64,000 bases of DNA from Rhizobium sp. ICMP 5592. Its GTDB lineage: Bacteria; Pseudomonadota; Alphaproteobacteria; Rhizobiales; Rhizobiaceae. Shown in pieces: positions 1 through 64,000 of the stretch. Below the pieces are notes generated by a model, which was not told where the DNA came from, ran no database searches, and worked only from the letters and a program-made list of their open reading frames with translations. The first letter of the stretch is position 1, and each line of letters begins with the position of its first letter. The position numbers and the translations under genes were made by a program. Location: positions 434,001-498,000 of the forward strand of contig NZ_QSNT01000002.1 of assembly GCF_009498525.1 (NCBI RefSeq), given 5' to 3'.

Positions 1-239
1 CAGGCATAGGGCGACGTCGGTTCTGGGATCTGGATCGCCGAGGTACCGAAGAGCTTGGTGAAGAGCTTATAAAGGGCGAGTCGATCGTTGGATGTTTCCG
101 GAAAGATGGAGAGATCGCTGATGATCGCTTCGAGGACCGCTGCGACATAAGCGTCTCCCGAAGTCTGTGTCCCGGTCAACGCGCGGGAGTAGCGGCGCAA
201 GTACGGAAGATGCGGCGCAATGCGTGTGGAAAGTGTCAT
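1..239 (-). CDS. phyR: PhyR general stress response regulator (5' part only)
   Basis: Only the first 79 codons lie in the window; the gene runs off its left edge. The product starts MTLSTRIAPHLPYLRRYSRA, followed by LTGTQTSGDAYVAAVLEA, the sigma-like N-terminal domain of PhyR. In this family a C-terminal receiver domain follows, and when phosphorylated PhyR binds NepR and frees the sigma factor EcfG. The gene diverges from nepR-ecfG, the usual order in Rhizobiales, and has a good EcfG-type promoter just upstream, so it is probably autoregulated. The start codon is the ATG read from 239. Confidence 0.93.
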   Translation of the reverse strand, partial: MTLSTRIAPHLPYLRRYSRALTGTQTSGDAYVAAVLEAIISDLSIFPETSNDRLALYKLFTKLFGTSAIQIPEPTSPYA

Positions 240-304
240 TAACGGCTCCCGCCTTTTAATCAATTCTTAATTGAAACACAGCCTCCGAGCTGCAATGACA
301 AAGA

Positions 305-329
305 AACGCCAGTTTGGTAAAAAAGTTCC
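305..329 (-). promoter_or_regulatory. EcfG-dependent promoter of phyR
   Basis: On the minus strand GGAAC (329-325) is followed after 16 nt by CGTT (308-305), matching the EcfG/RpoE2 consensus GGAAC-N16-17-CGTT. It lies about 66 nt before the phyR start. The -35 forms one arm of an inverted repeat whose other arm carries the -35 of the opposite promoter. Confidence 0.85.
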
Positions 330-337
330 TCTGCACC

Positions 338-362
338 GGAACTTTTTTTAGGCAATGGCATT
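338..362 (+). promoter_or_regulatory. Probable EcfG-dependent promoter of nepR-ecfG
   Basis: GGAAC at 338-342 is followed after 18 nt by TT at 361-362 (CATT at 359-362). This fits the looser GGAAC-N18-TT description but has a weaker -10 than the phyR side. The leader to nepR would be about 130 nt. Confidence 0.6.
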
Positions 363-505
363 ACCCTGCGAACGAACAGTAGGTTTCATCCTCCTCCGAT
401 TTCGGATCGAAGCGGACGTGAACGAGGCAGACTGGTCATCCGGACCAGGGCATACAGGCGCACCCGACCCATGAACGCGAGAAAATGCGGAAGCGAGCAG
501 GCCAA

Positions 506-712
506 ATGACCACCCAAAATCAAGAGGAAGCGGACCGGAACCGCGCTGATCTGCGCGCTGCCGATATCCTCGATCCCAACAATCAGATCGGCAACCGGCT
601 ACGCTCCTTCTACGCCGCGGTGCAGGATGAGGCTATCCCCGATCGCTTTCTCGACCTGCTCGAGAAACTGGATCAGGTTGAACGCTTGGCTTCCGCAAAA
701 GTCTCCGATTGA
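506..712 (+). CDS. nepR: NepR anti-sigma factor
   Basis: A small acidic protein of 68 aa. The central stretch IGNRLRSFYAAVQDEAIPDRF is the NepR helix pair that binds either EcfG or the PhyR sigma-like domain. It holds EcfG inactive until PhyR is phosphorylated. The start at 506 has AGCAGG four nt upstream; an in-frame ATG at 485 would add seven residues and cannot be excluded. It sits 11 nt before ecfG, so the anti-sigma and sigma factors are probably co-translated. Confidence 0.9.
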   Translation: MTTQNQEEADRNRADLRAADILDPNNQIGNRLRSFYAAVQDEAIPDRFLDLLEKLDQVERLASAKVSD

Positions 713-723
713 GGGGAAGCATC

Positions 724-1275
724 ATGGAACAGCAACCGAGCTTCAAACGCGAACTTCTGGCTGCCCTACCGAGCCTCCGTGCCTTCGCCATTTCGCTCAC
801 CGGCCGTCATGACCGGGCCGATGATCTCGTGCAGGACACGATCATGAAAGCCTGGGCGAAGCAGGATCATTTCGAGATGGGCACGAACATGAAGGCCTGG
901 CTCTTCACCATCCTGCGCAACGAGCTCTACAGCCAGATGCGCAAGAGCGGCCGCGAGGTGCAGGACAGTGACGGCCTCTTCACCGAATCGATGGCGACGC
1001 ATCCGTCGCAATATGGCGCACTCGACCTGCAGGATTTCCGCAAGGCGCTCGATCAGCTGCCGCCCGATCAGCGCGAAGCCATCATCCTCGTCGGCGCTTC
1101 CGGTTTTTCCTATGAGGAAGCCGCCGAGATCTGCGGTTGCGCTGTCGGCACCATCAAGAGCCGCGTCAACCGTGCGCGCCAGCGGCTGCAGGAAGTGCTG
1201 CAGATTTCGGGAGAAGCGGATTTCGGCCCCGACGCCACGTCCGCGCCGCTGACCTCCAAGGCGTTTGCTTTCTGA
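724..1275 (+). CDS. ecfG: ECF sigma factor EcfG (general stress response)
   Basis: A 183-aa ECF sigma factor that directs RNA polymerase to GGAAC/CGTT promoters. Region 2 is seen in DRADDLVQDTIMKAWAK (about residues 36-52), and region 4 in GFSYEEAAEICGCAVGTIK with the following SRVNRARQRL. The true start is the ATG at 724 with a GAGGGGAAG ribosome-binding site; a TTG at 709 overlapping the nepR stop is less likely. Its place right after nepR and opposite phyR identifies it as EcfG (RpoE2/RpoE4 type) rather than another ECF group. A terminator-like hairpin follows. Confidence 0.92.
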   Translation: MEQQPSFKRELLAALPSLRAFAISLTGRHDRADDLVQDTIMKAWAKQDHFEMGTNMKAWLFTILRNELYSQMRKSGREVQDSDGLFTESMATHPSQYGALDLQDFRKALDQLPPDQREAIILVGASGFSYEEAAEICGCAVGTIKSRVNRARQRLQEVLQISGEADFGPDATSAPLTSKAFAF

Positions 1276-1282
1276 GATCGCA

Positions 1283-1320
1283 ATCAGCCCGCACGATCAC
1301 TCATGATGGTGCGGGCTGAT
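1283..1320 (+). terminator. Hairpin terminator after ecfG
   Basis: ATCAGCCCGCAC (1283-1294) pairs perfectly with GTGCGGGCTGAT (1309-1320) across a 14-nt loop. There is no long T-run after it, so termination may be partial. It separates ecfG from the convergent genes downstream. Confidence 0.6.
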
Positions 1321-1374
1321 CATCTTATACGTTTGCGTGTCGTCGCGAGCCCTATCGATCGGCTGGGCCGCCGC

Positions 1375-1779
1375 TCAATCATCCCGTTTCTTCGTTCCAA
1401 CCAGGTTGCCGAACACCAGCGCCGTCGCGATGGCGGCCGTCAGCAGCGGCTGGGTCTTTGCAAGTCCGAGCGCGGCAACTGCCATGGTCTCCAGGGAGGC
1501 GCGGCGTTCACGGGCACGGCGCTCCTCCTGCTTGTTGAGGATCGCCATGATAACCAGGACGATCAATCCGAGCAGTAGCGCGCCTGCGGCGAGCAGCAGC
1601 GCCGAGATGGCGGCACCATAGATAGTGGCAAGCCAGATGGCGGCGGCCACCAATGCGAAGCCATAGGCCGTGAGAAGAAGGATCGCGGCGATGGCGACGA
1701 AAATACCGTTGCGCTTGGTGCGCGCAACGGTACGGTTCAGTGTGCCTGACATCAACAGGCCGAGGATTGGAGCGAGCAT
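1375..1779 (-). CDS. Small membrane protein, possible phage-holin-like/YqjE type
   Basis: A 134-aa protein with two long hydrophobic segments in the centre (about residues 26-50 and 55-82), an Arg/Glu-rich cytoplasmic stretch (KQEERRARERRASLE) and a third hydrophobic segment near the C-terminus. I do not recognise a catalytic motif. It lies 9 nt after a DUF883 (YqjD/ElaB-like) gene and looks like the YqjE-type partner found beside such genes. The pair probably shares the EcfG promoter at 2266-2291, so a role in envelope stress is inferred from context only. Confidence 0.65.
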   Translation of the reverse strand: MLAPILGLLMSGTLNRTVARTKRNGIFVAIAAILLLTAYGFALVAAAIWLATIYGAAISALLLAAGALLLGLIVLVIMAILNKQEERRARERRASLETMAVAALGLAKTQPLLTAAIATALVFGNLVGTKKRDD

Positions 1780-1788
1780 CGCGGCTCC

Positions 1789-2139
1789 TTAGCGGCGGGA
1801 CAGAAGCAGGGCGATTGCTAAGCCGAAGACGGCCGCGGCCCCGATGGTTGCGACTGGATGCTGCCGGACGGTCCTGCGCACTTCGCGCGAACCCTTGGCG
1901 TAACCGTGCTGGAGCTCGCGCAGCAGTTCTTCGCCGCGCGCCGTCAGATCTTCCAAGCCGGTTTCGGCGCGGGCACGCATCGTTTCGCCCTGCTTGGCGC
2001 TGCTCTCGCCAACGATCTTGGCAAAAGCGGCAATTTCGCTGCGCAGGTTCGCGATCTGCTCCTCGATGCTGGTTTCCATATCGTGCAGGCTGCTACCGTT
2101 ACGCTTGGCTTTCGCCGAATGAAGTATGGATGTGGCCAT
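1789..2139 (-). CDS. DUF883 (ElaB/YqjD-like) stress protein
   Basis: A 116-aa protein with a long amphipathic, coiled-coil-like N-terminal part (SIEEQIANLRSEIAAFAKIV) and a single C-terminal membrane anchor (HPVATIGAAAVFGLAIALLL) ending in SRR. This is the layout of ElaB/YqjD proteins, which in E. coli are inner-membrane, stationary-phase, ribosome-associated proteins. An EcfG-type promoter lies about 130 nt upstream, which places it in the general stress regulon whose master genes are next door. Confidence 0.8.
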   Translation of the reverse strand: MATSILHSAKAKRNGSSLHDMETSIEEQIANLRSEIAAFAKIVGESSAKQGETMRARAETGLEDLTARGEELLRELQHGYAKGSREVRRTVRQHPVATIGAAAVFGLAIALLLSRR

Positions 2140-2265
2140 GGTCTTTCTCCCTTGCGTCTTTGCTCTGGCGCCGGGAACGACGCGCTGGCTGTTGCGATGA
2201 CCGAATACTGCCAGACATGTTGCGCCCTCAGGCGCGCAGAAAATCGATCCGGCTCACCCGTCAAC

Positions 2266-2291
2266 AACGCGGCGATGCAACGAAAGGTTCC
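2266..2291 (-). promoter_or_regulatory. EcfG-dependent promoter of the DUF883 pair
   Basis: On the minus strand GGAAC (2291-2287) is followed after 17 nt by CGTT (2269-2266), an exact match to the EcfG consensus. It directs transcription toward the DUF883 gene starting at 2139. Confidence 0.8.
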
Positions 2292-2313
2292 AGATGATAC
2301 AACGAAGAGGAGA

Positions 2314-3105
2314 CTAGTCGGCAAGCGCGCTGTGGGCGAGGACGAAGGGAGCGCCGTCGCTGGGAACGCGGTTGACCCTTAGCGCACAGCCGAAAACATC
2401 CAGCAGATGCCGGTCTGTCAGCACCTCGGCGACCGGGCCGGCGGCCTGAAGTCGCCCATTCTTGAGCAGCACCATCTGGTCGGCGAAAAGCGCGGTAAGG
2501 TTGAGATCGTGCATCACCGCGATGACGCCGCCGCCGCGCCGACAGAATTGCCGGGCAAGCGTCATGATTGTCAATTGGTGGCTGATGTCGAGGCTGGAGA
2601 CAGGCTCGTCGAGGAGCAGCCAACAGGGCTTGCCGTCGATAATGGGCTCCGGGATCTGGCAGAGCACCCGCGCGAGCTGGACGCGTTGCTGCTCGCCGCC
2701 GGAAAGCTCCTGATAGAAGCGTCCCTCGAAGCCTGTGAGGTCGACGGAAGCGAGCGCGTCGGCGGCGATGCGGTCGGCCTGTTCGGGATGTCGGTTGTGG
2801 CCGGTCGTCAGTCCCATGCGGACGATTTCGCGGACGGTGAAGGGAAAGGAGATGGTGTTTGCTTGCGGCAGCACGCCTCGCGTTTCCGCCAGTTGCCATG
2901 GCTGGAGGCTACCGATCTCCGCTGCATTGAGGCGCACCGAGCCTTGATAGGCAAGCTCGCCGGAAATGGCCTTCATTGTCGTCGTCTTGCCGGAACCGTT
3001 CGGTCCGCAGATCGCCGTGAGGGCGCCGGGTTCGGCAATGAAGGAGACGTCATGCACGACTGTCTTGCCGGCAAGCCGGACGGAAAGGTTCGAGACGTCG
3101 ATCAT
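2314..3105 (-). CDS. hmuV: Haemin ABC transporter ATP-binding protein HmuV
   Basis: A 263-aa ATPase that powers haem import across the inner membrane. Walker A is GPNGSGKTTT (about residues 35-44), the ABC signature is LSGGEQQRV, and Walker B ends in WLLLDEPVSSLD. The start at 3105 (MIDVSNLSVRL) is chosen because upstream residues lie inside hmuU and read as shadow. It is the last gene of hmuPSTUV and follows hmuU by 7 nt. Confidence 0.93.
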   Translation of the reverse strand: MIDVSNLSVRLAGKTVVHDVSFIAEPGALTAICGPNGSGKTTTMKAISGELAYQGSVRLNAAEIGSLQPWQLAETRGVLPQANTISFPFTVREIVRMGLTTGHNRHPEQADRIAADALASVDLTGFEGRFYQELSGGEQQRVQLARVLCQIPEPIIDGKPCWLLLDEPVSSLDISHQLTIMTLARQFCRRGGGVIAVMHDLNLTALFADQMVLLKNGRLQAAGPVAEVLTDRHLLDVFGCALRVNRVPSDGAPFVLAHSALAD

Positions 3106-3112
3106 CGGGAAC

Positions 3113-4222
3113 TCACAGGCTGAGGCGCGAGCGCTGGCGAAGCAGCATCCACAGGAAGAACGGCCCGCCGACACTGGCGGTGATGATGCCGATCGGCAGT
3201 TCGGCCGGCGAGACGATGGTGCGGGCAACGACATCGGCGATGATCAGCAGGGAGCCGCCGAGCAGCGCCGAGGCTGGCAGCAGGAAACGATGATCCGGGC
3301 CGATTGCCATGCGCAGGATATGCGGCACGATGATGCCGATGAAGCCGATGCCGCCGCTGACCGCGACGGACGCGCCGACCGCGGCAGCGACGCTGACGAT
3401 GGCGATATTCTTCAGGCGCTGGACGGCGATGCCCATGTGGAAGGCAGCTGCTTCGCCGAGCGTCAGGGCGTTGAGACCACGCGCCATGAACGGCAATGGC
3501 AGCATGGCAAGGATGATGATCGGGCCGGCTGCGGCGATCTTGTCCCAGGTCGAACCGGCCAGCGAGCCCATGCTCCAGAAGGTGAGGTCGCGCAACTGCC
3601 GATCATCGGCCATGTAGATCAAGAGGCCGGTTGCAGCCAGCGTCAGCGAGCCGATGGCGATGCCGGCGAGAAGCATGGTGGCGATCGACGTCTGCCCATG
3701 CCGCGTCGCCACCTTGTAGAGGATGATCGTTGTGGCGAGGCCGCCGATGAAGGCAGCGATCGGCAGGGCGAAGATACCAAAAAGCTGGGCGACCGGCGCA
3801 AGCATGCCGGCGCCGAGGACGATCATTCCGACCGCGCCGAGGCTGGCGCCCGCCGAAATGCCGATCAGGCCGGGATCGGCCAGCGGATTGCGGAACAGGC
3901 CCTGCATGACCGCGCCGGAGACGGCGAGCCCGCCGCCGATCAGGAAGCCGAGAATGGCGCGGGGCAGGCGGATATCGAAGATGATGATGCGGTCGCGGCT
4001 GCTGAGCGCGCTGTCCGTTCCGCTGCCGACTATGCTGTGGATGACGTCGACGATCGAGGCATTCGAGGCGCCCATGGTGATCGAGAAGGCGAAAGCGAGG
4101 ACGGAGGCGACGACGAGGCCAGCGAGGACGAGGACGGCGAGCAGGGTGCGGTCGCCCTCACGACGACGTGCCGTTGCGCGCGACATGTGCTTCAGCTCCG
4201 CCACAACCTCGCTGAGCGCCAT
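3113..4222 (-). CDS. hmuU: Haemin ABC transporter permease HmuU
   Basis: A 369-aa FecCD-family permease with about nine to ten hydrophobic segments. Family motifs are visible, including NPLADPGLIGISAGASLGA and GGIGFIGIIVPHILRM. It forms the inner-membrane haem channel with HmuV, and HmuT delivers the ligand. Its start lies 1 nt after the hmuT stop. The N-terminus is Arg-rich (SRATARRREGDR) before the first membrane segment, which is normal for rhizobial HmuU. Confidence 0.93.
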   Translation of the reverse strand: MALSEVVAELKHMSRATARRREGDRTLLAVLVLAGLVVASVLAFAFSITMGASNASIVDVIHSIVGSGTDSALSSRDRIIIFDIRLPRAILGFLIGGGLAVSGAVMQGLFRNPLADPGLIGISAGASLGAVGMIVLGAGMLAPVAQLFGIFALPIAAFIGGLATTIILYKVATRHGQTSIATMLLAGIAIGSLTLAATGLLIYMADDRQLRDLTFWSMGSLAGSTWDKIAAAGPIIILAMLPLPFMARGLNALTLGEAAAFHMGIAVQRLKNIAIVSVAAAVGASVAVSGGIGFIGIIVPHILRMAIGPDHRFLLPASALLGGSLLIIADVVARTIVSPAELPIGIITASVGGPFFLWMLLRQRSRLSL

Positions 4223-4223
4223 G

Positions 4224-5156
4224 TCAGCCTCCGTAGATGGCCGCGTTCAGCTCGCGCACGGCACTGGCGGTGCGCGGCCCGAAGCCCAGGAGATGCAGGC
4301 CATCCATACGGACGATCGCCTTGTGACTGGCGGCGGGCGTCAGCGAAATCGCCGGCTGCTTCAGCAGGTCCTCGTCCTTCATCGACAGCGGGCCTTCGCG
4401 ATCCATGATCAGGATGACGTCAGGCTTGGCCTCGATGATGGCTTCGTCCGTCAGCGGCTTGTATCCAGAGAAGCTGCCGACCGCGTTGATCGCGCCGGCG
4501 AGCTTGATGATGCCGCTGGCGGCGGTGTTGTCGCCGGAGGCGAGGATCTTGCCGTTCTGGTTGCTGAGGATGAAGAGCACGCGCTTACGCTCGGCTTCGG
4601 GACGTTTTTCGGAGTTGGCGATGGCGGCATCGAGATCGGCGGCGACCTTGCCTTCCAGTGCCTTTGCCTTGTCCGGCACGCCGAGCAGCGAGCCGACAAC
4701 ATCGATCTTCTTCAGGATGCCGTCGCGATCATAGGTCTGCGGCACGGTTTCGAAGGGCAGGCTGGCATTGCGCAGCACGGCGAGCGCCTCCGGCGGGCCG
4801 GAGCCCTCGACGGCGATGATGGCGGTCGGATTGACCGCAAGGATGCCTTCCGGCGACAGCGCGCGCATATAGCCGACATCGGGCAGCTTGGCCGCCGCCG
4901 CCGGATAATTGCTGGTGGAATCGCGGGCAATGAGCCGCTTTTCCTCGCCGAGCGCATAGATGATCTCGGTGACATCGCCGCCGACCGAGACGAGCCGCGA
5001 TGTGTCGATCTTTGGCACCTCGGCCGCGTGGGCGCGCTGGACCAGGCTGTAATCGCCCTTGATCGGGCCGGCGGGCACCAGCGGCAGGATCATCACCACG
5101 GCGGTGAGCGCGATTTCCCACGGCTTGATGCGCTTGATATTGGTCAACATCGTCAT
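4224..5156 (-). CDS. hmuT: Periplasmic haemin-binding protein HmuT
   Basis: A 310-aa class III solute-binding protein. A hydrophobic export signal covers about residues 14-31, and the mature part probably starts after the RAHAAE stretch. The motif RLVSVGGDVTEIIYALG is the N-lobe hallmark of haem/cobalamin-binding proteins, and YMRALSPEGILAVNPTAIIA follows the family pattern. It carries haem from the TonB-dependent receptor to HmuUV. No outer-membrane haem receptor gene lies in this window, so it must be elsewhere. Confidence 0.92.
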   Translation of the reverse strand: MTMLTNIKRIKPWEIALTAVVMILPLVPAGPIKGDYSLVQRAHAAEVPKIDTSRLVSVGGDVTEIIYALGEEKRLIARDSTSNYPAAAAKLPDVGYMRALSPEGILAVNPTAIIAVEGSGPPEALAVLRNASLPFETVPQTYDRDGILKKIDVVGSLLGVPDKAKALEGKVAADLDAAIANSEKRPEAERKRVLFILSNQNGKILASGDNTAASGIIKLAGAINAVGSFSGYKPLTDEAIIEAKPDVILIMDREGPLSMKDEDLLKQPAISLTPAASHKAIVRMDGLHLLGFGPRTASAVRELNAAIYGG

Positions 5157-5166
5157 GGCTCGATCC

Positions 5167-6222
5167 TCAGGCGGCGACGCTGGCGTCAGCCCGTGTCAGG
5201 TTCTCGATGATGGCGCGCCAGTCGCGGCGCTCGTCGAAACCTTCCTTCCGCTTGCCGAAGAACTGGATGATCATCTCGCCCTTGGCATTATAGGCCTCGA
5301 ACGAGGTGACATGGCCGTCCTTGGTCGGCTTGCGCACGGCCCAGGCTTCCGCAATGTGGTCCTGGCGCAGATGCAGGTGGAAGGTCGGGTCCATGACATT
5401 GATCCATGGCCCCATGGTCGCGACGTTGATGATCGGGCCGGAATGGATCTGCACCGTGCCTTCATTGGTGACGAAGCACATGATCGGCAGGCCTTCGCGC
5501 ACGCAGGCATGCATCATCTCGGCGACAGTACCTGTCTCGAGCTTCCAGGCGTAGTCGTCGCCGACGGCGCGGATCGCCGCCTGGCGGCCGATCTTCAGTT
5601 TCTTCAGCATGCCGAAGAATTCATGCGTGTCGGTCATGCGGCTCCAATGATCGCGCAGCTCGTCGCGGCTGATATCGCCGTCGATATCGCCATTATCGTA
5701 ACCGGAGAGGTCTTCGATCAGCTCCTGCGACTGGTCATCGAGCCGAAGTGCCGCGACCGTCTCGTGATAGGCCTCGACATTGGAGGCGGGGCGCAGATGC
5801 ACCTTATGCACGGCGTCGCCGGCCTTGTCGAAGAACTGCAGGCTGAGTTTCTGCTGATCGCCGTCCGTCTTGGTGACGGCGAAGCCATGCGCCCAGCGCT
5901 TTGGGAAGATGCGCAGGTCGATATTCTCGCCGAGCACGATGGCGGCCTGAACGCCGGACTTGATGTTCTCGTAGACGCCGATCTTCTCGTGCACGGCGCT
6001 CTCGTTGCGCGATAGCGCCATGACTTCGCCCAGCGATGCGATGTGTTCAAGGAAGCGGTTGGCGTCGGCATCGATGCGAATGGCGGAAATGCCGACTTCG
6101 GCGGCAACCAGCGCTGCTTCGGAAACGCTGAGGCGAGCCGCGATATCGCGTTCGCGCATGTTCGAATTCTCGGCGCGGAAGGCGCGGATTGCGGCGGGGG
6201 TGGGGCGGGTCGTCTCGGTCAT
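5167..6222 (-). CDS. hmuS: Haem-handling protein HmuS
   Basis: A 351-aa cytoplasmic HmuS/HemS-family protein with the usual two-fold repeat architecture and family length. It begins with a short helical segment (TPAAIRAFRAENSNMRERDI) common to HemS/HmuS. Family members bind incoming haem and pass it on or degrade it. It lies 9 nt after hmuP and 10 nt before hmuT, so it is clearly co-transcribed. A separate IsdG-type oxygenase is encoded at 9140, so iron release may not depend on HmuS alone. Confidence 0.92.
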   Translation of the reverse strand: MTETTRPTPAAIRAFRAENSNMRERDIAARLSVSEAALVAAEVGISAIRIDADANRFLEHIASLGEVMALSRNESAVHEKIGVYENIKSGVQAAIVLGENIDLRIFPKRWAHGFAVTKTDGDQQKLSLQFFDKAGDAVHKVHLRPASNVEAYHETVAALRLDDQSQELIEDLSGYDNGDIDGDISRDELRDHWSRMTDTHEFFGMLKKLKIGRQAAIRAVGDDYAWKLETGTVAEMMHACVREGLPIMCFVTNEGTVQIHSGPIINVATMGPWINVMDPTFHLHLRQDHIAEAWAVRKPTKDGHVTSFEAYNAKGEMIIQFFGKRKEGFDERRDWRAIIENLTRADASVAA

Positions 6223-6231
6223 CTGCTATGC

Positions 6232-6432
6232 CTATTTGTTGAGAATGAGTTTGCCTTGGCGCGTGATCTTCATCCGATAGATGACGCCCTCATGCCTGAT
6301 CATGATTTCGGTCTGGCCCCGGAAAATATCCGTGCTCTCGACCATTCTAATTTGCTGTGCGGCCACTGGCGGCACCGGCTGTATTGGGGGCTTCTCAGCA
6401 ATCATCCTGCTTGGTTTTGCCTGAAAATTCAT
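6232..6432 (-). CDS. hmuP: Haemin uptake protein HmuP (HemP family)
   Basis: A 66-aa protein with a disordered Pro-rich N-half and the conserved C-terminal HemP core (STDIFRGQTEIMIRHEGVIY followed by RMKITRQGKLILNK). In rhizobia HmuP is a small positive factor needed for haem-uptake gene expression. It is the first gene of hmuPSTUV. An IRO box lies 36 nt upstream of its start. Confidence 0.9.
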   Translation of the reverse strand: MNFQAKPSRMIAEKPPIQPVPPVAAQQIRMVESTDIFRGQTEIMIRHEGVIYRMKITRQGKLILNK

Positions 6433-6467
6433 AGGGGACCGAAGGGTTGTTCCGGTCAGATTTAACT

Positions 6468-6482
6468 TGACTCACATAGTCA
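6468..6482. promoter_or_regulatory. IRO box (RirA-type iron-responsive operator)
   Basis: TGACTCACATAGTCA is an exact TGA-N9-TCA IRO box, the element bound by the iron repressor RirA in Rhizobium. It lies in the 171-bp region between hmuP (minus) and the orf1-tonB unit (plus), so it may control both directions. Confidence 0.75.
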
Positions 6483-6603
6483 TGGTTTCATAAAGACGCA
6501 ATAGAAGACTGTTGGAGTCAAGTTTAAAATTTTAGGTGGTGCACGCGTTGGCATCCAATGCTCGCTTTGCGTTCGCCAAGAGACATTTCGGGAGTGATTG
6601 TTG

Positions 6604-7053
6604 ATGCTGACCAAGACGATTTTGGCCGTTGCCGCCGGTGGGCTGTTTGCCATGGCTTCCTGCGTCCCGGCCTTCGCCGAGGATGCGGTCGCGGCTCCGG
6701 CAACGGATGCGCAGAAGCTCAACGTCGAACTCAACGCGCTGGCGCCCTCCCAGAAGGGCTGCATGATGACCTTCGTCGCGGAAAACGACCTGGCGATGCC
6801 GATCAGCAAGATTTCCTTCGAACTCGCTTTCTTCAACGACAAGAACGCGGTTGACCGCGTCACCGTTCTCGATTTCCGCGACCTGCCGATCGGCAAGAAG
6901 CGCGTACGGCAATTCGATATGCCCGGTGTGAGGTGCGAAAGTGTCAGCCGCATCATCGTCAACGATACGCCGGTTTGCGATGGCCCGGTGGCGGGCGCCT
7001 GCAAGGCCGCCTTGACGACGCGCTCCCAGCTTTCCGTTCCCTTCGAAGGCTGA
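6604..7053 (+). CDS. Exported protein of unknown function, orf1 upstream of tonB
   Basis: A 149-aa protein with a signal peptide (TILAVAAGGLFAMASC, then VPAFAED). Several Cys residues in the mature part (GCMMTF, GVRCES, PVCDGP, GACKAA) suggest disulfides in the periplasm. ATG 6604 is preferred over upstream TTG codons because a GGGAGTG site lies about 7-8 nt before it. This matches the orf1 gene that precedes tonB and diverges from hmuPSTUV in R. leguminosarum. Its function is unknown; co-expression with tonB suggests a part in haem or siderophore uptake. Confidence 0.7.
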   Translation: MLTKTILAVAAGGLFAMASCVPAFAEDAVAAPATDAQKLNVELNALAPSQKGCMMTFVAENDLAMPISKISFELAFFNDKNAVDRVTVLDFRDLPIGKKRVRQFDMPGVRCESVSRIIVNDTPVCDGPVAGACKAALTTRSQLSVPFEG

Positions 7054-7057
7054 AGCC

Positions 7058-8311
7058 ATGGCGCGCCGCTCGGTCCAGGTTTCCGTCGAACACCACCGCT
7101 CCGGCGACGGTTTGAATGACAACTATCCGAGTGTGCTTCCGGGCCACGAACTTGCCGGCCTCGACGGCCTGCCACGCCCACCGACCGCCGAGGCGGTATC
7201 GCACTACAGCCGTTTTACGCAGATCGGCTCCTATCCAGCTCACCCGACCGAGCCCGCGCCGGATGCCTCCGAGCCGCCGGTCATGGACATGTTGTCGGCG
7301 GAGAAGCCGAGCCACGTCCTTTCCGCAGGCAAGAAGGGCGTCACCTTCGCCTGTATCGGTTCTTGCCTCTTTCACCTCGCGGTCGTTGCCGCGGTATTGC
7401 TGTTTGCAGTCGTGCCGCCAGAAGACGAGGCCAAGGAAGAGGCAGGCGATACGCTCAGTGTCATCATGCTCGGCAATGGCGATGTGGACGCGACAGCCGC
7501 AGGAGAGGAAAGTAAGCGGCTGCCAGAGCCAGAGCAGGTAACGGCGGAAGCCGTACAGCCGAAGACTGTGCAGCCGACGACCGCTGAGCCTGCCGAAGCG
7601 GAGGCCGCTCAGCCTGTCGAGACGGTTGATCCTGTTCAACCAACGCCCGAGACAGCGCAGCAGGTATCGCCAGAAACGGTCGTCACACCGGAGCCCGAAA
7701 TATTGGCATCGCAGATGCCGGCCGAAACGACGGTGGTTCAGCCGGCAAATGCGGAGCCGGTCGAAATACAGCCGACTGAAACAACTCAAGCCGCCGAGCC
7801 TCCCGCTGAAGTGGTGACCCCGGTCGACAAGCCGGTTCAACGACCCAAGTCGGTCGATAAGCCGAAAGATATCAAGAAGCAGCCACAGAAGGTCGCGAAG
7901 GTGAGAGCCGGTTCTAACGGCGACAGTCAAGAGGATTCGAAGAGGGGCTCTTCTGAAGGTACTGAGACGGCGCAGTCTGATAAGAACTCACAGTCTGACG
8001 CTCGTCGAACAGGCTCGGGCAATGCCGCGATCGCGAACTACAGAGGCAAAGTAGAGGCTCGCCTTAAACGTTATATGGCTAGGCTGTCCTCGAAACACCA
8101 ACAGCAGGGTTTGACGCTTGTAGTGAGCTTGGTCATTGGCTCGGGCGGCGAACTTCGTTCTCTTTCTTTGGTGCGCAGCTCTGGCGATCCTGAATTGGAT
8201 CAGGCTGCAATGGAGCAAATCCGTCGCGCTGCACCATTTCCCGCACTGCCTCCAGAGTGGGGCAAGCCGACTTGGCCGGCCACGCAAGCGATCCGGGTTG
8301 AAGGACGATAG
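7058..8311 (+). CDS. tonB: TonB energy-transducing protein
   Basis: A 417-aa TonB. It has one membrane segment at about residues 95-119, a very long Pro/Glu/Thr-rich periplasmic spacer (about 140-270), a Lys-rich stretch (KPKDIKKQPQKVAKV) and a C-terminal TonB domain (about 330-417, including VVSLVIGSGGELRSLSLVRS). It couples the proton-motive force, with ExbBD, to outer-membrane receptors. The roughly 94-residue cytoplasmic N-terminus is unusual; a later start near residue 76 or 78 is possible. It lies 4 nt after orf1. Confidence 0.88.
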   Translation: MARRSVQVSVEHHRSGDGLNDNYPSVLPGHELAGLDGLPRPPTAEAVSHYSRFTQIGSYPAHPTEPAPDASEPPVMDMLSAEKPSHVLSAGKKGVTFACIGSCLFHLAVVAAVLLFAVVPPEDEAKEEAGDTLSVIMLGNGDVDATAAGEESKRLPEPEQVTAEAVQPKTVQPTTAEPAEAEAAQPVETVDPVQPTPETAQQVSPETVVTPEPEILASQMPAETTVVQPANAEPVEIQPTETTQAAEPPAEVVTPVDKPVQRPKSVDKPKDIKKQPQKVAKVRAGSNGDSQEDSKRGSSEGTETAQSDKNSQSDARRTGSGNAAIANYRGKVEARLKRYMARLSSKHQQQGLTLVVSLVIGSGGELRSLSLVRSSGDPELDQAAMEQIRRAAPFPALPPEWGKPTWPATQAIRVEGR

Positions 8312-8337
8312 CCCGCGATTGAAGCTGCGACAAAATA

Positions 8338-8352
8338 TGACAAAAATCATCA
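8338..8352. promoter_or_regulatory. Second IRO box, upstream of the DUF2325 operon
   Basis: TGACAAAAATCATCA fits TGA-N9-TCA. It sits in the AT-rich gap after tonB and 94 nt before the DUF2325 gene, whose operon ends in a haem oxygenase. It is less palindromic than the box at 6468, but the context supports iron control. Confidence 0.55.
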
Positions 8353-8445
8353 ACTTTATACTTTACTCTAAAACTCATGTTTAATATGGTCCCTTTGCGC
8401 TCGACGGAATCGGGTGCGCAAGAGCAACCAATGAACGGGTGATGT

Positions 8446-8844
8446 ATGGCGCGTAAGGGGAAGAGGGATTTGGGCCGGGATAGTCGCGAGGCGCAAAAGC
8501 CGGAGCAGACATCCGGGAAATCCAGCCTCGATGGGCGCAGTTTCCTCTATGTCGGCGGTCGCGATTGCCAGGTGGCGCATCTTCGCCAGATCGCCAGCAA
8601 TTTCGGCGCCGAGTTGATCCATCATGATGGCGGCTTGCGCGAGGCGGTGTCGCGTATCGATACAGTGTTGCCCTCCGTCGACTGCGTCTTCTGCCCGATC
8701 GACTGTATCAGCCATGATGCCTGCCTGCGGGTGAAGACCGGCTGCAAGAAGTTCGGCAAGGCGTTCATCCCCTTGCGTAACGGCAGCAAGTCGAGCCTCG
8801 AGCGGGCGCTGACGACGATGAACGAACGAGACGCTGCCCGATGA
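8446..8844 (+). CDS. DUF2325 domain protein
   Basis: A 132-aa protein with a charged N-terminal tail (about 30 aa) and a DUF2325 domain: FLYVGGRDCQVAHLRQIASN, then a segment with paired cysteines (DCVFCPIDCISHDACLRVK) and a Lys/Ser-rich end. DUF2325 proteins have no settled function. The Cys/His pattern could bind metal, haem or an Fe-S centre, which would suit its place between an IRO box and an IsdG-type haem oxygenase. The stop overlaps the next start (ATGA, 8841-8844), indicating translational coupling. Confidence 0.7.
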   Translation: MARKGKRDLGRDSREAQKPEQTSGKSSLDGRSFLYVGGRDCQVAHLRQIASNFGAELIHHDGGLREAVSRIDTVLPSVDCVFCPIDCISHDACLRVKTGCKKFGKAFIPLRNGSKSSLERALTTMNERDAAR

Positions 8845-9119
8845 ATGACAAAGGCCCTGACGGGTTCATGATGATCGGCCTGCACAAGCTGGCCGCGCAG
8901 AATGGTGATGGCCTCGTGCCAGAACTCTATGAATTGCTGATGCGCCGCGCGGAGGAGCAGCGGCAGGCTCCCAACGTGACGGCATTTCCATCCTGGCAGG
9001 TGCGTCTGCCGGGAGAGCAATCGGACAAAGCGCCGGATATTACGGCACGCGATGGCACAAATGTCATTGCCTTTACACCTCGACCGGGCAAAACTGTCGA
9101 CCGTCGCAAGAAGGTCTGA
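8841..9119 (+). CDS. Small hypothetical protein coupled to DUF2325 gene
   Basis: A 92-aa protein that I do not recognise. It has a helical, Met/Glu-rich N-half (MIGLHKLAAQNGDGLVPELY) and a basic C-terminus (VDRRKKV), with no signal or membrane segment. It overlaps the DUF2325 gene by 4 nt and lies 20 nt before the haem oxygenase gene, so the three probably form one iron-regulated operon. Confidence 0.6.
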   Translation: MNDKGPDGFMMIGLHKLAAQNGDGLVPELYELLMRRAEEQRQAPNVTAFPSWQVRLPGEQSDKAPDITARDGTNVIAFTPRPGKTVDRRKKV

Positions 9120-9139
9120 TTGCCCGGGAGATTTAACCC

Positions 9140-9454
9140 ATGTACATCGCCATGAACCGCTTCAAGGTCGTCATCGGTTCAGAGATTGCTTTCGAAACTA
9201 TTTGGAAAGATCGTGATTCCCGGCTGGGAGAAGTTCCTGGTTTCGTGGAGTTCCGCCTGCTGCGCGGTTCCACCAATGTCGAGGAGGGCTATACGCTGTT
9301 TTCCTCGCACACGATCTGGCGCAGCGAAGAGGATTTCCTCAACTGGACGAAATCCGAGAATTTCCGCGCGGCGCACCGCAATGCCGGGGACAACAAGGCA
9401 TTGTACTGGGGACCGCCGCGGTTCGAGGGATTTAACGTGGTTGCCGGAGTTTGA
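9140..9454 (+). CDS. hmuQ: IsdG-family haem-degrading monooxygenase (HmuQ-like)
   Basis: A 104-aa antibiotic-biosynthesis-monooxygenase fold protein. The IsdG catalytic triad appears at the right spacing: Asn6 (MYIAMNRFKV), Trp69 (FLNWTKS) and His79 (RAAHR). Such enzymes open cytoplasmic haem to release iron; Bradyrhizobium HmuQ/HmuD are the nearest described analogues. It is the last gene of the DUF2325 operon and completes the haem-use pathway started by hmuPSTUV and tonB. The symbol is by analogy. Confidence 0.8.
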   Translation: MYIAMNRFKVVIGSEIAFETIWKDRDSRLGEVPGFVEFRLLRGSTNVEEGYTLFSSHTIWRSEEDFLNWTKSENFRAAHRNAGDNKALYWGPPRFEGFNVVAGV

Positions 9455-9470
9455 GATAGGCTGATGTGCC

Positions 9471-9848
9471 TCAAGCTCCAGCCGCGCTTTTCCTGAAGAA
9501 CGCTCCCAGCGCCACAACAACCCATCCCGCCATCATGCCCATTCCTCCGGTCGGAGCGGCCAGGGGAAAGAGTGAGCTGCCGAGGAAATGGCGACTGACG
9601 AGATCGCCCGCGAAGATCAGCGTTCCCAATCCGAGCAGGAAGGCTGCCAATGGTGCGGTGCGGATGCGGTCATAGCCGGCATGGAGCGCCAGCAGGGCAG
9701 GCGCATGCGCCAGGCACATGGTCGAGGCGGAGCCGAGGAAATGCGTATCGCCGCCATGAGATGCGGCAGCGGCAAGCGCGACGCCGGCGCCGCCGAGGAT
9801 GCCGGCAACAAACAGGGTAAGCGGACGGATTATCGTGCTGAAGCTCAT
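9471..9848 (-). CDS. DUF423 membrane protein
   Basis: A 125-aa protein with four hydrophobic segments and the DUF423 (YgdD-like) pattern: an early ALAAAASHGG motif, a central SASTMCLAHAPALLALHAGYD and a C-terminal AAPTGGMGMMAGWVVVALGA. Function unknown; an inner-membrane protein. The start at 9848 has an AGAGAAGAC site immediately upstream. It follows the globin gene by 8 nt and converges on hmuQ. Confidence 0.82.
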   Translation of the reverse strand: MSFSTIIRPLTLFVAGILGGAGVALAAAASHGGDTHFLGSASTMCLAHAPALLALHAGYDRIRTAPLAAFLLGLGTLIFAGDLVSRHFLGSSLFPLAAPTGGMGMMAGWVVVALGAFFRKSAAGA

Positions 9849-9856
9849 GTCTTCTC

Positions 9857-10267
9857 TCATTCCCGGTTCTGCATATGGAAGGCGAGGCGCTCGATGGGCT
9901 CCCATATGATCGCCCGCAGCTTTTCGTTCTCGATGGTTTCATCCATGGCGCGGCTGAAGCAGAGTAGCCACTCGTCGCGCTCGGCGGGGCCGATAGCAGC
10001 AACGAAATGACGGCTGCGCAGGCGCGGATGGCCGCGCTTCTCGATATAGAGCTGCGGTCCGCCGAGATAGCCGGTCAGATATTCGTAGAATTTTTCGCGG
10101 GAACCTTCGAGGCTTGGCGGATGCACGGCGCGGCAGTTGGCGGCTTCCGGCAGCGTGTCCATCAGATCGTAGAAGCGCGTCGTCAGCGCCTGCACGGTCT
10201 GGTCACCGCCGATCGCCTGATAGAGTGTGATGATCTCTTCGCTCAAATGCCGGTCCCCGTTCGCCAC
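9857..10267 (-). CDS. Group II truncated haemoglobin (trHbO type)
   Basis: A 136-aa truncated globin. The family hallmarks are LGGPQLYIEKRGHPRLRSRH, whose GHPRLRSRH part holds the proximal His, and IGPAERDEWLLCFSRAMDE with the Trp typical of group II. The N-terminal A/B helices (YQAIGGDQTVQALTTRFYDL) also fit. Likely roles are oxygen handling or NO/ROS detoxification. It forms an operon with the DUF423 gene. The nearby haem-uptake genes are suggestive but may be coincidental. Confidence 0.88.
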   Translation of the reverse strand: MANGDRHLSEEIITLYQAIGGDQTVQALTTRFYDLMDTLPEAANCRAVHPPSLEGSREKFYEYLTGYLGGPQLYIEKRGHPRLRSRHFVAAIGPAERDEWLLCFSRAMDETIENEKLRAIIWEPIERLAFHMQNRE

Positions 10268-10331
10268 GCTCTACATGGCAACTCGCAAGGCGGATCGCAA
10301 TCGCGGATTTCACGTATGCGGCGTTTCTGCG

Positions 10332-11372
10332 CTATTCCACCTTCAGGTGAAAGCTGTCGCTCTCGCCGGGAACGAGCTGGAGCGGCCAGATCATCTGGCG
10401 CTTCGTCTTGGGGTAGATATGGCTGTAGGCCGGCATGCTGGAGAGCAGGATCTCGGCCAGTTCGACACCGAGATCGTGCACTGATGTGCGAAAGCAGGTC
10501 AGCGGCGGTTGCAGGAATTTGGCGCGCGGCGCTTCGCGAAAGCCCACAACAGCAATATCGCGGCCCGGAATAATGCCGGCTTCCATCAGGCGTCGATAGA
10601 GGCCGATGGCCATCAATTCGTAGATCAGGATCACAGCCGTCGGCCTCTCTTCGAGGCGAAGCAGTTCGTCGGCGACCTGATAGCCACCCTGTTCGCTCGA
10701 CTTGGCGCGGATGACCAGTGCCGGCTCGAAGTCGATGCCATGCCGTTCCAGCGCGCGGCGATAGCCTTCGACGAAGATGAAGCCGAGGTTGATGTCGCTG
10801 GAGGGTGCGCTTATCGCAATACGGCGATGCCCTAGCGCCACGAGCCGATCGACAGCGCAATTGACGACGCCGTCGAAATCGAGGTCGGCCCAGGGGTGTT
10901 GCCCGATCGAGAGACTGCGGCCGAGTGCCGCGAAAGGGATTTTGGCTTTGGCGAGCAGGTCAAAACGCTTGTCGATGCGCTGTGTCTCCGAAATGATCAG
11001 GGCATCGACGATGCGTCTTGCCACCATGCGTTTCAGGTACTCGTAGGGATCTTCATCGTTCGGGCATGGGAGCATGATCAAATCGAGATTGTGGCGCGCG
11101 AATACGCTCTGCAGCCCACCTGTCACGGTCAGGAAGAAATTGTCGCTGTTTTCAACCGTTTCCTTGCTGGATTGGATCATCAGGCCGATGACGTTCGTCG
11201 TGCCTTGCCGCAGGCTGCGCCCGGATTGGTTGGCCACATAGCCCAGTTGTTCGGCAGCGGCGAGCACACGCTTGCGCGTCTCTTCGTTGACATCAGGCTT
11301 GCCGTTCAACGCGCGTGATACTGTGCCGATCGAGATATCGAGGTGTTCGGCGAGCTGACGAATTCCCTTCAT
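10332..11372 (-). CDS. LacI-family transcriptional regulator
   Basis: A 346-aa repressor. The N-terminal LacI HTH with hinge is clear: GIRQLAEHLDISIGTVSRAL and NGKPDVNEETRKRVLAAAEQ. A periplasmic-binding-type sensor domain follows. The ATG at 11372 is preferred (GGAGG upstream); an in-frame ATG at 11399 exists. It diverges from the dehydrogenase/isomerase/ABC locus, and a perfect LacI-type palindrome sits between them, so it very likely controls that locus. The inducer is unknown. Confidence 0.88.
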   Translation of the reverse strand: MKGIRQLAEHLDISIGTVSRALNGKPDVNEETRKRVLAAAEQLGYVANQSGRSLRQGTTNVIGLMIQSSKETVENSDNFFLTVTGGLQSVFARHNLDLIMLPCPNDEDPYEYLKRMVARRIVDALIISETQRIDKRFDLLAKAKIPFAALGRSLSIGQHPWADLDFDGVVNCAVDRLVALGHRRIAISAPSSDINLGFIFVEGYRRALERHGIDFEPALVIRAKSSEQGGYQVADELLRLEERPTAVILIYELMAIGLYRRLMEAGIIPGRDIAVVGFREAPRAKFLQPPLTCFRTSVHDLGVELAEILLSSMPAYSHIYPKTKRQMIWPLQLVPGESDSFHLKVE

Positions 11373-11418
11373 CGGCGGGTGTTTTCCTCCATGCGCCATT
11401 TTCCATAGTCCTCCTCTA

Positions 11419-11462
11419 TTGACACAGGAAAATCTTTTCGCATAGGATCGTAAACGTTTACG
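11419..11462 (+). promoter_or_regulatory. Promoter with LacI-type operator
   Basis: TTGACA (11419-11424), a 17-nt spacer and ATAGGA (11442-11447) form a plausible sigma70 promoter. The perfect palindrome CGTAAACGTTTACG (11449-11462) lies over the expected start point, the classic place for LacI-family repression. Confidence 0.75.
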
Positions 11463-11507
11463 GAATGCGTGTCACGAGGAGTTTGACACCATTCGCTGGA
11501 GGGAATC

Positions 11508-12536
11508 GTGAAACTTAACGCCATTTTGTGCGGGTGCGGAGCTATGTCCAAAGGCTGGCTCAAGGCCATTGCCTCGACGCCGTCGCTTGCCGAAACCATC
11601 AAGGTCGTGGGCCTGGTCGATCTCAATCGGGCGACTGCCGAAGGCCTTGCGAAAGAGTTCGGTCTCGAAGAGGCCGTCATCGGTTCGGACCTTGCCGAAG
11701 TCATCGCGGCGACGAAGGCCGACCTGGTGTTCGACGTCGTCATTCCCGCCGCCCGTTTCGGTGTCGTCTCGACGGCGCTGAAAGCCGGCTGCCATGTCCT
11801 CAGCGAAAAGCCGATGGCGACATCGCTTGAGGAGGGGGCTGCCCTCATCGACCTCGCCGGCAAGGCCGGCAAGGTGCATGCGATCATCCAGAACCGCCGC
11901 TTCATCTCCGGCGTGCGCCGTCTGCGCCGTTTCGTTGAGGAGGGCGCGATCGGCGAGCTCACCGGCATTCATTGCGATTTCTTCCTCGGCCCGCATTTCG
12001 GCGGCTTCCGGGAAGACATGGACAATGTGCTCCTGCTCGACATGGCGATCCATACCTTTGACGCCGCCCGTTTCGTGGCTGGCAAGGTGCCTCTTTCGGT
12101 CTATTGCGTCGAGAAGAATCCCGCTGGCTCCTGGTACAGGCATGGCGCATCCGCGCATGCCCTGTTCGAATTTTCCGACGATGTCATCTTCAGCTATCGC
12201 GGCTCCTGGTGCGCCGAGGGCAAGCGCACGAGTTGGGAGAGCCAATGGCGGCTCACCGGCAGCAAGGGCATGCTGACCTGGGACGGCGAAGAGCATTTTG
12301 AAGCCTCTGTCGCCGGCCATGAGCCTGGCCTGCTGCATGGCTTTACCCCGATCGAGGTTCCCGGCCCCAGGCATGATGACGAGACGCATGGGCATGCGAG
12401 CGTCATCGCCTCCTTCATCGATGCCGTGAAGACGGGCAAGCGGCCGGAAACCGAAAGCAGCGACAACATCCACAGCCTCGCCATGGTCCTCGGTGCGATC
12501 GAAAGCGCCAAGTCGGGCCGGCGGATCGACATTTAA
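11508..12536 (+). CDS. Gfo/Idh/MocA-family oxidoreductase
   Basis: A 342-aa NAD(P)-dependent dehydrogenase. The N-terminal Rossmann part starts LNAILCGCGAMSKGW and includes the conserved SEKPMATSLEE motif (the family EKP), followed by an alpha/beta C-terminal domain. Such enzymes oxidise sugars, polyols or inositols, often to 3-keto sugars. The adjacent isomerase/epimerase and CUT1 transporter suggest a complete uptake and catabolic module; the substrate cannot be read from sequence. Confidence 0.85.
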   Translation: MKLNAILCGCGAMSKGWLKAIASTPSLAETIKVVGLVDLNRATAEGLAKEFGLEEAVIGSDLAEVIAATKADLVFDVVIPAARFGVVSTALKAGCHVLSEKPMATSLEEGAALIDLAGKAGKVHAIIQNRRFISGVRRLRRFVEEGAIGELTGIHCDFFLGPHFGGFREDMDNVLLLDMAIHTFDAARFVAGKVPLSVYCVEKNPAGSWYRHGASAHALFEFSDDVIFSYRGSWCAEGKRTSWESQWRLTGSKGMLTWDGEEHFEASVAGHEPGLLHGFTPIEVPGPRHDDETHGHASVIASFIDAVKTGKRPETESSDNIHSLAMVLGAIESAKSGRRIDI

Positions 12537-12555
12537 GAGTAAGGATAGTGAGATC

Positions 12556-13449
12556 ATGACAAATCCGGCAAAAGCCATCCGCATCGGCACGATGATCAAG
12601 TCGACCAGCGAGGATGCCGCCAAGGGCATCGCCAAGATCGCCGATCACGGCTTCGAAAGCTTCGAGCCCTTCTTCTGGCAGACGACCAACGGCCAGAACC
12701 TTGCCGAACTCGGCAAGCGCTGCCTCGACGCCATCGGCAGCCGCGACATCACCATTTCCACGCTCGGCATGTTCGGCAATCCGCTGGAAACCTCCGACCT
12801 CGACCAGCAGACGCTACAGGGCTGGAAGGATTGCATCGACAATGCCCATCATTTCGGTGCCACCTGCGTTGCCGGCTTCACCGGCCGCATCCGCAACAAG
12901 CCGTTGACCGACAGCCTGCCGCGCTACAAGCAGGTGTGGAGCGAGCTTGCCAAGCGTGCCGCCGACAAGGGCATCAAGATTGCCTTTGAAAACTGCGCCA
13001 TGGACGGCAACTGGGCGACCGGCGACTGGAATATCGCACATAATCCGGATGCCTGGGAGCTGATGTTCAACGAGACGCCGGACGACAATATCGGGCTTGA
13101 ATGGGAGCCGTGCCATCAGATGGTCTATCTGATCGAGCCGCTGCCGCAGATCCGCAAATGGGCAAAAAAGATCTTCCACGTTCACGGCAAGGACGCGACG
13201 ATCCGTTGGGACGTCATCAAGGAGCACGGCATTTTCGGCAAGGAGAAGTTCGTCTTCATGCGTACGCCGGGCTTCGGTGACAGCAACTGGACGGACATCA
13301 TCTCCGAATTGCGCCTGGCCGGCTGGTCGGGATCGATCGATATCGAAGGCTGGCATGACCCGGTCTATCGCGATGAGTTGGAAATGACTGGCCAGATCCA
13401 TGGCCTGAACTATCTGAAGCAGAGCCGGGGCGGCGAATTCGTCGAATAG
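12556..13449 (+). CDS. Sugar phosphate isomerase/epimerase (AP-endonuclease-2-like TIM barrel)
   Basis: A 297-aa xylose-isomerase-like TIM-barrel protein. Candidate metal ligands typical of the family are visible: Glu in IAFENCAMDG, Glu/His in LEWEPCHQM, His in IFHVHGKDA and Glu in SIDIEGWHDP. The start at 12556 is chosen because the upstream extension lies inside the dehydrogenase gene. It follows the dehydrogenase by 19 nt. Members pair with Gfo/Idh/MocA enzymes in inositol and keto-sugar routes, so a keto-sugar epimerase is the likeliest role. Confidence 0.83.
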   Translation: MTNPAKAIRIGTMIKSTSEDAAKGIAKIADHGFESFEPFFWQTTNGQNLAELGKRCLDAIGSRDITISTLGMFGNPLETSDLDQQTLQGWKDCIDNAHHFGATCVAGFTGRIRNKPLTDSLPRYKQVWSELAKRAADKGIKIAFENCAMDGNWATGDWNIAHNPDAWELMFNETPDDNIGLEWEPCHQMVYLIEPLPQIRKWAKKIFHVHGKDATIRWDVIKEHGIFGKEKFVFMRTPGFGDSNWTDIISELRLAGWSGSIDIEGWHDPVYRDELEMTGQIHGLNYLKQSRGGEFVE

Positions 13450-13457
13450 CGCGCGAC

Positions 13458-13489
13458 CGCACCTTGAATCTGAATCGATTTAAGGTGCG
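13458..13489 (+). terminator. Intergenic hairpin between isomerase and ABC genes
   Basis: CGCACCTTGAATC (13458-13470) pairs with GATTTAAGGTGCG (13477-13489), 13 bp with one G-U pair and a 6-nt loop. There is no T-run, so it may be a weak terminator, attenuator or RNA-stability element within a longer transcript. The rest of the 253-nt gap holds no gene I can support. Confidence 0.5.
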
Positions 13490-13702
13490 AGTTGTGCGTT
13501 AATTCGGCGAACTGGAGCGACGTCCCTGTGCGGCGCTCCAGTGCCGGGACATCGGAATGGAGGAGCATTGCGATGTCCAAGGGGTTCGTCTCATCGTCGA
13601 TGAACGGACGAGGGGCAAAGCAAAGAAGAACGTGTCGACGCGCATCGCGAGCCATGCCGTCGGCCTGATACCGTCACGGTTCGCATGGTGGAGGAAAATA
13701 TA

Positions 13703-14971
13703 ATGAAAATGCTTTCGAAGCTGGCGATCACCGCCGGCATGTCGCTCTTGTTGGCTGCCGGCGTCGCGCAAGCGCAGAGCAAGACGTTTAACGTCTGGTG
13801 GTTCGAACTGCCGGATACGTCGCAGGCCAAGGCATGGAGCAAGGCGCTCGAAGAGCTAAAAGCCAAGCATCCCGATGTCACGATCAATTTCGAACAGAAG
13901 ACCTTCGAGCAATTGCAGAAGGCAGGCAGCCTCATCCTCAATTCGGACCAGGCGCCGGACCTCCTGGAGTATAACAAGGGCAATGCCACGGCAGGCCTCG
14001 TTGCTTCGCAGGGTCTGCTGACACCGCTCGACGATCAATTCAAGTCGCGAGGCTGGGATAAGATCCTCAACGAAACCAATAGCCAGCTCAGCAAATACGA
14101 TACGAACGGCATCTATGGCTCCGGTCCGATCATCGGAATTCCCGTCTATGCCGAATTCGTTTCGGTTTTCTATAATATCGATATGTTTCAGGCCAATGGC
14201 GTGAAAGTGCCGACCACGCTGGACGAGTTCGAAGCCACGCTCGACGCCTTCAAGCAGAAGGGCATTACGCCGCTTGCCTACGGCACTGTGGATTCCAACG
14301 CACAGCATCTGCTCTATGAGCTGGCCCTGACGCAGGCCGACGACACCTGGGTGAAGAACTATCAGGGTCTCAAGGCGCCGCTAGACACGAAGCCCTTCCT
14401 GTTTGCGGCACAGAAGATCGTCGATTGGGTTGGCAAGGGTTACATCTCCAAGGATTCGACGGGCCTGAAGGGCACGGGCGGTGCCGACAACCTCTTCTCG
14501 TCGGGCAAGTCGCCAATGTTCGTCAGCGGCACCTGGAACAATGGCAACTTCGCCAGCTCGATCAAGAACTTCAAGTGGAGCCAGTTCGTCTTCCCGACCC
14601 CGAAGTACAGCACGGGTTCGACCGGCAACCTGTTCATGGTGCCCAAGAGCGCCAAGAACAAGGATCTCGCCTACGAGTTCATCGATCTCGTCTTGAGCAA
14701 GGAGAACCAGAACCTGCAAGCCAATCTCGGTGGTGTTGCCATCGCTGCCGATCCCGCTACCGTCACCGACGAAGTCGGCAAGCGCAATGTCGAGCTCTTC
14801 AACGAGATTTCCGGCAAGGGTGGCCTCGGCTTCTATCCGGACTGGCCCGTCCCCGGCTATTACGAGCTGCTGATCCAGGCGACCACCGGCCTGGTGAACG
14901 GCTCGACGACGCCGGAGCAATTCGCCGATCGCCTGAAGAAGGCTTACGACGACGCTCAGGCAGCACAATAA
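13703..14971 (+). CDS. CUT1 carbohydrate ABC transporter substrate-binding protein
   Basis: A 422-aa periplasmic binding protein with a clean signal peptide (LAITAGMSLLLAAGVAQAQS). The mature part shows MalE/UgpB-type features (WWFELPDTSQAKAW near the N-terminus and a FMVPKSAKNKDLAYEFIDLV C-lobe motif). GGAGG lies 11 nt before the ATG at 13703; an in-frame ATG at 13685 would place residues ahead of the signal. It captures an oligosaccharide or sugar for the permeases that follow. The ligand is not identifiable. Confidence 0.88.
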   Translation: MKMLSKLAITAGMSLLLAAGVAQAQSKTFNVWWFELPDTSQAKAWSKALEELKAKHPDVTINFEQKTFEQLQKAGSLILNSDQAPDLLEYNKGNATAGLVASQGLLTPLDDQFKSRGWDKILNETNSQLSKYDTNGIYGSGPIIGIPVYAEFVSVFYNIDMFQANGVKVPTTLDEFEATLDAFKQKGITPLAYGTVDSNAQHLLYELALTQADDTWVKNYQGLKAPLDTKPFLFAAQKIVDWVGKGYISKDSTGLKGTGGADNLFSSGKSPMFVSGTWNNGNFASSIKNFKWSQFVFPTPKYSTGSTGNLFMVPKSAKNKDLAYEFIDLVLSKENQNLQANLGGVAIAADPATVTDEVGKRNVELFNEISGKGGLGFYPDWPVPGYYELLIQATTGLVNGSTTPEQFADRLKKAYDDAQAAQ

Positions 14972-15044
14972 CCCCTGTATTGGAGCAATTCGCAGCGGCG
15001 GGACGGCTTGAAGCCGTCTCGCTGTCTCGGACTGGAGGAATGCG

Positions 15045-15947
15045 ATGGAGAAGGCTAAAGGCTCCGGCAGGGCGGGGTATTACCTCTATATTCTCCCCGG
15101 CATGCTGGGGTTCGCTCTGATCGTGCTTGTCCCCCTGATCGCCAATTTCGCGATCAGCTTCACGACCTGGAAAGGGATCGGAACACCGAGATATATCGGG
15201 TTTCAGAACTACGAGAGATTGCTCGTGGACGCCGCGTTCTGGGGATCGATCCAGCACACGCTCCTGTTCATCATTTCGATGACGATCGTGCCGATCATTC
15301 TGGGCCTGGTGCTTGCGGCGGTGCTGTTCGATTATATCAGTGCGCAGTTCGGCGAGACCTTGTCGAGCTTTTTTCGCGCGGGCTTCTACCTGCCGCAGAT
15401 CCTGCCGCTGACAGCGGCTGGCGTGCTGTGGGGATGGATCCTCAATCCGATCGGGATCGTCAACGCGGTCCTGAAAGCGATCGGTCTTGATTTCATGGCG
15501 CAGAACTGGCTGGGAGATGCGACCTATGCGCTCTGGGCGGTCTCGGCCGTCATCGTCTGGATCCAGGTGGGCTATTGTCTGGTGGTCTTCATGTCGGGGT
15601 TGGCGCGGGTCGATCCTTCGCTCTACGAAGCTGCGGAGCTTGATAATGCGAGCTGGTTCGGCCGTTTTCGCTACATCACCATCCCCATGCTGATGCCGGA
15701 GATTTTCGTGGTTGCCCTCACCACGCTGATCGCCGCCCTGAAGGTGTTCGCGCCGATCTACGTCCTGACATCAGGCGGGCCTGACAATGCGACGACGGTG
15801 CCGTCTTACCTCTCTTACTACCACTTTTTCACGACCAACCGCGTCGGCTATGCGGCGTCGATCGCGACACTGCAAACGGTCGTGACGATCATGCTCGGTA
15901 TCTTCTTCCTGCGCATGCAATCCAAACAGACAGAGGGAGGGCGCTGA
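15045..15947 (+). CDS. CUT1 sugar ABC transporter permease 1
   Basis: A 300-aa permease of the MalF/UgpA type with six hydrophobic segments. The cytoplasmic EAA loop is seen in DPSLYEAAELDNASWFGRF, which docks the ATPase. It follows the binding protein by 73 nt with a GGAGGAATGCG site and is 1 nt from the second permease, so the two permease genes are coupled. Confidence 0.9.
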   Translation: MEKAKGSGRAGYYLYILPGMLGFALIVLVPLIANFAISFTTWKGIGTPRYIGFQNYERLLVDAAFWGSIQHTLLFIISMTIVPIILGLVLAAVLFDYISAQFGETLSSFFRAGFYLPQILPLTAAGVLWGWILNPIGIVNAVLKAIGLDFMAQNWLGDATYALWAVSAVIVWIQVGYCLVVFMSGLARVDPSLYEAAELDNASWFGRFRYITIPMLMPEIFVVALTTLIAALKVFAPIYVLTSGGPDNATTVPSYLSYYHFFTTNRVGYAASIATLQTVVTIMLGIFFLRMQSKQTEGGR

Positions 15948-15948
15948 G

Positions 15949-16833
15949 ATGACTGCTACAGTTTCACTTTCGACCCCGATCGCATCGGATGCGCCGGCGG
16001 ATCATCGCCAGAAGAAGGGTTTTACTCGCTGGATCGTCCTGGCCATCCTGTTCGTCTTTCTTGGCGGCACGCTGTTCCCGTTCTTCCTGGCGGCCTTCAA
16101 CGCCATCAAGACCCCGGCCGACTATGCCGCCAATGGTCCGCTTGCCTTTCCGCATAGCTTCGACCTGACGGCGCTCAAGAACTTCTGGGCCAATGTCGAC
16201 TTCACCCGCAAGCTCTTCAACAGCATCCTGATCAGCGGCTGCACCGCCATTCTCGCGGTGGTTCTCAGCCTGCTCAACGCCTATGCCATCGGCATCGGCC
16301 GTGTGCGGGGTGGGAGGGCTCTGTTGGTGATTTTGCTGATTTCCATCATGGCGCCTCAGGAGGCCCTAGTTTACCCGCTTTACTACATGGCCAAGCAGGT
16401 GGGCCTGTTCGATTCCATGTTGTCGGTGATCCTGATCATCGGTGTGCTGCACACCGCCTTCGGCACATATCTGCTGTCCTCGGTGCTGACCACCTTTCCG
16501 CGTGAAATCATCGAGGCAGCGCAGATCGACAATGCGAGCCGCTGGCAGATCCTTTGGCTGGTGATCGTACCGGTGCTGCGCCCGACACTTGCCGTGCTTG
16601 CGACTTTCTTCTTCATCTGGACCTGGAACGAGTTCCTGATCCCGCTGGTGTTCCTGGTTTCCAACAATAATCAGACGGTCTCGGTCGCCATGGGTGTCCT
16701 GTCCGGCTCCAATACGCAGGATCCGACGGCGGTTGCCGCGGCCTCGCTGCTCGGCGTCACGCCGACGGTGATTTTCTTCCTGATTTTCCAACGCACCCTG
16801 ACGCGGGGCGTGGCTGCTGGTGCTGTCAAATAG
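15949..16833 (+). CDS. CUT1 sugar ABC transporter permease 2
   Basis: A 294-aa permease of the MalG/UgpE type with six hydrophobic segments and the EAA loop FPREIIEAAQIDNASRWQIL. It pairs with the upstream permease to form the channel. The gene is followed by a perfect 16-bp intergenic stem-loop before the ATPase gene. Confidence 0.9.
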   Translation: MTATVSLSTPIASDAPADHRQKKGFTRWIVLAILFVFLGGTLFPFFLAAFNAIKTPADYAANGPLAFPHSFDLTALKNFWANVDFTRKLFNSILISGCTAILAVVLSLLNAYAIGIGRVRGGRALLVILLISIMAPQEALVYPLYYMAKQVGLFDSMLSVILIIGVLHTAFGTYLLSSVLTTFPREIIEAAQIDNASRWQILWLVIVPVLRPTLAVLATFFFIWTWNEFLIPLVFLVSNNNQTVSVAMGVLSGSNTQDPTAVAAASLLGVTPTVIFFLIFQRTLTRGVAAGAVK

Positions 16834-16852
16834 ACGAATGCCGCAACGCATG

Positions 16853-16887
16853 CGGCCTCGTGTGAATGATCCATTCACACGAGGCCG
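16853..16887 (+). repeat. Perfect 16-bp stem-loop inside the ABC operon
   Basis: CGGCCTCGTGTGAATG (16853-16868) and CATTCACACGAGGCCG (16872-16887) are perfect inverted complements across a 3-nt loop. It lies 19 nt after the second permease stop and 59 nt before the ATPase start. It has no T-run, so full termination is not obvious; attenuation or mRNA processing and stability are likelier. Confidence 0.75.
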
Positions 16888-16946
16888 AGATACGAAGACA
16901 AGAAACGGCAGGTCTGGCGAAGTTCAATTCTTCCGGAGGAGGAAAA

Positions 16947-18035
16947 ATGGCAGGAATCAACATCAAGTCCGTCACCAAGCATTTCGGCGCGGTGCAGGTT
17001 CTCAACGACATAGATCTCACGATCGAGCCCGGCGAATTCGTCGTGTTCCTGGGCGGCTCCGGCTGCGGGAAATCGACCTTGCTGCGGATGATCGCCGGGC
17101 TTGAGGCGATCACCAGCGGTGAGGTCTGGATCGGCGGGCGGCGTGTCGACCAGCTTCCGCCCGGCGAACGCGGGGTGTCGATGGTGTTTCAGTCCTACGC
17201 GCTCTATCCGCACATGACGGTGCGCGACAACATGTCGTTCGGCCTCCGGAACATCGGCACGCCGAAGGCGGAGATTGCGAAGCGCATCGACATCGCAGCC
17301 ACCATATTGGAGATGCCGCATCTGCTTGACCGCAAACCGTCGGAGCTTTCGGGCGGCCAGCGCCAGCGCGTTGCCATTGGCCGCGCCATCGTGCGTGAAC
17401 CCGACGTGTTCCTGTTCGATGAGCCACTGTCCAACCTCGATGCCGGTCTGCGCAATCGTACGCGCGTGGAGCTTGCGCAATTGCATGAGCGGCTGGGCGC
17501 AACGATGGTCTTCGTCACCCACGACCAGATCGAGGCGATGACGCTTGCCGACCGGATCGTGCTTCTGAACAACAAGAAGATCGAGCAGGTGGCGACGCCA
17601 GTGGAGATCTATACGCGGCCAGCGACGCGCTATGTCGCCCAGTTCATCGGCTCGCCCGGAATGAACTTCGTTAACGTGGCCGGTGTCAGCGATGCCGGGG
17701 GCTTTGCGACGGCGACTTTGCCCGATGGCTCGACCATCAAGACGGCGGTTCCACTGAACGGCATGGCGCGGTCGGAGCTGACGCTCGGCATCCGGCCGGA
17801 ATATCTGGTGGCGACGACGGCGGACAAGGGCGACATCGCCGGAACGGTCGAGACGGTGGAGCGGTTGGGCGACCGGTCGCTCGTGCATGTCCGTCTGAAG
17901 GACGGCTCGAAGATCATTGGTACCGACCCGGGCATGACGACCATCACCAGCGGCGCGCCGATCGCCTTTGCCGTCGACGGGGCGAAACTGACCATTTTCG
18001 ATCAGAAAGATGTAGCCCATCACGCCGCACATTGA
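16947..18035 (+). CDS. CUT1 ABC transporter ATP-binding protein (UgpC/MalK type)
   Basis: A 362-aa ATPase. Walker A is LGGSGCGKSTLLRM, the Q-loop lies in VFQSYALYPHMTV, the signature is LSGGQRQRVAIGRA, and Walker B is FLFDEPLSNLDAG. A C-terminal TOBE-type regulatory domain (about 240-362) includes GIRPEYLV. GGAGGAGGAAAA precedes the ATG at 16947; codons upstream of it belong to the intergenic hairpin region. It energises the two permeases before it. Confidence 0.9.
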   Translation: MAGINIKSVTKHFGAVQVLNDIDLTIEPGEFVVFLGGSGCGKSTLLRMIAGLEAITSGEVWIGGRRVDQLPPGERGVSMVFQSYALYPHMTVRDNMSFGLRNIGTPKAEIAKRIDIAATILEMPHLLDRKPSELSGGQRQRVAIGRAIVREPDVFLFDEPLSNLDAGLRNRTRVELAQLHERLGATMVFVTHDQIEAMTLADRIVLLNNKKIEQVATPVEIYTRPATRYVAQFIGSPGMNFVNVAGVSDAGGFATATLPDGSTIKTAVPLNGMARSELTLGIRPEYLVATTADKGDIAGTVETVERLGDRSLVHVRLKDGSKIIGTDPGMTTITSGAPIAFAVDGAKLTIFDQKDVAHHAAH

Positions 18036-18066
18036 CGAAACCGTCCAATTGGTATGTTATGCCGAT

Positions 18067-18630
18067 ATGTCTACAGCGCACCACAGAAAGAAGCAGCCTT
18101 TGCTCGTCCGCCAGCAGTTGCTGGAGGTGGCGGCGCGGCTGGCGTCGGAGAAGGGCATGACGGCGGTGACGCTGGATGCCGTATCGGGCGCCTCCGGTGT
18201 CAGCAAGGGCGGATTGCTGCATCATTTCCCCAACAAGAATACGCTCCTGGAGGCCTTGTTCGACAGTTTGATCGAGCGACTGGACCGGGCGATCGAGGAG
18301 GAGATGCGGGCCGATCCGCTGCCGCATGGGCGCTTCACCCGCGGTTATCTGCGTGCTTGCCTGGCGTTGCGCGACAGGCCCGAGGAAACGCAGGATTGGG
18401 CGCAGGTGACGATGGTGCTGCTCAGCGAACCGCAATTGCGGCAGCGCTGGCGCGACTGGGTGCGCGAACGCAGCGAGGAATATGTAGGCACGGACTCCTC
18501 CGTGGATGCGGCGATCGTGCGGCTGGCGACCGATGGGCTCTGGCTCGCCGACCTGCTCGGCAGCCACGAGATGGATGAGAGCGCCCGCGAAACACTGGTC
18601 GAGCGGCTGATCGCGTTGACGCAGCTTTAA
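18067..18630 (+). CDS. TetR-family regulator
   Basis: A 187-aa repressor with a TetR HTH: QQLLEVAARLASEKGMTAVT, then LDAVSGASGVSKGGLLHHFP and NKNTLLEALFD. The C-terminal ligand domain is Leu/Arg-rich. The ATG at 18067 is chosen; 18049 is a weaker alternative. It precedes an SMR efflux gene by 19 nt, and such TetR-SMR pairs usually respond to a toxic cation. Confidence 0.82.
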   Translation: MSTAHHRKKQPLLVRQQLLEVAARLASEKGMTAVTLDAVSGASGVSKGGLLHHFPNKNTLLEALFDSLIERLDRAIEEEMRADPLPHGRFTRGYLRACLALRDRPEETQDWAQVTMVLLSEPQLRQRWRDWVRERSEEYVGTDSSVDAAIVRLATDGLWLADLLGSHEMDESARETLVERLIALTQL

Positions 18631-18649
18631 GAGATATCGAGAGAGCTTG

Positions 18650-18991
18650 ATGACGAACGCATTTGTCTACGGGACGCTGCTGGTGGCGATCGCGCTTGAG
18701 GTGCTTGGCACGACGGCCTTGCAGCTGTCGCAGCAGTTCACCCGTCTCGGTCCCTCCATCGTCGTGGTGTTGTGCTATGCCGCGTCCTTCTATTGCCTGT
18801 CGGTGACTTTGCGGGTGATCCCGGTCGGCATTGCCTATGCCATCTGGAGCGCGCTCGGCATCGTGCTGATCTCCGCCGTCGGGCTGGTGTTTTTCCGCCA
18901 GAAACTCGATCTGGCGGCGGTCATCGGGCTTGGTCTGATCATCGCCGGCGTGCTCGTCGTCAACCTGTTTTCAAAATCCGTGTCGCACTGA
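18650..18991 (+). CDS. Small multidrug resistance (SMR) transporter
   Basis: A 113-aa protein with four membrane segments. The essential glutamate of helix 1 is in VAIALEVLGTTALQLS, and the helix 2-3 motif VIPVGIAYAIWSALGIVLIS is typical of EmrE-like proteins. It works as a dual-topology dimer exchanging protons for lipophilic cations. It is the second gene of the TetR-SMR pair. ATG 18650 is preferred over the TTG one codon earlier. Confidence 0.88.
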   Translation: MTNAFVYGTLLVAIALEVLGTTALQLSQQFTRLGPSIVVVLCYAASFYCLSVTLRVIPVGIAYAIWSALGIVLISAVGLVFFRQKLDLAAVIGLGLIIAGVLVVNLFSKSVSH

Positions 18992-19087
18992 AAAGACAGG
19001 TGTTTCGCATGGTAATTTTTGCCTTTGTCAAATCGCTTCGGACGCATTATCTCTTGCGCTGGAAGGGCTGATGGAGGTCTAAAAGTG

Positions 19088-19109
19088 GCGCTTTCCCAAA
19101 GCGCTTTGG
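19088..19109. promoter_or_regulatory. Overlapping palindromes upstream of thuAB-like genes
   Basis: GCGCTTT-ccc-AAAGCGC (19088-19104) overlaps the perfect 14-bp palindrome CCAAAGCGCTTTGG (19096-19109). The shared AAAGCGCTTT core is compatible with a LacI-family operator. It lies 46 nt before the thuA-like start. The regulator may lie outside the window. Confidence 0.5.
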
Positions 19110-19154
19110 ATCGCATAACCTGTTCAATCTCAATGGTATTAGAGGAGTGCCGTA

Positions 19155-19940
19155 ATGACTATTCGTGCCGTCGTCTGGGGCGAGAACATTCATGAGCAGA
19201 CAAACAAGGTCGTCGCCGACATCTATCCGGAAGGCATGCATACGACGATCGCCAAGGGGCTGAATACCGATGCCGGCATTGAAGCAACCACTGCAACGTT
19301 GCAGGAGCCGGAACACGGTCTGAGCGAAGCTCGGCTGAAGGACACTGATGTGCTGCTTTGGTGGGGTCACAAAGACCACGGCGCGGTGAATGATGAGATC
19401 GTCGAGCGTGTCGCCAAGCGCGTCTGGGAAGGCATGGGGCTCATTGTGCTGCATTCCGGCCATTTCTCGAAGGTCTTCAAGCGGCTGATGGGTACGCCCT
19501 GCGCACTGAAATGGCGCGAAGCGGGTGAACGTGAGCGTCTTTGGGTGATCAACCCGCGCCATCCGATTGCCGCCGGCCTCGGCGAATATTTCGAGCTGGA
19601 AAACGAGGAGATGTATGGCGAGCAGTTCTCCGTTCCCGAGCCGCTGGAAACGGTGTTTATTTCCTGGTTCCAGGGCGGTGAAGTCTTCCGCTCCGGCATG
19701 ACGTGGCGCCGTGGCGCCGGCAACATCTTCTATTTCCGTCCCGGTCATGAGACCTATCCGACCTACCACAACGACACCGTGCAGAAGGTGCTGATCAACT
19801 CCGTCAAATGGGCTCACAATCCGCTTGGTACGCAGGCGAGCATCCATGACGCGCCGAATGTGCCGGTCGAGAAGGCGTTGGAGCCGATTGTCGAACGTGG
19901 TCCGAAACTGCACCAGGCCGGCGAAGCCGGTTATCGCTGA
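19155..19940 (+). CDS. thuA: ThuA-like trehalose-utilisation family protein
   Basis: A 261-aa ThuA-domain protein (a glutamine-amidotransferase-like fold without the catalytic Cys). Family signatures are [10 protein letters not shown] (about residues 71-80), [16 protein letters not shown] and [17 protein letters not shown]. In Sinorhizobium ThuA works with the dehydrogenase ThuB on disaccharides such as trehalose through 3-keto sugars. The thuB-like gene follows after 8 nt. The symbol is by family; no transporter lies beside the pair as in the classic thuEFGKAB operon, unless the locus at 13.7-18 kb serves it. Confidence 0.8.
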
Positions 19941-19948
19941 GGTATAAA

Positions 19949-20992
19949 ATGCGTCTCATAATTGTTGGTACGGGCGGCATGGCGAAAAACCAGGCCGAAC
20001 ACTTCGTCCGTATTCCAGGCGTCGAGATCGTCGGCGCCGTCGACACCGATGCGACGAGGCTCGCTGCTTTCGCCGATACGTTCGATATCAAGAACCGTTT
20101 CTCGTCGCTGGACGAGGCGCTTGCCTGGGGCGAGTTCGACGCGGCAACCAATGTCACGCCGGATAGGGCGCACCATCCGACGACCCTGCCGCTGCTTGCG
20201 GCCGGCAAGCATGTTCTCTGCGAGAAGCCGCTGGCGGAGAATTACGACAAGGCGCTGGAGATGACGGAGACGGCCGAACGGGCCGGCGTCATCAACATGG
20301 TCAACCTGACCTATCGCAATGTCGCGCAGCTGCAGAAGGCGCGCGAGATGGTGATTTCGGGCGAGATCGGCACGGTCAAGCATGTCGAGGCCTCCTACCT
20401 GCAGAGCTGGCTCGTCTCCAGGGCCTGGGGCGATTGGCGCAGCGAGTCCAAATGGCTGTGGCGGCTCTCCACTGGCCACGGCTCGAACGGTGTGCTCGGC
20501 GATATCGGCATTCATATTCTCGATTTCGCCGCCTATGGCGCCGCGACCGATATTGACCATGTCTTTGCCCGGCTGAAGACCTTCAACAAGGCGCCGGAAG
20601 AGCGCATCGGCGAATATACGCTCGATGCCAATGACAGCTTCTCCATGTCGGTCGATTTCGCCAATGGCGCACTCGGCGTCGTGCATGCGAGCCGCTGGGC
20701 GACGGGGCATCTGAATGAGCTGAAGCTGCGCATTTATGGCGAGCGCGGGGGCCTCGAGGTCAACCATAGCCCCAACGGTTCGGAGCTTCGTGCTTGCCTT
20801 GGCGACGACACGGAAACGGCGACATGGAAGGTCATCGAGGTGCCGCCGGTGGCGACCAACTACCAGCGTTTCGCCGAGGCAGTTATGACTGGCAGCAACC
20901 AGGATCCGAGCTTCCGTCACGCGGCCAATTTGCAGCGCGTGCTCGATCTCGCCATGGTCACGGAAACGGAGCGGCGCGAACTCAAAGTTTGA
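19949..20992 (+). CDS. thuB: ThuB-like Gfo/Idh/MocA dehydrogenase
   Basis: A 347-aa NAD-dependent dehydrogenase. The Rossmann start is LIIVGTGGMAKNQAEHF, the EKP motif is in VLCEKPLAENYDKAL, and a conserved HILDFAAYGAATD segment holds the family HxxD-type residues. With the ThuA-like partner it probably oxidises the C3 hydroxyl of a disaccharide. A strong terminator follows 31 nt after the stop, so the two genes form a short operon. Confidence 0.8.
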   Translation: MRLIIVGTGGMAKNQAEHFVRIPGVEIVGAVDTDATRLAAFADTFDIKNRFSSLDEALAWGEFDAATNVTPDRAHHPTTLPLLAAGKHVLCEKPLAENYDKALEMTETAERAGVINMVNLTYRNVAQLQKAREMVISGEIGTVKHVEASYLQSWLVSRAWGDWRSESKWLWRLSTGHGSNGVLGDIGIHILDFAAYGAATDIDHVFARLKTFNKAPEERIGEYTLDANDSFSMSVDFANGALGVVHASRWATGHLNELKLRIYGERGGLEVNHSPNGSELRACLGDDTETATWKVIEVPPVATNYQRFAEAVMTGSNQDPSFRHAANLQRVLDLAMVTETERRELKV

Positions 20993-21023
20993 CGCTGTCT
21001 CTGCTTCATCTCCGACGTTTAAG

Positions 21024-21052
21024 CGGCCGCCTTCGGGTGGCCGTTTCCTTTT
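21024..21052 (+). terminator. Rho-independent terminator after thuAB-like genes
   Basis: CGGCCGCC (21024-21031) pairs with GGTGGCCG (21036-21043) around a TTCG tetraloop, with one G-U pair, and is followed by TTTCCTTTT. Confidence 0.85.
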
Positions 21053-21144
21053 GGGGGTGTTGTCGCAATTGCTTGACGGGATACGGATGCAGGTGCAGCA
21101 TTCCCTCAAGATGCTCTGAATGCGAGATCATGGGAGGAGGGCTC

Positions 21145-21969
21145 ATGTCCACCGAGGAAAAGGTTGCGAGCCATTATACGCACGGCTCACTGGAAGAAAC
21201 GATTCTTGCGGGGCTTACCGCCGGCGGCAAGGATATCGACCATCTCAGCATCGACGATCTCGCCGGTATCGACGAGTTCCATCTCGGGCGGCGCGAGGCC
21301 ACGCGGGAGTTTGCCCGGGATCTCGATCTGAGCGACGGCATGCGGCTCGTCGATATCGGATCGGGACTTGGCGGGCCGGCGCGCTATATCGCCAGCACCT
21401 ATGGCTGCATCGTCACCGGCGTCGATCTCACCGACGAATTCGTCAAGGTTGCCGATATCCTGACCGAGCGTTGCGGCATGGCCGCGCAAGTGTCGTTCCG
21501 GCAGGCGAGCGCGCTGTCGCTTCCTTTCGCCAACCAAAGCTTCGACCGCGCAACGCTTATCCATGTCGGCATGAACATCGAGGACAAGGCAAGGCTGTTT
21601 GCCGAAGCGCGCCGCGTGCTGAAGCCTGGCGGCAGGTTCGGTGTCTACGAAGTCATGCAGATGCGCGACGGTGCGCTGCCCTATCCAATGCCCTGGGCGA
21701 TGACGCCGGAGACGAGCTTCGTTTGTACTCCCGAGACCTATCGTCGGCTGCTCAAGGAGGCCAGCTTCACGGTAGAGTTCGAGCAGGACCGCAGCGCGCT
21801 GGCGATCCGGATGGCGCAGGAGATGCGTGCCAGCGCCGCCGGCGGCGGCCAGACGTTGAGCCTCGGCGCACTGATGGGGCCGAAGGCGGCGGAACGCGTG
21901 GGCAATGTCGGCATGTCGGTCGGCAGCGGCCTGATTGCGCCGATCGAAATGATCGCTAAAGCCGATTGA
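21145..21969 (+). CDS. Class I SAM-dependent methyltransferase
   Basis: A 274-aa methyltransferase. Motif I is LVDIGSGLGGPARYIAST (about residues 70-87) followed by the acidic residue of TGVDLTDEF, and motif post-III is EARRVLKPGGRFGVYEVMQM. It resembles the UbiE/sarcosine-methyltransferase group of small-molecule enzymes. A GGGAGGAGGG site fixes the ATG at 21145. It stands alone between two terminator/regulator elements, and its substrate is unknown. Confidence 0.82.
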   Translation: MSTEEKVASHYTHGSLEETILAGLTAGGKDIDHLSIDDLAGIDEFHLGRREATREFARDLDLSDGMRLVDIGSGLGGPARYIASTYGCIVTGVDLTDEFVKVADILTERCGMAAQVSFRQASALSLPFANQSFDRATLIHVGMNIEDKARLFAEARRVLKPGGRFGVYEVMQMRDGALPYPMPWAMTPETSFVCTPETYRRLLKEASFTVEFEQDRSALAIRMAQEMRASAAGGGQTLSLGALMGPKAAERVGNVGMSVGSGLIAPIEMIAKAD

Positions 21970-22033
21970 TGGAAACCGAGCCGGCGGTGTCCGGATTGAC
22001 AGGGACGCTCTCCTGTCTGTATGGAGAATCCAA

Positions 22034-22107
22034 CGGTAATGGATTTCTGCCGGGCCATGGTGGCCGAACCGCTGCTCTGAATTTCCGGAGAAGCTGATGA
22101 CTCCTAC
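22034..22107 (+). ncRNA. Fluoride riboswitch (crcB motif)
   Basis: The aptamer core is recognisable: GGTAATGGATTTCTGCC (22035-22051), a variable hairpin (GGCCATGGTGGCC), the conserved AACCGCT, a second variable hairpin, then AGCTGATGACTCCTAC ending at 22107. ATGGA near the 5' end can form the family pseudoknot with the 3' CTCC. It precedes a CLC-F and a CrcB gene, the two main fluoride exporter types. Binding of fluoride should switch the operon on. Confidence 0.88.
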
Positions 22108-22140
22108 TCAATATGCCCGGTGGGGCGAAGGAGTAGAGTC
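22099..22140 (+). promoter_or_regulatory. Riboswitch expression platform: alternative hairpin
   Basis: GACTC-c-TACTC (22099-22109, one bulged C) pairs with GAGTA-GAGTC (22131-22140). The left arm is the pseudoknot strand of the aptamer, and the right arm holds the GGAG Shine-Dalgarno (22130-22133) of the leader ORF. The two folds exclude each other, which suggests that the free aptamer hides the ribosome-binding site and the fluoride-bound form exposes it. Confidence 0.6.
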
Positions 22141-22221
22141 ATGTCCGCAATCCTCCAACTTTGTTTTATGATCCTTGTCCCCGTCAGGACCGCCGCCGGT
22201 CTTCCGGGAGGGGCGAACTGA
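22141..22221 (+). CDS. 26-codon leader ORF coupled to clcF
   Basis: ATG at 22141 lies 7 nt after GGAG and directly after the expression-platform hairpin. It reads 26 codons ([20 protein letters not shown] then LPGGAN) to a TGA at 22219-22221 that overlaps the clc ATG at 22221. The clc gene has its own GGGAGGGG site within the leader ORF. The layout suggests translational coupling; the peptide itself may have no function. Confidence 0.5.
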
Positions 22222-23624
22222 TGTCGGCATCCGATTTCTTTCATCATCGTTTCCAGCAATTGCGCAGCATATTCAAATGGATCTTCCTGGTAGTGCCGAT
22301 GGCAGCCGTGGTCGGCTCGCTCTGCGCACTGTTTCTTTGGAGCCTCGACCGGGCCACGCGGGCGCGGTTCGACTATCCCTGGCTGATCTTCCTGATGCCG
22401 GTTGCAGGCTTCCTGATGGTGCTGGCCTACCAGCGCTTCGGTCGGGGCGCTGAGGGCGGCAACAATCTGATCGTCGAGCAGATCCATGAACCTGGCGGCG
22501 GCGTGCCGCTGCGCATGGCGCCGTTCATCCTGGTCTCAACCGTTCTGACGCATCTGGTCGGCGGCTCGGCGGGGCGTGAGGGCACGGCGGTGCAGCTCGG
22601 CGGCAGCATCGCCAGCGCCTTTGCCAAGCTTTTCAGGCTGAGCCAAGCTGAAGTCCGTATCCTGCTGATGGCCGGCATCGCCGCCGGTTTCGGTGCTGTT
22701 TTCGGCACGCCGATTGCCGGTGCAGTGTTTGCTCTCGAAGTGCTGACCATCGGGCGCATGCAATATGAAGCGCTGATCCCCAGCCTTGTGGCGGCGATCG
22801 CGGCCGACTGGACCTGCCATGCCTGGGGGATCGAGCACACCCAGTACCATATCGCCTATCTCGCCGGCACACCGGCCAGCACCTTTCATCTCGATGCGCT
22901 GCTGCTTGTGAAGGTCGGCATCGCCGGCGTGCTCTTCGGGCTGATGGCCCGCTGCTTCAGCGAAATCTCCCATATGGCATCGACCGCCTTCAAGCGGGTC
23001 TGTGCCTATGCGCCGTTGCGGCCGGTGATCGCCAGCGTCGTGCTGATCGGTCTCGTCTATGCACTCGGCACGCGCGAATATCTCGGTCTCGGGGTTTGGT
23101 CGCCCAATCCGGGCGATGCGACAATCTTGGACTTCTTCGATCCGGCGCGTACCGACTACTGGAGCTGGTTCTGGAAAGCGGTCTTTACCATTGTCACGCT
23201 GAGTTCCGGCTTCAAGGGCGGCGAGGTGACGCCATTGTTCTTCATCGGTGCCGCCCTCGGCAATGCTATTGCCGCCATTCTCGGCGCTCCGATCGATCTC
23301 TTTGCCGCACTCGGCTTCGTCGCGGTTTTCGCGGGCGCCACCAACACGCCGCTTGCCTGCATGATCATGGGCATCGAACTCTTCGGCGCGACGCACACCG
23401 TCTATCTCGCCGTCGCCTGCTTCCTCGCCTATATCTGCAGCGGCCATACCAGCATCTATTTGTCGCAGCGTATCGGTATGGCGAAGAGCGCTGCCGCCAG
23501 TCACATTCCAGCCGGCGTCCCGCTTCGTCATGTGCGCGAGATCAATGCCAAAGCGCGCGGCGAAGTGACCGGGAAGGTAAGCGGGACGAAAGCGAAAACT
23601 CCACGGAAAGGCTCGAACTCGTAG
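22221..23624 (+). CDS. CLC-F type fluoride/proton antiporter
   Basis: A 467-aa CLC transporter with about ten or more hydrophobic helices. The family GREG motif is in [17 protein letters not shown] (Glu120), and the N-terminal motif reads [12 protein letters not shown] rather than the GSGIP of chloride types, a feature I associate with the fluoride-exporting CLC-F clade. A second helix motif is [20 protein letters not shown]. The riboswitch upstream and crcB downstream support fluoride as substrate. GGGAGGGG precedes the ATG. Confidence 0.88.
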
Positions 23625-23677
23625 TCGGACGCGCTCGAAAACAGCTGTCTCTGTTCCATCCCAATTCGGAGGATTCC

Positions 23678-24067
23678 ATGAATTATCTGATTGTCTTCCT
23701 CGGTGCCGGACTGGGTGGTGTCTTTCGTCTCGGCGTCAATCAGGCGGCCGTCCGCCTGCTCGGCTTCGGATTTCCTTTCGGGACACTCGCGGTCAATATT
23801 GTCGGCTCGCTGATCATGGGATTGCTGACCGAATATTTCGTTCTGCGTAGCGGCCTGTCGCAGGAATTGCGGCTTTTCCTGACCACGGGCATCTTGGGTG
23901 GCTTCACGACATTCTCGAGCTTTTCAATGGATACCGTTGCCCTTTGGGAGCGTGGTCAATGGGGCGCGTCGTTGATCTATGTCGCGCTATCCCTGTTCCT
24001 ATCGGTGGCTGCGCTGATGATCGGGCTTTCGATCGTCCGGCTGCTGGCGCAGGGCCAGACTGCATAA
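23678..24067 (+). CDS. crcB: Fluoride channel CrcB/Fluc
   Basis: A 129-aa four-helix protein that works as a dual-topology dimer. Signatures are GAGLGGVFRLGVN, FPFGTLAVNIVGSLIMGLL (with the conserved Asn) and TTGILGGFTTFSSFSMDT (the Phe-box and Thr/Ser track). It gives passive fluoride exit and complements the CLC-F antiporter encoded just before it (53-nt gap, GGAGGATTCC site). The operon therefore encodes both known export modes under one riboswitch. Confidence 0.93.
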   Translation: MNYLIVFLGAGLGGVFRLGVNQAAVRLLGFGFPFGTLAVNIVGSLIMGLLTEYFVLRSGLSQELRLFLTTGILGGFTTFSSFSMDTVALWERGQWGASLIYVALSLFLSVAALMIGLSIVRLLAQGQTA

Positions 24068-24419
24068 GATCGGTCGGCGGGCAACGCTTGAAAGCGAACG
24101 ACTTTAAAAATGTGATCTGCGGCAAAACGCGCCTTCATCAGCCGTATTTCCGCCAATTCCTGGGTAGATATCCGCGAAAAACGGATGATGAAAAATGGGC
24201 GCGATAAAGCACCGCTCCTGAGAACGGACTCTCTTGCGAAATTCGACTAATGAACTCATATAATCTCTTATTATGATCATTGCATAACAGAGGAGTCGGG
24301 CGCAGATCGTGGATCGGCCAGGCAATACGAACATTGCTGGACCTGTTGTCGCTCCAAGATTTCCACGCAGATTTCCCTGAGATAAAATCCTCCCCCCAAT
24401 AACCCCTACGCAGACAGAC
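24068..24419. other. Gap between crcB and hydroxylase gene
   Basis: This 352-nt stretch has AT-rich patches (for example TATAATCTCTTATTATGATC near 24259) likely to hold the promoter of the downstream hydroxylase gene. I saw no coding signal, tRNA or clear terminator in it. Confidence 0.4.
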
Positions 24420-25265
24420 ATGACGGAGAGCACCTTGAGCGCACCAGCTCCCACATCCACTGAGCCGAATGCTCCGGAACAGACCTTTGGCACGACCGGC
24501 ATCGCGCCGATGGACCGCCCAAGCGCAGTGACACGCTTCTTTATGGGCGTCGTCGCCTGGGCCGAAAGCCTTAACCTGAAATACGCCAAGCTCGGCAATC
24601 CGCCGGTCTATAACAATGCCACCTTCCCCTGGGCGGCCGAGATCGAGAAGGATTATCCCGCGATCCGCGCCGAGCTGGAAAAGGTGCTGCTGCGCCAGAG
24701 CGAGCTGCCGACCTTTCAGGACATCTCCACCGATGTGAAGACGATTTCAACGGATAGCCGCTGGAAGACCTTCTTCCTTCTCGGCTTCGGCGTGAAGTCC
24801 GAGCAGAACATCAAGGCATGCCCGAACACCTGGGCGGCCGTGCAGAAGATCCCGGGGCTGACCACGGCGATGTTCTCGATCTTCGAGCCCGGCAAGCACT
24901 TGCCCGCGCATCGTGGCCCTTATAATGGCGTGCTGCGCCTGCATCTCGGCCTGATCGTACCGGAGCCCCAGGACAAGCTCGCCATCCGCGTCGACAACCA
25001 GATTTGCCATTGGCAAGAGGGCAAGGCGTTGATCTTCGACGATGCCTATGAGCATGAGGCCTGGAATCACACCGACAAGACCCGCGTCGTGCTGTTCGTC
25101 GACTTCGTCAAGCCGCTGAAATTCCCGGCTCGTTTTGTCAACTGGGCATTGATGAACCTAGCGATCTTCACGCCGTTCATCAAGGAAGGTCTCGATAACC
25201 ACAAGGAATGGGAAAAGAAGTTCTATGCCGAAGCGGAGGCGCTGAGAAACCGCCCGAAGGCATAA
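24420..25265 (+). CDS. Aspartyl/asparaginyl beta-hydroxylase family, LpxO/OlsC-like
   Basis: A 281-aa Fe(II)/2-oxoglutarate dioxygenase of the Asp/Asn beta-hydroxylase family. Metal and co-substrate motifs are visible in PAHRGPYNGVLRLHLGL and ALIFDDAYEHEAWNHTD. Bacterial members include LpxO (lipid A) and OlsC (ornithine-lipid acyl chain), which 2-hydroxylate acyl groups. Two hydrophobic segments lie near the ends (FFMGVVAWAE and FVNWALMNLAIFTPFI), fitting a membrane-bound lipid enzyme. Lipid A versus ornithine lipid cannot be decided here. Confidence 0.72.
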   Translation: MTESTLSAPAPTSTEPNAPEQTFGTTGIAPMDRPSAVTRFFMGVVAWAESLNLKYAKLGNPPVYNNATFPWAAEIEKDYPAIRAELEKVLLRQSELPTFQDISTDVKTISTDSRWKTFFLLGFGVKSEQNIKACPNTWAAVQKIPGLTTAMFSIFEPGKHLPAHRGPYNGVLRLHLGLIVPEPQDKLAIRVDNQICHWQEGKALIFDDAYEHEAWNHTDKTRVVLFVDFVKPLKFPARFVNWALMNLAIFTPFIKEGLDNHKEWEKKFYAEAEALRNRPKA

Positions 25266-25291
25266 TTCTGGCCGGCTTGTGAATCTGACGA

Positions 25292-25326
25292 AAAACCCCG
25301 GAATCCGCTTTGGATTCCGGGGTTTT
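25292..25326. terminator. Strong bidirectional terminator
   Basis: AAAACCCCGGAATCC (25292-25306) pairs perfectly with GGATTCCGGGGTTTT (25312-25326) across a 5-nt loop. A and T runs on both sides let it serve the hydroxylase gene (plus) and the large fusion gene (minus). Confidence 0.93.
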
Positions 25327-25357
25327 GTCATTTATCGATGTGACAAGCCGTTTGCGG

Positions 25358-28300
25358 CTATTTGATCGTGCGTACGATGGCCGCGCCCGACGTCATGCCG
25401 CCGCCAAAGGCGACGAGGCCGAGGTTGAGTGGCTCGGCGCGTTCCTTGGCGACATGCATCATGGCGAGCGGGATGCTCGACGAGCTGGTGTTGCCGTAAT
25501 TCTCGATAACGCTCAGCGCCGGGCGGCCGCTGCGCTTGGCGATGGTGTCGATGATGCGCTGGTTGGCCTGATGCGGCACCAGAAGGTCGAGATTGGCAAG
25601 TTCCAATCCTGCATCGACGCAGGCATCCTCGATCGAGCGCGACATAGAATGCACGGCTTCGGTGAAGACCGAGCGTCCGTTCATGGCAATGACGCCCTTG
25701 TCCGGCAGCGGCACATAGAGAAGATCGCCCGGTTCCGGGCGGCCGCTGATAACCGGACGGCTGGCTGCAAACAGCGGATTGCGCGCCATGTCGCGGCTGG
25801 TCACCAGGCAGGCGGTGGCGGCGTCACCGAACAGGATGGCGGTGGAGAAATCGCTCATGTCGAGCAGCGGCGACAGCACTTCCGAGGTGACGATCAGCAC
25901 CTTGGCGTCGTTCTGCTGGGCAATGAAATCATAAGCCTGCTGCAGGGCGTAGAGATAGCCGGAGCAGGCGGCACCCATATCGTAGGCGGCAAGCGACGGC
26001 CGCACGCCATCTTCGGCAACGGCGACGGCAACGCGGCTTGCGAGCGACGGTGTGGCGATATCGGGCGTGCCGGTGGCGGCGATGACGAGATCCATGTCAT
26101 GGATCGTCGTATTGGTCTGGTGCAGAAGGTCACGAACGGCTTTTGTCGCCAGAGTGAGCGTGCTTTCGCCGGGGCCGACCCAATAGCGGCTCTTGATGCC
26201 GGTCAGCGCGAAGATTTCCTCGGCGCGCCGGCTCGGCCAGTTGTGGATGATCTCTTCATTGCTGACCCGGCGGGCGCCGGTCGCAAAGCCCATACCGCTG
26301 ACAGCGATTTCCGTGAAGTTGCCGGAATGGCGGCGCAGTGCCGGAATGGCATGCGACTTCAGGCGGCGCAGCACGAACTTGTTTTGGACCTCGGAAGCAA
26401 GCGCGAAATTGCGCTCGCTGAGGTCGCGGTCGGCGTCCACGGTCAGAAGCGCGCTGTCGGTGGCGATCTGGTCGCCGATCTTGACGAAGACTTCCTGCAC
26501 TACGCCGCCGATATTGGCGCAGATCTCGACTGAAGCCTTGGTGGCCTCGACCACGGCAACGAGCTGGCCGACCTCGATCGTATCGCCCGGCTTCACCAGA
26601 AGATCGGTCACCAGCACGTTTTCGTCGGCAGGGCCGGAGCCGATCGCCTTGATGGCGGCCGTCGGGCCAGACTTGTCCTCTTCATGCCAGGTGACCTCGC
26701 ATTCGAGGACCTCGGCCATCAGATCGACCAGCTTGCTGTAGGACGGCAGCGTTTCCAGCTGGTTGCCGAAGTTGAAGGGAACATGCGAGTCCGAGCGGGC
26801 GAGCCGGCGGACGACCACGGGCACGTCGGTCTTCTCGGTGACGGTGGCGACGATTTCGGCACCCATGCCGACCGTGCGATTGTCTTCATGCACGACGATC
26901 AGGCGCTTGGTGCGCTTGGCGCTGGCGAGCACTTCCTTCTCATCCCATGGCGAGATCGAGCGCAGGTCGATGACTTCAACCGAAAATCCCTGGGTCTCGA
27001 AGGCGCTCGCCGCCTTGGCGCAGAGCGACACCGTGTTACCGTAGGTGACCAGCGTCAGGTCGCGGCCGCGGGCGACATAGCGCGACAGGCCGGGACGGAC
27101 GAAATGCTGGTCGACATCGCCGGAGGTGCGGCCGTCGGAATTGTTGAGTACAGCCTTCGGATAGAGGAAGACGGTCGGGCGTCTGGATTCGAAAGCGGCA
27201 TTGAGCAGGCCAGCAGCATCGCCCGCGGTGGAGGGCATGACGACGTCGATGCCGGGCGTGTGCGCCAGCAGGCTCTCGAAGCTCTGGGCGTGGAACGGCC
27301 CGAGGCCAGGCTTGTAGCCGCCGCAGCTCACCATCAGGATGACGGGCGATTCCCAGGCGCCATTGCTGCGCCAGAACATGCTGCCCATTTCCGAGACGAT
27401 CTGGTTGTAGGCGAGCGGCAGGAAATCGGCGAATTGCAGGAAGGCGACGGGGCGCTGACCGGCGAGCGCTCGGCCGACGGCGGTGCCGACGATGGTCGAT
27501 TCGCTCAGCGCCGCATTGTAGACGCGCTCGGGATACTTCGTGCTGAGGCCGCGCGTGACGCCGAAGACGTCGCCCTTGGGGTCCTCGATGTCCTGACCGA
27601 AGAGGACGACATCCGGATTGTTGGCAAGCTGCTTGTCGAGCACGCCGTTCAGCGCTTCGCGCATCGTCAGCGTCGCGGCACTGGCGCCGCCACGATATTC
27701 GGCTGTCTTGTCGAAGGAGACAGGGTAGGGCGCTTTCGCTTCCGGTTCGACCTTAGGCGCATCTTCCTTGCGGGCAAGGGCTGCTTCCGCCTGCACCTCG
27801 GCGGTCAGGTCTTTCTCGATCTTGTCCAGCGCGTCGTCGTCGATGCCCGCCTTCAACAGGGCGGCTCGCAAATTGATGAGTGGATCGCGGTAGGCTGCGT
27901 TCTCGATCTCATCCTGCGTGCGATAGGTCTTCTGGTCGTCGGCGTTGGTATGGTCGGTCAGCCGCTCCATGTTGATGACGACGAGGCTCGGCGTGCGGTT
28001 GTTGCGGCTGTGGCGGACGGCCTTGCGGAAGGCTTCGCGGGAGGTGGCCAGATCGTCGCCTTCGGCACGGATGATGTCCAGGCCGTAGAAAGAGGATGCG
28101 GGGCCGGTCGGCAGATCGAAGAAGGTCTGCTTTCTGGTGCGTGTCGAGATGGAGAAACTATTGTCCTCGACGACGAAGACGACCGGATATTGGCCGCGCA
28201 CGGCTTCGGCCACGGCTTCGAGAAATTCGCCTTGTTGCGTGGTGCCGTCGCCAACGCAACAGATGGCGATCGGCAGGCCTGCTCTATGCTTCAGCGCGGC

Positions 28301-28681
28301 GCTCGCACCGACGGCATGAAGTGCATTATTGCCGACGGGACCGACGATGGACGTGATGTTGAGAGCGCGGGAGGAAAGATGCGCGCTCATCTGGCGGCCG
28401 GCGGAATGGGAGTTGCCTGTGGCGAGAAGGCTGGAAAAAAACTCACGAATGGGCATGCCGCGCGCCAGCATGAGGGCTTTGTCGCGATAGTGCAGATGCA
28501 GCCAATCGTCATCGTGAAGGAATTCATTCAACAGCGCCGTCGACTCGTGTCCGGCACCGGAAACATGAAAGTGTGCTATGCCTTGCTTAATGAATTCTCG
28601 TTCAAGTCTATCTATTTCACGAGATGTGAAAAATATTCTATGGAGTTGCTTGAGATGATCTGTGGTAAATCTCCCTTCCAT
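25358..28681 (-). CDS. Four-domain fusion: E1-alpha, E1-beta, lipoyl domain, ketoacyl-ACP synthase III
   Basis: An 1107-aa single frame. Residues about 8-290 are a 2-oxoacid dehydrogenase E1-alpha (HLHYRDKAL; TPP motif GDGTTQQGEF 144-153 to Asn174). After a Glu/Lys/Pro linker, about 335-660 are E1-beta (SES with Glu394; PFHAQSFESLLAHTPGI). About 685-748 are a lipoyl/biotinyl domain with the target Lys715 in VEATKASVEI. About 788-1107 are a KAS III with a full Cys906-His1037-Asn1064 triad (GAACSGY, VPHQAN, NYGNTSS). No E2 acyltransferase domain is present. I infer decarboxylation of a 2-oxoacid, acyl transfer to the lipoyl arm, and use of that acyl group as primer for a condensation. It has no operon partner within 280 nt upstream. 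Confidence 0.88.
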   Translation of the reverse strand: MEGRFTTDHLKQLHRIFFTSREIDRLEREFIKQGIAHFHVSGAGHESTALLNEFLHDDDWLHLHYRDKALMLARGMPIREFFSSLLATGNSHSAGRQMSAHLSSRALNITSIVGPVGNNALHAVGASAALKHRAGLPIAICCVGDGTTQQGEFLEAVAEAVRGQYPVVFVVEDNSFSISTRTRKQTFFDLPTGPASSFYGLDIIRAEGDDLATSREAFRKAVRHSRNNRTPSLVVINMERLTDHTNADDQKTYRTQDEIENAAYRDPLINLRAALLKAGIDDDALDKIEKDLTAEVQAEAALARKEDAPKVEPEAKAPYPVSFDKTAEYRGGASAATLTMREALNGVLDKQLANNPDVVLFGQDIEDPKGDVFGVTRGLSTKYPERVYNAALSESTIVGTAVGRALAGQRPVAFLQFADFLPLAYNQIVSEMGSMFWRSNGAWESPVILMVSCGGYKPGLGPFHAQSFESLLAHTPGIDVVMPSTAGDAAGLLNAAFESRRPTVFLYPKAVLNNSDGRTSGDVDQHFVRPGLSRYVARGRDLTLVTYGNTVSLCAKAASAFETQGFSVEVIDLRSISPWDEKEVLASAKRTKRLIVVHEDNRTVGMGAEIVATVTEKTDVPVVVRRLARSDSHVPFNFGNQLETLPSYSKLVDLMAEVLECEVTWHEEDKSGPTAAIKAIGSGPADENVLVTDLLVKPGDTIEVGQLVAVVEATKASVEICANIGGVVQEVFVKIGDQIATDSALLTVDADRDLSERNFALASEVQNKFVLRRLKSHAIPALRRHSGNFTEIAVSGMGFATGARRVSNEEIIHNWPSRRAEEIFALTGIKSRYWVGPGESTLTLATKAVRDLLHQTNTTIHDMDLVIAATGTPDIATPSLASRVAVAVAEDGVRPSLAAYDMGAACSGYLYALQQAYDFIAQQNDAKVLIVTSEVLSPLLDMSDFSTAILFGDAATACLVTSRDMARNPLFAASRPVISGRPEPGDLLYVPLPDKGVIAMNGRSVFTEAVHSMSRSIEDACVDAGLELANLDLLVPHQANQRIIDTIAKRSGRPALSVIENYGNTSSSSIPLAMMHVAKERAEPLNLGLVAFGGGMTSGAAIVRTIK

Positions 28682-28962
28682 TTCAATAGTTTTCCTAATC
28701 TTTCATGGTCAATAATTTGCGAGGGATAGGTAACCCCCTGGGGTGCCTTTTTCAATACACGTTAAATGACAATATCTTCTCGATTTGAAATAGGTTTACG
28801 TGTGTCTGCAGCACTTCGAATTGGGTCGAGCCGGTTTCCCTGGACACAGTCTATGTGCTTTTGCGCGCCAGCGGATGGAGCGGGGGGCGGCGAGGCCATT
28901 TCATCCCCGCTTGTCCCTTCGCTGCATATCCATTCGGAAATTTGACCGGTGTCGCGTGTCTT

Positions 28963-29961
28963 TCAGCCCGACTTGCGGATCGGCTCCTCGGTCTGCTTGC
29001 GCCGGGAGGCGGCCTTGGCGGCGGCTAGTTCTTCCTTGTCCCGGACTTCCTTCGGTTTCTTGCCGATGATCTGCTTGGCGCCCTTCTTGGAAAAGGGCTG
29101 GACGAGCTGGGCAAGGAAACTGTCGGCGACCTTGCCGGTAATGCCGATGTCGGTGGAAGAGGGGCGGGGCGGATTGTAATAGGTGCCGAGGATCTGGTCC
29201 CAGATCACCAGGTTTTCCCCATAATTGGTGTTGCCCTCGGCCAGCAGCTTGGAATGATGCCAGCGATGCAGGCGCGGCGTCGAGAGAAACCAGTCGAGGG
29301 GGCCGGTGCGGACATCGATGTTGCAATGGGTCAGAAGGCCGATGAAGGCCGTGACCGCGCCGATCCACAGGAAGACCGGCAAGGGCGCGCCGAGCAGATA
29401 GAGCGGAATCTGGCCGAGCGCGATCTTGAACAATGAGTCGATGATATGGAAACGTCCGGTATTGATGACCCACAGGCGTTCGACGCTGTGATGCAGGGCA
29501 TGGAAGCGCCAGAGCGACAGATATTCATGCGCAAGGCGATGGGCGAGATAGAGGCCGAATTCGGCGATCACGAGCCCGAGCACGACTTGCAGGGCCATCG
29601 GCCATTGCTCCGGCCAGATATTCGCCTTGTGGCTGAGAAGTGGTTGCGCCACGGTCGCCACCGCCATCGGGAATGACGTGCCGATAGCCGCAGCGATCTG
29701 TACGCCGCCCTTGCTCAGGAGCGTATGGGCGATGTTGTTGAATGTCTCGCCATCGCTTTCCAGCCAGGTCTCTTCATAGGGCATCAGCCGCTCGAAGAGC
29801 GCGATGATCGCCACGATCGAGAAATAGGTGACATTGAACCACAGCAGATGCATGTTCGATTGAAAGGCGAAATAGGAGCCTGTCAGTCCTGCGCAAAAGA
29901 TGGCTGGCCACAACAGGGATGAAACAGCAGCGTAAAGGCGCGAACTGTTTTGAAACGTCAT
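28963..29961 (-). CDS. Sterol desaturase/fatty acid hydroxylase family, OlsE-like
   Basis: A 332-aa membrane di-iron enzyme. The three His clusters are HRLAH, HALHH and HRWHH, and several hydrophobic segments precede and surround them; the C-terminal 60 residues are Lys/Glu-rich and cytoplasmic. R. tropici OlsE, which hydroxylates the ornithine-lipid head group, belongs to this superfamily and has a similar length, but carotenoid- or sterol-type hydroxylases look alike. Transcribed in the same direction as the fusion gene, 281 nt before it; that gap holds no gene I can support. Confidence 0.72.
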   Translation of the reverse strand: MTFQNSSRLYAAVSSLLWPAIFCAGLTGSYFAFQSNMHLLWFNVTYFSIVAIIALFERLMPYEETWLESDGETFNNIAHTLLSKGGVQIAAAIGTSFPMAVATVAQPLLSHKANIWPEQWPMALQVVLGLVIAEFGLYLAHRLAHEYLSLWRFHALHHSVERLWVINTGRFHIIDSLFKIALGQIPLYLLGAPLPVFLWIGAVTAFIGLLTHCNIDVRTGPLDWFLSTPRLHRWHHSKLLAEGNTNYGENLVIWDQILGTYYNPPRPSSTDIGITGKVADSFLAQLVQPFSKKGAKQIIGKKPKEVRDKEELAAAKAASRRKQTEEPIRKSG

Positions 29962-30184
29962 GCCATTGTCCTCGAATTGTCATCATGTGGGTTGGCGCGA
30001 ATATGAGCGATATGTACCGTGATGATTGTGGCCGCGAAAGCGAAATCTTGAGTGGAACGGAAGCGTTTTTGTTTCAATATGTTGCTGGTCTGGGTCAAAT
30101 TGGTCTTCCTAAATTACTCTGCCTCAAGACATGGGCCTTTGCCGAGGAAGGTTTTGGGTGAGGCCACCCTGACCACAATGAAAG

Positions 30185-30670
30185 GTGTTGTCGTTGGACA
30201 TTCCTTCCAAATTCAAGATTCACGAGATAGAGCATTGGCTCGTGAACCATCGCATGGACACGACCCTGCCGGGGTATCTGATGGTCGGTTCCAAGGTCGG
30301 AACGAACACGCTGTACGATCTGCCAGTCGAAGCGCTTGCGTCGCTTGGGCCTCTTCTTGCCAAGGCGCAACGGGAGATCGAAACTTTGCTTCGACCCAGG
30401 CGGGTCTATATTGGCCGCTATGGTCATTCGCCAGGGCATCCCATCCATTTCCATATCATACCGGTCTATGATCGGGTTGAGGCCTTGTTCTGGAAGGATG
30501 AGCGCTATCGGGTTCTCGCCTCCTTCGGCCAGCCTGCGGAGGAAGTGGGGACGGATGGTGCCGAACTGACATTCTTTATCTGGCGGGAGTTTTGCGAGGC
30601 GCCAAACCCACCGCCAGTCACGGGGCCGACTGTTTCGGACGTTGTCGCAATGATGCGAAGCGCATTTTAA
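30185..30670 (+). CDS. HIT-family protein
   Basis: A protein of up to 161 aa with the histidine triad HPIHFHIIPVYD (H-x-H-x-H-like) at about residues 86-97 and the family core RRVYIGRYGHSPGH. HIT proteins are nucleotide hydrolases or transferases. The start is uncertain: GTG 30185, TTG 30188 and TTG 30194 are all possible, with an AAAGGTG site best placed for 30194. It may be co-transcribed with the acetyltransferase 57 nt downstream. Confidence 0.72.
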   Translation: MLSLDIPSKFKIHEIEHWLVNHRMDTTLPGYLMVGSKVGTNTLYDLPVEALASLGPLLAKAQREIETLLRPRRVYIGRYGHSPGHPIHFHIIPVYDRVEALFWKDERYRVLASFGQPAEEVGTDGAELTFFIWREFCEAPNPPPVTGPTVSDVVAMMRSAF

Positions 30671-30727
30671 CGGCACAACTGGGGGAGTGTCATTGCGGCT
30701 AGATCTATCAAAGGATGGGCAGGGACG

Positions 30728-31168
30728 ATGCAAATAGAGCAAGCCGGTCTCGAACATCGGGATGCATGGTTGCGTCTGCGCGGCGAACTCTGGCCGAATA
30801 GCTCGACGGAGTATCATCGTGCTGAATTGACGCAAATTCTCACGAAGGCAAATGCTATAGCCTTCGTTGCTTGCGATCAGACGGGTAACGTTGTGGGGTT
30901 CGCCGAGGCGACGCTGCGGCAGGACTATGTCAATGGTTGCAAGACCTCTCCGGTGCTTTTCCTCGAGGGCATCTATGTGCGCCGGGAGCACAGGCGGCAG
31001 GGCGTTGCGCAATTGCTCTGTCGCGCCGTCGCCGATTGGGGGCGCGCTGCCGGATGCCGGGAATTTGCTTCGGATGCGCTGCTCGACAATGTCGAAAGCC
31101 ATGCCTTTCACCAGGCGTTGGGCTTCGAGGAAACCCAACGCGTCGTCTACTTTCGAAAGTCGCTTTAG
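30728..31168 (+). CDS. AAC(6')-I-like aminoglycoside N-acetyltransferase
   Basis: A 146-aa GNAT enzyme. Strong family hallmarks of chromosomal AAC(6')-I enzymes are VGFAEATLRQDYVNGC, SPVLFLEGIYVRREHRRQGV (acetyl-CoA site) and the C-terminal EFASDALLDNVESHAFHQAL with ETQRVVYFRKSL. It may acetylate aminoglycosides at the 6' position; natural substrates in soil bacteria can differ. Its last 4 nt overlap the convergent gene. Confidence 0.78.
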   Translation: MQIEQAGLEHRDAWLRLRGELWPNSSTEYHRAELTQILTKANAIAFVACDQTGNVVGFAEATLRQDYVNGCKTSPVLFLEGIYVRREHRRQGVAQLLCRAVADWGRAAGCREFASDALLDNVESHAFHQALGFEETQRVVYFRKSL

Positions 31169-31827
31169 CCGAATGTCAGCTTGTTCTTCTGTTGTCCGGC
31201 CTCGTCGAAATTCTCCGGGCTCAGCCAGCGCTCATAGCCGGCCTTCAGGCGCGGCCAATCGGCGTCGATCATCGCGAACCAGGCGGTGTCGCGGTTTTGA
31301 CCCTTGGCGACCATATGCTGGCGGAAAATGCCTTCAAAGGAAAAGCCGAAGCGCTCGGCGGCGCGTTTGGAGGGCTCGTTGAGATTGTTGCATTTCCACT
31401 CGAAGCGTCGGTAGCCGAGCGTATCGAAAACGTAGGAGGCAAAGAGATAGAGCGTCTCGGTGGTGACGCGGCTGCGGGCGATTGCCGGACCCCAGAGAAT
31501 GCTGCCGATCTCGATGACGCCATGCGCGGGATCGATACGCATCAAGGCCTGCCGGCCTTCGGCCCGGCCAGTTCGCTTGTCGATGGTAGCGAAGAACAGC
31601 GGGTCAGTGCTGGCGGCGGCTTTCTCGAGCCAGGGCGTGAAGGCAGCGAGATCGACGGGGGCGTTCTCGAACAGGTAGCGGAAACGATCATCGGCGCCGG
31701 GTGCCTGTGCTGAAGCGAAGAGGTCGGCGCCGTGGCGCGTCGCGTCGAGCGGCTCCAGCCGGACATAGCGGCCCTCCAGGGTAATCCGTTCCGGGCGCGG
31801 CACGCCGTTCCAATTCGTAAGGTCCAT
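31165..31827 (-). CDS. GNAT acetyltransferase, RimJ/RimL type
   Basis: A 220-aa GNAT protein of the RimJ/RimL group. The acetyl-CoA region is IARSRVTTETLYLFASYVFD followed by YRRFEWKCNNLNEPSKRAAE, and GFSFEGIFRQHMVAKGQNRD is a family-typical C-terminal motif. The start at 31827 has an AAAGGAC site; 31848 is an alternative. The substrate is unknown. It is convergent with, and overlaps, the AAC(6')-like gene by 4 nt. Confidence 0.8.
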   Translation of the reverse strand: MDLTNWNGVPRPERITLEGRYVRLEPLDATRHGADLFASAQAPGADDRFRYLFENAPVDLAAFTPWLEKAAASTDPLFFATIDKRTGRAEGRQALMRIDPAHGVIEIGSILWGPAIARSRVTTETLYLFASYVFDTLGYRRFEWKCNNLNEPSKRAAERFGFSFEGIFRQHMVAKGQNRDTAWFAMIDADWPRLKAGYERWLSPENFDEAGQQKNKLTFG

Positions 31828-31861
31828 ATCGAAGTCCTTTGGTATCAACTGCGAGGTTCGT

Positions 31862-32545
31862 CTATCGAAGCCGGCCTGATTGTATCAGCGCCGCCAGCGG
31901 TTCGGGTAGCTCTATTCCGTCGAGCAATCCCGGTGCGGCTTCCGCCGGGGCGAGATGGCTGCGCACCGGCAAGACGCCTGCCCAGACCGGAACATCCGCC
32001 TCGTCGGGATCTCCCGGCGGGCCGTTGCGCACCTTGGCGGTTGCCTCCTCGATTTCCATTCGCAGTACGGAGGTCGCTTTCACCTCCTGGCCTGTCATCG
32101 GCCGCAGACTGTCCCAGCGGCCGGGAAACAGGTTCTCGACGAAACGGCGCAAGGCCTCGGCCTTCTCCTCTGCGTCGTCCAACAGGCGCGCTTTGCCGAA
32201 GACCATGGCGGAGCGATAGTTGACCGAATGGTAGAAGGCGGAGCGGGCGAGCACGTAGCCGTCCATGATGCTACAGGTGAGGCAGACGGGCATATCCTCC
32301 GCCGCGCGCAGAAAGCGGCTGGCGGCGGAGCCGTGCCAATAGACGTGATTGCCTTCGCGCCAGTGCAGCGTCGGCGTCACATAGGGCGCGCCGTTGATGA
32401 CATAGCCGACGTGACAGAGTGGGGCGGCGTCCAGGATAGCATGGACATCCGCCTGGGCATGGCTGCCGCGATGGTGTTCGCGCCGGACGCGCGTGCGTTC
32501 GGTGGTCGGATAGTCGTCTGTGGATGGCGGGGAGAGGTCGGCCAT
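31862..32545 (-). CDS. FMN-binding pyridoxamine 5'-phosphate oxidase-related protein
   Basis: A 227-aa split-barrel flavoprotein. The core VHAILDAAPLCHVGYVINGA and PYVTPTLHWREGNHVYWHGS is typical of the PNPOx-like FMN-binding family, and SVNYRSAMVFGKARLL supplies the dimer-interface strand. GAGGAAACC precedes the ATG at 32545. It diverges from a MocR/PdxR-type regulator, an arrangement typical of vitamin B6 genes, but it is not a standard pdxH. Confidence 0.78.
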   Translation of the reverse strand: MADLSPPSTDDYPTTERTRVRREHHRGSHAQADVHAILDAAPLCHVGYVINGAPYVTPTLHWREGNHVYWHGSAASRFLRAAEDMPVCLTCSIMDGYVLARSAFYHSVNYRSAMVFGKARLLDDAEEKAEALRRFVENLFPGRWDSLRPMTGQEVKATSVLRMEIEEATAKVRNGPPGDPDEADVPVWAGVLPVRSHLAPAEAAPGLLDGIELPEPLAALIQSGRLR

Positions 32546-32641
32546 GGTTTCCTCGATTGGTATCGCTTTGATCCTTGCGGCCAAAGAGGTATGTTATAAA
32601 TAGCCAGTTTTTATATTCAAAGCAGACCAGTTGGAGACATC

Positions 32642-34069
32642 ATGACATCGGTTGCGCAATGGCCGGCGCTCGCGCGAGCCTCGGGCGATCTGGAAGGGCA
32701 GGTCTATCGCCTGATGCGCGACCGCATTCTCCAGGGGCAGATGTCACCGGGACAAAAGCTGCCGTCGACACGGACGCTGGCGATCTCGCTCGGCGTGGCG
32801 CGCTCCACCGTGGTCAATGCCTATGAGCGGCTGAAGGCCGAAGGCTATCTGCAATCGACAACGGGGGCGGCAACCCGCGTCGCCGAATTCGCAACGCCAT
32901 CTTTGCAGGGACAGGCGGAGCTCGCTCCACTCAGCTCATCGGCAACGGCGGAGGTTGCTGCGGACGGCCTGTTCAAATCCGGCGTGCCGGATACAGCCGC
33001 CTTTCCGCATGCCGCCTGGGCGCGGTATCTGGGTGCTCGCGGCCGTTCGCTCCGGGTGCACGACCTTGGTTACGGCGCTCACAGCGGCATTCGCGAGTTG
33101 CGCGAGGCGATCCTCGAGCACATCTCCGCAACACGTGGCGTAGTGGCCCGTCCTGAACAGCTGATTATCGTTCCGTCGACCGGAGCTGCCATCGATCTTC
33201 TGGCGCGTGTCCTGCTGCGATCCGATCGTTCGGATGGTGCTATTGCGTGGATGGAAGAGCCGGGATATGCGACCGCACAGGCGCTGTTGCGGATGGCAGG
33301 CGCGAACCTCGTGCCTGTGCCTTGCGATGAGGCGGGCATCGATATCGCCAAGGCCGCGGGTCCGCCGCCGCGGCTGATCTATGTCACACCCTCGCACCAA
33401 TATCCGACCGGCGCGACGATGAGCCTGTCACGTCGTCTGGCCCTGCTCGAATTTGCCCGCGCTAACGGTTCGGTCGTGCTGGAAGATGATTACGACAGCG
33501 AATTCCAATATGCGTCGCGTCCGATCGCCGCCCTGCAGGGCATCGATCGTGGCGAAGTGGTTGCCTATCTCGGCACCTTCTCGAAGACGCTTGCTCCCGG
33601 CCTGCGCGTTGCCTACGCGGTCGTGCCGTCCTGGCTGGTACCGGACGTGACGGCCGCGCAGCTGTTGCGAGGTGCCGTGGTTCCCATTCATATTCAGGCG
33701 GCGCTTGCCGACTTCATCCGCGATGGCCGTTTTCGCGCGCATCTAAGGCATATGAACGCAATCTATGCCGCGCGCATGGCAGCGAGTGTTTCCGCGCTAC
33801 GCCGCCATTGCGGCGATTGGCTCGAGGTGGGTGAGGGCGCCGGCGGGCTGCAGCTGGCCACCTGGTTCCGGGATACGGGCACCGACGACGTGGCGGTGGT
33901 GCGAAGGATCAACGCGAAGGGATTTGCGCTCCGTGCCATGTCATCCCTGCATCTTGGTCCGCCACGACCGGGCCTGCTGTTCGGGATTGCGCGCATGCCG
34001 CCCGAGACAGTGGATGCGGCGGCGGCAAGGATTGCCAAGGTGTTTCGGGGTTTGCCGACTACCGCCTGA
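32642..34069 (+). CDS. MocR/PdxR-type regulator (GntR HTH + aminotransferase domain)
   Basis: A 475-aa protein. The N-terminal GntR winged helix is LMRDRILQGQMSPGQKLPST with RTLAISLGVARSTVVNAYER, and a fold-type I aminotransferase domain covers about 120-475. The PLP Lys lies in LGTFSKTLAPGLRVAY and the PLP Asp/Tyr region in LEDDYDSEFQY. MocR proteins sense PLP-related ligands and regulate the divergent gene. The 96-nt divergent region is AT-rich (TTATAAATA near 32594) and must hold both promoters. Confidence 0.87.
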   Translation: MTSVAQWPALARASGDLEGQVYRLMRDRILQGQMSPGQKLPSTRTLAISLGVARSTVVNAYERLKAEGYLQSTTGAATRVAEFATPSLQGQAELAPLSSSATAEVAADGLFKSGVPDTAAFPHAAWARYLGARGRSLRVHDLGYGAHSGIRELREAILEHISATRGVVARPEQLIIVPSTGAAIDLLARVLLRSDRSDGAIAWMEEPGYATAQALLRMAGANLVPVPCDEAGIDIAKAAGPPPRLIYVTPSHQYPTGATMSLSRRLALLEFARANGSVVLEDDYDSEFQYASRPIAALQGIDRGEVVAYLGTFSKTLAPGLRVAYAVVPSWLVPDVTAAQLLRGAVVPIHIQAALADFIRDGRFRAHLRHMNAIYAARMAASVSALRRHCGDWLEVGEGAGGLQLATWFRDTGTDDVAVVRRINAKGFALRAMSSLHLGPPRPGLLFGIARMPPETVDAAAARIAKVFRGLPTTA

Positions 34070-34922
34070 CGAACAATGCCCGATATTCCCGCGGCGTCAT
34101 GCCTTTCAGGCTTTTGAACTGCCGGTTGAAATTGGCGATGGAGTGATAGCCGACGGCATCGCTGATGTGGTGGATCGCCTGATTGGTGGAGGAGAGACGA
34201 GCGCAGGCGTCGCCGATCCGCATGCGCGTCAGGTAGTCGGAAATGGCGGTGCCGGTGTGGCGACGGAACATGCGATGCAGGCCGGAAACGCTGAGTGCGG
34301 CGATATCGGCCAGTTCCTCCAGGCCGATGGCGCGCGCATAGTGGAGATGCATATGCGTCAGTACGCGGTCGATGCGCTCGCGGCTTTCCTTGAGCTCAAA
34401 TGATTGGCTCGGCACGCTTGCAAGCGGTGTCGCCTGCCGGTCATCGGCAATATTGGCGAGGATGTTCAGGAGCGATAGCAGACGCTCCACCGGCGGCTTT
34501 TCGAAGACGGCTTCGTATTCGAGCCGCACTGCCTCTGCGATCTCCTTCGAAAAATGCAGGCCGCCATCGGCTCGCTCCAACATCACCTCGATCGGCCGAA
34601 ACTCGACGGCGCCGGCGGTCATGCGCAACAGCCAATCGCGATGGAACCAGAGGACAAGTGCGACATGCGGCTGGTGCTGGTCGATCTTGGCGCGAGAAAC
34701 CCATGTATGCGGCAGGTTCGGTCCGATCAGCACAAGATCGCCGTCGCCGTAATCGCCGCTGTGATCGCCGATGAAACGTTGTCCGATCGAGTTCAGCGTG
34801 AGGGTGAGTTCGAATTCGGGATGATGGTGCCATTGAAAGGGAATGGCATCCTCGAGCCGTCGGTTGAGCATGCTCCACGAGGCCTCGGGCGAGCGCTGCA
34901 ACACTTCAAGATAGGGTCTCAT
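34059..34922 (-). CDS. AraC-family transcriptional regulator with cupin-like sensor
   Basis: A 287-aa regulator. The N-terminal half is cupin-like (IPFQWHHHPEFELTLTLNSI), and the C-terminal AraC double HTH is at about 190-285 (IGLEELADIAALSVSGLHRM; ISDAVGYHSIANFNRQFKSL with GMTPREYR). It overlaps the 3' end of the convergent MocR gene by 11 nt and diverges from the PhyH-like dioxygenase gene, which it may control. Confidence 0.86.
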   Translation of the reverse strand: MRPYLEVLQRSPEASWSMLNRRLEDAIPFQWHHHPEFELTLTLNSIGQRFIGDHSGDYGDGDLVLIGPNLPHTWVSRAKIDQHQPHVALVLWFHRDWLLRMTAGAVEFRPIEVMLERADGGLHFSKEIAEAVRLEYEAVFEKPPVERLLSLLNILANIADDRQATPLASVPSQSFELKESRERIDRVLTHMHLHYARAIGLEELADIAALSVSGLHRMFRRHTGTAISDYLTRMRIGDACARLSSTNQAIHHISDAVGYHSIANFNRQFKSLKGMTPREYRALFVRR

Positions 34923-35056
34923 CGGGCGCCTATAGAGTCACGAAGGCCAGAATAGTATCAGAAATTGCCGAAGCAGAGCAACATGAGCGGCATGCATCCC
35001 GTTACAAATCGGTCGTCGCCTGAAACGGCAAGCATCGATCCGATGGGAGGAAACAT

Positions 35057-35992
35057 ATGCAACAGGCCCTGAAACGAGACGCTCATCCGACCGCATCTTC
35101 GGTCACCACGCAATTGAAGGACATCAAGAAGACGTTGCCACTGCGGGTTCTTTCGCAGCAGGACTGGCAGCACTGGATCACCAAGGGCTACGTGATCGTG
35201 CGGCAGGCAGTCCCCGCCGCCAATGTCGAGCGGCTTGTGGAGGTGCTCTGGGCATTCGACGAGAAGGACCCGAACGATCCGTCGACCTGGTATGCGCCGC
35301 AGCGCCGCGAGCACAAGATGAAGGAGCTGAACAACACCGGCATGCTGGAGATCTACAATCACCAGGCGCTCTGGGACAACCGCATGGAGCGGCGCATCTA
35401 CGACGTTTTCGTCGATATCTGGGATCGCGAGGATCTGTGGGTGACGATCGATCGCGCCAATCTCAATGCGCCGAAGAAGGTCAGGGGCAATCCGAACGGC
35501 TTCATTCATTGGGACGTGGACACATCGCGCCGTCCGCTGCCGATCGGTGTGCAGGGTGTTCTGAGCCTGAAGAAACAGGATGGAGACGTCGGCGGCTTTC
35601 AGTGCGTGCCGGAGCTGTTCGAGCGTTTCGAGGAGTGGGAGAAGACGCAACCGAGGGATCGCGACCCGATGCATCCTGACATGACCGGCCTATCCGTCGT
35701 CAATATCGAGATGGAGCCGGGCGACCTGATGATCTTCAATTCGCTACTCGCCCACGGCGTCCGCCCGAATCATGCGGAAGATCGCGTGCGTATGGCGCAA
35801 TATGTGTCGATGCACCCGGCCGAATTCGATGATGTCGCCGAACGTGAGGAGCGTATCCGCCTATGGCGCGAGCGTGATCATCCGAAGCGCGACTCGTTTC
35901 CGGGCGATCCGCGTGAATGGGAAAAGCACAATGCGGAGACGGCGGTTCTGACGCCGCTCGGTGAAAAGCTGCTGGGGTTGACGGCCTGGTAA
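35057..35992 (+). CDS. Phytanoyl-CoA dioxygenase (PhyH) family protein
   Basis: A 311-aa Fe(II)/2-oxoglutarate oxygenase. The HxD iron motif is in GFIHWDVDTSR, the distal His is in LLAHGVRPNH, and the 2-oxoglutarate Arg follows in AEDRVRMAQY. PhyH-family bacterial enzymes hydroxylate diverse small molecules. GGGAGGAAAC precedes the ATG at 35057. The divergent AraC regulator 134 nt away suggests substrate induction. The reaction is unknown. Confidence 0.85.
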   Translation: MQQALKRDAHPTASSVTTQLKDIKKTLPLRVLSQQDWQHWITKGYVIVRQAVPAANVERLVEVLWAFDEKDPNDPSTWYAPQRREHKMKELNNTGMLEIYNHQALWDNRMERRIYDVFVDIWDREDLWVTIDRANLNAPKKVRGNPNGFIHWDVDTSRRPLPIGVQGVLSLKKQDGDVGGFQCVPELFERFEEWEKTQPRDRDPMHPDMTGLSVVNIEMEPGDLMIFNSLLAHGVRPNHAEDRVRMAQYVSMHPAEFDDVAEREERIRLWRERDHPKRDSFPGDPREWEKHNAETAVLTPLGEKLLGLTAW

Positions 35993-36063
35993 GGCGGGTA
36001 TGGTTCGACACAGAGCTTTGATCGGGCGGCCTTGTTGCCGCTCGATCGCTGTCCGACGATTCG

Positions 36064-36645
36064 TTAGATCTGGTTCCAGCGGCGGATGACGGGTTCGCTC
36101 AGGTCGTGGTCGTAGCCGAGAGTGCTGATGCTGGTGGTGTCGAGCACGAGACGTGCGCCATTTTCCGGCGGCAGGCCAATCCAGCGGGGGGCGAAGACCC
36201 TCAGGAAATGGGCGCTGGAGAAGATCAGGACGTTGCCGTTGACCTCTCGGAGCTGGCCGATGATCCGGTCGGCCCGTGCACCGACATCGGCTGCCGTCTC
36301 GCCATTTGGGCATCCGTCGCGGAAAATCTCCCAGCCGGGACGTTGTGCTTGAATGTCCTTGGTAGTGATGCCTTCATACGCGCCGTAATCCCACTCCGCC
36401 AGATCGTCCTTGATCACGACGGTATCGCCGAAGCCCGCCAGCGCGCAGGTGTTCCGGGCGCGCTGCGACGGGCTCGACCAGACGGCGGCGAAGTCGATGG
36501 CAGGCAGGCGGGCGGCGACCTTGCGGGCGGCTTCTTCTCCGGCGGCGGTCAAGGGAATGTCCGTTCGTCCGGTATGCCTGCCGGACAGGCTCCATTCCGT
36601 CTGCCCATGCCGAACCAGATAGATTTCCGGATACGCACTGCTCAT
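36064..36645 (-). CDS. Histidine phosphatase (phosphoglycerate mutase-like)
   Basis: A 193-aa protein. The RHG catalytic motif is IYLVRHGQTEWSLSGRHTGR, the acid residue is in LAEWDYGAYEG, and the second His is in FSSAHFLRVFAPRW. It belongs to the cytoplasmic histidine-phosphatase group that dephosphorylates sugar phosphates or related metabolites rather than to true glycolytic mutases. It converges on the PhyH gene and stands alone. Confidence 0.87.
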   Translation of the reverse strand: MSSAYPEIYLVRHGQTEWSLSGRHTGRTDIPLTAAGEEAARKVAARLPAIDFAAVWSSPSQRARNTCALAGFGDTVVIKDDLAEWDYGAYEGITTKDIQAQRPGWEIFRDGCPNGETAADVGARADRIIGQLREVNGNVLIFSSAHFLRVFAPRWIGLPPENGARLVLDTTSISTLGYDHDLSEPVIRRWNQI

Positions 36646-36808
36646 CTGAATGCCTCTCGATCGCGCCGAATGTTCCAGCTTCTTCGCATCTGCCAGACGG
36701 TCTGTCGAGGGACAGGGCTACCGTTGTCTCCGTCTGGGATGGCAATCGGCTCGCAGGGAGTTCAATGATTTCCCCTGTGCGCCAATGGCTTGCAGGGGAG
36801 TGATGATC

Positions 36809-37015
36809 CTATCGTTTTACGGCACGTAGGACGTTGTGCACCAGAATGGCAAGGCATCCGGCGAGCAGGAGAACTCCGCCGGCGAGCGGCGGCAGCGCCA
36901 GAAGCTCGACGGCCCCAACGACGGCGACGACCAGGATCAGGCAAAGGGTCGCAAGGCTGCCGTCATCGATGAACATGCCGATCAGTTCGGACAGGGCGGT
37001 ACGGAGGACACTCAT
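36809..37015 (-). CDS. Small two-helix membrane protein
   Basis: A 68-aa protein with two hydrophobic segments (SLATLCLILVVAVVGAVELL and LAGGVLLLAGCLAILVHNVL) and a basic end. Its ATG at 37015 overlaps the stop of the upstream COG4280 gene (ATGA), so the two are translationally coupled and may form a complex. No motif is recognised. Confidence 0.65.
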   Translation of the reverse strand: MSVLRTALSELIGMFIDDGSLATLCLILVVAVVGAVELLALPPLAGGVLLLAGCLAILVHNVLRAVKR

Positions 37016-37767
37016 TGGGCTGCCTTTGCCGTGGGTTTGCCGGTCGAGCCGCGCAGGCTGCGAACGATGATGAAGGATACCAGCGAGACGATTGCGAAGA
37101 TGGCGATCAACGCAAGATCCGCACCCGGCCACTCCGCGCCGATGCCTTCGCCGGTCCAGAAGATGCCGAAGCTGGTCAGCATCAGCCCGACGACGAATTT
37201 GAGCGTGTTTTCCGGCACGGTGGCGAGCGGGCGGTGTACCACGAGGCCGATCAGCATGACCAGGACGAAGGCGGCGAGCGCCCCGAGACCGGCATAGAGC
37301 GTCATGCCATGGGCGCCACCGACGGCGATGACGATGAAGACCACCTCGACACCTTCCAGCAGCACTGCCTTGAAGGAGGCAAGGCCGGCGAGATAATCGG
37401 CGCGCCGGTCGTCGGACTGTTGCCGCAGAGCTGCCGTTTCCTTGGTGAAGGCGGCTGCCTCGTCATGGAGTGCGATGACGCCGAGCGAGCGCAGAATGGC
37501 TTTGCGCAGCCAGCGCATGCCGAACAGAATCAGGAGAACGCCGATGACGAATTGCATCGTATGAATCGGGATCAGCGCCAGCAGTGGCCCGAAGATGAGG
37601 ACGAGGGCGGCCAGCAAAGCGAGCGCGAGCGCAGCACCGATCAAGGCCGGACGCCAGCTGCGAGTGACCCCGACGGCAAGGACGATGGTGAAGGCTTCCA
37701 CGACCTCGACGAAGGAGCCGAGGAAGGAGGCTGTCAGAGTGGAGAGGATAGGAGTGAGGCTATTCAT
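37012..37767 (-). CDS. COG4280-type predicted membrane transporter
   Basis: A 251-aa protein with seven to eight hydrophobic segments and an internal repeat: each half has an acidic membrane motif, SFVEVVEAFTIVLAVG and LLEGVEVVFIVIAVG, linked by a charged loop (EAAAFTKETAALRQQ). The repeated Glu pair resembles cation transporters of the GDT1/UPF0016 and LysE-like groups. A metal or cation transport role is plausible but unproven. It is coupled to the 68-aa membrane protein. Confidence 0.72.
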   Translation of the reverse strand: MNSLTPILSTLTASFLGSFVEVVEAFTIVLAVGVTRSWRPALIGAALALALLAALVLIFGPLLALIPIHTMQFVIGVLLILFGMRWLRKAILRSLGVIALHDEAAAFTKETAALRQQSDDRRADYLAGLASFKAVLLEGVEVVFIVIAVGGAHGMTLYAGLGALAAFVLVMLIGLVVHRPLATVPENTLKFVVGLMLTSFGIFWTGEGIGAEWPGADLALIAIFAIVSLVSFIIVRSLRGSTGKPTAKAAQ

Positions 37768-37809
37768 GCAATGAATCCCGAATGGCGAATAGGGGTCTGA
37801 TTTCGCATG

Positions 37810-38715
37810 CTATTTCTTTCTCTTTGTGCCGCGTTTGCTCCAAGCTTTGTCGATGGAGCCGCGCAGGGTGCTCAGATGATCCAGGCTGTCGAAGGCTGCA
37901 TCTCGGCGATGCGCGGCGAGCCCGACGATCATGGCTTCGATCAGCACCATGGTGCCGGCATGCATGGCGAGATGATCGGCCCTGCCGCGTGGGATGGGGA
38001 GGATTTCCGCCACCTTGTCGGAGATCAATGGGCCGAGATCGTCGCTGATGAGGATCACCGGCACCTCATGCTGGCCGGCCTGGTTGAGCACGACTTCGAC
38101 TTCACGGTAGAGCGGCGCATAGGCCATCATCAGGACAGCGTCGCCCTTGCCGAGCCAGAGAAGGCGATCGGCGAGAGCGATGCCTGATGTGGACAACGGA
38201 TAGGTGGGGAGGCCGATGCGGTTGAATTGCAGGCTGGCATAGTCGGCCATTGCCCCGGAAGGGCCGATGCCAAAGACATGACGCTTATTTGCTCCGGCCA
38301 GAATATCTATGGCGCGAGCGAAGCTTGCGGCGATTTCCGGATGCTTCAGAACGTCCAGCGCGTTTTCGTGCGTGCCGATGACGTGGTGCAGGATGCCTGC
38401 GGCGTCGCCGTCGGTTTCGGCGAGCGTCCGCTCCAGCCGGTTGCCGGGCGACGGGGCTCCCGTCAGCTCCGAAAGCAATGCCGCGCGAAGCGCCGAGAGG
38501 CTTTCGAACCCAAGCGCGCGGGCGGTTCGCACCACCGTCGCATCGCTGGCGCCGGCAAGCTCGGCAATCTGGGCGGCGGAGTTCAGCAGAACGGCCTGCT
38601 TCTGGTCGATGAAGAAGCGGGCCATGCGCTGTTCAGCCGGTGCAAGGCCTTCGATCGCGGCCAGAATCCGGGCGTCGAAATTGGGCTGCGACTGCGATCG
38701 TGCATCCATTGTCAT
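37810..38715 (-). CDS. RpiR-family transcriptional regulator
   Basis: A 301-aa regulator. The RpiR HTH is LAPAEQRMARFFIDQKQAVL with SAAQIAELAGASDATVVRTA, and the C-terminal SIS sugar-phosphate domain spans about 125-260 (RHVFGIGPSGAMADYASLQF). The start is uncertain (38715, 38778 or 38832); 38715 has a GGAAG site. A nested inverted repeat lies just upstream. The sugar target is not clear; neighbours are not obviously catabolic genes. Confidence 0.82.
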   Translation of the reverse strand: MTMDARSQSQPNFDARILAAIEGLAPAEQRMARFFIDQKQAVLLNSAAQIAELAGASDATVVRTARALGFESLSALRAALLSELTGAPSPGNRLERTLAETDGDAAGILHHVIGTHENALDVLKHPEIAASFARAIDILAGANKRHVFGIGPSGAMADYASLQFNRIGLPTYPLSTSGIALADRLLWLGKGDAVLMMAYAPLYREVEVVLNQAGQHEVPVILISDDLGPLISDKVAEILPIPRGRADHLAMHAGTMVLIEAMIVGLAAHRRDAAFDSLDHLSTLRGSIDKAWSKRGTKRKK

Positions 38716-38730
38716 GCTGGTGCTTCCATC

Positions 38731-38764
38731 TATCGCCTTGTAGGAAATGCTACCGATGGCGATA
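38731..38764. promoter_or_regulatory. Nested inverted repeat before the RpiR gene
   Basis: TATCGCC (38731-38737) and GGCGATA (38758-38764) enclose a second inverted repeat, GTAG (38740-38743) and CTAC (38750-38753). It may be an autoregulatory operator or an RNA hairpin. If translation starts at 38778 or 38832 it would be coding. Confidence 0.4.
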
Positions 38765-38878
38765 TACGTAGTGTTCATTACCAAGCGTGGCAACAGAATT
38801 CTGGCGACCGCGTCGCGCAGTGGTGGCTGCAATCATCCCCTTCGGCCAATCAGGCACAGCAGTTGAGGTTGGAGAGCG

Positions 38879-39925
38879 TTACGCCAATCCCGCCCGCACC
38901 GCGGGGATGACTTCCCGGCCGTAAAGCTCGATGCAGCGCATCAGCTTCTGGTGGCTCAGCGTGCCGGTGCTGTATTTCAGCTGGAAGCGGTTGATGCCGA
39001 GTGTCTTGATGACCGGCGTGAGCTTGGCGGCGACCGTTTCGGGCGAGCCGACATAGAGCGAGCCATGTTCGATTTCGTCTTCGAATTCGTTCTGCGTCAC
39101 CGGCGGCCAGCCGCGCTCGCGGCCGATGCGGTCGCGCATCACCTTGTAGCAGGGCCACAATTCTTCGCGCGCCTGATCGTCGGTGTCGGCAATATAGCCG
39201 GGGGAATGGATGCCGATCGGCTGGGTCGTGCCGCCCAGCTGCGCGAATGCCTTGTGATAGAGATCGATATAGGGCTGGAAACGATAGGGGCTGCCGCCGA
39301 TGATCGCCAGCATCAGCGGCAAATTATACTGCGCGGCGCGCACGACCGAAGCCGGGCTGCCGCCGACGCCGATCCACGTCTTCAGGTGATCCTTCTCGAT
39401 CGTCGGGAAGACCCGCTGCTTGTCGAGCGGCGGGCGAATGCTTCCTTTCCAGGTCACCGGTTCGTTGGTGAGCAGGGCGGCGAAAAGATCGAGTTTTTCC
39501 TCGAAGAGCTTTTCATATTGCGACAACTCGAAGCCGAACAGTGGGAAGGATTCGGTGAAGGATCCACGGCCGAGGATCACTTCGGCGCGTCCGTTCGATG
39601 CCGCGTCCAGGCTCGAAAAGCGCTGAAAGACGCGGATCGGGTCATCGGAGCTCAGAACCGTGACCGCCGATCCCAAATGGATATGCGACGTGCGGCTGGC
39701 AATCGCAGCCAGAACGGTCTCCGGCGAAGAGACGGCGAAATCCTCGCGATGATGTTCGCCGATCCCGAAGAAATCGATCCCGAGCTGGTCCGCGAGCACG
39801 CCTTCCTCGATGACGTTACGGATGACCTGCGCATGAGAGTCCGGCTTTCCGCTCTCGTCATGGGTTACGTCGCCGAATGTATCGAGTCCGAATTCGACCG
39901 TGTTTGCCGTCATGATTGTGTCCAT
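38879..39925 (-). CDS. Luciferase-like (LLM) flavin-dependent oxidoreductase
   Basis: A 348-aa F420/FMN-type TIM-barrel monooxygenase. Family motifs are LGIDFFGIGEHHREDFAVSS near the N-terminus, HLGSAVTVLSSDDPIRVFQR and VILGRGSFTESFPLFGFE. It uses reduced flavin and oxygen on an unknown substrate. ATG at 39913 (MTANTVEF) is an equally good start. It is transcribed toward the RpiR gene, but a gap of over 150 nt makes co-transcription unsure. Confidence 0.85.
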   Translation of the reverse strand: MDTIMTANTVEFGLDTFGDVTHDESGKPDSHAQVIRNVIEEGVLADQLGIDFFGIGEHHREDFAVSSPETVLAAIASRTSHIHLGSAVTVLSSDDPIRVFQRFSSLDAASNGRAEVILGRGSFTESFPLFGFELSQYEKLFEEKLDLFAALLTNEPVTWKGSIRPPLDKQRVFPTIEKDHLKTWIGVGGSPASVVRAAQYNLPLMLAIIGGSPYRFQPYIDLYHKAFAQLGGTTQPIGIHSPGYIADTDDQAREELWPCYKVMRDRIGRERGWPPVTQNEFEDEIEHGSLYVGSPETVAAKLTPVIKTLGINRFQLKYSTGTLSHQKLMRCIELYGREVIPAVRAGLA

Positions 39926-40133
39926 TGCCTATCGCTAAATTGTTCGAGTGGCATTTACTCGTGTTCCCGATCGCGAAACACCCGCAAAGTTTCGAGGGTT
40001 CCGTTCGAGGAATTCGATATGACGATAGCGATAGTAAGGGCGTGCAACGCCGCAGACGTGTTCTGCAGGGTGACGGAAAGAATCGCGATATCGGATTAGC
40101 GATACCGCGATTGACGTCACAAGCCCGCAGATA

Positions 40134-41816
40134 TCAATTCAATTGCGCCAGTTTATTTGCTGGATGGCGGCAGGCGGCGAAGACGTCGAGGCTGGGGTCA
40201 TAGACCTTCGTCGCTACGTCCATCATGCCAAGAACGCTGTGGAAGATATTGTCGTGCGAGTGGGTGCCGGCGGCCGCCTGCTTTGCAACGCAGTTCATGT
40301 CATAGCCGCCGGTTTTCGCCAGATCATCGGCCATCCAGACCAGGAATGGTACCTGCGTCTGCTCCGATGGCGCGATGATGTATGGTGCGCCGTGCAGGTA
40401 GATACCGTTCTCGCCGAGCGACTCGCCGTGATCCGAGAAATACATGACGGCTCCCGATATCGTGGCCGAGCGCTGCTTTAGCTTGTCGATGACCGCCGAG
40501 ACGATGTGATCCGTGTAGAGGATCGTATTGTCATAGGCATTATTGATCTGTTCCTGCGAGCATTTGCCGAAATCATTGGCTCGGCAATCGGGCGTGAAGC
40601 GGCGAAATTCCTCTGGATAGCGCTGGTAGTAGGCCGGGCCGTGGCTGCCAAGCTGGTGCAGCACGAGGACGCTGTCTCCCTTGATATTGTCGAGCCAGTT
40701 GTCGACCTTGTCGACCAGGATCGCATCCAGACATTCGCCTTCCTTGCAGAAGCGGGGATCGGCCGATGTCGGCAGGTAGGTATAGGGAACGCGATCGGTG
40801 ACATTGTAGCTGCCGGTGTCATTGTCCAGCCAGGTCACATCGACCTTGGCATGGGTGAGCACATCGAGCAGGTTCTCCGTTTCCAGACCCTTGCGATGAC
40901 TGTATTGCTGCCGCGTATAGACGGAGAACAGGCAGGGGATCGATGTCGCCGTCGCCGTTCCGCAACTGGTGGTGTCGGGAAAATAGACGATGTTCTGTTT
41001 CGCCAGCTCGGGATTGGTCATTTTGCCGTAGCCGCCAAGCGAGAAGTTCTGGGCGCGGGCCGTTTCGCCGGCGACGATGATCGTCACGCGCGGCTTGCCG
41101 TTCTCGACGGCGCCAACCCTACGGGCGTCAGTGCCCAGAGGCTTTGCAACGACGTTTGCGTTCCGGCCGGAATCGATGACGTAGCGAACGGCGCTGTTGA
41201 TCGGCATCACCGGATTGAGCGTATCCAACAAGTCGCGATGCGCTCGGCCGACGCCGGCATAGGTTTTGTAGAAGCTGATGCCGGCGACCATGAAGATCGC
41301 GACGCAGGAGAGAATGACGGCGGTGTTATAGGCAAGCTTCTTGAGAATGGGGCGATGGATGATGCGTACGGACGCGATCACCAGCGATGGAAGAACGCCG
41401 GTCAGCAGCACATGCGTCAAAAAACGCGTGGTAATCAGGTGGCCGGCCTCGGCGCCCGTCGATACCGCCGCGTTGCGGATCATTTCCTTGTCGATGATCA
41501 CGCCAAACTGGTCGTTGAACCACGAGGACACCGATGCCACGAGAACGAAGAAAATAAGGATCGGCTTGGTGATGTATTTGGCGGAGAAAAACGTGAAGAG
41601 CGCCATGATGACGGCCGAAATGCCGACGACGAAGCCAGCGAAGGCGGCGGGCTCGGCAAGGAAATAGCCGTAAGCCTTGGTCCAGAACATCCGGTTCGTC
41701 ACAAGAAGGATATAAAGGCTAGCTATAAGGCAAAGGGTGACGCTGCCGATGGCTGGTCGGACGCTGCGTCCGCCAGGCCGAGTGTTTTTATTGTTCAACG
41801 GTTTTCTCCAGGGCAT
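40134..41816 (-). CDS. EptA-like phosphoethanolamine transferase
   Basis: A 560-aa inner-membrane enzyme with about five N-terminal membrane helices (residues 25-185) and a periplasmic sulfatase-fold domain. The catalytic region reads VTIIVAGETARAQNFSLGGY, with the nucleophile Thr in DTTSCGTATATSIPCLFSVY, metal ligands in SDHGESLGENGIYLHGAPY and the late His in THSHDNIFHSVLG. Paired Cys residues are typical. It should add phosphoethanolamine to lipid A or other glycolipids and thereby raise cationic peptide tolerance. A TTG at 41798 with a GGAG site is an alternative start. Confidence 0.85.
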   Translation of the reverse strand: MPWRKPLNNKNTRPGGRSVRPAIGSVTLCLIASLYILLVTNRMFWTKAYGYFLAEPAAFAGFVVGISAVIMALFTFFSAKYITKPILIFFVLVASVSSWFNDQFGVIIDKEMIRNAAVSTGAEAGHLITTRFLTHVLLTGVLPSLVIASVRIIHRPILKKLAYNTAVILSCVAIFMVAGISFYKTYAGVGRAHRDLLDTLNPVMPINSAVRYVIDSGRNANVVAKPLGTDARRVGAVENGKPRVTIIVAGETARAQNFSLGGYGKMTNPELAKQNIVYFPDTTSCGTATATSIPCLFSVYTRQQYSHRKGLETENLLDVLTHAKVDVTWLDNDTGSYNVTDRVPYTYLPTSADPRFCKEGECLDAILVDKVDNWLDNIKGDSVLVLHQLGSHGPAYYQRYPEEFRRFTPDCRANDFGKCSQEQINNAYDNTILYTDHIVSAVIDKLKQRSATISGAVMYFSDHGESLGENGIYLHGAPYIIAPSEQTQVPFLVWMADDLAKTGGYDMNCVAKQAAAGTHSHDNIFHSVLGMMDVATKVYDPSLDVFAACRHPANKLAQLN

Positions 41817-42041
41817 TCCCCTGAACAGAGCGGGAATGCCTTACAATACAGCGTGCAGAACGCGGCTCAGACTGTTTGAGCGCGGGACCATGCCCACCCT
41901 TCCTGACATTTACCTGAATAGCGTCCGCCTGTGCGTTGGTCGATTACGCCTATCCGCGCTTTTTGTCGCACGGCCAGGTGGAGTTCAGGTCACCGTCAGC
42001 AATCCCTATCATAGCTTGCTTTCTTGAATAAGGAAGCAGAC

Positions 42042-42434
42042 GTGCGGGTTTTACTGGTCGAGGACAACGCCACTATTGGCAACGCCGTGCAGGATCATCT
42101 GCTGGCGGAGGGGTTTGCGGTCGATTGGTCGATGGACCTTGGAGCGGCGAAGATGGCGGTTGCCGGAGGCCACTACGACATGATTCTCCTTGATTTGCGC
42201 CTGCCGGATGGAAGTGGTCTGGATCTGCTGAAATCCATGGAGGCGCAGGTGGGGACGACGCCGGTGATCATCCTTTCTGCCTATGACCAGATTTCCGATC
42301 AGATGACCGGATTAAGCATCGGTGCGGTCGATTATCTGGTAAAGCCATTCGGGCTTGCCGAATTGACGGCTCGGATCCGCAGGGCGGTAAAAACCAGGGA
42401 TGATCGATCGTGCCGCCTGCCCAAGGCTGGCTGA
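42042..42434 (+). CDS. Receiver-only response regulator (OmpR/QseB-like, C-terminal domain missing)
   Basis: A 130-aa receiver domain: acid pocket in LLVEDNATIG, phospho-acceptor Asp in MILLDLRLPDGSGLDLL, Thr/Ser switch in PVIILSAYDQ and Lys in DYLVKPFGLAELTARI. It resembles the N-half of QseB/PmrA-type OmpR regulators but stops where the winged-helix domain should start. No kinase gene is adjacent. The GTG at 42042 has an AAGGAAG site. It lies between the EptA-like and PAP2 genes, so it may be a degraded regulator of envelope modification or a single-domain receiver. Confidence 0.7.
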   Translation: MRVLLVEDNATIGNAVQDHLLAEGFAVDWSMDLGAAKMAVAGGHYDMILLDLRLPDGSGLDLLKSMEAQVGTTPVIILSAYDQISDQMTGLSIGAVDYLVKPFGLAELTARIRRAVKTRDDRSCRLPKAG

Positions 42435-42456
42435 GGAGCGGCAAGTTCTGCGGTTA

Positions 42457-43224
42457 TCAGGTTTGCTGCGGCGATCTGGAGCCGAAGAACTCGAAAACAG
42501 CCAGAATGCCCGCGAAGATCACCAGCGACGAAAGCCAGCCAAGGACCACATCTGACAGGTAATGGGCGCCGGTAAGCACGCGCATGGTCGGCATCAGGAG
42601 CGATACGATAGCTAGCGGAGCGCCCAGCGGAAGACGCCAGCGCGGCGGCAGCAGCAAGATAAGACAGAGAAGCCAGCCGGCTGATGATGCCTCTCCGGAA
42701 ATGAAGGAACAGTTCCTAAGACATTTACCGGCGAACGAACCTGCCTGGATGAAATCCAGCGTGCCGCCGAAGAGATTGGTGCCGCGTGGTCGCGGCCGGC
42801 CGGAGAAGCCTTTCAGGATGAGGTTGACGATGAGGCCGCAGCCAAGCGCCACCGACAACAGCGCAGCGATGCATTGGTTGATTTTCGGCGTGCGCCAGAG
42901 CGGTCCGAGCCGTTTCCAGGACAGGAGCGGTAGCGCAAGCAATATGATGATTGCGATATAGGGCAGGACGAGCGTGACCGCGCGCAGGAAGGCGAAGAGC
43001 ATGTTCCTGTCGTAGGCGAATATGCCGCAAACCTTGCCGATCGGATCACTCGCAGAGCAGGGCGCATTGGTAAAGACGCTTTGAGCGACGGAAAGATCGA
43101 TCTCAGGAAATCTGTTGAAGACAAGCAGCAGCAGCCACCAGAAGGCAAACAACGTCAAAAACGATACAAGGGGTCTGCTGAGCGACGTCGCGCGTTTCGG
43201 ATACGCAATATAGTCGTCATACAT
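42457..43224 (-). CDS. PAP2-family lipid phosphatase
   Basis: A 255-aa inner-membrane protein with about six hydrophobic segments. PAP2 motif 1 is KGFSGRPRP (Lys138 to Arg145-Pro146), motif 3 is RVLTGAHYLSD (Arg215, His221, Asp225). Motif 2, normally SGH, reads SFISGEAS with Glu178 in place of His. Next to an EptA-like gene it may be a lipid A (LpxE/LpxF-like) or undecaprenyl phosphatase. The start is uncertain; in-frame ATGs at 43275 and 43320 also exist. Confidence 0.72.
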   Translation of the reverse strand: MYDDYIAYPKRATSLSRPLVSFLTLFAFWWLLLLVFNRFPEIDLSVAQSVFTNAPCSASDPIGKVCGIFAYDRNMLFAFLRAVTLVLPYIAIIILLALPLLSWKRLGPLWRTPKINQCIAALLSVALGCGLIVNLILKGFSGRPRPRGTNLFGGTLDFIQAGSFAGKCLRNCSFISGEASSAGWLLCLILLLPPRWRLPLGAPLAIVSLLMPTMRVLTGAHYLSDVVLGWLSSLVIFAGILAVFEFFGSRSPQQT

Positions 43225-43450
43225 CAGGAAACGTCGCCTTCCGTCATCGAATGCAAAGATGTGACGGAATTTCATTGGCGTCTTAGGCAACGGCACTGAC
43301 AATCCCCATCGACTGTGCACTTAATGCAGAAGCCTGACAGTAGCCTGAAACATCAAATAGTTAGTAAAAATGGCGCGTGGAAGCGGTGCCACGAGCAGCA
43401 TTCCGTGGGGCAGGTCTCCAAATGGGATGTTGCCGGCCACACGGCAGGCG

Positions 43451-43828
43451 TCATAAGCCGGTCTGGAAATAGGCCTCGAGGCGGTAGCCGTCGGGGTCAA
43501 TGATGAAGGCGGCATAGTAGAACTGGCTGTAATCCGGCCGGATGCCCGGCTTGCCATTGTCTTCGCCGCCATGCGCGAGCCCAGCGGCATAGAAGGCGTC
43601 GACCGCTTCCCGGCTGGGTGCGACGAAACAGAAATGCAGGCCGGAGCCGCGATCTGCCGGGACGGGACGTTCCACCTGGCTGACCCAGAATTGCGCCCGC
43701 TCCGCGCCATAGCCGACAGTGCCGTCGAAATTCGTCAGCCGTTCGTAGCCGAGAGGCGCCAGCGCTGCATCATAGAATTGCTTAGATCTTTCCAGGCTTT
43801 TGACGCCAATCGAGATGTGATCGAACAT
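43451..43828 (-). CDS. VOC (glyoxalase/dioxygenase) superfamily protein
   Basis: A 125-aa VOC protein with two beta-alpha-beta-beta-beta modules. It begins MFDHISIGVKSLERSKQFYD and ends AAFIIDPDGYRLEAYFQ; His4, the central His in GLHFCFV and the late Glu are the likely metal ligands. The enzymatic role is unknown. It lies upstream of, and divergent from, the YCII/ECF42 pair; small enzymes of this kind are often found near such sigma loci. Confidence 0.83.
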   Translation of the reverse strand: MFDHISIGVKSLERSKQFYDAALAPLGYERLTNFDGTVGYGAERAQFWVSQVERPVPADRGSGLHFCFVAPSREAVDAFYAAGLAHGGEDNGKPGIRPDYSQFYYAAFIIDPDGYRLEAYFQTGL

Positions 43829-44213
43829 GGATGTAGCCTCCCGTTGCCCGCTCCAGCGGTGTCATGTATCCCAAGGCGAAGGGCTTGCTATCCCTTCAAA
43901 AACCAGGGGCTCCAGCGTTGGCCCACCATCTTGCAACGACCGTTCGGAGTCAATGAACCGCGTAAGGCGTTTGTCTGGATTCGAGGCATGAGGTGAGGTT
44001 TCGGATCTCCGCGATTTGGTACGTTGTCGACATAGGCGTGACATTGATAGTCTAGCCGCGTCGACGCTCTTGGAGGAGCTGCCGTCTTTCGATCCCGGCC
44101 ACGCATTTTTCTCAACTTGCCTGTCGATTCTCGAAGGATTGCTTCGTCGTTGTATTGAGCGAGCCAATTCAGCGGCAATGGCGCCAGCTGCTCGTCTCGA
44201 AGGGAATGGTCAG
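43829..44213. other. Gap between VOC and YCII genes
   Basis: This 385-nt stretch must hold the promoters of the VOC gene (minus) and of the YCII/sigma pair (plus). A minus frame is open over 43862-44167, but its composition looks non-coding. A TGTCGA at 44025 is compatible with an ECF-type -35, but I could not find a convincing -10 at the right distance. Confidence 0.35.
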
Positions 44214-44606
44214 ATGCGCTTCATGTCCATCATTACTTCTGCTGATGTTGGTGTGCCGACACCTGAACTCATGGAAGCCATGGGCAGGCTTGCCGATCGT
44301 GAGATCAAGGCTGGCCGCATGATCGATACCGGCGGGCTGATGCCGATGGCCACAGGCGCCCGCGTCAGCATCAAGGGCGGGAAGCTCAACCTCTTAGACG
44401 GCCCGTTCGTCGAAGCCAAGGAGGTTATCGGCGGTTATGCGATCTTCGAATTTCAGAACAAGGAAGAGGCGGTGGCGCTGGCAGTCGAGTTCATGCAGCT
44501 TCACATAGATTTCATGCCGGGCTGGGAGGGCACATGCGAGGTTCGCCCATTCTTTACGCCGGATATGGAGGGCGCGTGCGATCCGCATGCGGCCGTCGTT
44601 GCGTGA
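44214..44606 (+). CDS. YCII-related (DGPF) protein
   Basis: A 130-aa ferredoxin-like-fold protein with the DGPF signature in LNLLDGPFVEAKEVIGGYAI (about residues 59-78). DGPF proteins are the regular genomic partners of ECF42 sigma factors, though their molecular function is not settled. It lies 32 nt before the sigma gene. An AAGGGAATGG site sets the ATG at 44214; the longer open frame upstream reads as non-coding. Confidence 0.85.
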   Translation: MRFMSIITSADVGVPTPELMEAMGRLADREIKAGRMIDTGGLMPMATGARVSIKGGKLNLLDGPFVEAKEVIGGYAIFEFQNKEEAVALAVEFMQLHIDFMPGWEGTCEVRPFFTPDMEGACDPHAAVVA

Positions 44607-44638
44607 GGCAAACGCCGAAAGAGACGGGATAGGCGGCC

Positions 44639-45910
44639 ATGACGGCCGCCAACACCCACCGCACGATCCTGGCCGTCTGGCGGATTGAACAGCCGAGGCT
44701 GATCACCAGCCTCGCCAGGATGTTGCGCGACGTGCCGCTTGCCGAAGACCTGACGCAGGAGGCGCTGCTGGCAGCCCTCGAACGATGGCCGGAGACCGGC
44801 GTTCCGGAAAGGCCGGGCGCATGGCTGATGGCGACCGCCAAGCGCCGGGCGCTCGATCATCTGCGCCGCCGTGAGATGCTCGATCGCAAGCATGAGATGA
44901 TCGCCCTGGATATGGACGAAGAGCAGCAGGCTATGCCCGATCTGGACACCCCCCTCGACGACGACATAGGCGACGAACTGCTTCGCCTCGTCTTCACCGC
45001 CTGTCATCCGCTGATCGCGCGCGAGGCCCGCGTTGCTTTAGCGTTGCGGATGATCTGCGGCTTGACGACCGAGGAGATCGCCAGGGCTTTCTTGTTACCC
45101 GAGGCAACGATCGCCCAACGCATCGTCCGTGCGAAGCGTACCCTTTCAGAATCAGGGCTGGCCTATGAGACACCGCGCGGTGAGGAGCTTGCGCAACGGC
45201 TCGCATCCGTGCTGGAGGTTGTCTATCTGATTTTCAACGAAGGCTATACGGCAGCGCGTGGCCAGGACTGGCTGAGGCCACAGCTCTGCAACGAGGCTCT
45301 GCGCATGGGCCGCGTGCTGATTTCCGTCGCTCCCGGTGAGCCCGAAGCACATGCATTGCTGGCGCTGATGGAGCTGAATGCCTCACGTACGGCGGCACGT
45401 ACGGATCCGGCCGGCGAGCCCATCCTTCTTTTGGAGCAGAATCGAGCCCTGTGGGATCAGTTGCAGATCCGGCGAGGTTTGCGGGCCCTTGCGCAGACAC
45501 GCGACCTTGGCGGTGCCAGCGGCGTTTACGCGTTGCAGGCGGCAATCGTTGCTTGCCACGCGCAGGCCCATACAGCCGATGCGACCGATTGGTCGCGCAT
45601 TTCGGAGCTTTATGGGGAACTGGCGGCGGTCGCGCCTTCACCGATCGTCGAGCTTAACCGCGCGGTCGCGGTGGGCATGGCCGAAGGGCCGGCAGCTGGG
45701 CTGGCGATCATGGACCAGCTCGCTGACGAGCGGGCACTTAAAGGGTATCATCTGGTGCAAAGCGTTCGCGGCGATCTGCTTCAAAAGCTTGCCCGCTTCG
45801 AGGAGGCGAGGTCCGCCTTTGAGGAAGCTGCCATGCTCGCCGGAAACCAGCGTGAACGGGACCTGCTGAGGCGCCGCGCGGCCGACGCGGCGGCGCTGTC
45901 ATCGCAATAG
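44639..45910 (+). CDS. ECF42-type sigma factor with long C-terminal extension
   Basis: A 423-aa sigma factor. Region 2 is LARMLRDVPLAEDLTQEALL, region 4 is LRMICGLTTEEIARAFLLPE with ATIAQRIVRAKRTL, and about 230 further residues form a helical TPR-like extension (for example YLIFNEGYTAARGQDWLRPQ). This length and the DGPF partner gene are the marks of the ECF42 group, in which the extension replaces an anti-sigma factor as the control element. Target genes are likely close by and may include the DGPF gene. Confidence 0.85.
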   Translation: MTAANTHRTILAVWRIEQPRLITSLARMLRDVPLAEDLTQEALLAALERWPETGVPERPGAWLMATAKRRALDHLRRREMLDRKHEMIALDMDEEQQAMPDLDTPLDDDIGDELLRLVFTACHPLIAREARVALALRMICGLTTEEIARAFLLPEATIAQRIVRAKRTLSESGLAYETPRGEELAQRLASVLEVVYLIFNEGYTAARGQDWLRPQLCNEALRMGRVLISVAPGEPEAHALLALMELNASRTAARTDPAGEPILLLEQNRALWDQLQIRRGLRALAQTRDLGGASGVYALQAAIVACHAQAHTADATDWSRISELYGELAAVAPSPIVELNRAVAVGMAEGPAAGLAIMDQLADERALKGYHLVQSVRGDLLQKLARFEEARSAFEEAAMLAGNQRERDLLRRRAADAAALSSQ

Positions 45911-45942
45911 CATTCGTCCGGATACTGATGACTTCGGTTACT

Positions 45943-45971
45943 CATACCCGCGCCGGATTGGCGCGGGTATG
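45943..45971. terminator. Bidirectional hairpin terminator
   Basis: CATACCCGCGCC (45943-45954) pairs perfectly with GGCGCGGGTATG (45960-45971) across a 5-nt loop. It lies between the convergent sigma factor and MFS genes. Confidence 0.8.
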
Positions 45972-45982
45972 AAAGTCGCTGG

Positions 45983-47383
45983 TTATTCGGCCGCCTGGTA
46001 GGCATCCGGACGCGATGTCGCCGTTCTCGGCCCGACGGCGGCCAGCAGCGTTATGGCGGCGGCCAGGATCGTCACGAAACCGATGCCGGCGATATAGGGG
46101 TTCCAGCCGTAACTGGGTGCCGCGCTGAAGACGGCCGAGGCCGCCGCCAGGATGATGCCGCCGCCAATCTGGAACGAGGCAAACAGCATGCCTGAAGCCA
46201 GGCCGGACTTATCCTCTTCGATATCGGACAGGGCTGCGACCTGAATGGACGGATAGGTCATGGCATAGCCGATACCGAGCAGCAGCTGCGAGATGGCGAC
46301 CAGCAGGATCGTATCGATATGGCCGGCCGACAGCGCCCAGAAGAGATAGCTGATGGCCTGTAGTCCGACGCCAATCGTCATGAGCACGGTCGTGCCGCGG
46401 GCCTGCCCGATGGTGGCAAAGCGCGGTGCGAGGAACATGACGCAGACGCCGCCAATGGCGAAAGCGAAGCCAGTGGCGAAGGCCGACCAGCCGACGACGG
46501 TTTGATAGTAGAGCGTCGCGATGAACTGGAAGCCGACATAGGCTCCCTGGAACAGCGCGGCAATGGCATTGGCATGGCTGAGCTTGGCGCGGCGGAACAT
46601 TGCAAGCGGCACCATAGGATCGCTATGGCGCGACTCGACGAGCAGAAAGAGCAGGATCAGCACCAGAGCCGCCACCAGCGATCCCCAGGTTGCAAATGCC
46701 TGCCAGCCGTCTGCCGCAGCGTTGGTGACGCCGAAGACGAAGAGCAGTAGTCCGGGGGTGATGGTGATTGCGCCTGCCCAGTCGAAGCCGGCGCGCGGGC
46801 CGCTTCGCTTGTGATCGGCAGGCAGGACAAAAGGCGCAACGATCAGCGCGAGGATGGCGACGGGTGCACCCATGACCAGAGTTGCCCGCCAGCTGATGAT
46901 GGTCGCAGCACCACCGAGTACCATGCCGAGCACGAAGCCGGCGGCACCGGTGGACGAGAATACGCCGAGCGCCTTGGCGCGGGCGTTGCCTTCGCCAAAG
47001 ACGGAGAGCAGCAGTGCGAGGGCCGCCGGCGCAGTGAAGGCTGCGGCGATGCCCTTGATGAGGCGTGCGGCGATCAGGGTCGGCGCGCTATCGACGAAGC
47101 CGCCGGCGATGCTGGCGGCGGCAAAGACGGCGAGCGACCAGAGGAAGACGCGGCGGTGGCCGAAGAGATCGGCGACGCGGCCGCCAAGCAGCAGGAAGCC
47201 GCCATAGCCGAGTACATAGGCGCTGACGGCCCATTGCAGCGATGTCGCCTGCATGCCGAGTTCTTTTTGGATGGCGGGCAGGGCGACGCCAATGGTGGAA
47301 ACATCCATGGCATCGAGAAAGTTGGCGGCACACAGCAGCAGCAATGCCAGCCCGGCCCCACTTCGTGATTGGGAATTCGTCAT
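45983..47383 (-). CDS. MFS drug-efflux transporter (DHA2, 14-helix type)
   Basis: A 466-aa major facilitator. The start region is LLLLCAANFLDAMDVSTIGVALP, motif A is LGYGGFLLLGGRVADLFGHR followed by RRVFLWSL, and motif C is FSSTGAAGFVLGMVLGGAAT. The helix count (about 14) fits DHA2 drug/proton antiporters. The start at 47383 has a GGAAGGAAC site. It diverges from a LysR regulator that probably controls it. Confidence 0.86.
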   Translation of the reverse strand: MTNSQSRSGAGLALLLLCAANFLDAMDVSTIGVALPAIQKELGMQATSLQWAVSAYVLGYGGFLLLGGRVADLFGHRRVFLWSLAVFAAASIAGGFVDSAPTLIAARLIKGIAAAFTAPAALALLLSVFGEGNARAKALGVFSSTGAAGFVLGMVLGGAATIISWRATLVMGAPVAILALIVAPFVLPADHKRSGPRAGFDWAGAITITPGLLLFVFGVTNAAADGWQAFATWGSLVAALVLILLFLLVESRHSDPMVPLAMFRRAKLSHANAIAALFQGAYVGFQFIATLYYQTVVGWSAFATGFAFAIGGVCVMFLAPRFATIGQARGTTVLMTIGVGLQAISYLFWALSAGHIDTILLVAISQLLLGIGYAMTYPSIQVAALSDIEEDKSGLASGMLFASFQIGGGIILAAASAVFSAAPSYGWNPYIAGIGFVTILAAAITLLAAVGPRTATSRPDAYQAAE

Positions 47384-47504
47384 CGGGATCGTTCCTTCCA
47401 ATGCTGCCGCCTCTTGGGAGGTTGGCGGGCGGCAGGGAACGAGAAAATGTACACGTTCAAACCCTATTGCAAATTGATAGTAACCATGTCAGGTATTACT
47501 CATA

Positions 47505-48500
47505 ATGATGAATGATGCCGCACTTCGAAAAATAGATCTCAATCTGCTGCTCGCCTTTTCCGTGCTCATGCAGGAACGGAATGTCAGCCGTGCCGCCGAA
47601 CGCCTGTTGCTTGGCCAGCCGGGCCTGTCGGCCGCGCTGCGGCGGTTGCGCGAGACGCTCGACGACGAATTGTTCGTGCGGGTCGGACGCGGTTTGCAGC
47701 CGACGGCGCGGGCGCTGTCCATCGCGCCTGCCATCGAGGAGGCCCTTTCGGGCATCGAACGCGCCATTCGGCCACCGACGGCTTTCGACCCTTCAAGCTG
47801 GCAGGGCGAGTTTCGCGTCGGCATGTGCGACAATCTCGAATCGGATTTTTTCGGCCCGCTGGCGGCTCGGCTGCGTGGCCTTGCGCCCAACGCCCGACTG
47901 ACTGGTGTGGCTTTCGACAAGCGCGAAGCCGGGCGTCTGCTGGACGAGGGGGTCTATGACTTCAGTATTTCGGTGCATGAGGAACCGGCATCCTGGCATA
48001 TTCGCGCGCCGCTGTTCGATCAGGCATCGGCCTGCATCTACGATCCCCGGCATATCAGGTTGGACGCGCCGCTTGGGCTTGAGGATTTTGCGAAGGCGGA
48101 CCACATTACCGTCTCCCTGGAAGGCATCACGCTGACCAATGTCGATCTCGCTCTTGCCCGTGTCGGATATCATCGTCAGGTCGTCGCGACCGTGCCGCGT
48201 TATTCTGCCTTGCCGATGGCGCTCCGGGCCATGCCGGCTATTGCGACGATCCCGGAATCGATCGCCCGGTGCATGGCGCAATTGCACAATCTGACGGTTT
48301 CGCAGCCGCCTCTCGACCTGCCGGCCGATCCGGTAACAATGCTCTATCGTCGTGTCGACCAGGCTGACAGCAGGGCCGTATGGTTCCGCCGGCTCTTTGT
48401 GGAGGTCGTGGCGGATGCGCTTCATGAGTCCGGATGCCGCGTGGGCGTTTCCAAGGCCGCATGCTGCTACGAGCAGACGCCCTTGGCCATAGCCGTATAG
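47505..48500 (+). CDS. LysR-family regulator (NodD-like subgroup)
   Basis: A 331-aa LysR protein: ALRKIDLNLLLAFSVLMQER with NVSRAAERLLLGQPGLSAAL in the N-terminal HTH, then a substrate-binding domain. The start KIDLNLLLAF and the LLGQPGLSAALRRLRE stretch resemble NodD/NahR-type regulators, but no nod genes are near. It diverges from the MFS gene across 121 nt and is its likely regulator. ATG 47505 or the next codon, ATG 47508, may be the start. Confidence 0.85.
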   Translation: MMNDAALRKIDLNLLLAFSVLMQERNVSRAAERLLLGQPGLSAALRRLRETLDDELFVRVGRGLQPTARALSIAPAIEEALSGIERAIRPPTAFDPSSWQGEFRVGMCDNLESDFFGPLAARLRGLAPNARLTGVAFDKREAGRLLDEGVYDFSISVHEEPASWHIRAPLFDQASACIYDPRHIRLDAPLGLEDFAKADHITVSLEGITLTNVDLALARVGYHRQVVATVPRYSALPMALRAMPAIATIPESIARCMAQLHNLTVSQPPLDLPADPVTMLYRRVDQADSRAVWFRRLFVEVVADALHESGCRVGVSKAACCYEQTPLAIAV

Positions 48501-48514
48501 GTTGGGTTGCGGCT

Positions 48515-49030
48515 CTATCGCAATTCAGATGCCCGCAGCGCCGGAAAGACGGGCAGGTCCGGCAGTCCGGGGAGAGAGGGTTCGCCTTTCCCCCGCCATA
48601 TCGCGCAGACGACAGCGAGGATATCAGCCCCTTCGGCACTGACCAGCTTGGCCGCATCGACGACTGCGCCGCCCGTGGTGATCACGTCCTCAATGAACGT
48701 GACTTTCTTGCCCCTGATATCCAGGCCTTCGACGGCCTTGCATGTGCCGTAGGTCTTTGCTTCCTTGCGGATGAATGCGGCTGGCAGGCCGCTTTCCAGC
48801 GACATTGCCGTGGCAATCGGGACGCCACCCAATTCCAGACCGCCAAGAACCTCCGTGCCGCTCGGCAGGAGCTGCAACATGCGTCGCGCTATGCGGCGCA
48901 GAAGAGCCGGGTCGGATTCGAATCGGTACTTGTCGAAATATTCGTTGGAGACCTGACCGGATCGCAGCGTGAAAGTCCCATGGATCCGCGCAATCGTATT
49001 GATATCGGTGCCCAGCAAGTCGTCGCTCAT
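48515..49030 (-). CDS. pyrE: Orotate phosphoribosyltransferase
   Basis: A 171-aa type I phosphoribosyltransferase. The PRPP loop is VTFIEDVITTGGAVVDA, and the start YFDKYRFESDPALLRRIARR with LGGLELGGVPIATAMSL is PyrE-like. It makes OMP from orotate and PRPP in pyrimidine synthesis. AGGAG lies 6 nt before the ATG at 49030. It is shorter than the commonest rhizobial PyrE (about 230 aa), so it may be a second, PyrE-like paralogue. Confidence 0.82.
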   Translation of the reverse strand: MSDDLLGTDINTIARIHGTFTLRSGQVSNEYFDKYRFESDPALLRRIARRMLQLLPSGTEVLGGLELGGVPIATAMSLESGLPAAFIRKEAKTYGTCKAVEGLDIRGKKVTFIEDVITTGGAVVDAAKLVSAEGADILAVVCAIWRGKGEPSLPGLPDLPVFPALRASELR

Positions 49031-49184
49031 AACCATCTCCTAATCCTTGTTCCTGTTCGATTTACATAATCCGCGGGAGACCGCAAAGTGCCGATAACGA
49101 TCACAATGGATCGGAGGCCTGTTTCTTCACCTCCGATTGCAGTGGTCGTGCTCGTTTCTACGAGAGGAGTTGTTAGGATGATCG

Positions 49185-49697
49185 ATGACTGAGCGGGTTC
49201 GGCGGACACAGCGTCTGCTTTTGCGGATGCCGGTGGAGACGGATGTCGAGTTCGTCACCGCGCTTTTTTCGCGACAGGAGCTTGTCGCGCATCGACCCGA
49301 CCCGACGCCGGATACGCCGGAGGAGAGTGCCCGGCGGCTTGCGCGCGATATGGATCATTGGCGCAGCCATGGATTTGGACGCTGGGCCGTGGAAGCGGGT
49401 GGCGGGCTGATCGGGTTCGGAGGCGTGACCGTGTCGAAGGAGTTCGAGGGTCTCAATCTCTCCTATCATTTGCATCCGGATAGCTGGGGCAAGGGCTATG
49501 CGACCGAACTGGTACGGCAGGTCTTGGACTTTGCGTTCGATGACTTGCGTGCCGAGCGGGTGATCGGCCTTGTTCGTCCCGTCAATGTCGCCTCGCGCAA
49601 TGTGCTGGAGAAATGCGGCTTCACCCTGGAGCGCGAGGTTATGCTGCATGGCGCGCCGACCAATCTCTTTGCGCTCGCCGCGCAGCGACAAGGATAA
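49185..49697 (+). CDS. GNAT acetyltransferase, RimJ/RimL type
   Basis: A 170-aa GNAT enzyme. The acetyl-CoA loop is NLSYHLHPDSWGKGYATELV, and the C-terminal VNVASRNVLEKCGFTLEREV is typical of RimL-like proteins. The substrate is unknown. It stands alone, 23 nt before the convergent ampR end. Confidence 0.85.
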   Translation: MTERVRRTQRLLLRMPVETDVEFVTALFSRQELVAHRPDPTPDTPEESARRLARDMDHWRSHGFGRWAVEAGGGLIGFGGVTVSKEFEGLNLSYHLHPDSWGKGYATELVRQVLDFAFDDLRAERVIGLVRPVNVASRNVLEKCGFTLEREVMLHGAPTNLFALAAQRQG

Positions 49698-49720
49698 GTT
49701 GAGCGAGGGTTTTCGGCCCG

Positions 49721-50596
49721 CTACGGCTGATCTTCCATTTCCGCCATCAGCCATTGCCGGAATGCCTTCATCGAAGCGGTTTCCGCCCGTGATTTCAGCC
49801 GCGTCAGCCAATAGCTGCCGGTCAGCACCGTGATTGGAAACGGCTGAACGATCCGGCAGGCTTCGATCTCCTGGGAGAACATGGCGACAGGGACGAGTGC
49901 TGCGCCCACGCCGCGCGCGGCGGCCTCCACCAGCGTCAGCGACGAATCGAACATCCAGCCGCGGAGATTGGGTGGGGTTGCCCCCGCTGCCCTGAACCAG
50001 AGCGGCCATTCGTCGATCCGGTATGATCGCAGCAGGTCGATATTGGCAAGGTCCGCCGGGGTGTGGAGGTATTGGTTCAATGCCGGTGTGCACACCGGAG
50101 ACAGGGGCGCATCCATCAGATGGATCGCTTCCGTTCCATGCCACGCGCCATCGCCGAACCGGAGGAAGAAATCGAGGCCGTCGAGCACCATGTCGGCGCG
50201 ATTGTTGTTGGTCTTGAGGCGCAGGTCGACATGCGGATGCTGCGCTTTGAACGAGGAGAGGCGCGGCAGGAGCCAGCCGATCGCGAAGGTGCCGACCACG
50301 CCGACGGTCAATATTTCATCGAAATTGCCTTCCTCGAGTTGGCTCAGCGTCGCGCTCATGCGCCGAAACGCATCGGTCAGCACCGGCAGCAGCGCATGTC
50401 CCTCGTCGGTCAGCGCCAGGCCACGCGGGAGGCGCTTGAACAGGGTGATGCCGAGGACGTCTTCAAGCGCCTTGACCTGATGGCTGATGGCCGTCTGCGT
50501 GACCCGAAGCTCCATGCCAGCCCGCGTGAAGCTGCCATGCCGCGCAGAGGCTTCGAAGACGCGCAGGGCGTTCAGCGGTAGCTGCGAGATGTCCAT
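49721..50596 (-). CDS. ampR: AmpR-like LysR regulator of beta-lactamase
   Basis: A 291-aa LysR regulator of the GcvA/AmpR group: LPLNALRVFEASARHGSFTR with VTQTAISHQVKALEDVLG in the HTH, and an effector domain with GVVGTFAIGWLLPRLSSF and FGDGAWHGTEAIHL, both close to AmpR. AmpR responds to muropeptides and switches ampC on. It diverges from the class C beta-lactamase gene with a 214-nt shared region, the classical ampR-ampC layout. Confidence 0.88.
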   Translation of the reverse strand: MDISQLPLNALRVFEASARHGSFTRAGMELRVTQTAISHQVKALEDVLGITLFKRLPRGLALTDEGHALLPVLTDAFRRMSATLSQLEEGNFDEILTVGVVGTFAIGWLLPRLSSFKAQHPHVDLRLKTNNNRADMVLDGLDFFLRFGDGAWHGTEAIHLMDAPLSPVCTPALNQYLHTPADLANIDLLRSYRIDEWPLWFRAAGATPPNLRGWMFDSSLTLVEAAARGVGAALVPVAMFSQEIEACRIVQPFPITVLTGSYWLTRLKSRAETASMKAFRQWLMAEMEDQP

Positions 50597-50810
50597 GATG
50601 CCTCAATGCCCAAGTTTTTCTCATGTCTAAGCTCAGAATTGATCGTTTGTCGAGGGCATGACGCGGTTGCATAGTTCGCCTCGAGAAATGCAGGCGGCCC
50701 TCGAGACATCAGCGGGATCAATCACCATCTGCTTCCCCCCCTTTGCGAACCGCCAACCGTCATTCGTCGCGGATGTGGTCGGCCATCTATATGAGGACAT
50801 TGTTTTCGTT

Positions 50811-52001
50811 ATGAGAAATCTCTTTCTTCCAACCGTTGGAATGATCGCTATCGCCTCTCTTTTCCATGGAGCCGGTGCCTGCGCCGCCGATAGCGGCGAG
50901 CAAGACCGGATCGAGCACGCCGTCAACGATGCGATCCGGCTGACCATGAAGGAAAATGACATTCCGGGCATGGCCGCGGCGGTCACGGTGCATGGTAAGC
51001 GCTATGTCTTCAACTACGGTGTCGCTTCCAGGGAGAGCGGGCAGAAGGTGACCAAGGACACGCTCTTCGAGCTCGGCTCGATCAGCAAGACCTTCACCGC
51101 AACGCTTGCATCCTATGCGCAGCTGCGCGGAACGCTGTCCTTCTCCGATAAGGCGAGCAAATATCTGCCGGCTCTGGCCGGCAGCAGCTTCGATACTATC
51201 AGTGTTCTCGATCTCGGCACCTATACGGCGGGCGGCCTGCCGTTGCAGTTTCCGGATGAGGTGAATGATCAGGACAAGATGATCGCCTATTACAGGAACT
51301 GGAAGCCGGCCTATGCCGCCGGCACCCATCGGCTCTATTCCAACCCCAGCATCGGCCTGTTCGGCTATCTCGCCGCCGCGAGCATGGGCGAGCCTTTCGA
51401 CAATCTGATGGAGGGCACTATCTTCCCGACACTCGGCCTGTCCCATACCTATATCCGTGTGCCCCAGGAGCAGATGGGCAATTACGCCTATGGCTATGCG
51501 AAGAGCAACAAGCCCGTTCGCGTCGGGCCGGGGCCGATGGACTCGGAAGCCTATGGTGTGAAGACGACCGCGGCTGACATGATCCGCTTCCTTGAGGCCA
51601 ACATGGACAGTTCGAAGCTGGACAAGACGCTCCAAGACGCGATCGCGATGACGCATCGCGGATATTACAAGATTGGCGGCATGACGCAGGGGCTGGGATG
51701 GGAAACCTATGCCTATCCCACAAGCCTCGAGCAGCTGCAGGCGGGGAATTCCAACCAGATGTCCCGCAATCCCAACCCGGCAAGCAAGCTCGTGCCGCCG
51801 CAGCCACCGCGTAAGGATGTGCTGATCAACAAGACCGGCTCGACCAACGGCTTCGGCGCCTATGTTGCCTTCGTGCCTGCCAAGGGGATCGGCATCGTGA
51901 TGCTGGCGAACCGAAACTATCCGATCCCCGCGCGCGTCAAGGCGGCATACAAGATCCTGACGGCGCTGGACAAGGAATCCGGCTCGGCGGGCACGCGCTG
52001 A
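50811..52001 (+). CDS. ampC: Class C beta-lactamase AmpC
   Basis: A 396-aa serine beta-lactamase with a signal peptide (about residues 1-26, ending GAGACAA). The catalytic SxxK is Ser90-Ile-Ser-Lys93 in FELGSISKTFTATLA, the YxN motif is in HRLYSNPSIGLFGYLAA and the KTG motif is in LINKTGSTNGFGAYVAFVP. All essential residues are present, so it should hydrolyse cephalosporins in the periplasm. ATG 50811 is chosen because it starts the signal peptide. Control by the divergent ampR is likely. Confidence 0.92.
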   Translation: MRNLFLPTVGMIAIASLFHGAGACAADSGEQDRIEHAVNDAIRLTMKENDIPGMAAAVTVHGKRYVFNYGVASRESGQKVTKDTLFELGSISKTFTATLASYAQLRGTLSFSDKASKYLPALAGSSFDTISVLDLGTYTAGGLPLQFPDEVNDQDKMIAYYRNWKPAYAAGTHRLYSNPSIGLFGYLAAASMGEPFDNLMEGTIFPTLGLSHTYIRVPQEQMGNYAYGYAKSNKPVRVGPGPMDSEAYGVKTTAADMIRFLEANMDSSKLDKTLQDAIAMTHRGYYKIGGMTQGLGWETYAYPTSLEQLQAGNSNQMSRNPNPASKLVPPQPPRKDVLINKTGSTNGFGAYVAFVPAKGIGIVMLANRNYPIPARVKAAYKILTALDKESGSAGTR

Positions 52002-52037
52002 CGTAGCTCCCGTCTCGCGGCCTTCTTTTCAGACGCA

Positions 52038-52068
52038 AGCCGGCTCCGGAAAGTACCGCGAGCCGGCT
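52038..52068. terminator. Hairpin after ampC
   Basis: AGCCGGCTC (52038-52046) pairs with GAGCCGGCT (52060-52068) across a 13-nt loop between ampC and a convergent small gene. There is no strong T-run. Confidence 0.55.
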
Positions 52069-52091
52069 GCTGTCAGTCTACGGGAGTTTTG

Positions 52092-52247
52092 CTATCGCTT
52101 GCGAGAAGCCGCAAGGGGAGCGTTCGCCTGGGCGGCGTCGACGCTGTTGAAGAGCTCTTGAATGAGCTGGGTTATACGCTCTGGGGAAGTGCCCTTGGCA
52201 CGTTCTTCCTCGATCCGGCGTCTCACCAACATTTCCAAGTCTGACAT
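52092..52247 (-). CDS. 51-aa hypothetical protein
   Basis: A short, charged, helical protein (MSDLEMLVRRRIEEERAKGT, then SPERITQLIQELFNSVDAAQ) with a basic tail. GAGGTGATAGAC precedes the ATG at 52247, which supports it as a real gene. Function unknown; no signal or membrane segment. Confidence 0.55.
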   Translation of the reverse strand: MSDLEMLVRRRIEEERAKGTSPERITQLIQELFNSVDAAQANAPLAASRKR

Positions 52248-52669
52248 GTCTATCACCTCGTTTATCCGGCGCGAGGGAAATGTGGCTCTCAATGAGCCGA
52301 GAGACAAGTTACAGTTTTTTCATGATTTTTAGCTGTTGCGCACAATGTCGTGATCGCGGGAGAAATTTGCCCGGCTAATTTTCTGGGCGAGTATGCCATC
52401 TATCCCGCAAGTCGCGACGCGATTTGAAACCACTGGCGGCATTCGGTTTTGAGATGGCAAGGCCAACGTTTCTTCTTGGCCGACATGTGAATAATGATGT
52501 GCTGGTAACGTGAAGATTGTAAATTATATCTAGTTGTTGTCGCTATTAAATTCCGTAATAAGTCGAAATATTTCAAATAAGTTCGTGTTATTAAAGCAAA
52601 AAACGCCCTTGACGGTGATTTGAGCTTAACTTTTAATTGAATCTATCACGGATGATGGGAGGGATTATT
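52248..52669. other. AT-rich gap with a promoter at its right end
   Basis: This 422-nt stretch is markedly AT-rich compared with the rest of the window, especially from about 52500 to 52640. The only element I can support is TTGACG (52609-52614), a 17-nt spacer and TTTAAT (52632-52637), a likely sigma70 promoter for the oxygenase-like gene at 52670. No ORF with a good start site was seen. Confidence 0.5.
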
Positions 52670-53458
52670 ATGACTTCCGAAATCGTCGCTTCAACGGATG
52701 CTCTGCAGTCGTCCGATCCCGGTGAGCCCATTGATCCTCACCAGCCTTCCGATTGCCGGGAATTGTCGGAGGCGGAGATTTCGTCACTGGTTCATGAGAT
52801 CGATCGGGACGGATATGCCGTTCTTCCTCGCTATATCTCGCCCGCCGATATGGATGACCTGCGCCAATTCGTGCGCAATGCGGTAACGGCGGCCGGCAAT
52901 CGCTACACCATGCTGCGCGGTCCGGAACCCGTCGCGGAAACAGCGCTCGGGAGGCTGTCGTCGTCGCCGGCGCTCCGGCACATCTGCATGCGCGCCTATG
53001 AAATCGGGACGTCGAGGCCCGCGCCGGACCAGCCCTATTATCAGATTCTGCGCTGCCTGACCGGCAGCACGGGCCGCAAGCATTCGATGGTGTTTCACTT
53101 TGATTCCTACGTGCTGACCGTGCTGCTGCCCATCGAGGTGCCCACCGGAAAGGACAATGGCGAACTCATCGTCTTGCCGAACTTCCGGCGCGTCAGGCGC
53201 TGGTATGCCAGCAACCTGGTCGACAAGATCCTGCTCGACAATCCGCTCACCCAATGGGTCCTTCGCAGCATGGCAAAATCGATCCCGGATCGATTTCTTC
53301 GCATCTCCATGGTTCCGGGAAATCTCTATTTCTTCTGGGGTTATCGTTCGATTCATACGAATGCGCCCTGCGACCCCGAGAAGATCAGGGCCACGGCGCT
53401 GTTTCACTATGCGGATCCGCACCGGGGGAGCAGGTTGAGGATGTGGTTGGGGCGGTAG
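52670..53458 (+). CDS. Putative 2-oxoglutarate/Fe(II) oxygenase, PhyH-like
   Basis: A 262-aa protein. A possible HxD iron motif lies in SMVFHFDSYVLTVLLP, with a later His in YRSIHTNAPCDPEK and Arg in KIRATALFHY, the order expected for PhyH-like dioxygenases. The N-terminal EIDRDGYAVLPRYISPADMD segment is also PhyH-like. A GGGAGGGA site sets the ATG at 52670. It is weaker than the PhyH call at 35057, and the substrate is unknown. A small hairpin (CGGTTT/AAACCG, 53486-53501) follows it. Confidence 0.6.
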   Translation: MTSEIVASTDALQSSDPGEPIDPHQPSDCRELSEAEISSLVHEIDRDGYAVLPRYISPADMDDLRQFVRNAVTAAGNRYTMLRGPEPVAETALGRLSSSPALRHICMRAYEIGTSRPAPDQPYYQILRCLTGSTGRKHSMVFHFDSYVLTVLLPIEVPTGKDNGELIVLPNFRRVRRWYASNLVDKILLDNPLTQWVLRSMAKSIPDRFLRISMVPGNLYFFWGYRSIHTNAPCDPEKIRATALFHYADPHRGSRLRMWLGR

Positions 53459-53712
53459 GCGGGTGGTGTCTGCCGGGATATAGAGCGGTTTTTGTAAACC
53501 GACCTGAAAATAGATAATACTTCGCGCCGGAGACACGGTTTGAATTTCCGTTTTCGACCAAAGCTGTTCAAGCGGTGGAAGGAGTGGATTGTTTTGAGAG
53601 GCGGCGTCGATTTTATTTATGCTATTTGCCGGGCGTATGTCCGAATACCTCAGGAATTCCTTCAGGTTCCTTCTAAAGGTATCGCCCCTAATATTCTCAC
53701 ATAAGGAACAAG

Positions 53713-54432
53713 ATGTATCTTAATTCTGAGCAGGTTACGCAGTTCACAGAGTTGCTGAAAGCCTTCTTTACGCTTCCGTATTCTACAGATTTAGATGGAA
53801 AGGACGCTGAGACCCTCCTCAGGATTGTCAAGAATGCCACGGGTGTCAGGTCAAAACGAAAAGAACTTTTCGATATTGTCGACGGTGACATCGGTTATTC
53901 AGTAAAAACGTTGCGAAAAACTCCGCGTGCGAGGCATGTCGATCTGCAGGAACAGAGATTCTGCCAAGTGACGGAACTTGAGAAGATCTTGCGTGAAGAA
54001 GAGGGCTCTGATCGGGACCAGGGTCGCCTGCTGCTTGAGTATATGCGCGATCGGCTCGAAGAGCAGATGACGGCACGGCACATTAAGACCGCAAAATCGC
54101 TAATCCTTCTAAAGTGGTGGGATGACAAACGTAGCTGCTTCCAATTTCGTTACTGGGAAGAAGATTTTCTTGGGCATATCGATGAACTGTGGCGCCGAAA
54201 CCAGCGGGATGAAATTGAATGGGTGTTGCTACCTGCTGGAATACATGCCCGGGATAAGACACGCCGCAACGGGAAAGGAAAGAATGTCCGGTTGCTGAGG
54301 ATGCACCCCAAACACAATCAAATATTTACCGATCATGAGATCCCGGAAGATGCTATTTTGATCGAATTTCAAACGAAGCCTGTTGATTGGTTGGATCTGA
54401 CGCAGGCAATGCAATCAGCCGGATTACTATGA
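53713..54432 (+). CDS. Putative type II restriction endonuclease, orphan
   Basis: A 239-aa protein whose segment ELFDIVDGDIGYSVKTLRKT looks like a PD-(D/E)xK nuclease core (Asp in DGDIGYS, Lys in VKT). The family is not certain; similar layouts occur in type II restriction enzymes. The stretch has lower GC than its neighbours and is not rhizobial in codon use, so transfer is likely. No methyltransferase is encoded in the window. An AAGGAACAAG site precedes the ATG. A tRNA-Arg 3' end lies 220 nt downstream. Confidence 0.45.
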   Translation: MYLNSEQVTQFTELLKAFFTLPYSTDLDGKDAETLLRIVKNATGVRSKRKELFDIVDGDIGYSVKTLRKTPRARHVDLQEQRFCQVTELEKILREEEGSDRDQGRLLLEYMRDRLEEQMTARHIKTAKSLILLKWWDDKRSCFQFRYWEEDFLGHIDELWRRNQRDEIEWVLLPAGIHARDKTRRNGKGKNVRLLRMHPKHNQIFTDHEIPEDAILIEFQTKPVDWLDLTQAMQSAGLL

Positions 54433-54590
54433 CTGTATCAACGCTGGCGTCACACGATGGCTCTGGAGTCTGGAATACAATCAAGTTCGGATTTACTGAG
54501 CCCAGTTATTGTTCAGTATCGGACAAATCCATGCTCGTACGAAGTTGGTTGCCATTTTCTCTTAAGGCTGCATGGGGAGGGGCGAGCTGA
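54429..54590 (+). pseudogene. Short ORF coupled to the putative endonuclease, possible gene remnant
   Basis: ATG at 54429 overlaps the endonuclease stop (ATGA), the usual sign of an operon partner, but the frame closes after 53 codons with no recognisable domain. A cut-off N-terminus of a lost partner (for example a methyltransferase) is one reading; a chance ORF is another. Confidence 0.3.
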
Positions 54591-54652
54591 TCGCTCCAGG
54601 CTGCGATTGCTAAGCTTGCTTCAGGAAAAATCATTTACTTTGGAGAGTTAAA

Positions 54653-54729
54653 TGGCGCACCCGACAGGATTCGAACCTGTGACCTTTGGAATCGGAATCC
54701 AACACTCTATCCAGCTGAGCTACGGGTGC
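54653..54729 (-). tRNA. tRNA-Arg (anticodon CCG)
   Basis: A complete 77-nt cloverleaf on the minus strand: acceptor GCACCCG pairs with CGGGTGC, the anticodon stem TTGGA/TCCAA encloses loop TTCCGAT (anticodon CCG), and the T arm holds GGTTCGAATCC. CCA is encoded. Its 3' end faces the low-GC patch holding the endonuclease gene, as at island integration sites. Confidence 0.95.
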
Positions 54730-54837
54730 ATGCCTGAGGCGGGTTGACTCGCCTGTCCGATGGCAGGTTCTTAGCCTAGGAAGCGTCTGGCTTCAATGCG
54801 GAAAATGCGGGAAAGTGCAGATCGGTGCGATCAAATG

Positions 54838-54875
54838 AAACAAGGCCGCGAACCCTTTGGGTCGCGGCCTTGTTT
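54838..54875. terminator. Terminator of xylFHG
   Basis: AAACAAGGCCGCGAACCC (54838-54855) pairs with GGGTCGCGGCCTTGTTT (54859-54875), 17 bp with one bulged A and a TTT loop. On the minus strand a T-rich tail follows, as expected after xylG. Confidence 0.88.
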
Positions 54876-54895
54876 CTCGGGTGCATTGTTGCAGC

Positions 54896-55678
<783 letters not shown>

Positions 55679-55693
55679 GGTTCAGAATTCCTT

Positions 55694-57022
55694 TTACTTG
55701 GCACGCGAGCGATAGACGATGTCGAGCCAGACAGCGACCACCAGGACAACGCCGACGACGACGTTCTGAATGGGCGTATCGACATTGGCGAGGCCCATGC
55801 CCGATTGTAGCGACTGCATCACCAGGGCGCCGAGCATGGCGCCGGCAACCGTGCCACTGCCGCCGGCGAGTGACGTACCGCCGATGACCGCCGCGGCGAT
55901 GGTGAAGAGTTCGTAGGTGGTGCCCTGCGAATTGACCGCCGAATTCAGGCGCGCGGTCGAGATCGCGGCGGCGACGGCGGCGAGGAAGCCCATCAGCGCG
56001 AAGATCTTGATGATCACCCAGCGGGTCTTGATGCCGGCAAGCTCGGCTGCTTCCGGATTGCCGCCGATCGCAAAGACATAGCGGCCGAAGCGCAGGCGGG
56101 TGGCGATGAAGGTCATCACGATGCCGATGAGCACAGCGATGAGAACCGGAACCGAGATACCATAGGGAATATCCAGGCCCGCATCCGGCCAGGTAATATT
56201 GTGTTCCGTCGCGTATCTCTTGGCGATGCCGACCGGCCAATTATAGCTGTTGAAGAGATAGACCGTGCCGAGCACCACGGCGGAACCGAGGCAGCCCAGG
56301 AAATATTCCGCCCAGAGCGGACGGCGCGGAAAGCCGAAGCGCTTCCGCTGGCGGCGCGAGCCGACGATGCTGGCGACGATCATCAGGCAGGCGAGCACGC
56401 CGACGACCCAGCTCCAGGTGGCGCCGATCGAGCCCGTGGCGCCGCTGCCGCCCATGATGACGAAGGTGGAGTCCATCGGCGCAACGGTCTGACCGCTGGT
56501 GACGTACCAGGCAAGGCCGCGCCAGACGAGAAGGCCGCCGAGCGTGACGATGAAGGAGGGGACATTCATGAAGGCGGTGATCGCGCCCTGGAAGGCGCCG
56601 ATGGCCGTGCCGATCGCCAGGCCGCAGAGGAGCGTGATGATCCAGGTCCAGGAACTGTCGAAGCCGAGATATTGCGGCAGCCACTTGGCCTGGATGACGC
56701 CCATGATCATGGCGACAAAACCGAGCAGCGAGCCGACCGAAAGGTCGATATTACGTGTGACGATAACCAGCACCATGCCGGTGGCAAGGACCGCGATTTC
56801 GCAGGTCTGCACCGAGAGGTTCCAGAGGTTTCTGGCCGTCAGGAATTCGCGGCCGTCGAAGGCTCTCAGATAGAGATCGAAGCCGATCCAGATGATTAGC
56901 AGCGCTCCGATCATGCCGAGCAGGCGGGTATCGATTTCGGTGGCGCGCAGGAAGCGGGTAATTACGCCGGCATCTGCGTTCCGGGGCCCGCTCGATGTGG
57001 TGGACTGTGTCATGTCGGCCAT
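55694..57022 (-). CDS. xylH: Xylose-type ABC transporter permease XylH
   Basis: A 442-aa CUT2 permease with about ten to twelve hydrophobic segments. Family motifs are IVTRNIDLSVGSLLGFVAMI near the N-terminus and TRWVIIKIFALMGFLAAVAA plus AAVIGGTSLAGGSGTVAGAM near the end. The length equals XylH rather than the shorter RbsC type. The start at 57022 has an in-frame ATG at 57013 as alternative. Confidence 0.87.
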   Translation of the reverse strand: MADMTQSTTSSGPRNADAGVITRFLRATEIDTRLLGMIGALLIIWIGFDLYLRAFDGREFLTARNLWNLSVQTCEIAVLATGMVLVIVTRNIDLSVGSLLGFVAMIMGVIQAKWLPQYLGFDSSWTWIITLLCGLAIGTAIGAFQGAITAFMNVPSFIVTLGGLLVWRGLAWYVTSGQTVAPMDSTFVIMGGSGATGSIGATWSWVVGVLACLMIVASIVGSRRQRKRFGFPRRPLWAEYFLGCLGSAVVLGTVYLFNSYNWPVGIAKRYATEHNITWPDAGLDIPYGISVPVLIAVLIGIVMTFIATRLRFGRYVFAIGGNPEAAELAGIKTRWVIIKIFALMGFLAAVAAAISTARLNSAVNSQGTTYELFTIAAAVIGGTSLAGGSGTVAGAMLGALVMQSLQSGMGLANVDTPIQNVVVGVVLVVAVWLDIVYRSRAK

Positions 57023-57244
57023 CGCTTTGCCGTTCTCCCTCTATTGGGCGCGGCCTGCGATGCATCCTGGCTATCGCTGGCAACCGCGCCAATCTCAAAA
57101 ATTCGTCATCGCCAGTCCTGCCGGTCTTCGTCCGGTCCCGATGGCCGCCATCCGGCAAATCAACGGGTCATGCGATGGCGCGGCACGCTGCGGGAAGCTC
57201 TGTCTCCAACTGCAAGGAAGAGTTGTTGGCTTCTAATCCGCATT

Positions 57245-57276
57245 CGACGCCGCAACGGAAAGCCGCTGCGGCGTCG
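57245..57276 (-). repeat. Hairpin between xylF and xylH
   Basis: CGACGCCGCA (57245-57254) and TGCGGCGTCG (57267-57276) form a perfect 10-bp stem with a 12-nt loop, 37 nt after the xylF stop. There is no T-run. Such hairpins often protect upstream mRNA so that the binding protein is made in excess. The rest of this 290-nt gap has no gene. Confidence 0.55.
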
Positions 57277-57312
57277 ATCGTATCGTTGGATCAATCGTCC
57301 AAGGGTCGCCGT

Positions 57313-58353
57313 TTACTTGCAGGCTGCGACAGCGCCGGCCTTGACGCCCTGGCAAGCTTCAGCCTTGGAGATCCAGCCGGCGTCGATGACGACGTTCAGA
57401 TTGTCCTTGGTGATCGCGACCGGGGTCAGGAAGACGGACTTCATGGCAACATGCTTCGGGCCACCGCTGAAGGTCTGGACGCCGTCGATCTGGTCCTGGG
57501 TCTTGCCACCGGCAAGCGACAGGGCGATTTCAGCGGCGCGCTTGCCGAGTTCACGCGAGTCTTTCCAGATGGAAACGGTCTGCGTGCCAAGCGCGATGCG
57601 GTTGAGTGCAGCCTTGTCGGCGTCCTGGCCGGAAACCGGAACGGAGCCAGCGAGGCCCTGGGCGTCGAGAGCGGCAACGGCGCCGCCGGCGGTGCCGTCG
57701 TTGGAGGCGACGACCGCGTCAACCTTGTTGTTGTTGGCGGTCAGGAACTGCTCCATGTTGCGCTGTGCGTTCTGCGGCAGCCAGCCATCGGTGTAGGCTT
57801 CGCCGACATTCTTGATCTTGCCGGCGTCGATGGCGGATTTCAGTACTTCGATCTGGCCGGAGAAGAGGAAGTCGGCGTTCGGGTCGGACGACGAGCCCTT
57901 GATGAACACGTAGTTGCCTTCCGGCTTGGCCTTCAGGACTTCGCGAGCCTGCATGCGGCCCACTTCCTTGTTGTCGAAGGTGATGTAGAAGGCAGCCGGA
58001 TTTTCGATCAGGCGGTCGTAGCCGACAACCGGAATGCCTTCGTCGGCAGCCTTTTCAACGGCCGGGCCGATGGCGTCGGAGTCCTGGGCGAGAATGATCA
58101 GCGCGTTGGCGCCCTGCGAAATCAGGGATTCAACGTCGGTCAGCTGCTTGGAAGCGGAAGACTGGGCATCAGCGGAAATATACTTGGCGCCGACGGCTGC
58201 AAGCGCCTTCTTGATGGCGGCTTCGTCGGTCTTCCAACGCTCTTCCTGGAAGTTAGACCAGGAAACGCCAACGACGAGATCCTTGGCAAAGGCTGCCGTC
58301 TGCATGGTCAAAACGATGGCCGCGCCCGCAGCCAGCTTGATGAAAGCTTTCAT
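57313..58353 (-). CDS. xylF: D-xylose-binding periplasmic protein XylF
   Basis: A 346-aa binding protein with a signal peptide ([20 protein letters not shown]). The mature part is XylF-like: [59 protein letters not shown] and [19 protein letters not shown]. It delivers xylose to XylHG. A GGGAGG site fixes the ATG at 58353; the longer open frame overlaps the operator region. It diverges from the ROK repressor gene. Confidence 0.9.
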
Positions 58354-58440
58354 ATTATCCTCCCGAGTGAATGCGACCGCACGTATCCTGAAGCTCCCGT
58401 CGGCCGCCGCGATAATGCTGGCGAGAAAGGTTCCAACTTT

Positions 58441-58489
58441 TTTCTCGACAGTCGAGAAATTTAGTGTCAGAGATTTTTTCAACTGTCAA
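58441..58489 (-). promoter_or_regulatory. xylF promoter with XylR operator palindrome
   Basis: On the minus strand TTGACA (58489-58484), a 17-nt spacer and CACTAA (58466-58461) form the promoter. Directly downstream, at 58459-58441, lies the perfect 19-nt palindrome TTTCTCGACAGTCGAGAAA, well placed to block initiation. Confidence 0.75.
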
Positions 58490-58576
58490 CACCCGCACCG
58501 CCAGGTTTAACCGGCCGTTGAAGAAGAGCCATCTGGAGGTGCGGACAGGAGGGTGGAATGAGGGGGAGGCTTGTTG

Positions 58577-59854
58577 ATGTTGGCCAAATCGAGCACCGAA
58601 TTGGTCCGTCAGAAGAACAGCGTTCTGGTGCTGGCGGCGTTGCGTCGCCATGGCCCGCTTGCCCATACCGAACTCTCTGATTTCACGAAGCTTTCATCCG
58701 CAACCGTATCGGTGATCACCGCCGATCTGGAGCGCGCGCAGATCATCGAGAAGGCGGAGCAGCAGGCTGCCAGCGGTCGCGGTCGGCCGCGCGTGCTCTT
58801 CTCGCAGCGGCGCGATTGCGGCTATCTCATCGTCGTCATCATTTCATCTGATGCCGTGCAATATTCGCTTGTGGATTATGCCGGCCGGTTGATGGATCGT
58901 TTCACCGAGGAAAGGCCGCAGGATGTCTCCGGCGTCGGCTCCTTCGTCACCGGTCTGCGCAGTGCGCTGGACCGGATCGTCACCCGTTCGCGGCTGTCGC
59001 GCGACAAGGTTCTGATGATTTCGATCAGCAGCAAGGGGCTGGTGGATGCCTCCGAGCCGATCCTGCGCTGGTCGCCGATCTTCGGGCGCGATGAAATCGA
59101 TTTTGCCGCGGTGCTGCGCGAGGACTGGCCGGCAAAGGTCATCCTCGGCAACGAGACGCTGCTGGTCGCTGCCGCCGTCGGCCGGCAAGAGGAGAATGAG
59201 AAGGGGGCCGATTTCCGGGCGCTTGCCGCTCTGTCGCTCGGCCACAGCATCGGCCTCGGCATCGTGCGTCGTGGCGAGGAGGGCGGTCATCAGATATCGG
59301 CGCCGAATTTCGGTCATATGCTGCATTTGCCGGGAGGCGGCCTTTGTCGCTGCGGGTCGCGCGGCTGCATCGAGGCCTATGCCGGCTTCTACGCCATCCT
59401 GCGCTCGGCCTTCGATGTCCCGCTCGACACGATCCCCGCGAAATTCGTGCCGGTCGCGGAACTCGACAAAATAGCGGTCAGCGCCCGGCAGGGCAGCCGC
59501 CGCAACATCCTCGCCTTTCGCCAGGCGGGACTGGCGCTGGGCAACGGCCTGTCGCGCGTGCTCAGCCTGCATGAGAGCATGCCGATCGCGATCACCGGCC
59601 CCGGCGCGCGCTATTACGACCTGTTGCTGGAAGGGATAACGGAAGGGCTGGCGGACTCGCATGTCGTGCGTATGGAAGGCATGCCGGAGTTGCGGGTCCT
59701 AGCCGACGAGCCGACGCTGGTTTTCGAGGGGCATCTCAACCGCGCGCTGACGATCATGGACAGCGACATCGTCAAGGCGGGCGTCGTGGCGCCGGAAATG
59801 CCCGATTCTTCGGCCGGCCGATCAGCGGTCGGCGAAGTGACGCGGGCAAACTGA
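58577..59854 (+). CDS. xylR: ROK-family repressor XylR
   Basis: A 425-aa regulator. The N-terminal winged helix is LAALRRHGPLAHTELSDFTK with LSSATVSVITADLERAQIIE, followed by a ROK domain with the zinc motif GGGLCRCGSRGCIEAYAG. ROK/NagC-type XylR proteins repress xylose genes and release DNA on sugar binding. The start at 58577 follows GGAGG by 7 nt. It diverges from xylF and shares its operator region. Confidence 0.86.
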   Translation: MLAKSSTELVRQKNSVLVLAALRRHGPLAHTELSDFTKLSSATVSVITADLERAQIIEKAEQQAASGRGRPRVLFSQRRDCGYLIVVIISSDAVQYSLVDYAGRLMDRFTEERPQDVSGVGSFVTGLRSALDRIVTRSRLSRDKVLMISISSKGLVDASEPILRWSPIFGRDEIDFAAVLREDWPAKVILGNETLLVAAAVGRQEENEKGADFRALAALSLGHSIGLGIVRRGEEGGHQISAPNFGHMLHLPGGGLCRCGSRGCIEAYAGFYAILRSAFDVPLDTIPAKFVPVAELDKIAVSARQGSRRNILAFRQAGLALGNGLSRVLSLHESMPIAITGPGARYYDLLLEGITEGLADSHVVRMEGMPELRVLADEPTLVFEGHLNRALTIMDSDIVKAGVVAPEMPDSSAGRSAVGEVTRAN

Positions 59855-59880
59855 AATGGCCGGGCGATAACCCGGCCATT
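59855..59880. terminator. Hairpin between xylR and idhA
   Basis: AATGGCCGGG (59855-59864) pairs perfectly with CCCGGCCATT (59871-59880) around a 6-nt loop. It lies between convergent genes and can serve both. Confidence 0.75.
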
Positions 59881-59905
59881 CTGATTCTGATAACACTGGC
59901 AGGTC

Positions 59906-60898
59906 TCAGTCGACCTTCACCAGCTTGCCTTCCTTGACCGACTGCAGCGCCGCGTCGGCGAGCTTTAGTGCGGCAAGACCGTCGGTGCCCGACGGGGTGA
60001 TCGTGGTGCCCTTTTCGATCGCGGCGATGAAGCTGGCGATTTCGTTGGCGTAGGCTTCGGTGTAGCGGGTCATGAAGAAGTCGTGCAGGGGCGGGCGGGT
60101 ATAACCCTCGCCATTGGCGACTTCGATCGAGAAGGGCCGCTGGTTTTCGGCGGAGACAAGGCCCTTCGAGCCGTGGATCTCGATGCGCTGATCGTAGCCA
60201 TAGGTGGCGCGGCGGGAGTTGGAGATGATCGCCTGCTTGCCGGAGGCGGTTTGCAGGATAACGGAAACGCTATCGTAGTCGCCGGCTTCGCCGATCGCCT
60301 TGTCGACCAGGACCGCGGCGGTGGCCGTGACGGCAACCGGCTCTTCGCCGAGCAGGAAGCGCGCCATGTCGAAATCATGGATGGTCATGTCGCGGAAAAT
60401 GCCGCCGGAGCGCTTGATATAGTCGACCGGAGGCGCGCCTGGGTCACGCGAGGTGATCGTTACCATTTCGACGTCGCCGATGCGGCCCTCGTCGATGGCC
60501 TTCTTGACGGCCATGAAGTGCGGGTCGAAGCGGCGGTTGAAGCCGACCATCAGCTTGCCCTTCACCTCGTCGACCACCTTGATGCAGGCCTTGACGCGGG
60601 CGACATCGAGATCGACAGGCTTTTCACAGAAGATCGCCTTGCCGGCGCGAGCGAAGCGCTCGATCAGGTCGGCATGGGTGTCGGTTGGCGTGCAGATCAC
60701 GACGGCGTCGATATCCTTGGCGGCTTCGATTGCCTCGATGGTGCGGACTTCGCAGCCATAGGCCGAAGCGATCGCATCCGCAGCCGCTGGAAAAGCATCC
60801 GCCACTGCGACGAGCTTGGCGTTGGCATCGCCGCTGACGGCTTTCGCATGTACCTTCCCGATGCGTCCCGCACCGAGCAGACCAAATCTGACAGTCAT
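59906..60898 (-). CDS. idhA: myo-Inositol 2-dehydrogenase
   Basis: A 330-aa Gfo/Idh/MocA enzyme, the usual rhizobial IdhA length. The NAD site is FGLLGAGRIGKVHAKAV, the catalytic EKP is in IFCEKPVDLDVARV and the conserved D-x3-H type motif is in GIFRDMTIHDFDMARF. It converts myo-inositol to scyllo-inosose, the first step of inositol use. AGGGAGGTAAAA fixes the ATG at 60898. An IolR-type box lies 49 nt upstream. Other iol genes are not in the window. Confidence 0.88.
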   Translation of the reverse strand: MTVRFGLLGAGRIGKVHAKAVSGDANAKLVAVADAFPAAADAIASAYGCEVRTIEAIEAAKDIDAVVICTPTDTHADLIERFARAGKAIFCEKPVDLDVARVKACIKVVDEVKGKLMVGFNRRFDPHFMAVKKAIDEGRIGDVEMVTITSRDPGAPPVDYIKRSGGIFRDMTIHDFDMARFLLGEEPVAVTATAAVLVDKAIGEAGDYDSVSVILQTASGKQAIISNSRRATYGYDQRIEIHGSKGLVSAENQRPFSIEVANGEGYTRPPLHDFFMTRYTEAYANEIASFIAAIEKGTTITPSGTDGLAALKLADAALQSVKEGKLVKVD

Positions 60899-60946
60899 TT
60901 TTACCTCCCTGATTTCGGAACAAATGAACCGAATAAAAATCAATAT

Positions 60947-60960
60947 GGAATTTTCATTCC
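60947..60960. promoter_or_regulatory. IolR-type operator of idhA
   Basis: GGAATTTTCATTCC fits GGAA-N6-TTCC, the palindrome bound by the RpiR-type repressor IolR in rhizobial inositol genes. Its place 49-62 nt before idhA suits repression in the absence of inositol. Confidence 0.75.
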
Positions 60961-61116
60961 ATCTTCCGAAGGCGACGTCAAGCCGCCAACGTTTCACAAT
61001 TTTGAAATTCACGACGCGAAAACGGCTTATCCTTGGATCGCGTTTTCCGAAACCGCTTCACAGTTTTCGAGATCATGCGCTAAAGACAGGATCTCTCCAA
61101 CAGGCGAACGAGGCCC

Positions 61117-61377
61117 ATGCAACTGATCGATCCCAACCATCCCGTCTATAAGCCGCTCTGGGTGCGGGTTCTGATCGTTGGCGTCTGCCTGGGCTGGGCG
61201 ACGATCGAGGCCTTCGGTCCGGAGCCGTTCTGGGCTGTTATCGTCGGTGCGCTCGGGGCTTACAGCGCCTGGATGCTGCTCTTGAACTTCAATCCGCAGC
61301 CGCCGAAGACCGAGGTCGAAAACACCGTTGCGGACGATCAGGACGAAGACGAAGAGCCGGCCGACGAGAAGAAATAG
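61117..61377 (+). CDS. Small membrane protein, hypothetical
   Basis: An 86-aa protein with two hydrophobic segments (WVRVLIVGVCLGWATIEAFG and FWAVIVGALGAYSAWMLLLN) and a very acidic cytoplasmic tail (VADDQDEDEEPADEKK). I do not recognise a function. It is divergent from idhA and converges directly on the next gene, with no gap between the two stop codons. Confidence 0.7.
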   Translation: MQLIDPNHPVYKPLWVRVLIVGVCLGWATIEAFGPEPFWAVIVGALGAYSAWMLLLNFNPQPPKTEVENTVADDQDEDEEPADEKK

Positions 61378-61845
61378 CTAGCGCACCAGACGCCGCAGGG
61401 CTTCGTCGATCAATTGATTGGCGATCATCATGCGCGTAGTCGCCTGTTCGCGAAAGGGCGGGGCGACGCTGTCCGGATGATTGGCTTTGGCAAAAGCGCG
61501 GCGCTTTTCGTGGAGAGATTGCAGTGTGCTCTGTGGGGAGATCGCCAGATCTGTGGCCACCTCTTCCCTGGATGTCCGCGCCAAGTGATCAGGCATGACG
61601 GGCAACTCCGGTTCTTTCGGTTCGGGCTCTGGCAGTGGTTCCGGCGAGGGGATCTCATTGCCGAGATTGTCGATATAGGCATCGTCCGGACGAGAGGATC
61701 CGGCTGGCTCGCCGCCGAGGACGGTCGCGACAAAACTGACGTTGAGACCGCGGATGCGATGCGCCGTCTCGTCCTTTGCCGATTTGTCGTCTTCCGTGTC
61801 GAGGCGATCGAGGACGGATTGAAACAGTGATTGCCCGAATAACAT
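61378..61845 (-). CDS. J-domain-like protein with HPD motif
   Basis: A 155-aa protein. The C-terminal 50 residues (LHEKRRAFAKANHPDSVAPP then FREQATTRMMIANQLIDEAL) resemble helices II-III of a DnaJ J-domain, with the HPD loop intact. A Pro/Glu spacer (SPEPLPEPEPKEPELPVMPD) and an N-terminal part without known motif precede it. It may be a specialised Hsp70 co-chaperone. GGAGG before the ATG at 61845 supports the start. Confidence 0.6.
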   Translation of the reverse strand: MLFGQSLFQSVLDRLDTEDDKSAKDETAHRIRGLNVSFVATVLGGEPAGSSRPDDAYIDNLGNEIPSPEPLPEPEPKEPELPVMPDHLARTSREEVATDLAISPQSTLQSLHEKRRAFAKANHPDSVAPPFREQATTRMMIANQLIDEALRRLVR

Positions 61846-61910
61846 GCCTGCCTCCAGAAGCATCCTGGATAGGCGCGCAAGTTGGTGCGGAGCTTATGGC
61901 GAGCGCCCGA

Positions 61911-62930
61911 TCATGGGCGGGGATCATGCAGAAGGAGATTCCGGCTTTCCTCCAGAATCATGTCGTGCAGCAACCGGGCGCTCGGCGGCATGGCGCGTTC
62001 GCGGGCGGTGATCAGGCTGTAGGGCTTTACCTCAAGCTCGAAGTCGATCGGGAGGATGCAGGATTCGCCCGCTTTCGATGATTGCCCACAGATGAATTGC
62101 GCCATGTCGAGCGCGATCGGGGCGATGGCATCCGTCTTGCAGACGACGGCGAGTGTCAGCAGCAGCGAGGATGTGTTGATGATATTTTCCGGCAGGGGGA
62201 CGCCGGCGGTGATGAAAATATCCTCCACCTTGCGCCGGAGCATCGTGCCGGGCGGCTGGAAGACCCAATCGTAGCCGGGCAGGTCCTCGAGGCTGGCAAC
62301 ACCTTTCTCCAATAGCGGATGACCATTGCGGACCACGAGACAGGCTTTCTCGACACCGATCTCATGGGAGGTGAACAGGCGCGGATTGAGCTCGTCCGGA
62401 ATGCGGCTGATGATGAAATCATGGCGGGCGGCGAGCAGTTCGCGCGCCAGCACGTTGCTGTTTTCCACCTCGATATTAATTTCTATGCCGGGATAGGCGC
62501 GTGTCACGCGCTGGATCGCCGGCACGACGAGGCTGATTGCCGGGGCGGTCACGGCGCCCAGAAAGACGGAGCCGCCCTTGCCGGTTCTAAGTTCGCCGAT
62601 CTCCCGGCTCGCCTCGCGCAATTCGAGCAGGATCTTGCGTGCCCGCTTGGCGAGCGCCAGTCCGAAGGGGGTCAGCACGACGCCGCGCGCGACGCGTTCG
62701 TAAAGCGGACTTTTGACAATCGACTCCATTTCGGAGAGCATCCGCGAAGCCGCAGGTTGTGACATGTTCATGGACTCGGCGGCGGCGGAAATCTGCGCAT
62801 GATCCTCGATCGTCACGATCATGCGCAGGTGATTGAGCTTCAAACCGGCTCGGAGTAGGGTGTCGTCGCGAAAACTGTCCGAGTGAATCTCGATGCCTTC
62901 GCTCGAATAATCGTTATATATTTTCTCCAT
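61911..62930 (-). CDS. gbpR: LysR-family regulator GbpR
   Basis: A 339-aa LysR protein. The HTH is LRMIVTIEDHAQISAAAESM with NMSQPAASRMLSEMESIV, and the effector domain follows. The fairly long N-terminal lead before the HTH and the divergent chvE identify it as GbpR, which in Agrobacterium controls chvE in response to sugars. ATG 62930 is chosen; a TTG at 62939 with an AAAGGG site is possible. Confidence 0.86.
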   Translation of the reverse strand: MEKIYNDYSSEGIEIHSDSFRDDTLLRAGLKLNHLRMIVTIEDHAQISAAAESMNMSQPAASRMLSEMESIVKSPLYERVARGVVLTPFGLALAKRARKILLELREASREIGELRTGKGGSVFLGAVTAPAISLVVPAIQRVTRAYPGIEINIEVENSNVLARELLAARHDFIISRIPDELNPRLFTSHEIGVEKACLVVRNGHPLLEKGVASLEDLPGYDWVFQPPGTMLRRKVEDIFITAGVPLPENIINTSSLLLTLAVVCKTDAIAPIALDMAQFICGQSSKAGESCILPIDFELEVKPYSLITARERAMPPSARLLHDMILEESRNLLLHDPRP

Positions 62931-62980
62931 GGCGGCCAATTTTCCCTTTCGCCGGCAAAAAAGTACTATTTTTTAACATT

Positions 62981-63046
62981 ATACCAAATTCGGTATATAT
63001 TTTGCCAGTTATTCTATTTGACAGTTATACGAAATCGTACGAATTT
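62981..63046 (+). promoter_or_regulatory. GbpR/chvE control region
   Basis: ATACC-N6-GGTAT (62981-62996) is an inverted repeat with the T-N11-A form of a LysR box. TACG-aaat-CGTA (63028-63039) is a second inverted repeat. TTGACA (63018-63023) with GAATTT 17 nt later (63041-63046) is a possible chvE promoter. The region is strongly AT-rich. Confidence 0.5.
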
Positions 63047-63156
63047 GCCCAGCGTGCGCCGGGTGCAGCTCATGCACGTGAGAGCGTGGAGGAGTTCTAC
63101 TTCGTTTCTCACAACTAGAAGTAACTGTTCCTTCTACGGAACCTGCCGCAGTTTCG

Positions 63157-63177
63157 GGCGGGCATTTTTTGTCCGCC
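63157..63177 (+). ncRNA. Stem-loop in the chvE leader
   Basis: GGCGGGCA (63157-63164) pairs with TGTCCGCC (63170-63177), 8 bp with one G-U pair, around a TTTTT loop. It ends 26 nt before the chvE ATG. It could stabilise the leader or influence translation. Confidence 0.45.
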
Positions 63178-63203
63178 GCATTATTAAACAAGGGAGAGAG
63201 TAA

Positions 63204-64000
63204 TGAAGTCCATTATCTCATTGACGGCCGCCGCTGTGTTCAGCGTCGCTACGCTGGTGACACCTGCCCTCGCGGCAGACAAGGGCACTGTCGGCATCGC
63301 CATGCCGACCAAGGCTTCGGCGCGCTGGATCGATGACGGCAACAACATCGTCAAGCAGCTTCAGGCTGCCGGCTACGGCACCGACCTTCAGTACGGCGAC
63401 GACGATATTCCGAACCAGCTCTCGCAGGTCGAGAACATGGTCACCAAGGGCGACAAGGTTCTCGTCATTGCCGCAATCGACGGCACGACGCTGTCCGACG
63501 TTCTGCAGAAGGCGCATGATGCCGGCATCAAGGTCATCGCTTATGACCGCCTGATCCGCAACAGCGGCAATGTCGACTACTACGCCACGTTCGATAACTT
63601 CAAGGTCGGCGTTCTCCAGGCTAACTCGATCGTTGACGGCCTCGGCCTCAAGGATGGCAAGGGCCCGTTCAACATCGAGCTCTTCGGCGGTTCGCCGGAC
63701 GACAACAACGCCTTCTTCTTCTATGACGGCGCAATGTCTGTCCTGAAGCCCTACATCGATAGCGGCAAGCTCGTCGTAAAATCCGGCCAGCAGGGCATGG
63801 ACAAGGTCGGCACGCTGCGTTGGGACCCGGCAACGGCCCAGGCCCGCATGGACAACCTGCTCTCGGCTTATTACACCGATGCACATGTCGATGCCGTTCT
63901 GTCTCCTTATGACGGTCTCTCCATCGGCATCCTGTCTTCGCTCAAGGGCGTCGGCTACGGCACCGGCGGTCAGAAGCTGCCGATCGTTACCGGTCAGGAC
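63204..64000 (+). CDS. chvE: Multiple sugar-binding periplasmic protein ChvE (3' end missing)
   Basis: The first 265 codons lie in the window; the gene runs off the right edge. It has a signal peptide ([24 protein letters not shown]) and a ChvE-type mature part: [40 protein letters not shown] and [20 protein letters not shown]. In Agrobacterium ChvE binds several aldoses, feeds an ABC importer and signals to VirA. AAGGGAGAGAG precedes the ATG. It diverges from gbpR, its likely regulator. Confidence 0.93.

Follow-up and report, generated by a model that had tools for sequence, protein, structure and literature searches.

A fluoride riboswitch that may gate a CLC-F exporter gene through an overlapping leader ORF in Rhizobium

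Results

Organization of the clc-crcB locus

The window, i.e., the whole 64,000-nucleotide stretch of Rhizobium sp. ICMP 5592 DNA analyzed here, carries a fluoride riboswitch aptamer (crcB motif) at positions 22026–22113 on the forward strand, as are all features described below. It is the only match to Rfam family RF01734 found in the window's own genome. A fluoride riboswitch had been proposed at this site in a first-pass annotation, and the covariance model agrees, with a score of 40.2 bits that exceeds the curated cut-off of 34 (E 1.2e-7). The pseudoknot of fluoride riboswitches usually pairs a loop with the 3′ strand; in the window, we read this pairing as GGAUU with GACUCC, where the third base of the 3′ strand is unpaired and forms either a bulge or a mismatch. 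The aptamer is placed upstream of genes for fluoride handling, namely a CLC-F homologue followed by crcB.

A putative promoter is located at 21996–22024, with a −35 box TTGACA (21996–22001) and a −10-like element TGTATGG (22018–22024) that is weak; a strict sigma-70 promoter scan of the window gave no match. A TTGAC box is present 39–44 nt upstream of the ATGGA core of the aptamer in 81 of 81 loci (the window and the best 80 of 223 related clc loci), compared with 2.3% of random windows that served as control. Because of this invariable box, the aptamer probably sits at the 5′ end of a transcript of its own.

The clc gene (22221–23624) encodes a homologue of CLC-type fluoride/proton antiporters (CLC-F; PF00654, E 1.2e-72). 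The best match among solved structures is a CLC-type fluoride/proton antiporter (PDB code 6d0j, E 1.1e-59), which is far better than the match to ClcA (6e-9), and as judged from these matches the product is therefore CLC-F-like. In Pfam, the protein consists of the CLC domain alone, unlike two plasmid-borne CLC-F proteins of about 605 amino acids (L196:2659–4476 and L197:2660–4474) that also have a C-terminal DUF190 domain. The fluoride channel gene crcB (23678–24067; PF02537, E 1.5e-27; NF010794, 147.5 bits with a cut-off of 125) starts 53 nt after clc in the same orientation.

Between the aptamer and clc there is a leader ORF of 26 codons (22141–22221) that begins with ATG and ends with TGA. 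Its Shine-Dalgarno sequence GGAG (SD1, 22130–22133) is positioned 7 nt before the ATG at 22141 and overlaps the segment GAGTAGAGTC (22131–22140), and its stop codon (TGA, 22219–22221) overlaps the start codon of clc (ATG, 22221–22223) in the form TGATG. The start codons of the leader and of clc are predictions. The clc Shine-Dalgarno GGGAGGGG (22206–22213) is situated inside the leader ORF and is paired in the MFE fold, and a TCCCCG element within the leader (22178–22183) is able to pair with the clc Shine-Dalgarno region. The positions assigned by the first-pass annotation to the aptamer strand, its pairing region, the leader start and the TGA/ATG overlap are correct in both sequence and translation.

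No intrinsic terminator was found between the aptamer and clc in the window, and control by such a terminator was rejected. The only terminator-like match in the scan (22223–22235) falls inside clc. We also discarded the possibility that the leader is the N-terminal part of clc, joined by a frameshift: the leader peptide is not conserved, the clc matches of close relatives begin at residue 1 with the same ATG, and two plasmid records annotate clc from this conserved ATG with no leader listed, in a gene table that describes itself as incomplete.

Leader types among related clc loci

For the relatives, one genome per species was scanned with six peptide patterns, and the sampling thus favors relatives that carry these patterns. 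The best 80 of 223 clc loci were kept and combined with the window to a set of 81, which was classed by a script that required a start codon within 12 nt of the anchor; all start codons were listed for each locus. An overlapping leader of 20–29 codons, out of frame with clc, is present in 58 of these 81 loci, with the leader stop overlapping the start of the clc frame at −1 or −4. Thus, a leader that has its own Shine-Dalgarno and a stop overlapping the downstream start is shared by the window and 57 relatives.

In nine of the 81 loci, which we denote the direct type, the hidden Shine-Dalgarno is followed by a codon that begins the clc frame itself. Sphingomonads, Methylobacterium and Asticcacaulis account for eight of the nine, and L059 belongs here by virtue of an in-frame extension. 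The direct type has the same hairpin, but placed over the clc start, and for this reason the leader in the overlap loci would act as a relay. As a separate observation, the leader region of L059 and of L144 is in frame with clc and free of stops, and forms an N-terminal extension of the clc product; by eye, both still show a hairpin that covers a second ribosome site.

The other loci deviate in different ways. Two come close to an overlap: in L026, a single base separates the stop from the ATG, and in L061, the start is further from the anchor and the stop is located three bases before the ATG, in the clc frame. In a further eleven loci, the leader is out of frame with clc and its end does not coincide with the clc start. 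In one of these (L008), loss of a single base moves the leader stop about 24 bases into clc, and the other ten are Aureimonas-type loci, represented by two sequences, with a leader frame of 102–104 codons. In five of the ten, an in-frame GTG occurs at a distance of 19 nt from the anchor; these five were classed with this group and not as direct. One locus (L063) has no start codon in place.

As for the Aureimonas-type loci (L064–L069 and L071–L074, one of them labeled as a Novosphingobium MAG), they contain nearly just two regulatory sequences across several species names, and the leader frame overruns the clc start by approximately 80 codons. Recent spread combined with a lost stop, or the use of another start, may account for this pattern.

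The background frequency of such leaders was estimated from 119 gene starts preceded by a Shine-Dalgarno, taken from the window and from half (40) of the 80 related loci. A small ORF of 12–45 codons with its own Shine-Dalgarno overlaps the start in 34 of the 119 cases, and 33 of the 34 are clc leaders. Among the other starts, 86 in number and possibly including a few clc starts missed by the stricter filter, there is a single case.

Evolution of the leader

A clc protein tree was calculated with a quick IQ-TREE run (LG+G4), with the leader excluded from the data. Among the window and the best 80 of 223 related loci, the 58 loci with overlapping leaders group with L008 and L026 in a single clade of 60 (SH-aLRT support of 100). 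Similar clc loci are also borne on plasmids, and the clade therefore need not follow species history.

On this tree, the leader has changed length at least 13 times among the 58 overlap loci; the leader of the window has 26 codons where its near relatives L006 and L016 have 29, a difference of three codons. The distance from leader start to clc start is 59, 62, 65, 74, 77, 80, 86 or 89 nt. All these distances are 2 modulo 3 because the overlap class is defined that way, and the informative count is instead that the frame is kept in 58 of the 60 clade loci. A start codon is present behind SD1 in 60 of 60, premature leader stops occur in none of the 60, and the leader ends within −4 to +1 of the start of the clc frame in 59 of 60.

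These counts bear on an alternative in which SD1 would serve as a standby landing site, such that ribosomes arrive at the clc start with the leader left untranslated, a mode that has been suggested for metA. A Sinorhizobium case of this kind is described in the available excerpts of PMC9373788, and the spacing of 59–89 nt in the present loci is similar. A standby site leaves unexplained, however, why a start codon is retained behind SD1 throughout the clade, and why 59 of 60 leaders end on the clc start in spite of at least 13 length changes. On balance, we regard this explanation as unlikely.

A second alternative would place the relay at the level of transcription, where an untranslated leader would allow Rho to halt RNA polymerase before clc, and translation would protect the transcript. 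It is compatible with a leader that is kept and translated, and was also considered by the authors of the ppe2 work, according to the accessible part of PMC11260477. A Rho-dependent relay has no need for exact placement of the stop on the clc start, and appears quite unlikely to us.

The peptide itself shows little sign of being kept. The leaders comprise 49 sequences that are distinct at 90% identity, and the other two reading frames lack stop codons in 31 and 35 of them, respectively; based on composition, 22.4 of the 49 leaders would be expected to be open. The pN/pS ratios for the groups with 29, 22, 20 and 21 codons are 0.76, 0.80, 0.86 and 0.62 (23, 13, 9 and 5 distinct rows, respectively), and the entropy is about equal at the three codon positions. 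Judged from these sequence comparisons, evolution of the leader peptide is almost neutral. The pattern fits selection acting on leader translation and on the position of the stop, and not on the peptide.

A functional leader peptide, e.g., a small membrane protein or a ribosome-stalling peptide, could be supported by several leaders that look hydrophobic by reading, and by pN/pS values somewhat below 1 (0.62–0.86). The leaders have 20–29 residues with little sequence in common between the length groups, entropy is similar at all codon positions, and the peptide in the window has no Pfam or NCBIfam match. Moreover, by reading, the C-terminal residues that do recur are the clc Shine-Dalgarno read as codons. 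We consider a functional peptide highly improbable.

The first-pass annotation had suggested that clc is translated by coupling to the leader. The comparative data lend support to this half of its reading, in that an out-of-frame leader ends on the clc start in 58 of 60 clade loci, and at least 13 length changes combined with a nearly neutral peptide are what would be expected if coupling matters.

The aptamer strand pairs with the leader ribosome site

The 3′ (pseudoknot) strand of the aptamer, GACTCCTACTC (22099–22109), is complementary to GAGTAGAGTC (22131–22140) and forms ten pairs with one bulged C. A strand shared with the aptamer is thus able to pair with a Shine-Dalgarno sequence, as in translational riboswitches. 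The hairpin spanning 22099–22143 has a folding energy of −22.7 kcal/mol, compared with a mean of −10.6 (sd 2.3) for shuffled sequences (z −5.24), and 0 of 200 shuffles were as stable. This pairing had been pointed out in the first-pass annotation, which took it to suggest an OFF fold that hides the leader ribosome site, and the pairing holds up. The OFF fold also gains comparative support from the presence of the helix in all loci read, and from compensatory change: the 3′ strand pairs with the Shine-Dalgarno region in 85 of 85 loci (the set of 81 together with L092, L093, L144 and L149).

For covariation, the alignment comprised 49 of 63 distinct rows, all from the leader clade without L008. 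The first ten bases of the 22099–22109 strand are invariant in these 49 rows, with pairing in 97.1% of the cells of the main helix and 94.9% of those of the entire structure. Covariation scored 0.119, a value that none of 500 shuffles reached (0.094 for shuffles), and slid controls gave 0.021–0.044. Three pairs show two-sided change, a number that was equalled by 32 of 500 shuffles and by several of the slid controls, and these changes fall in the upper stem. RNAalifold applied to the same rows keeps six main-helix pairs, and none of the main-helix pairs has a two-sided change.

Across the classes of loci, the third base of the GANTCC strand forms a C-G pair in 70 of 81 rows and a T-A pair in 8, and is unpaired in 3. 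L078 carries C-G at this pair, although the tree places it among the T-A loci. Read by eye, the pseudoknot loop of the aptamer offers this base no partner, and the change between C-G and T-A therefore follows the OFF helix and not the aptamer.

Predicted energetics of the two ribosome sites

The calculation of opening energies represents the ON state by leaving out the nine bases GACTCCTAC, and the pseudoknot is not part of the model. For the window, the predicted cost of opening SD1 and the start codon is 14.7 kcal/mol with the aptamer strand present and 6.8 kcal/mol without it. The corresponding means for leader-type loci are 13.5 and 6.1 kcal/mol, and the cost is higher with the strand in 56 of 56 distinct loci. 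The direct loci behave alike, with 14.7 kcal/mol with the strand as compared with 5.6 without, and a higher cost with the strand in nine of nine.

Unpaired probabilities give a different picture. For SD1 in the leader-type loci, the mean is 0.24 in OFF and 0.26 in ON, and the ON value is the higher one in 26 of 56, while the mean for the leader start codon falls from 0.68 to 0.51. In the direct loci, going from OFF to ON changes the probability from 0.08 to 0.37 for the Shine-Dalgarno and from 0.48 to 0.29 for the start codon. When the strand is masked in a longer fold of the window, SD1 goes from 0.25 to 0.26–0.28 and the start codon from 0.25 to 0.07–0.10. The suggestion in the first-pass annotation that the ON fold frees the leader ribosome site is therefore borne out by the opening energies (56 of 56), but neither by the mean unpaired probabilities (26 of 56) nor by the masked longer fold. 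Release of SD1 as a rise in mean unpaired probability was accordingly dropped, and in these models the predicted release appears in the opening energies.

As for the second site, the clc start within the leader RNA has a predicted opening cost of 14.4 kcal/mol on average, and of 16.5 kcal/mol in the window; 16.5 kcal/mol or more is needed by 12.6% of the 119 gene starts, with clc starts among them. Occlusion of the clc site does not exceed what composition gives (0.17 as compared with 0.17 in leader shuffles, 56 loci), and the predicted hairpin over the clc Shine-Dalgarno shows no compensatory change. TCCCCG is nearly invariant in 24 rows (the window and 23 close relatives), but in the absence of covariation and of occlusion above composition, we rejected the idea that this hairpin is conserved and forms a second lock at these loci in general. 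Because folding reveals no special occlusion of the clc site, the claim of coupling rests on conservation of the frame and the overlap.

The same results touch on a further alternative, that the leader is incidental and clc is translated from its own Shine-Dalgarno (22206–22213), with the riboswitch acting in another way or weakly. That Shine-Dalgarno is strong and normally spaced, its occlusion does not exceed that in shuffles, and the overlap is missing in the ten Aureimonas-type loci. An incidental leader is difficult to reconcile with a clade of 60 loci in which 59 leaders have their end at −4 to +1 relative to the clc start, and with the occurrence of such an ORF at only 1 of 86 other starts. 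We find it very unlikely.

Fluoride riboswitches and CLC-F outside the clade

Of the genomes searched, 27 of 385 in the class and 57 of 397 in the order contain RF01734 at an E-value threshold of 0.001 (stricter filters). CLC-F, as searched by protein at 1e-60, occurs in 5 of 397 genomes of the order and in 15 of 398 genomes from the phylum. The wider CLC-F search also contains clc loci of beta- and gammaproteobacteria, which were inspected by eye. Riboswitch surroundings were examined at 86 other alphaproteobacterial places, counting L092 and L150 as one and omitting the weak class matches L100–L107 and the six weakest order matches. With tblastn, clc was found within 600 nt at 7 of these places and crcB at 31, with neither of the two at 48. 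A crude pattern of a G+C stem followed by five T is present at 29 of the 86 places, and between the aptamer and clc in 5 of the 80 related clc loci (best 80 of 223).

Eight other places have an ATG-initiated ORF trailing the aptamer (MDKPA..GGFFVA and variants; L090, L128–L131, L133, L134 and L148). We rejected these as leaders, since they are a terminator stem and T run read as codons. Their length is not kept: 12 codons in four, 36 in one, and three that do not end within the stretch read.

Two individual cases deserve mention. By reading, an overlapping leader with a TTGATTG junction seems to be present at L093 (genome G040), a clc locus that does not belong to the order of the window; it is perhaps of independent origin or acquired by transfer. 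Genome G530 has eight fluoride riboswitch matches (L119, L140, L142, L143, L149, L153, L163 and L172), of which seven lie in a 20-kb part of a single contig (C22:157565–176872), possibly a fluoride-resistance island.

Discussion

The aptamer match, the OFF helix and the leader are found together in the window, and each of them is conserved. Our preferred interpretation, which we consider likely, is a translational ON riboswitch that acts via the leader ORF as a relay. In the absence of fluoride, 22099–22109 would pair with 22131–22140 and hide the leader Shine-Dalgarno. With fluoride bound, the aptamer pseudoknot would retain its 3′ strand, such that the leader ribosome site opens and ribosomes translate the 26 codons. 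This translation would melt the G-rich structure around the clc Shine-Dalgarno, and a ribosome stopping at TGA 22219–22221 could restart at the overlapping ATG 22221. The regulation would depend on the leader being translated and on its stop coinciding with the clc start, and the peptide would be irrelevant. Fluoride dependence, leader translation and coupling by reinitiation are thus what we infer for this locus. The eleven out-of-frame leaders that miss the clc start, the start-less L063, and the good Shine-Dalgarno of clc itself speak against such a relay.

In evolutionary terms, we lean toward the view that a single clc clade, mostly from Hyphomicrobiales and partly on plasmids, has turned direct fluoride control into a two-step relay. 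A disposable leader ORF would be gated by the aptamer, kept only for its frame and stop, and linked to the exporter by termination-reinitiation. If so, the clade would offer natural replicates of riboswitch control through a coupled throw-away ORF, and the actual control point may be overlooked when expression platforms are assessed from how far the annotated gene is away.

The closest precedent in the literature, as far as the excerpted text of PMC11260477 goes, is the B12 riboswitch of Mycobacterium tuberculosis ppe2. Similar to the window, that riboswitch controls an out-of-frame uORF with a stop that overlaps the gene start (AUGA); the downstream expression is reported there to require uORF translation, and to proceed mainly by termination-reinitiation. 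The ligand and the aptamer are different, the ppe2 riboswitch is an OFF switch, and the annotated ppe2 ORF is described as having no Shine-Dalgarno, whereas clc has one inside the leader (PMC11260477, same excerpts).

The SAM-II riboswitch of Sinorhizobium meliloti metA, as presented in the excerpts of PMC9373788, provides another parallel from an alphaproteobacterium, where the Shine-Dalgarno of the riboswitch serves a distant start 74 nt downstream. Unlike the window, metA has two in-frame start codons with a terminator between them, and the ligand represses; an overlapping out-of-frame leader is not among the features that these excerpts describe.

Searches of open-licence PMC papers for fluoride riboswitches with coupling, a leader peptide, a uORF, reinitiation or control of translation initiation brought up no such case. 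Transcriptional fluoride riboswitches make competing use of the 3′ strand of the aptamer. They belong to the same aptamer family as the riboswitch in the window, but end in intrinsic terminators; intrinsic termination is examined in a 2026 study that comprises 1901 fluoride riboswitches (PMC13273304, in part).

A further comparison is with the direct-type fluoride riboswitches of the sphingomonad clc loci, which have the same aptamer, the same OFF pairing between the 3′ strand and the Shine-Dalgarno, and an exporter downstream. The direct type hides the start of the exporter itself (9 of 81 loci), whereas the window hides a leader ORF that overlaps the exporter start. The individual parts are already known, and it is their combination that seems new. 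If the relay is correct, its effects on leak, gain, speed and mRNA protection can be measured on these two natural forms of the same switch.
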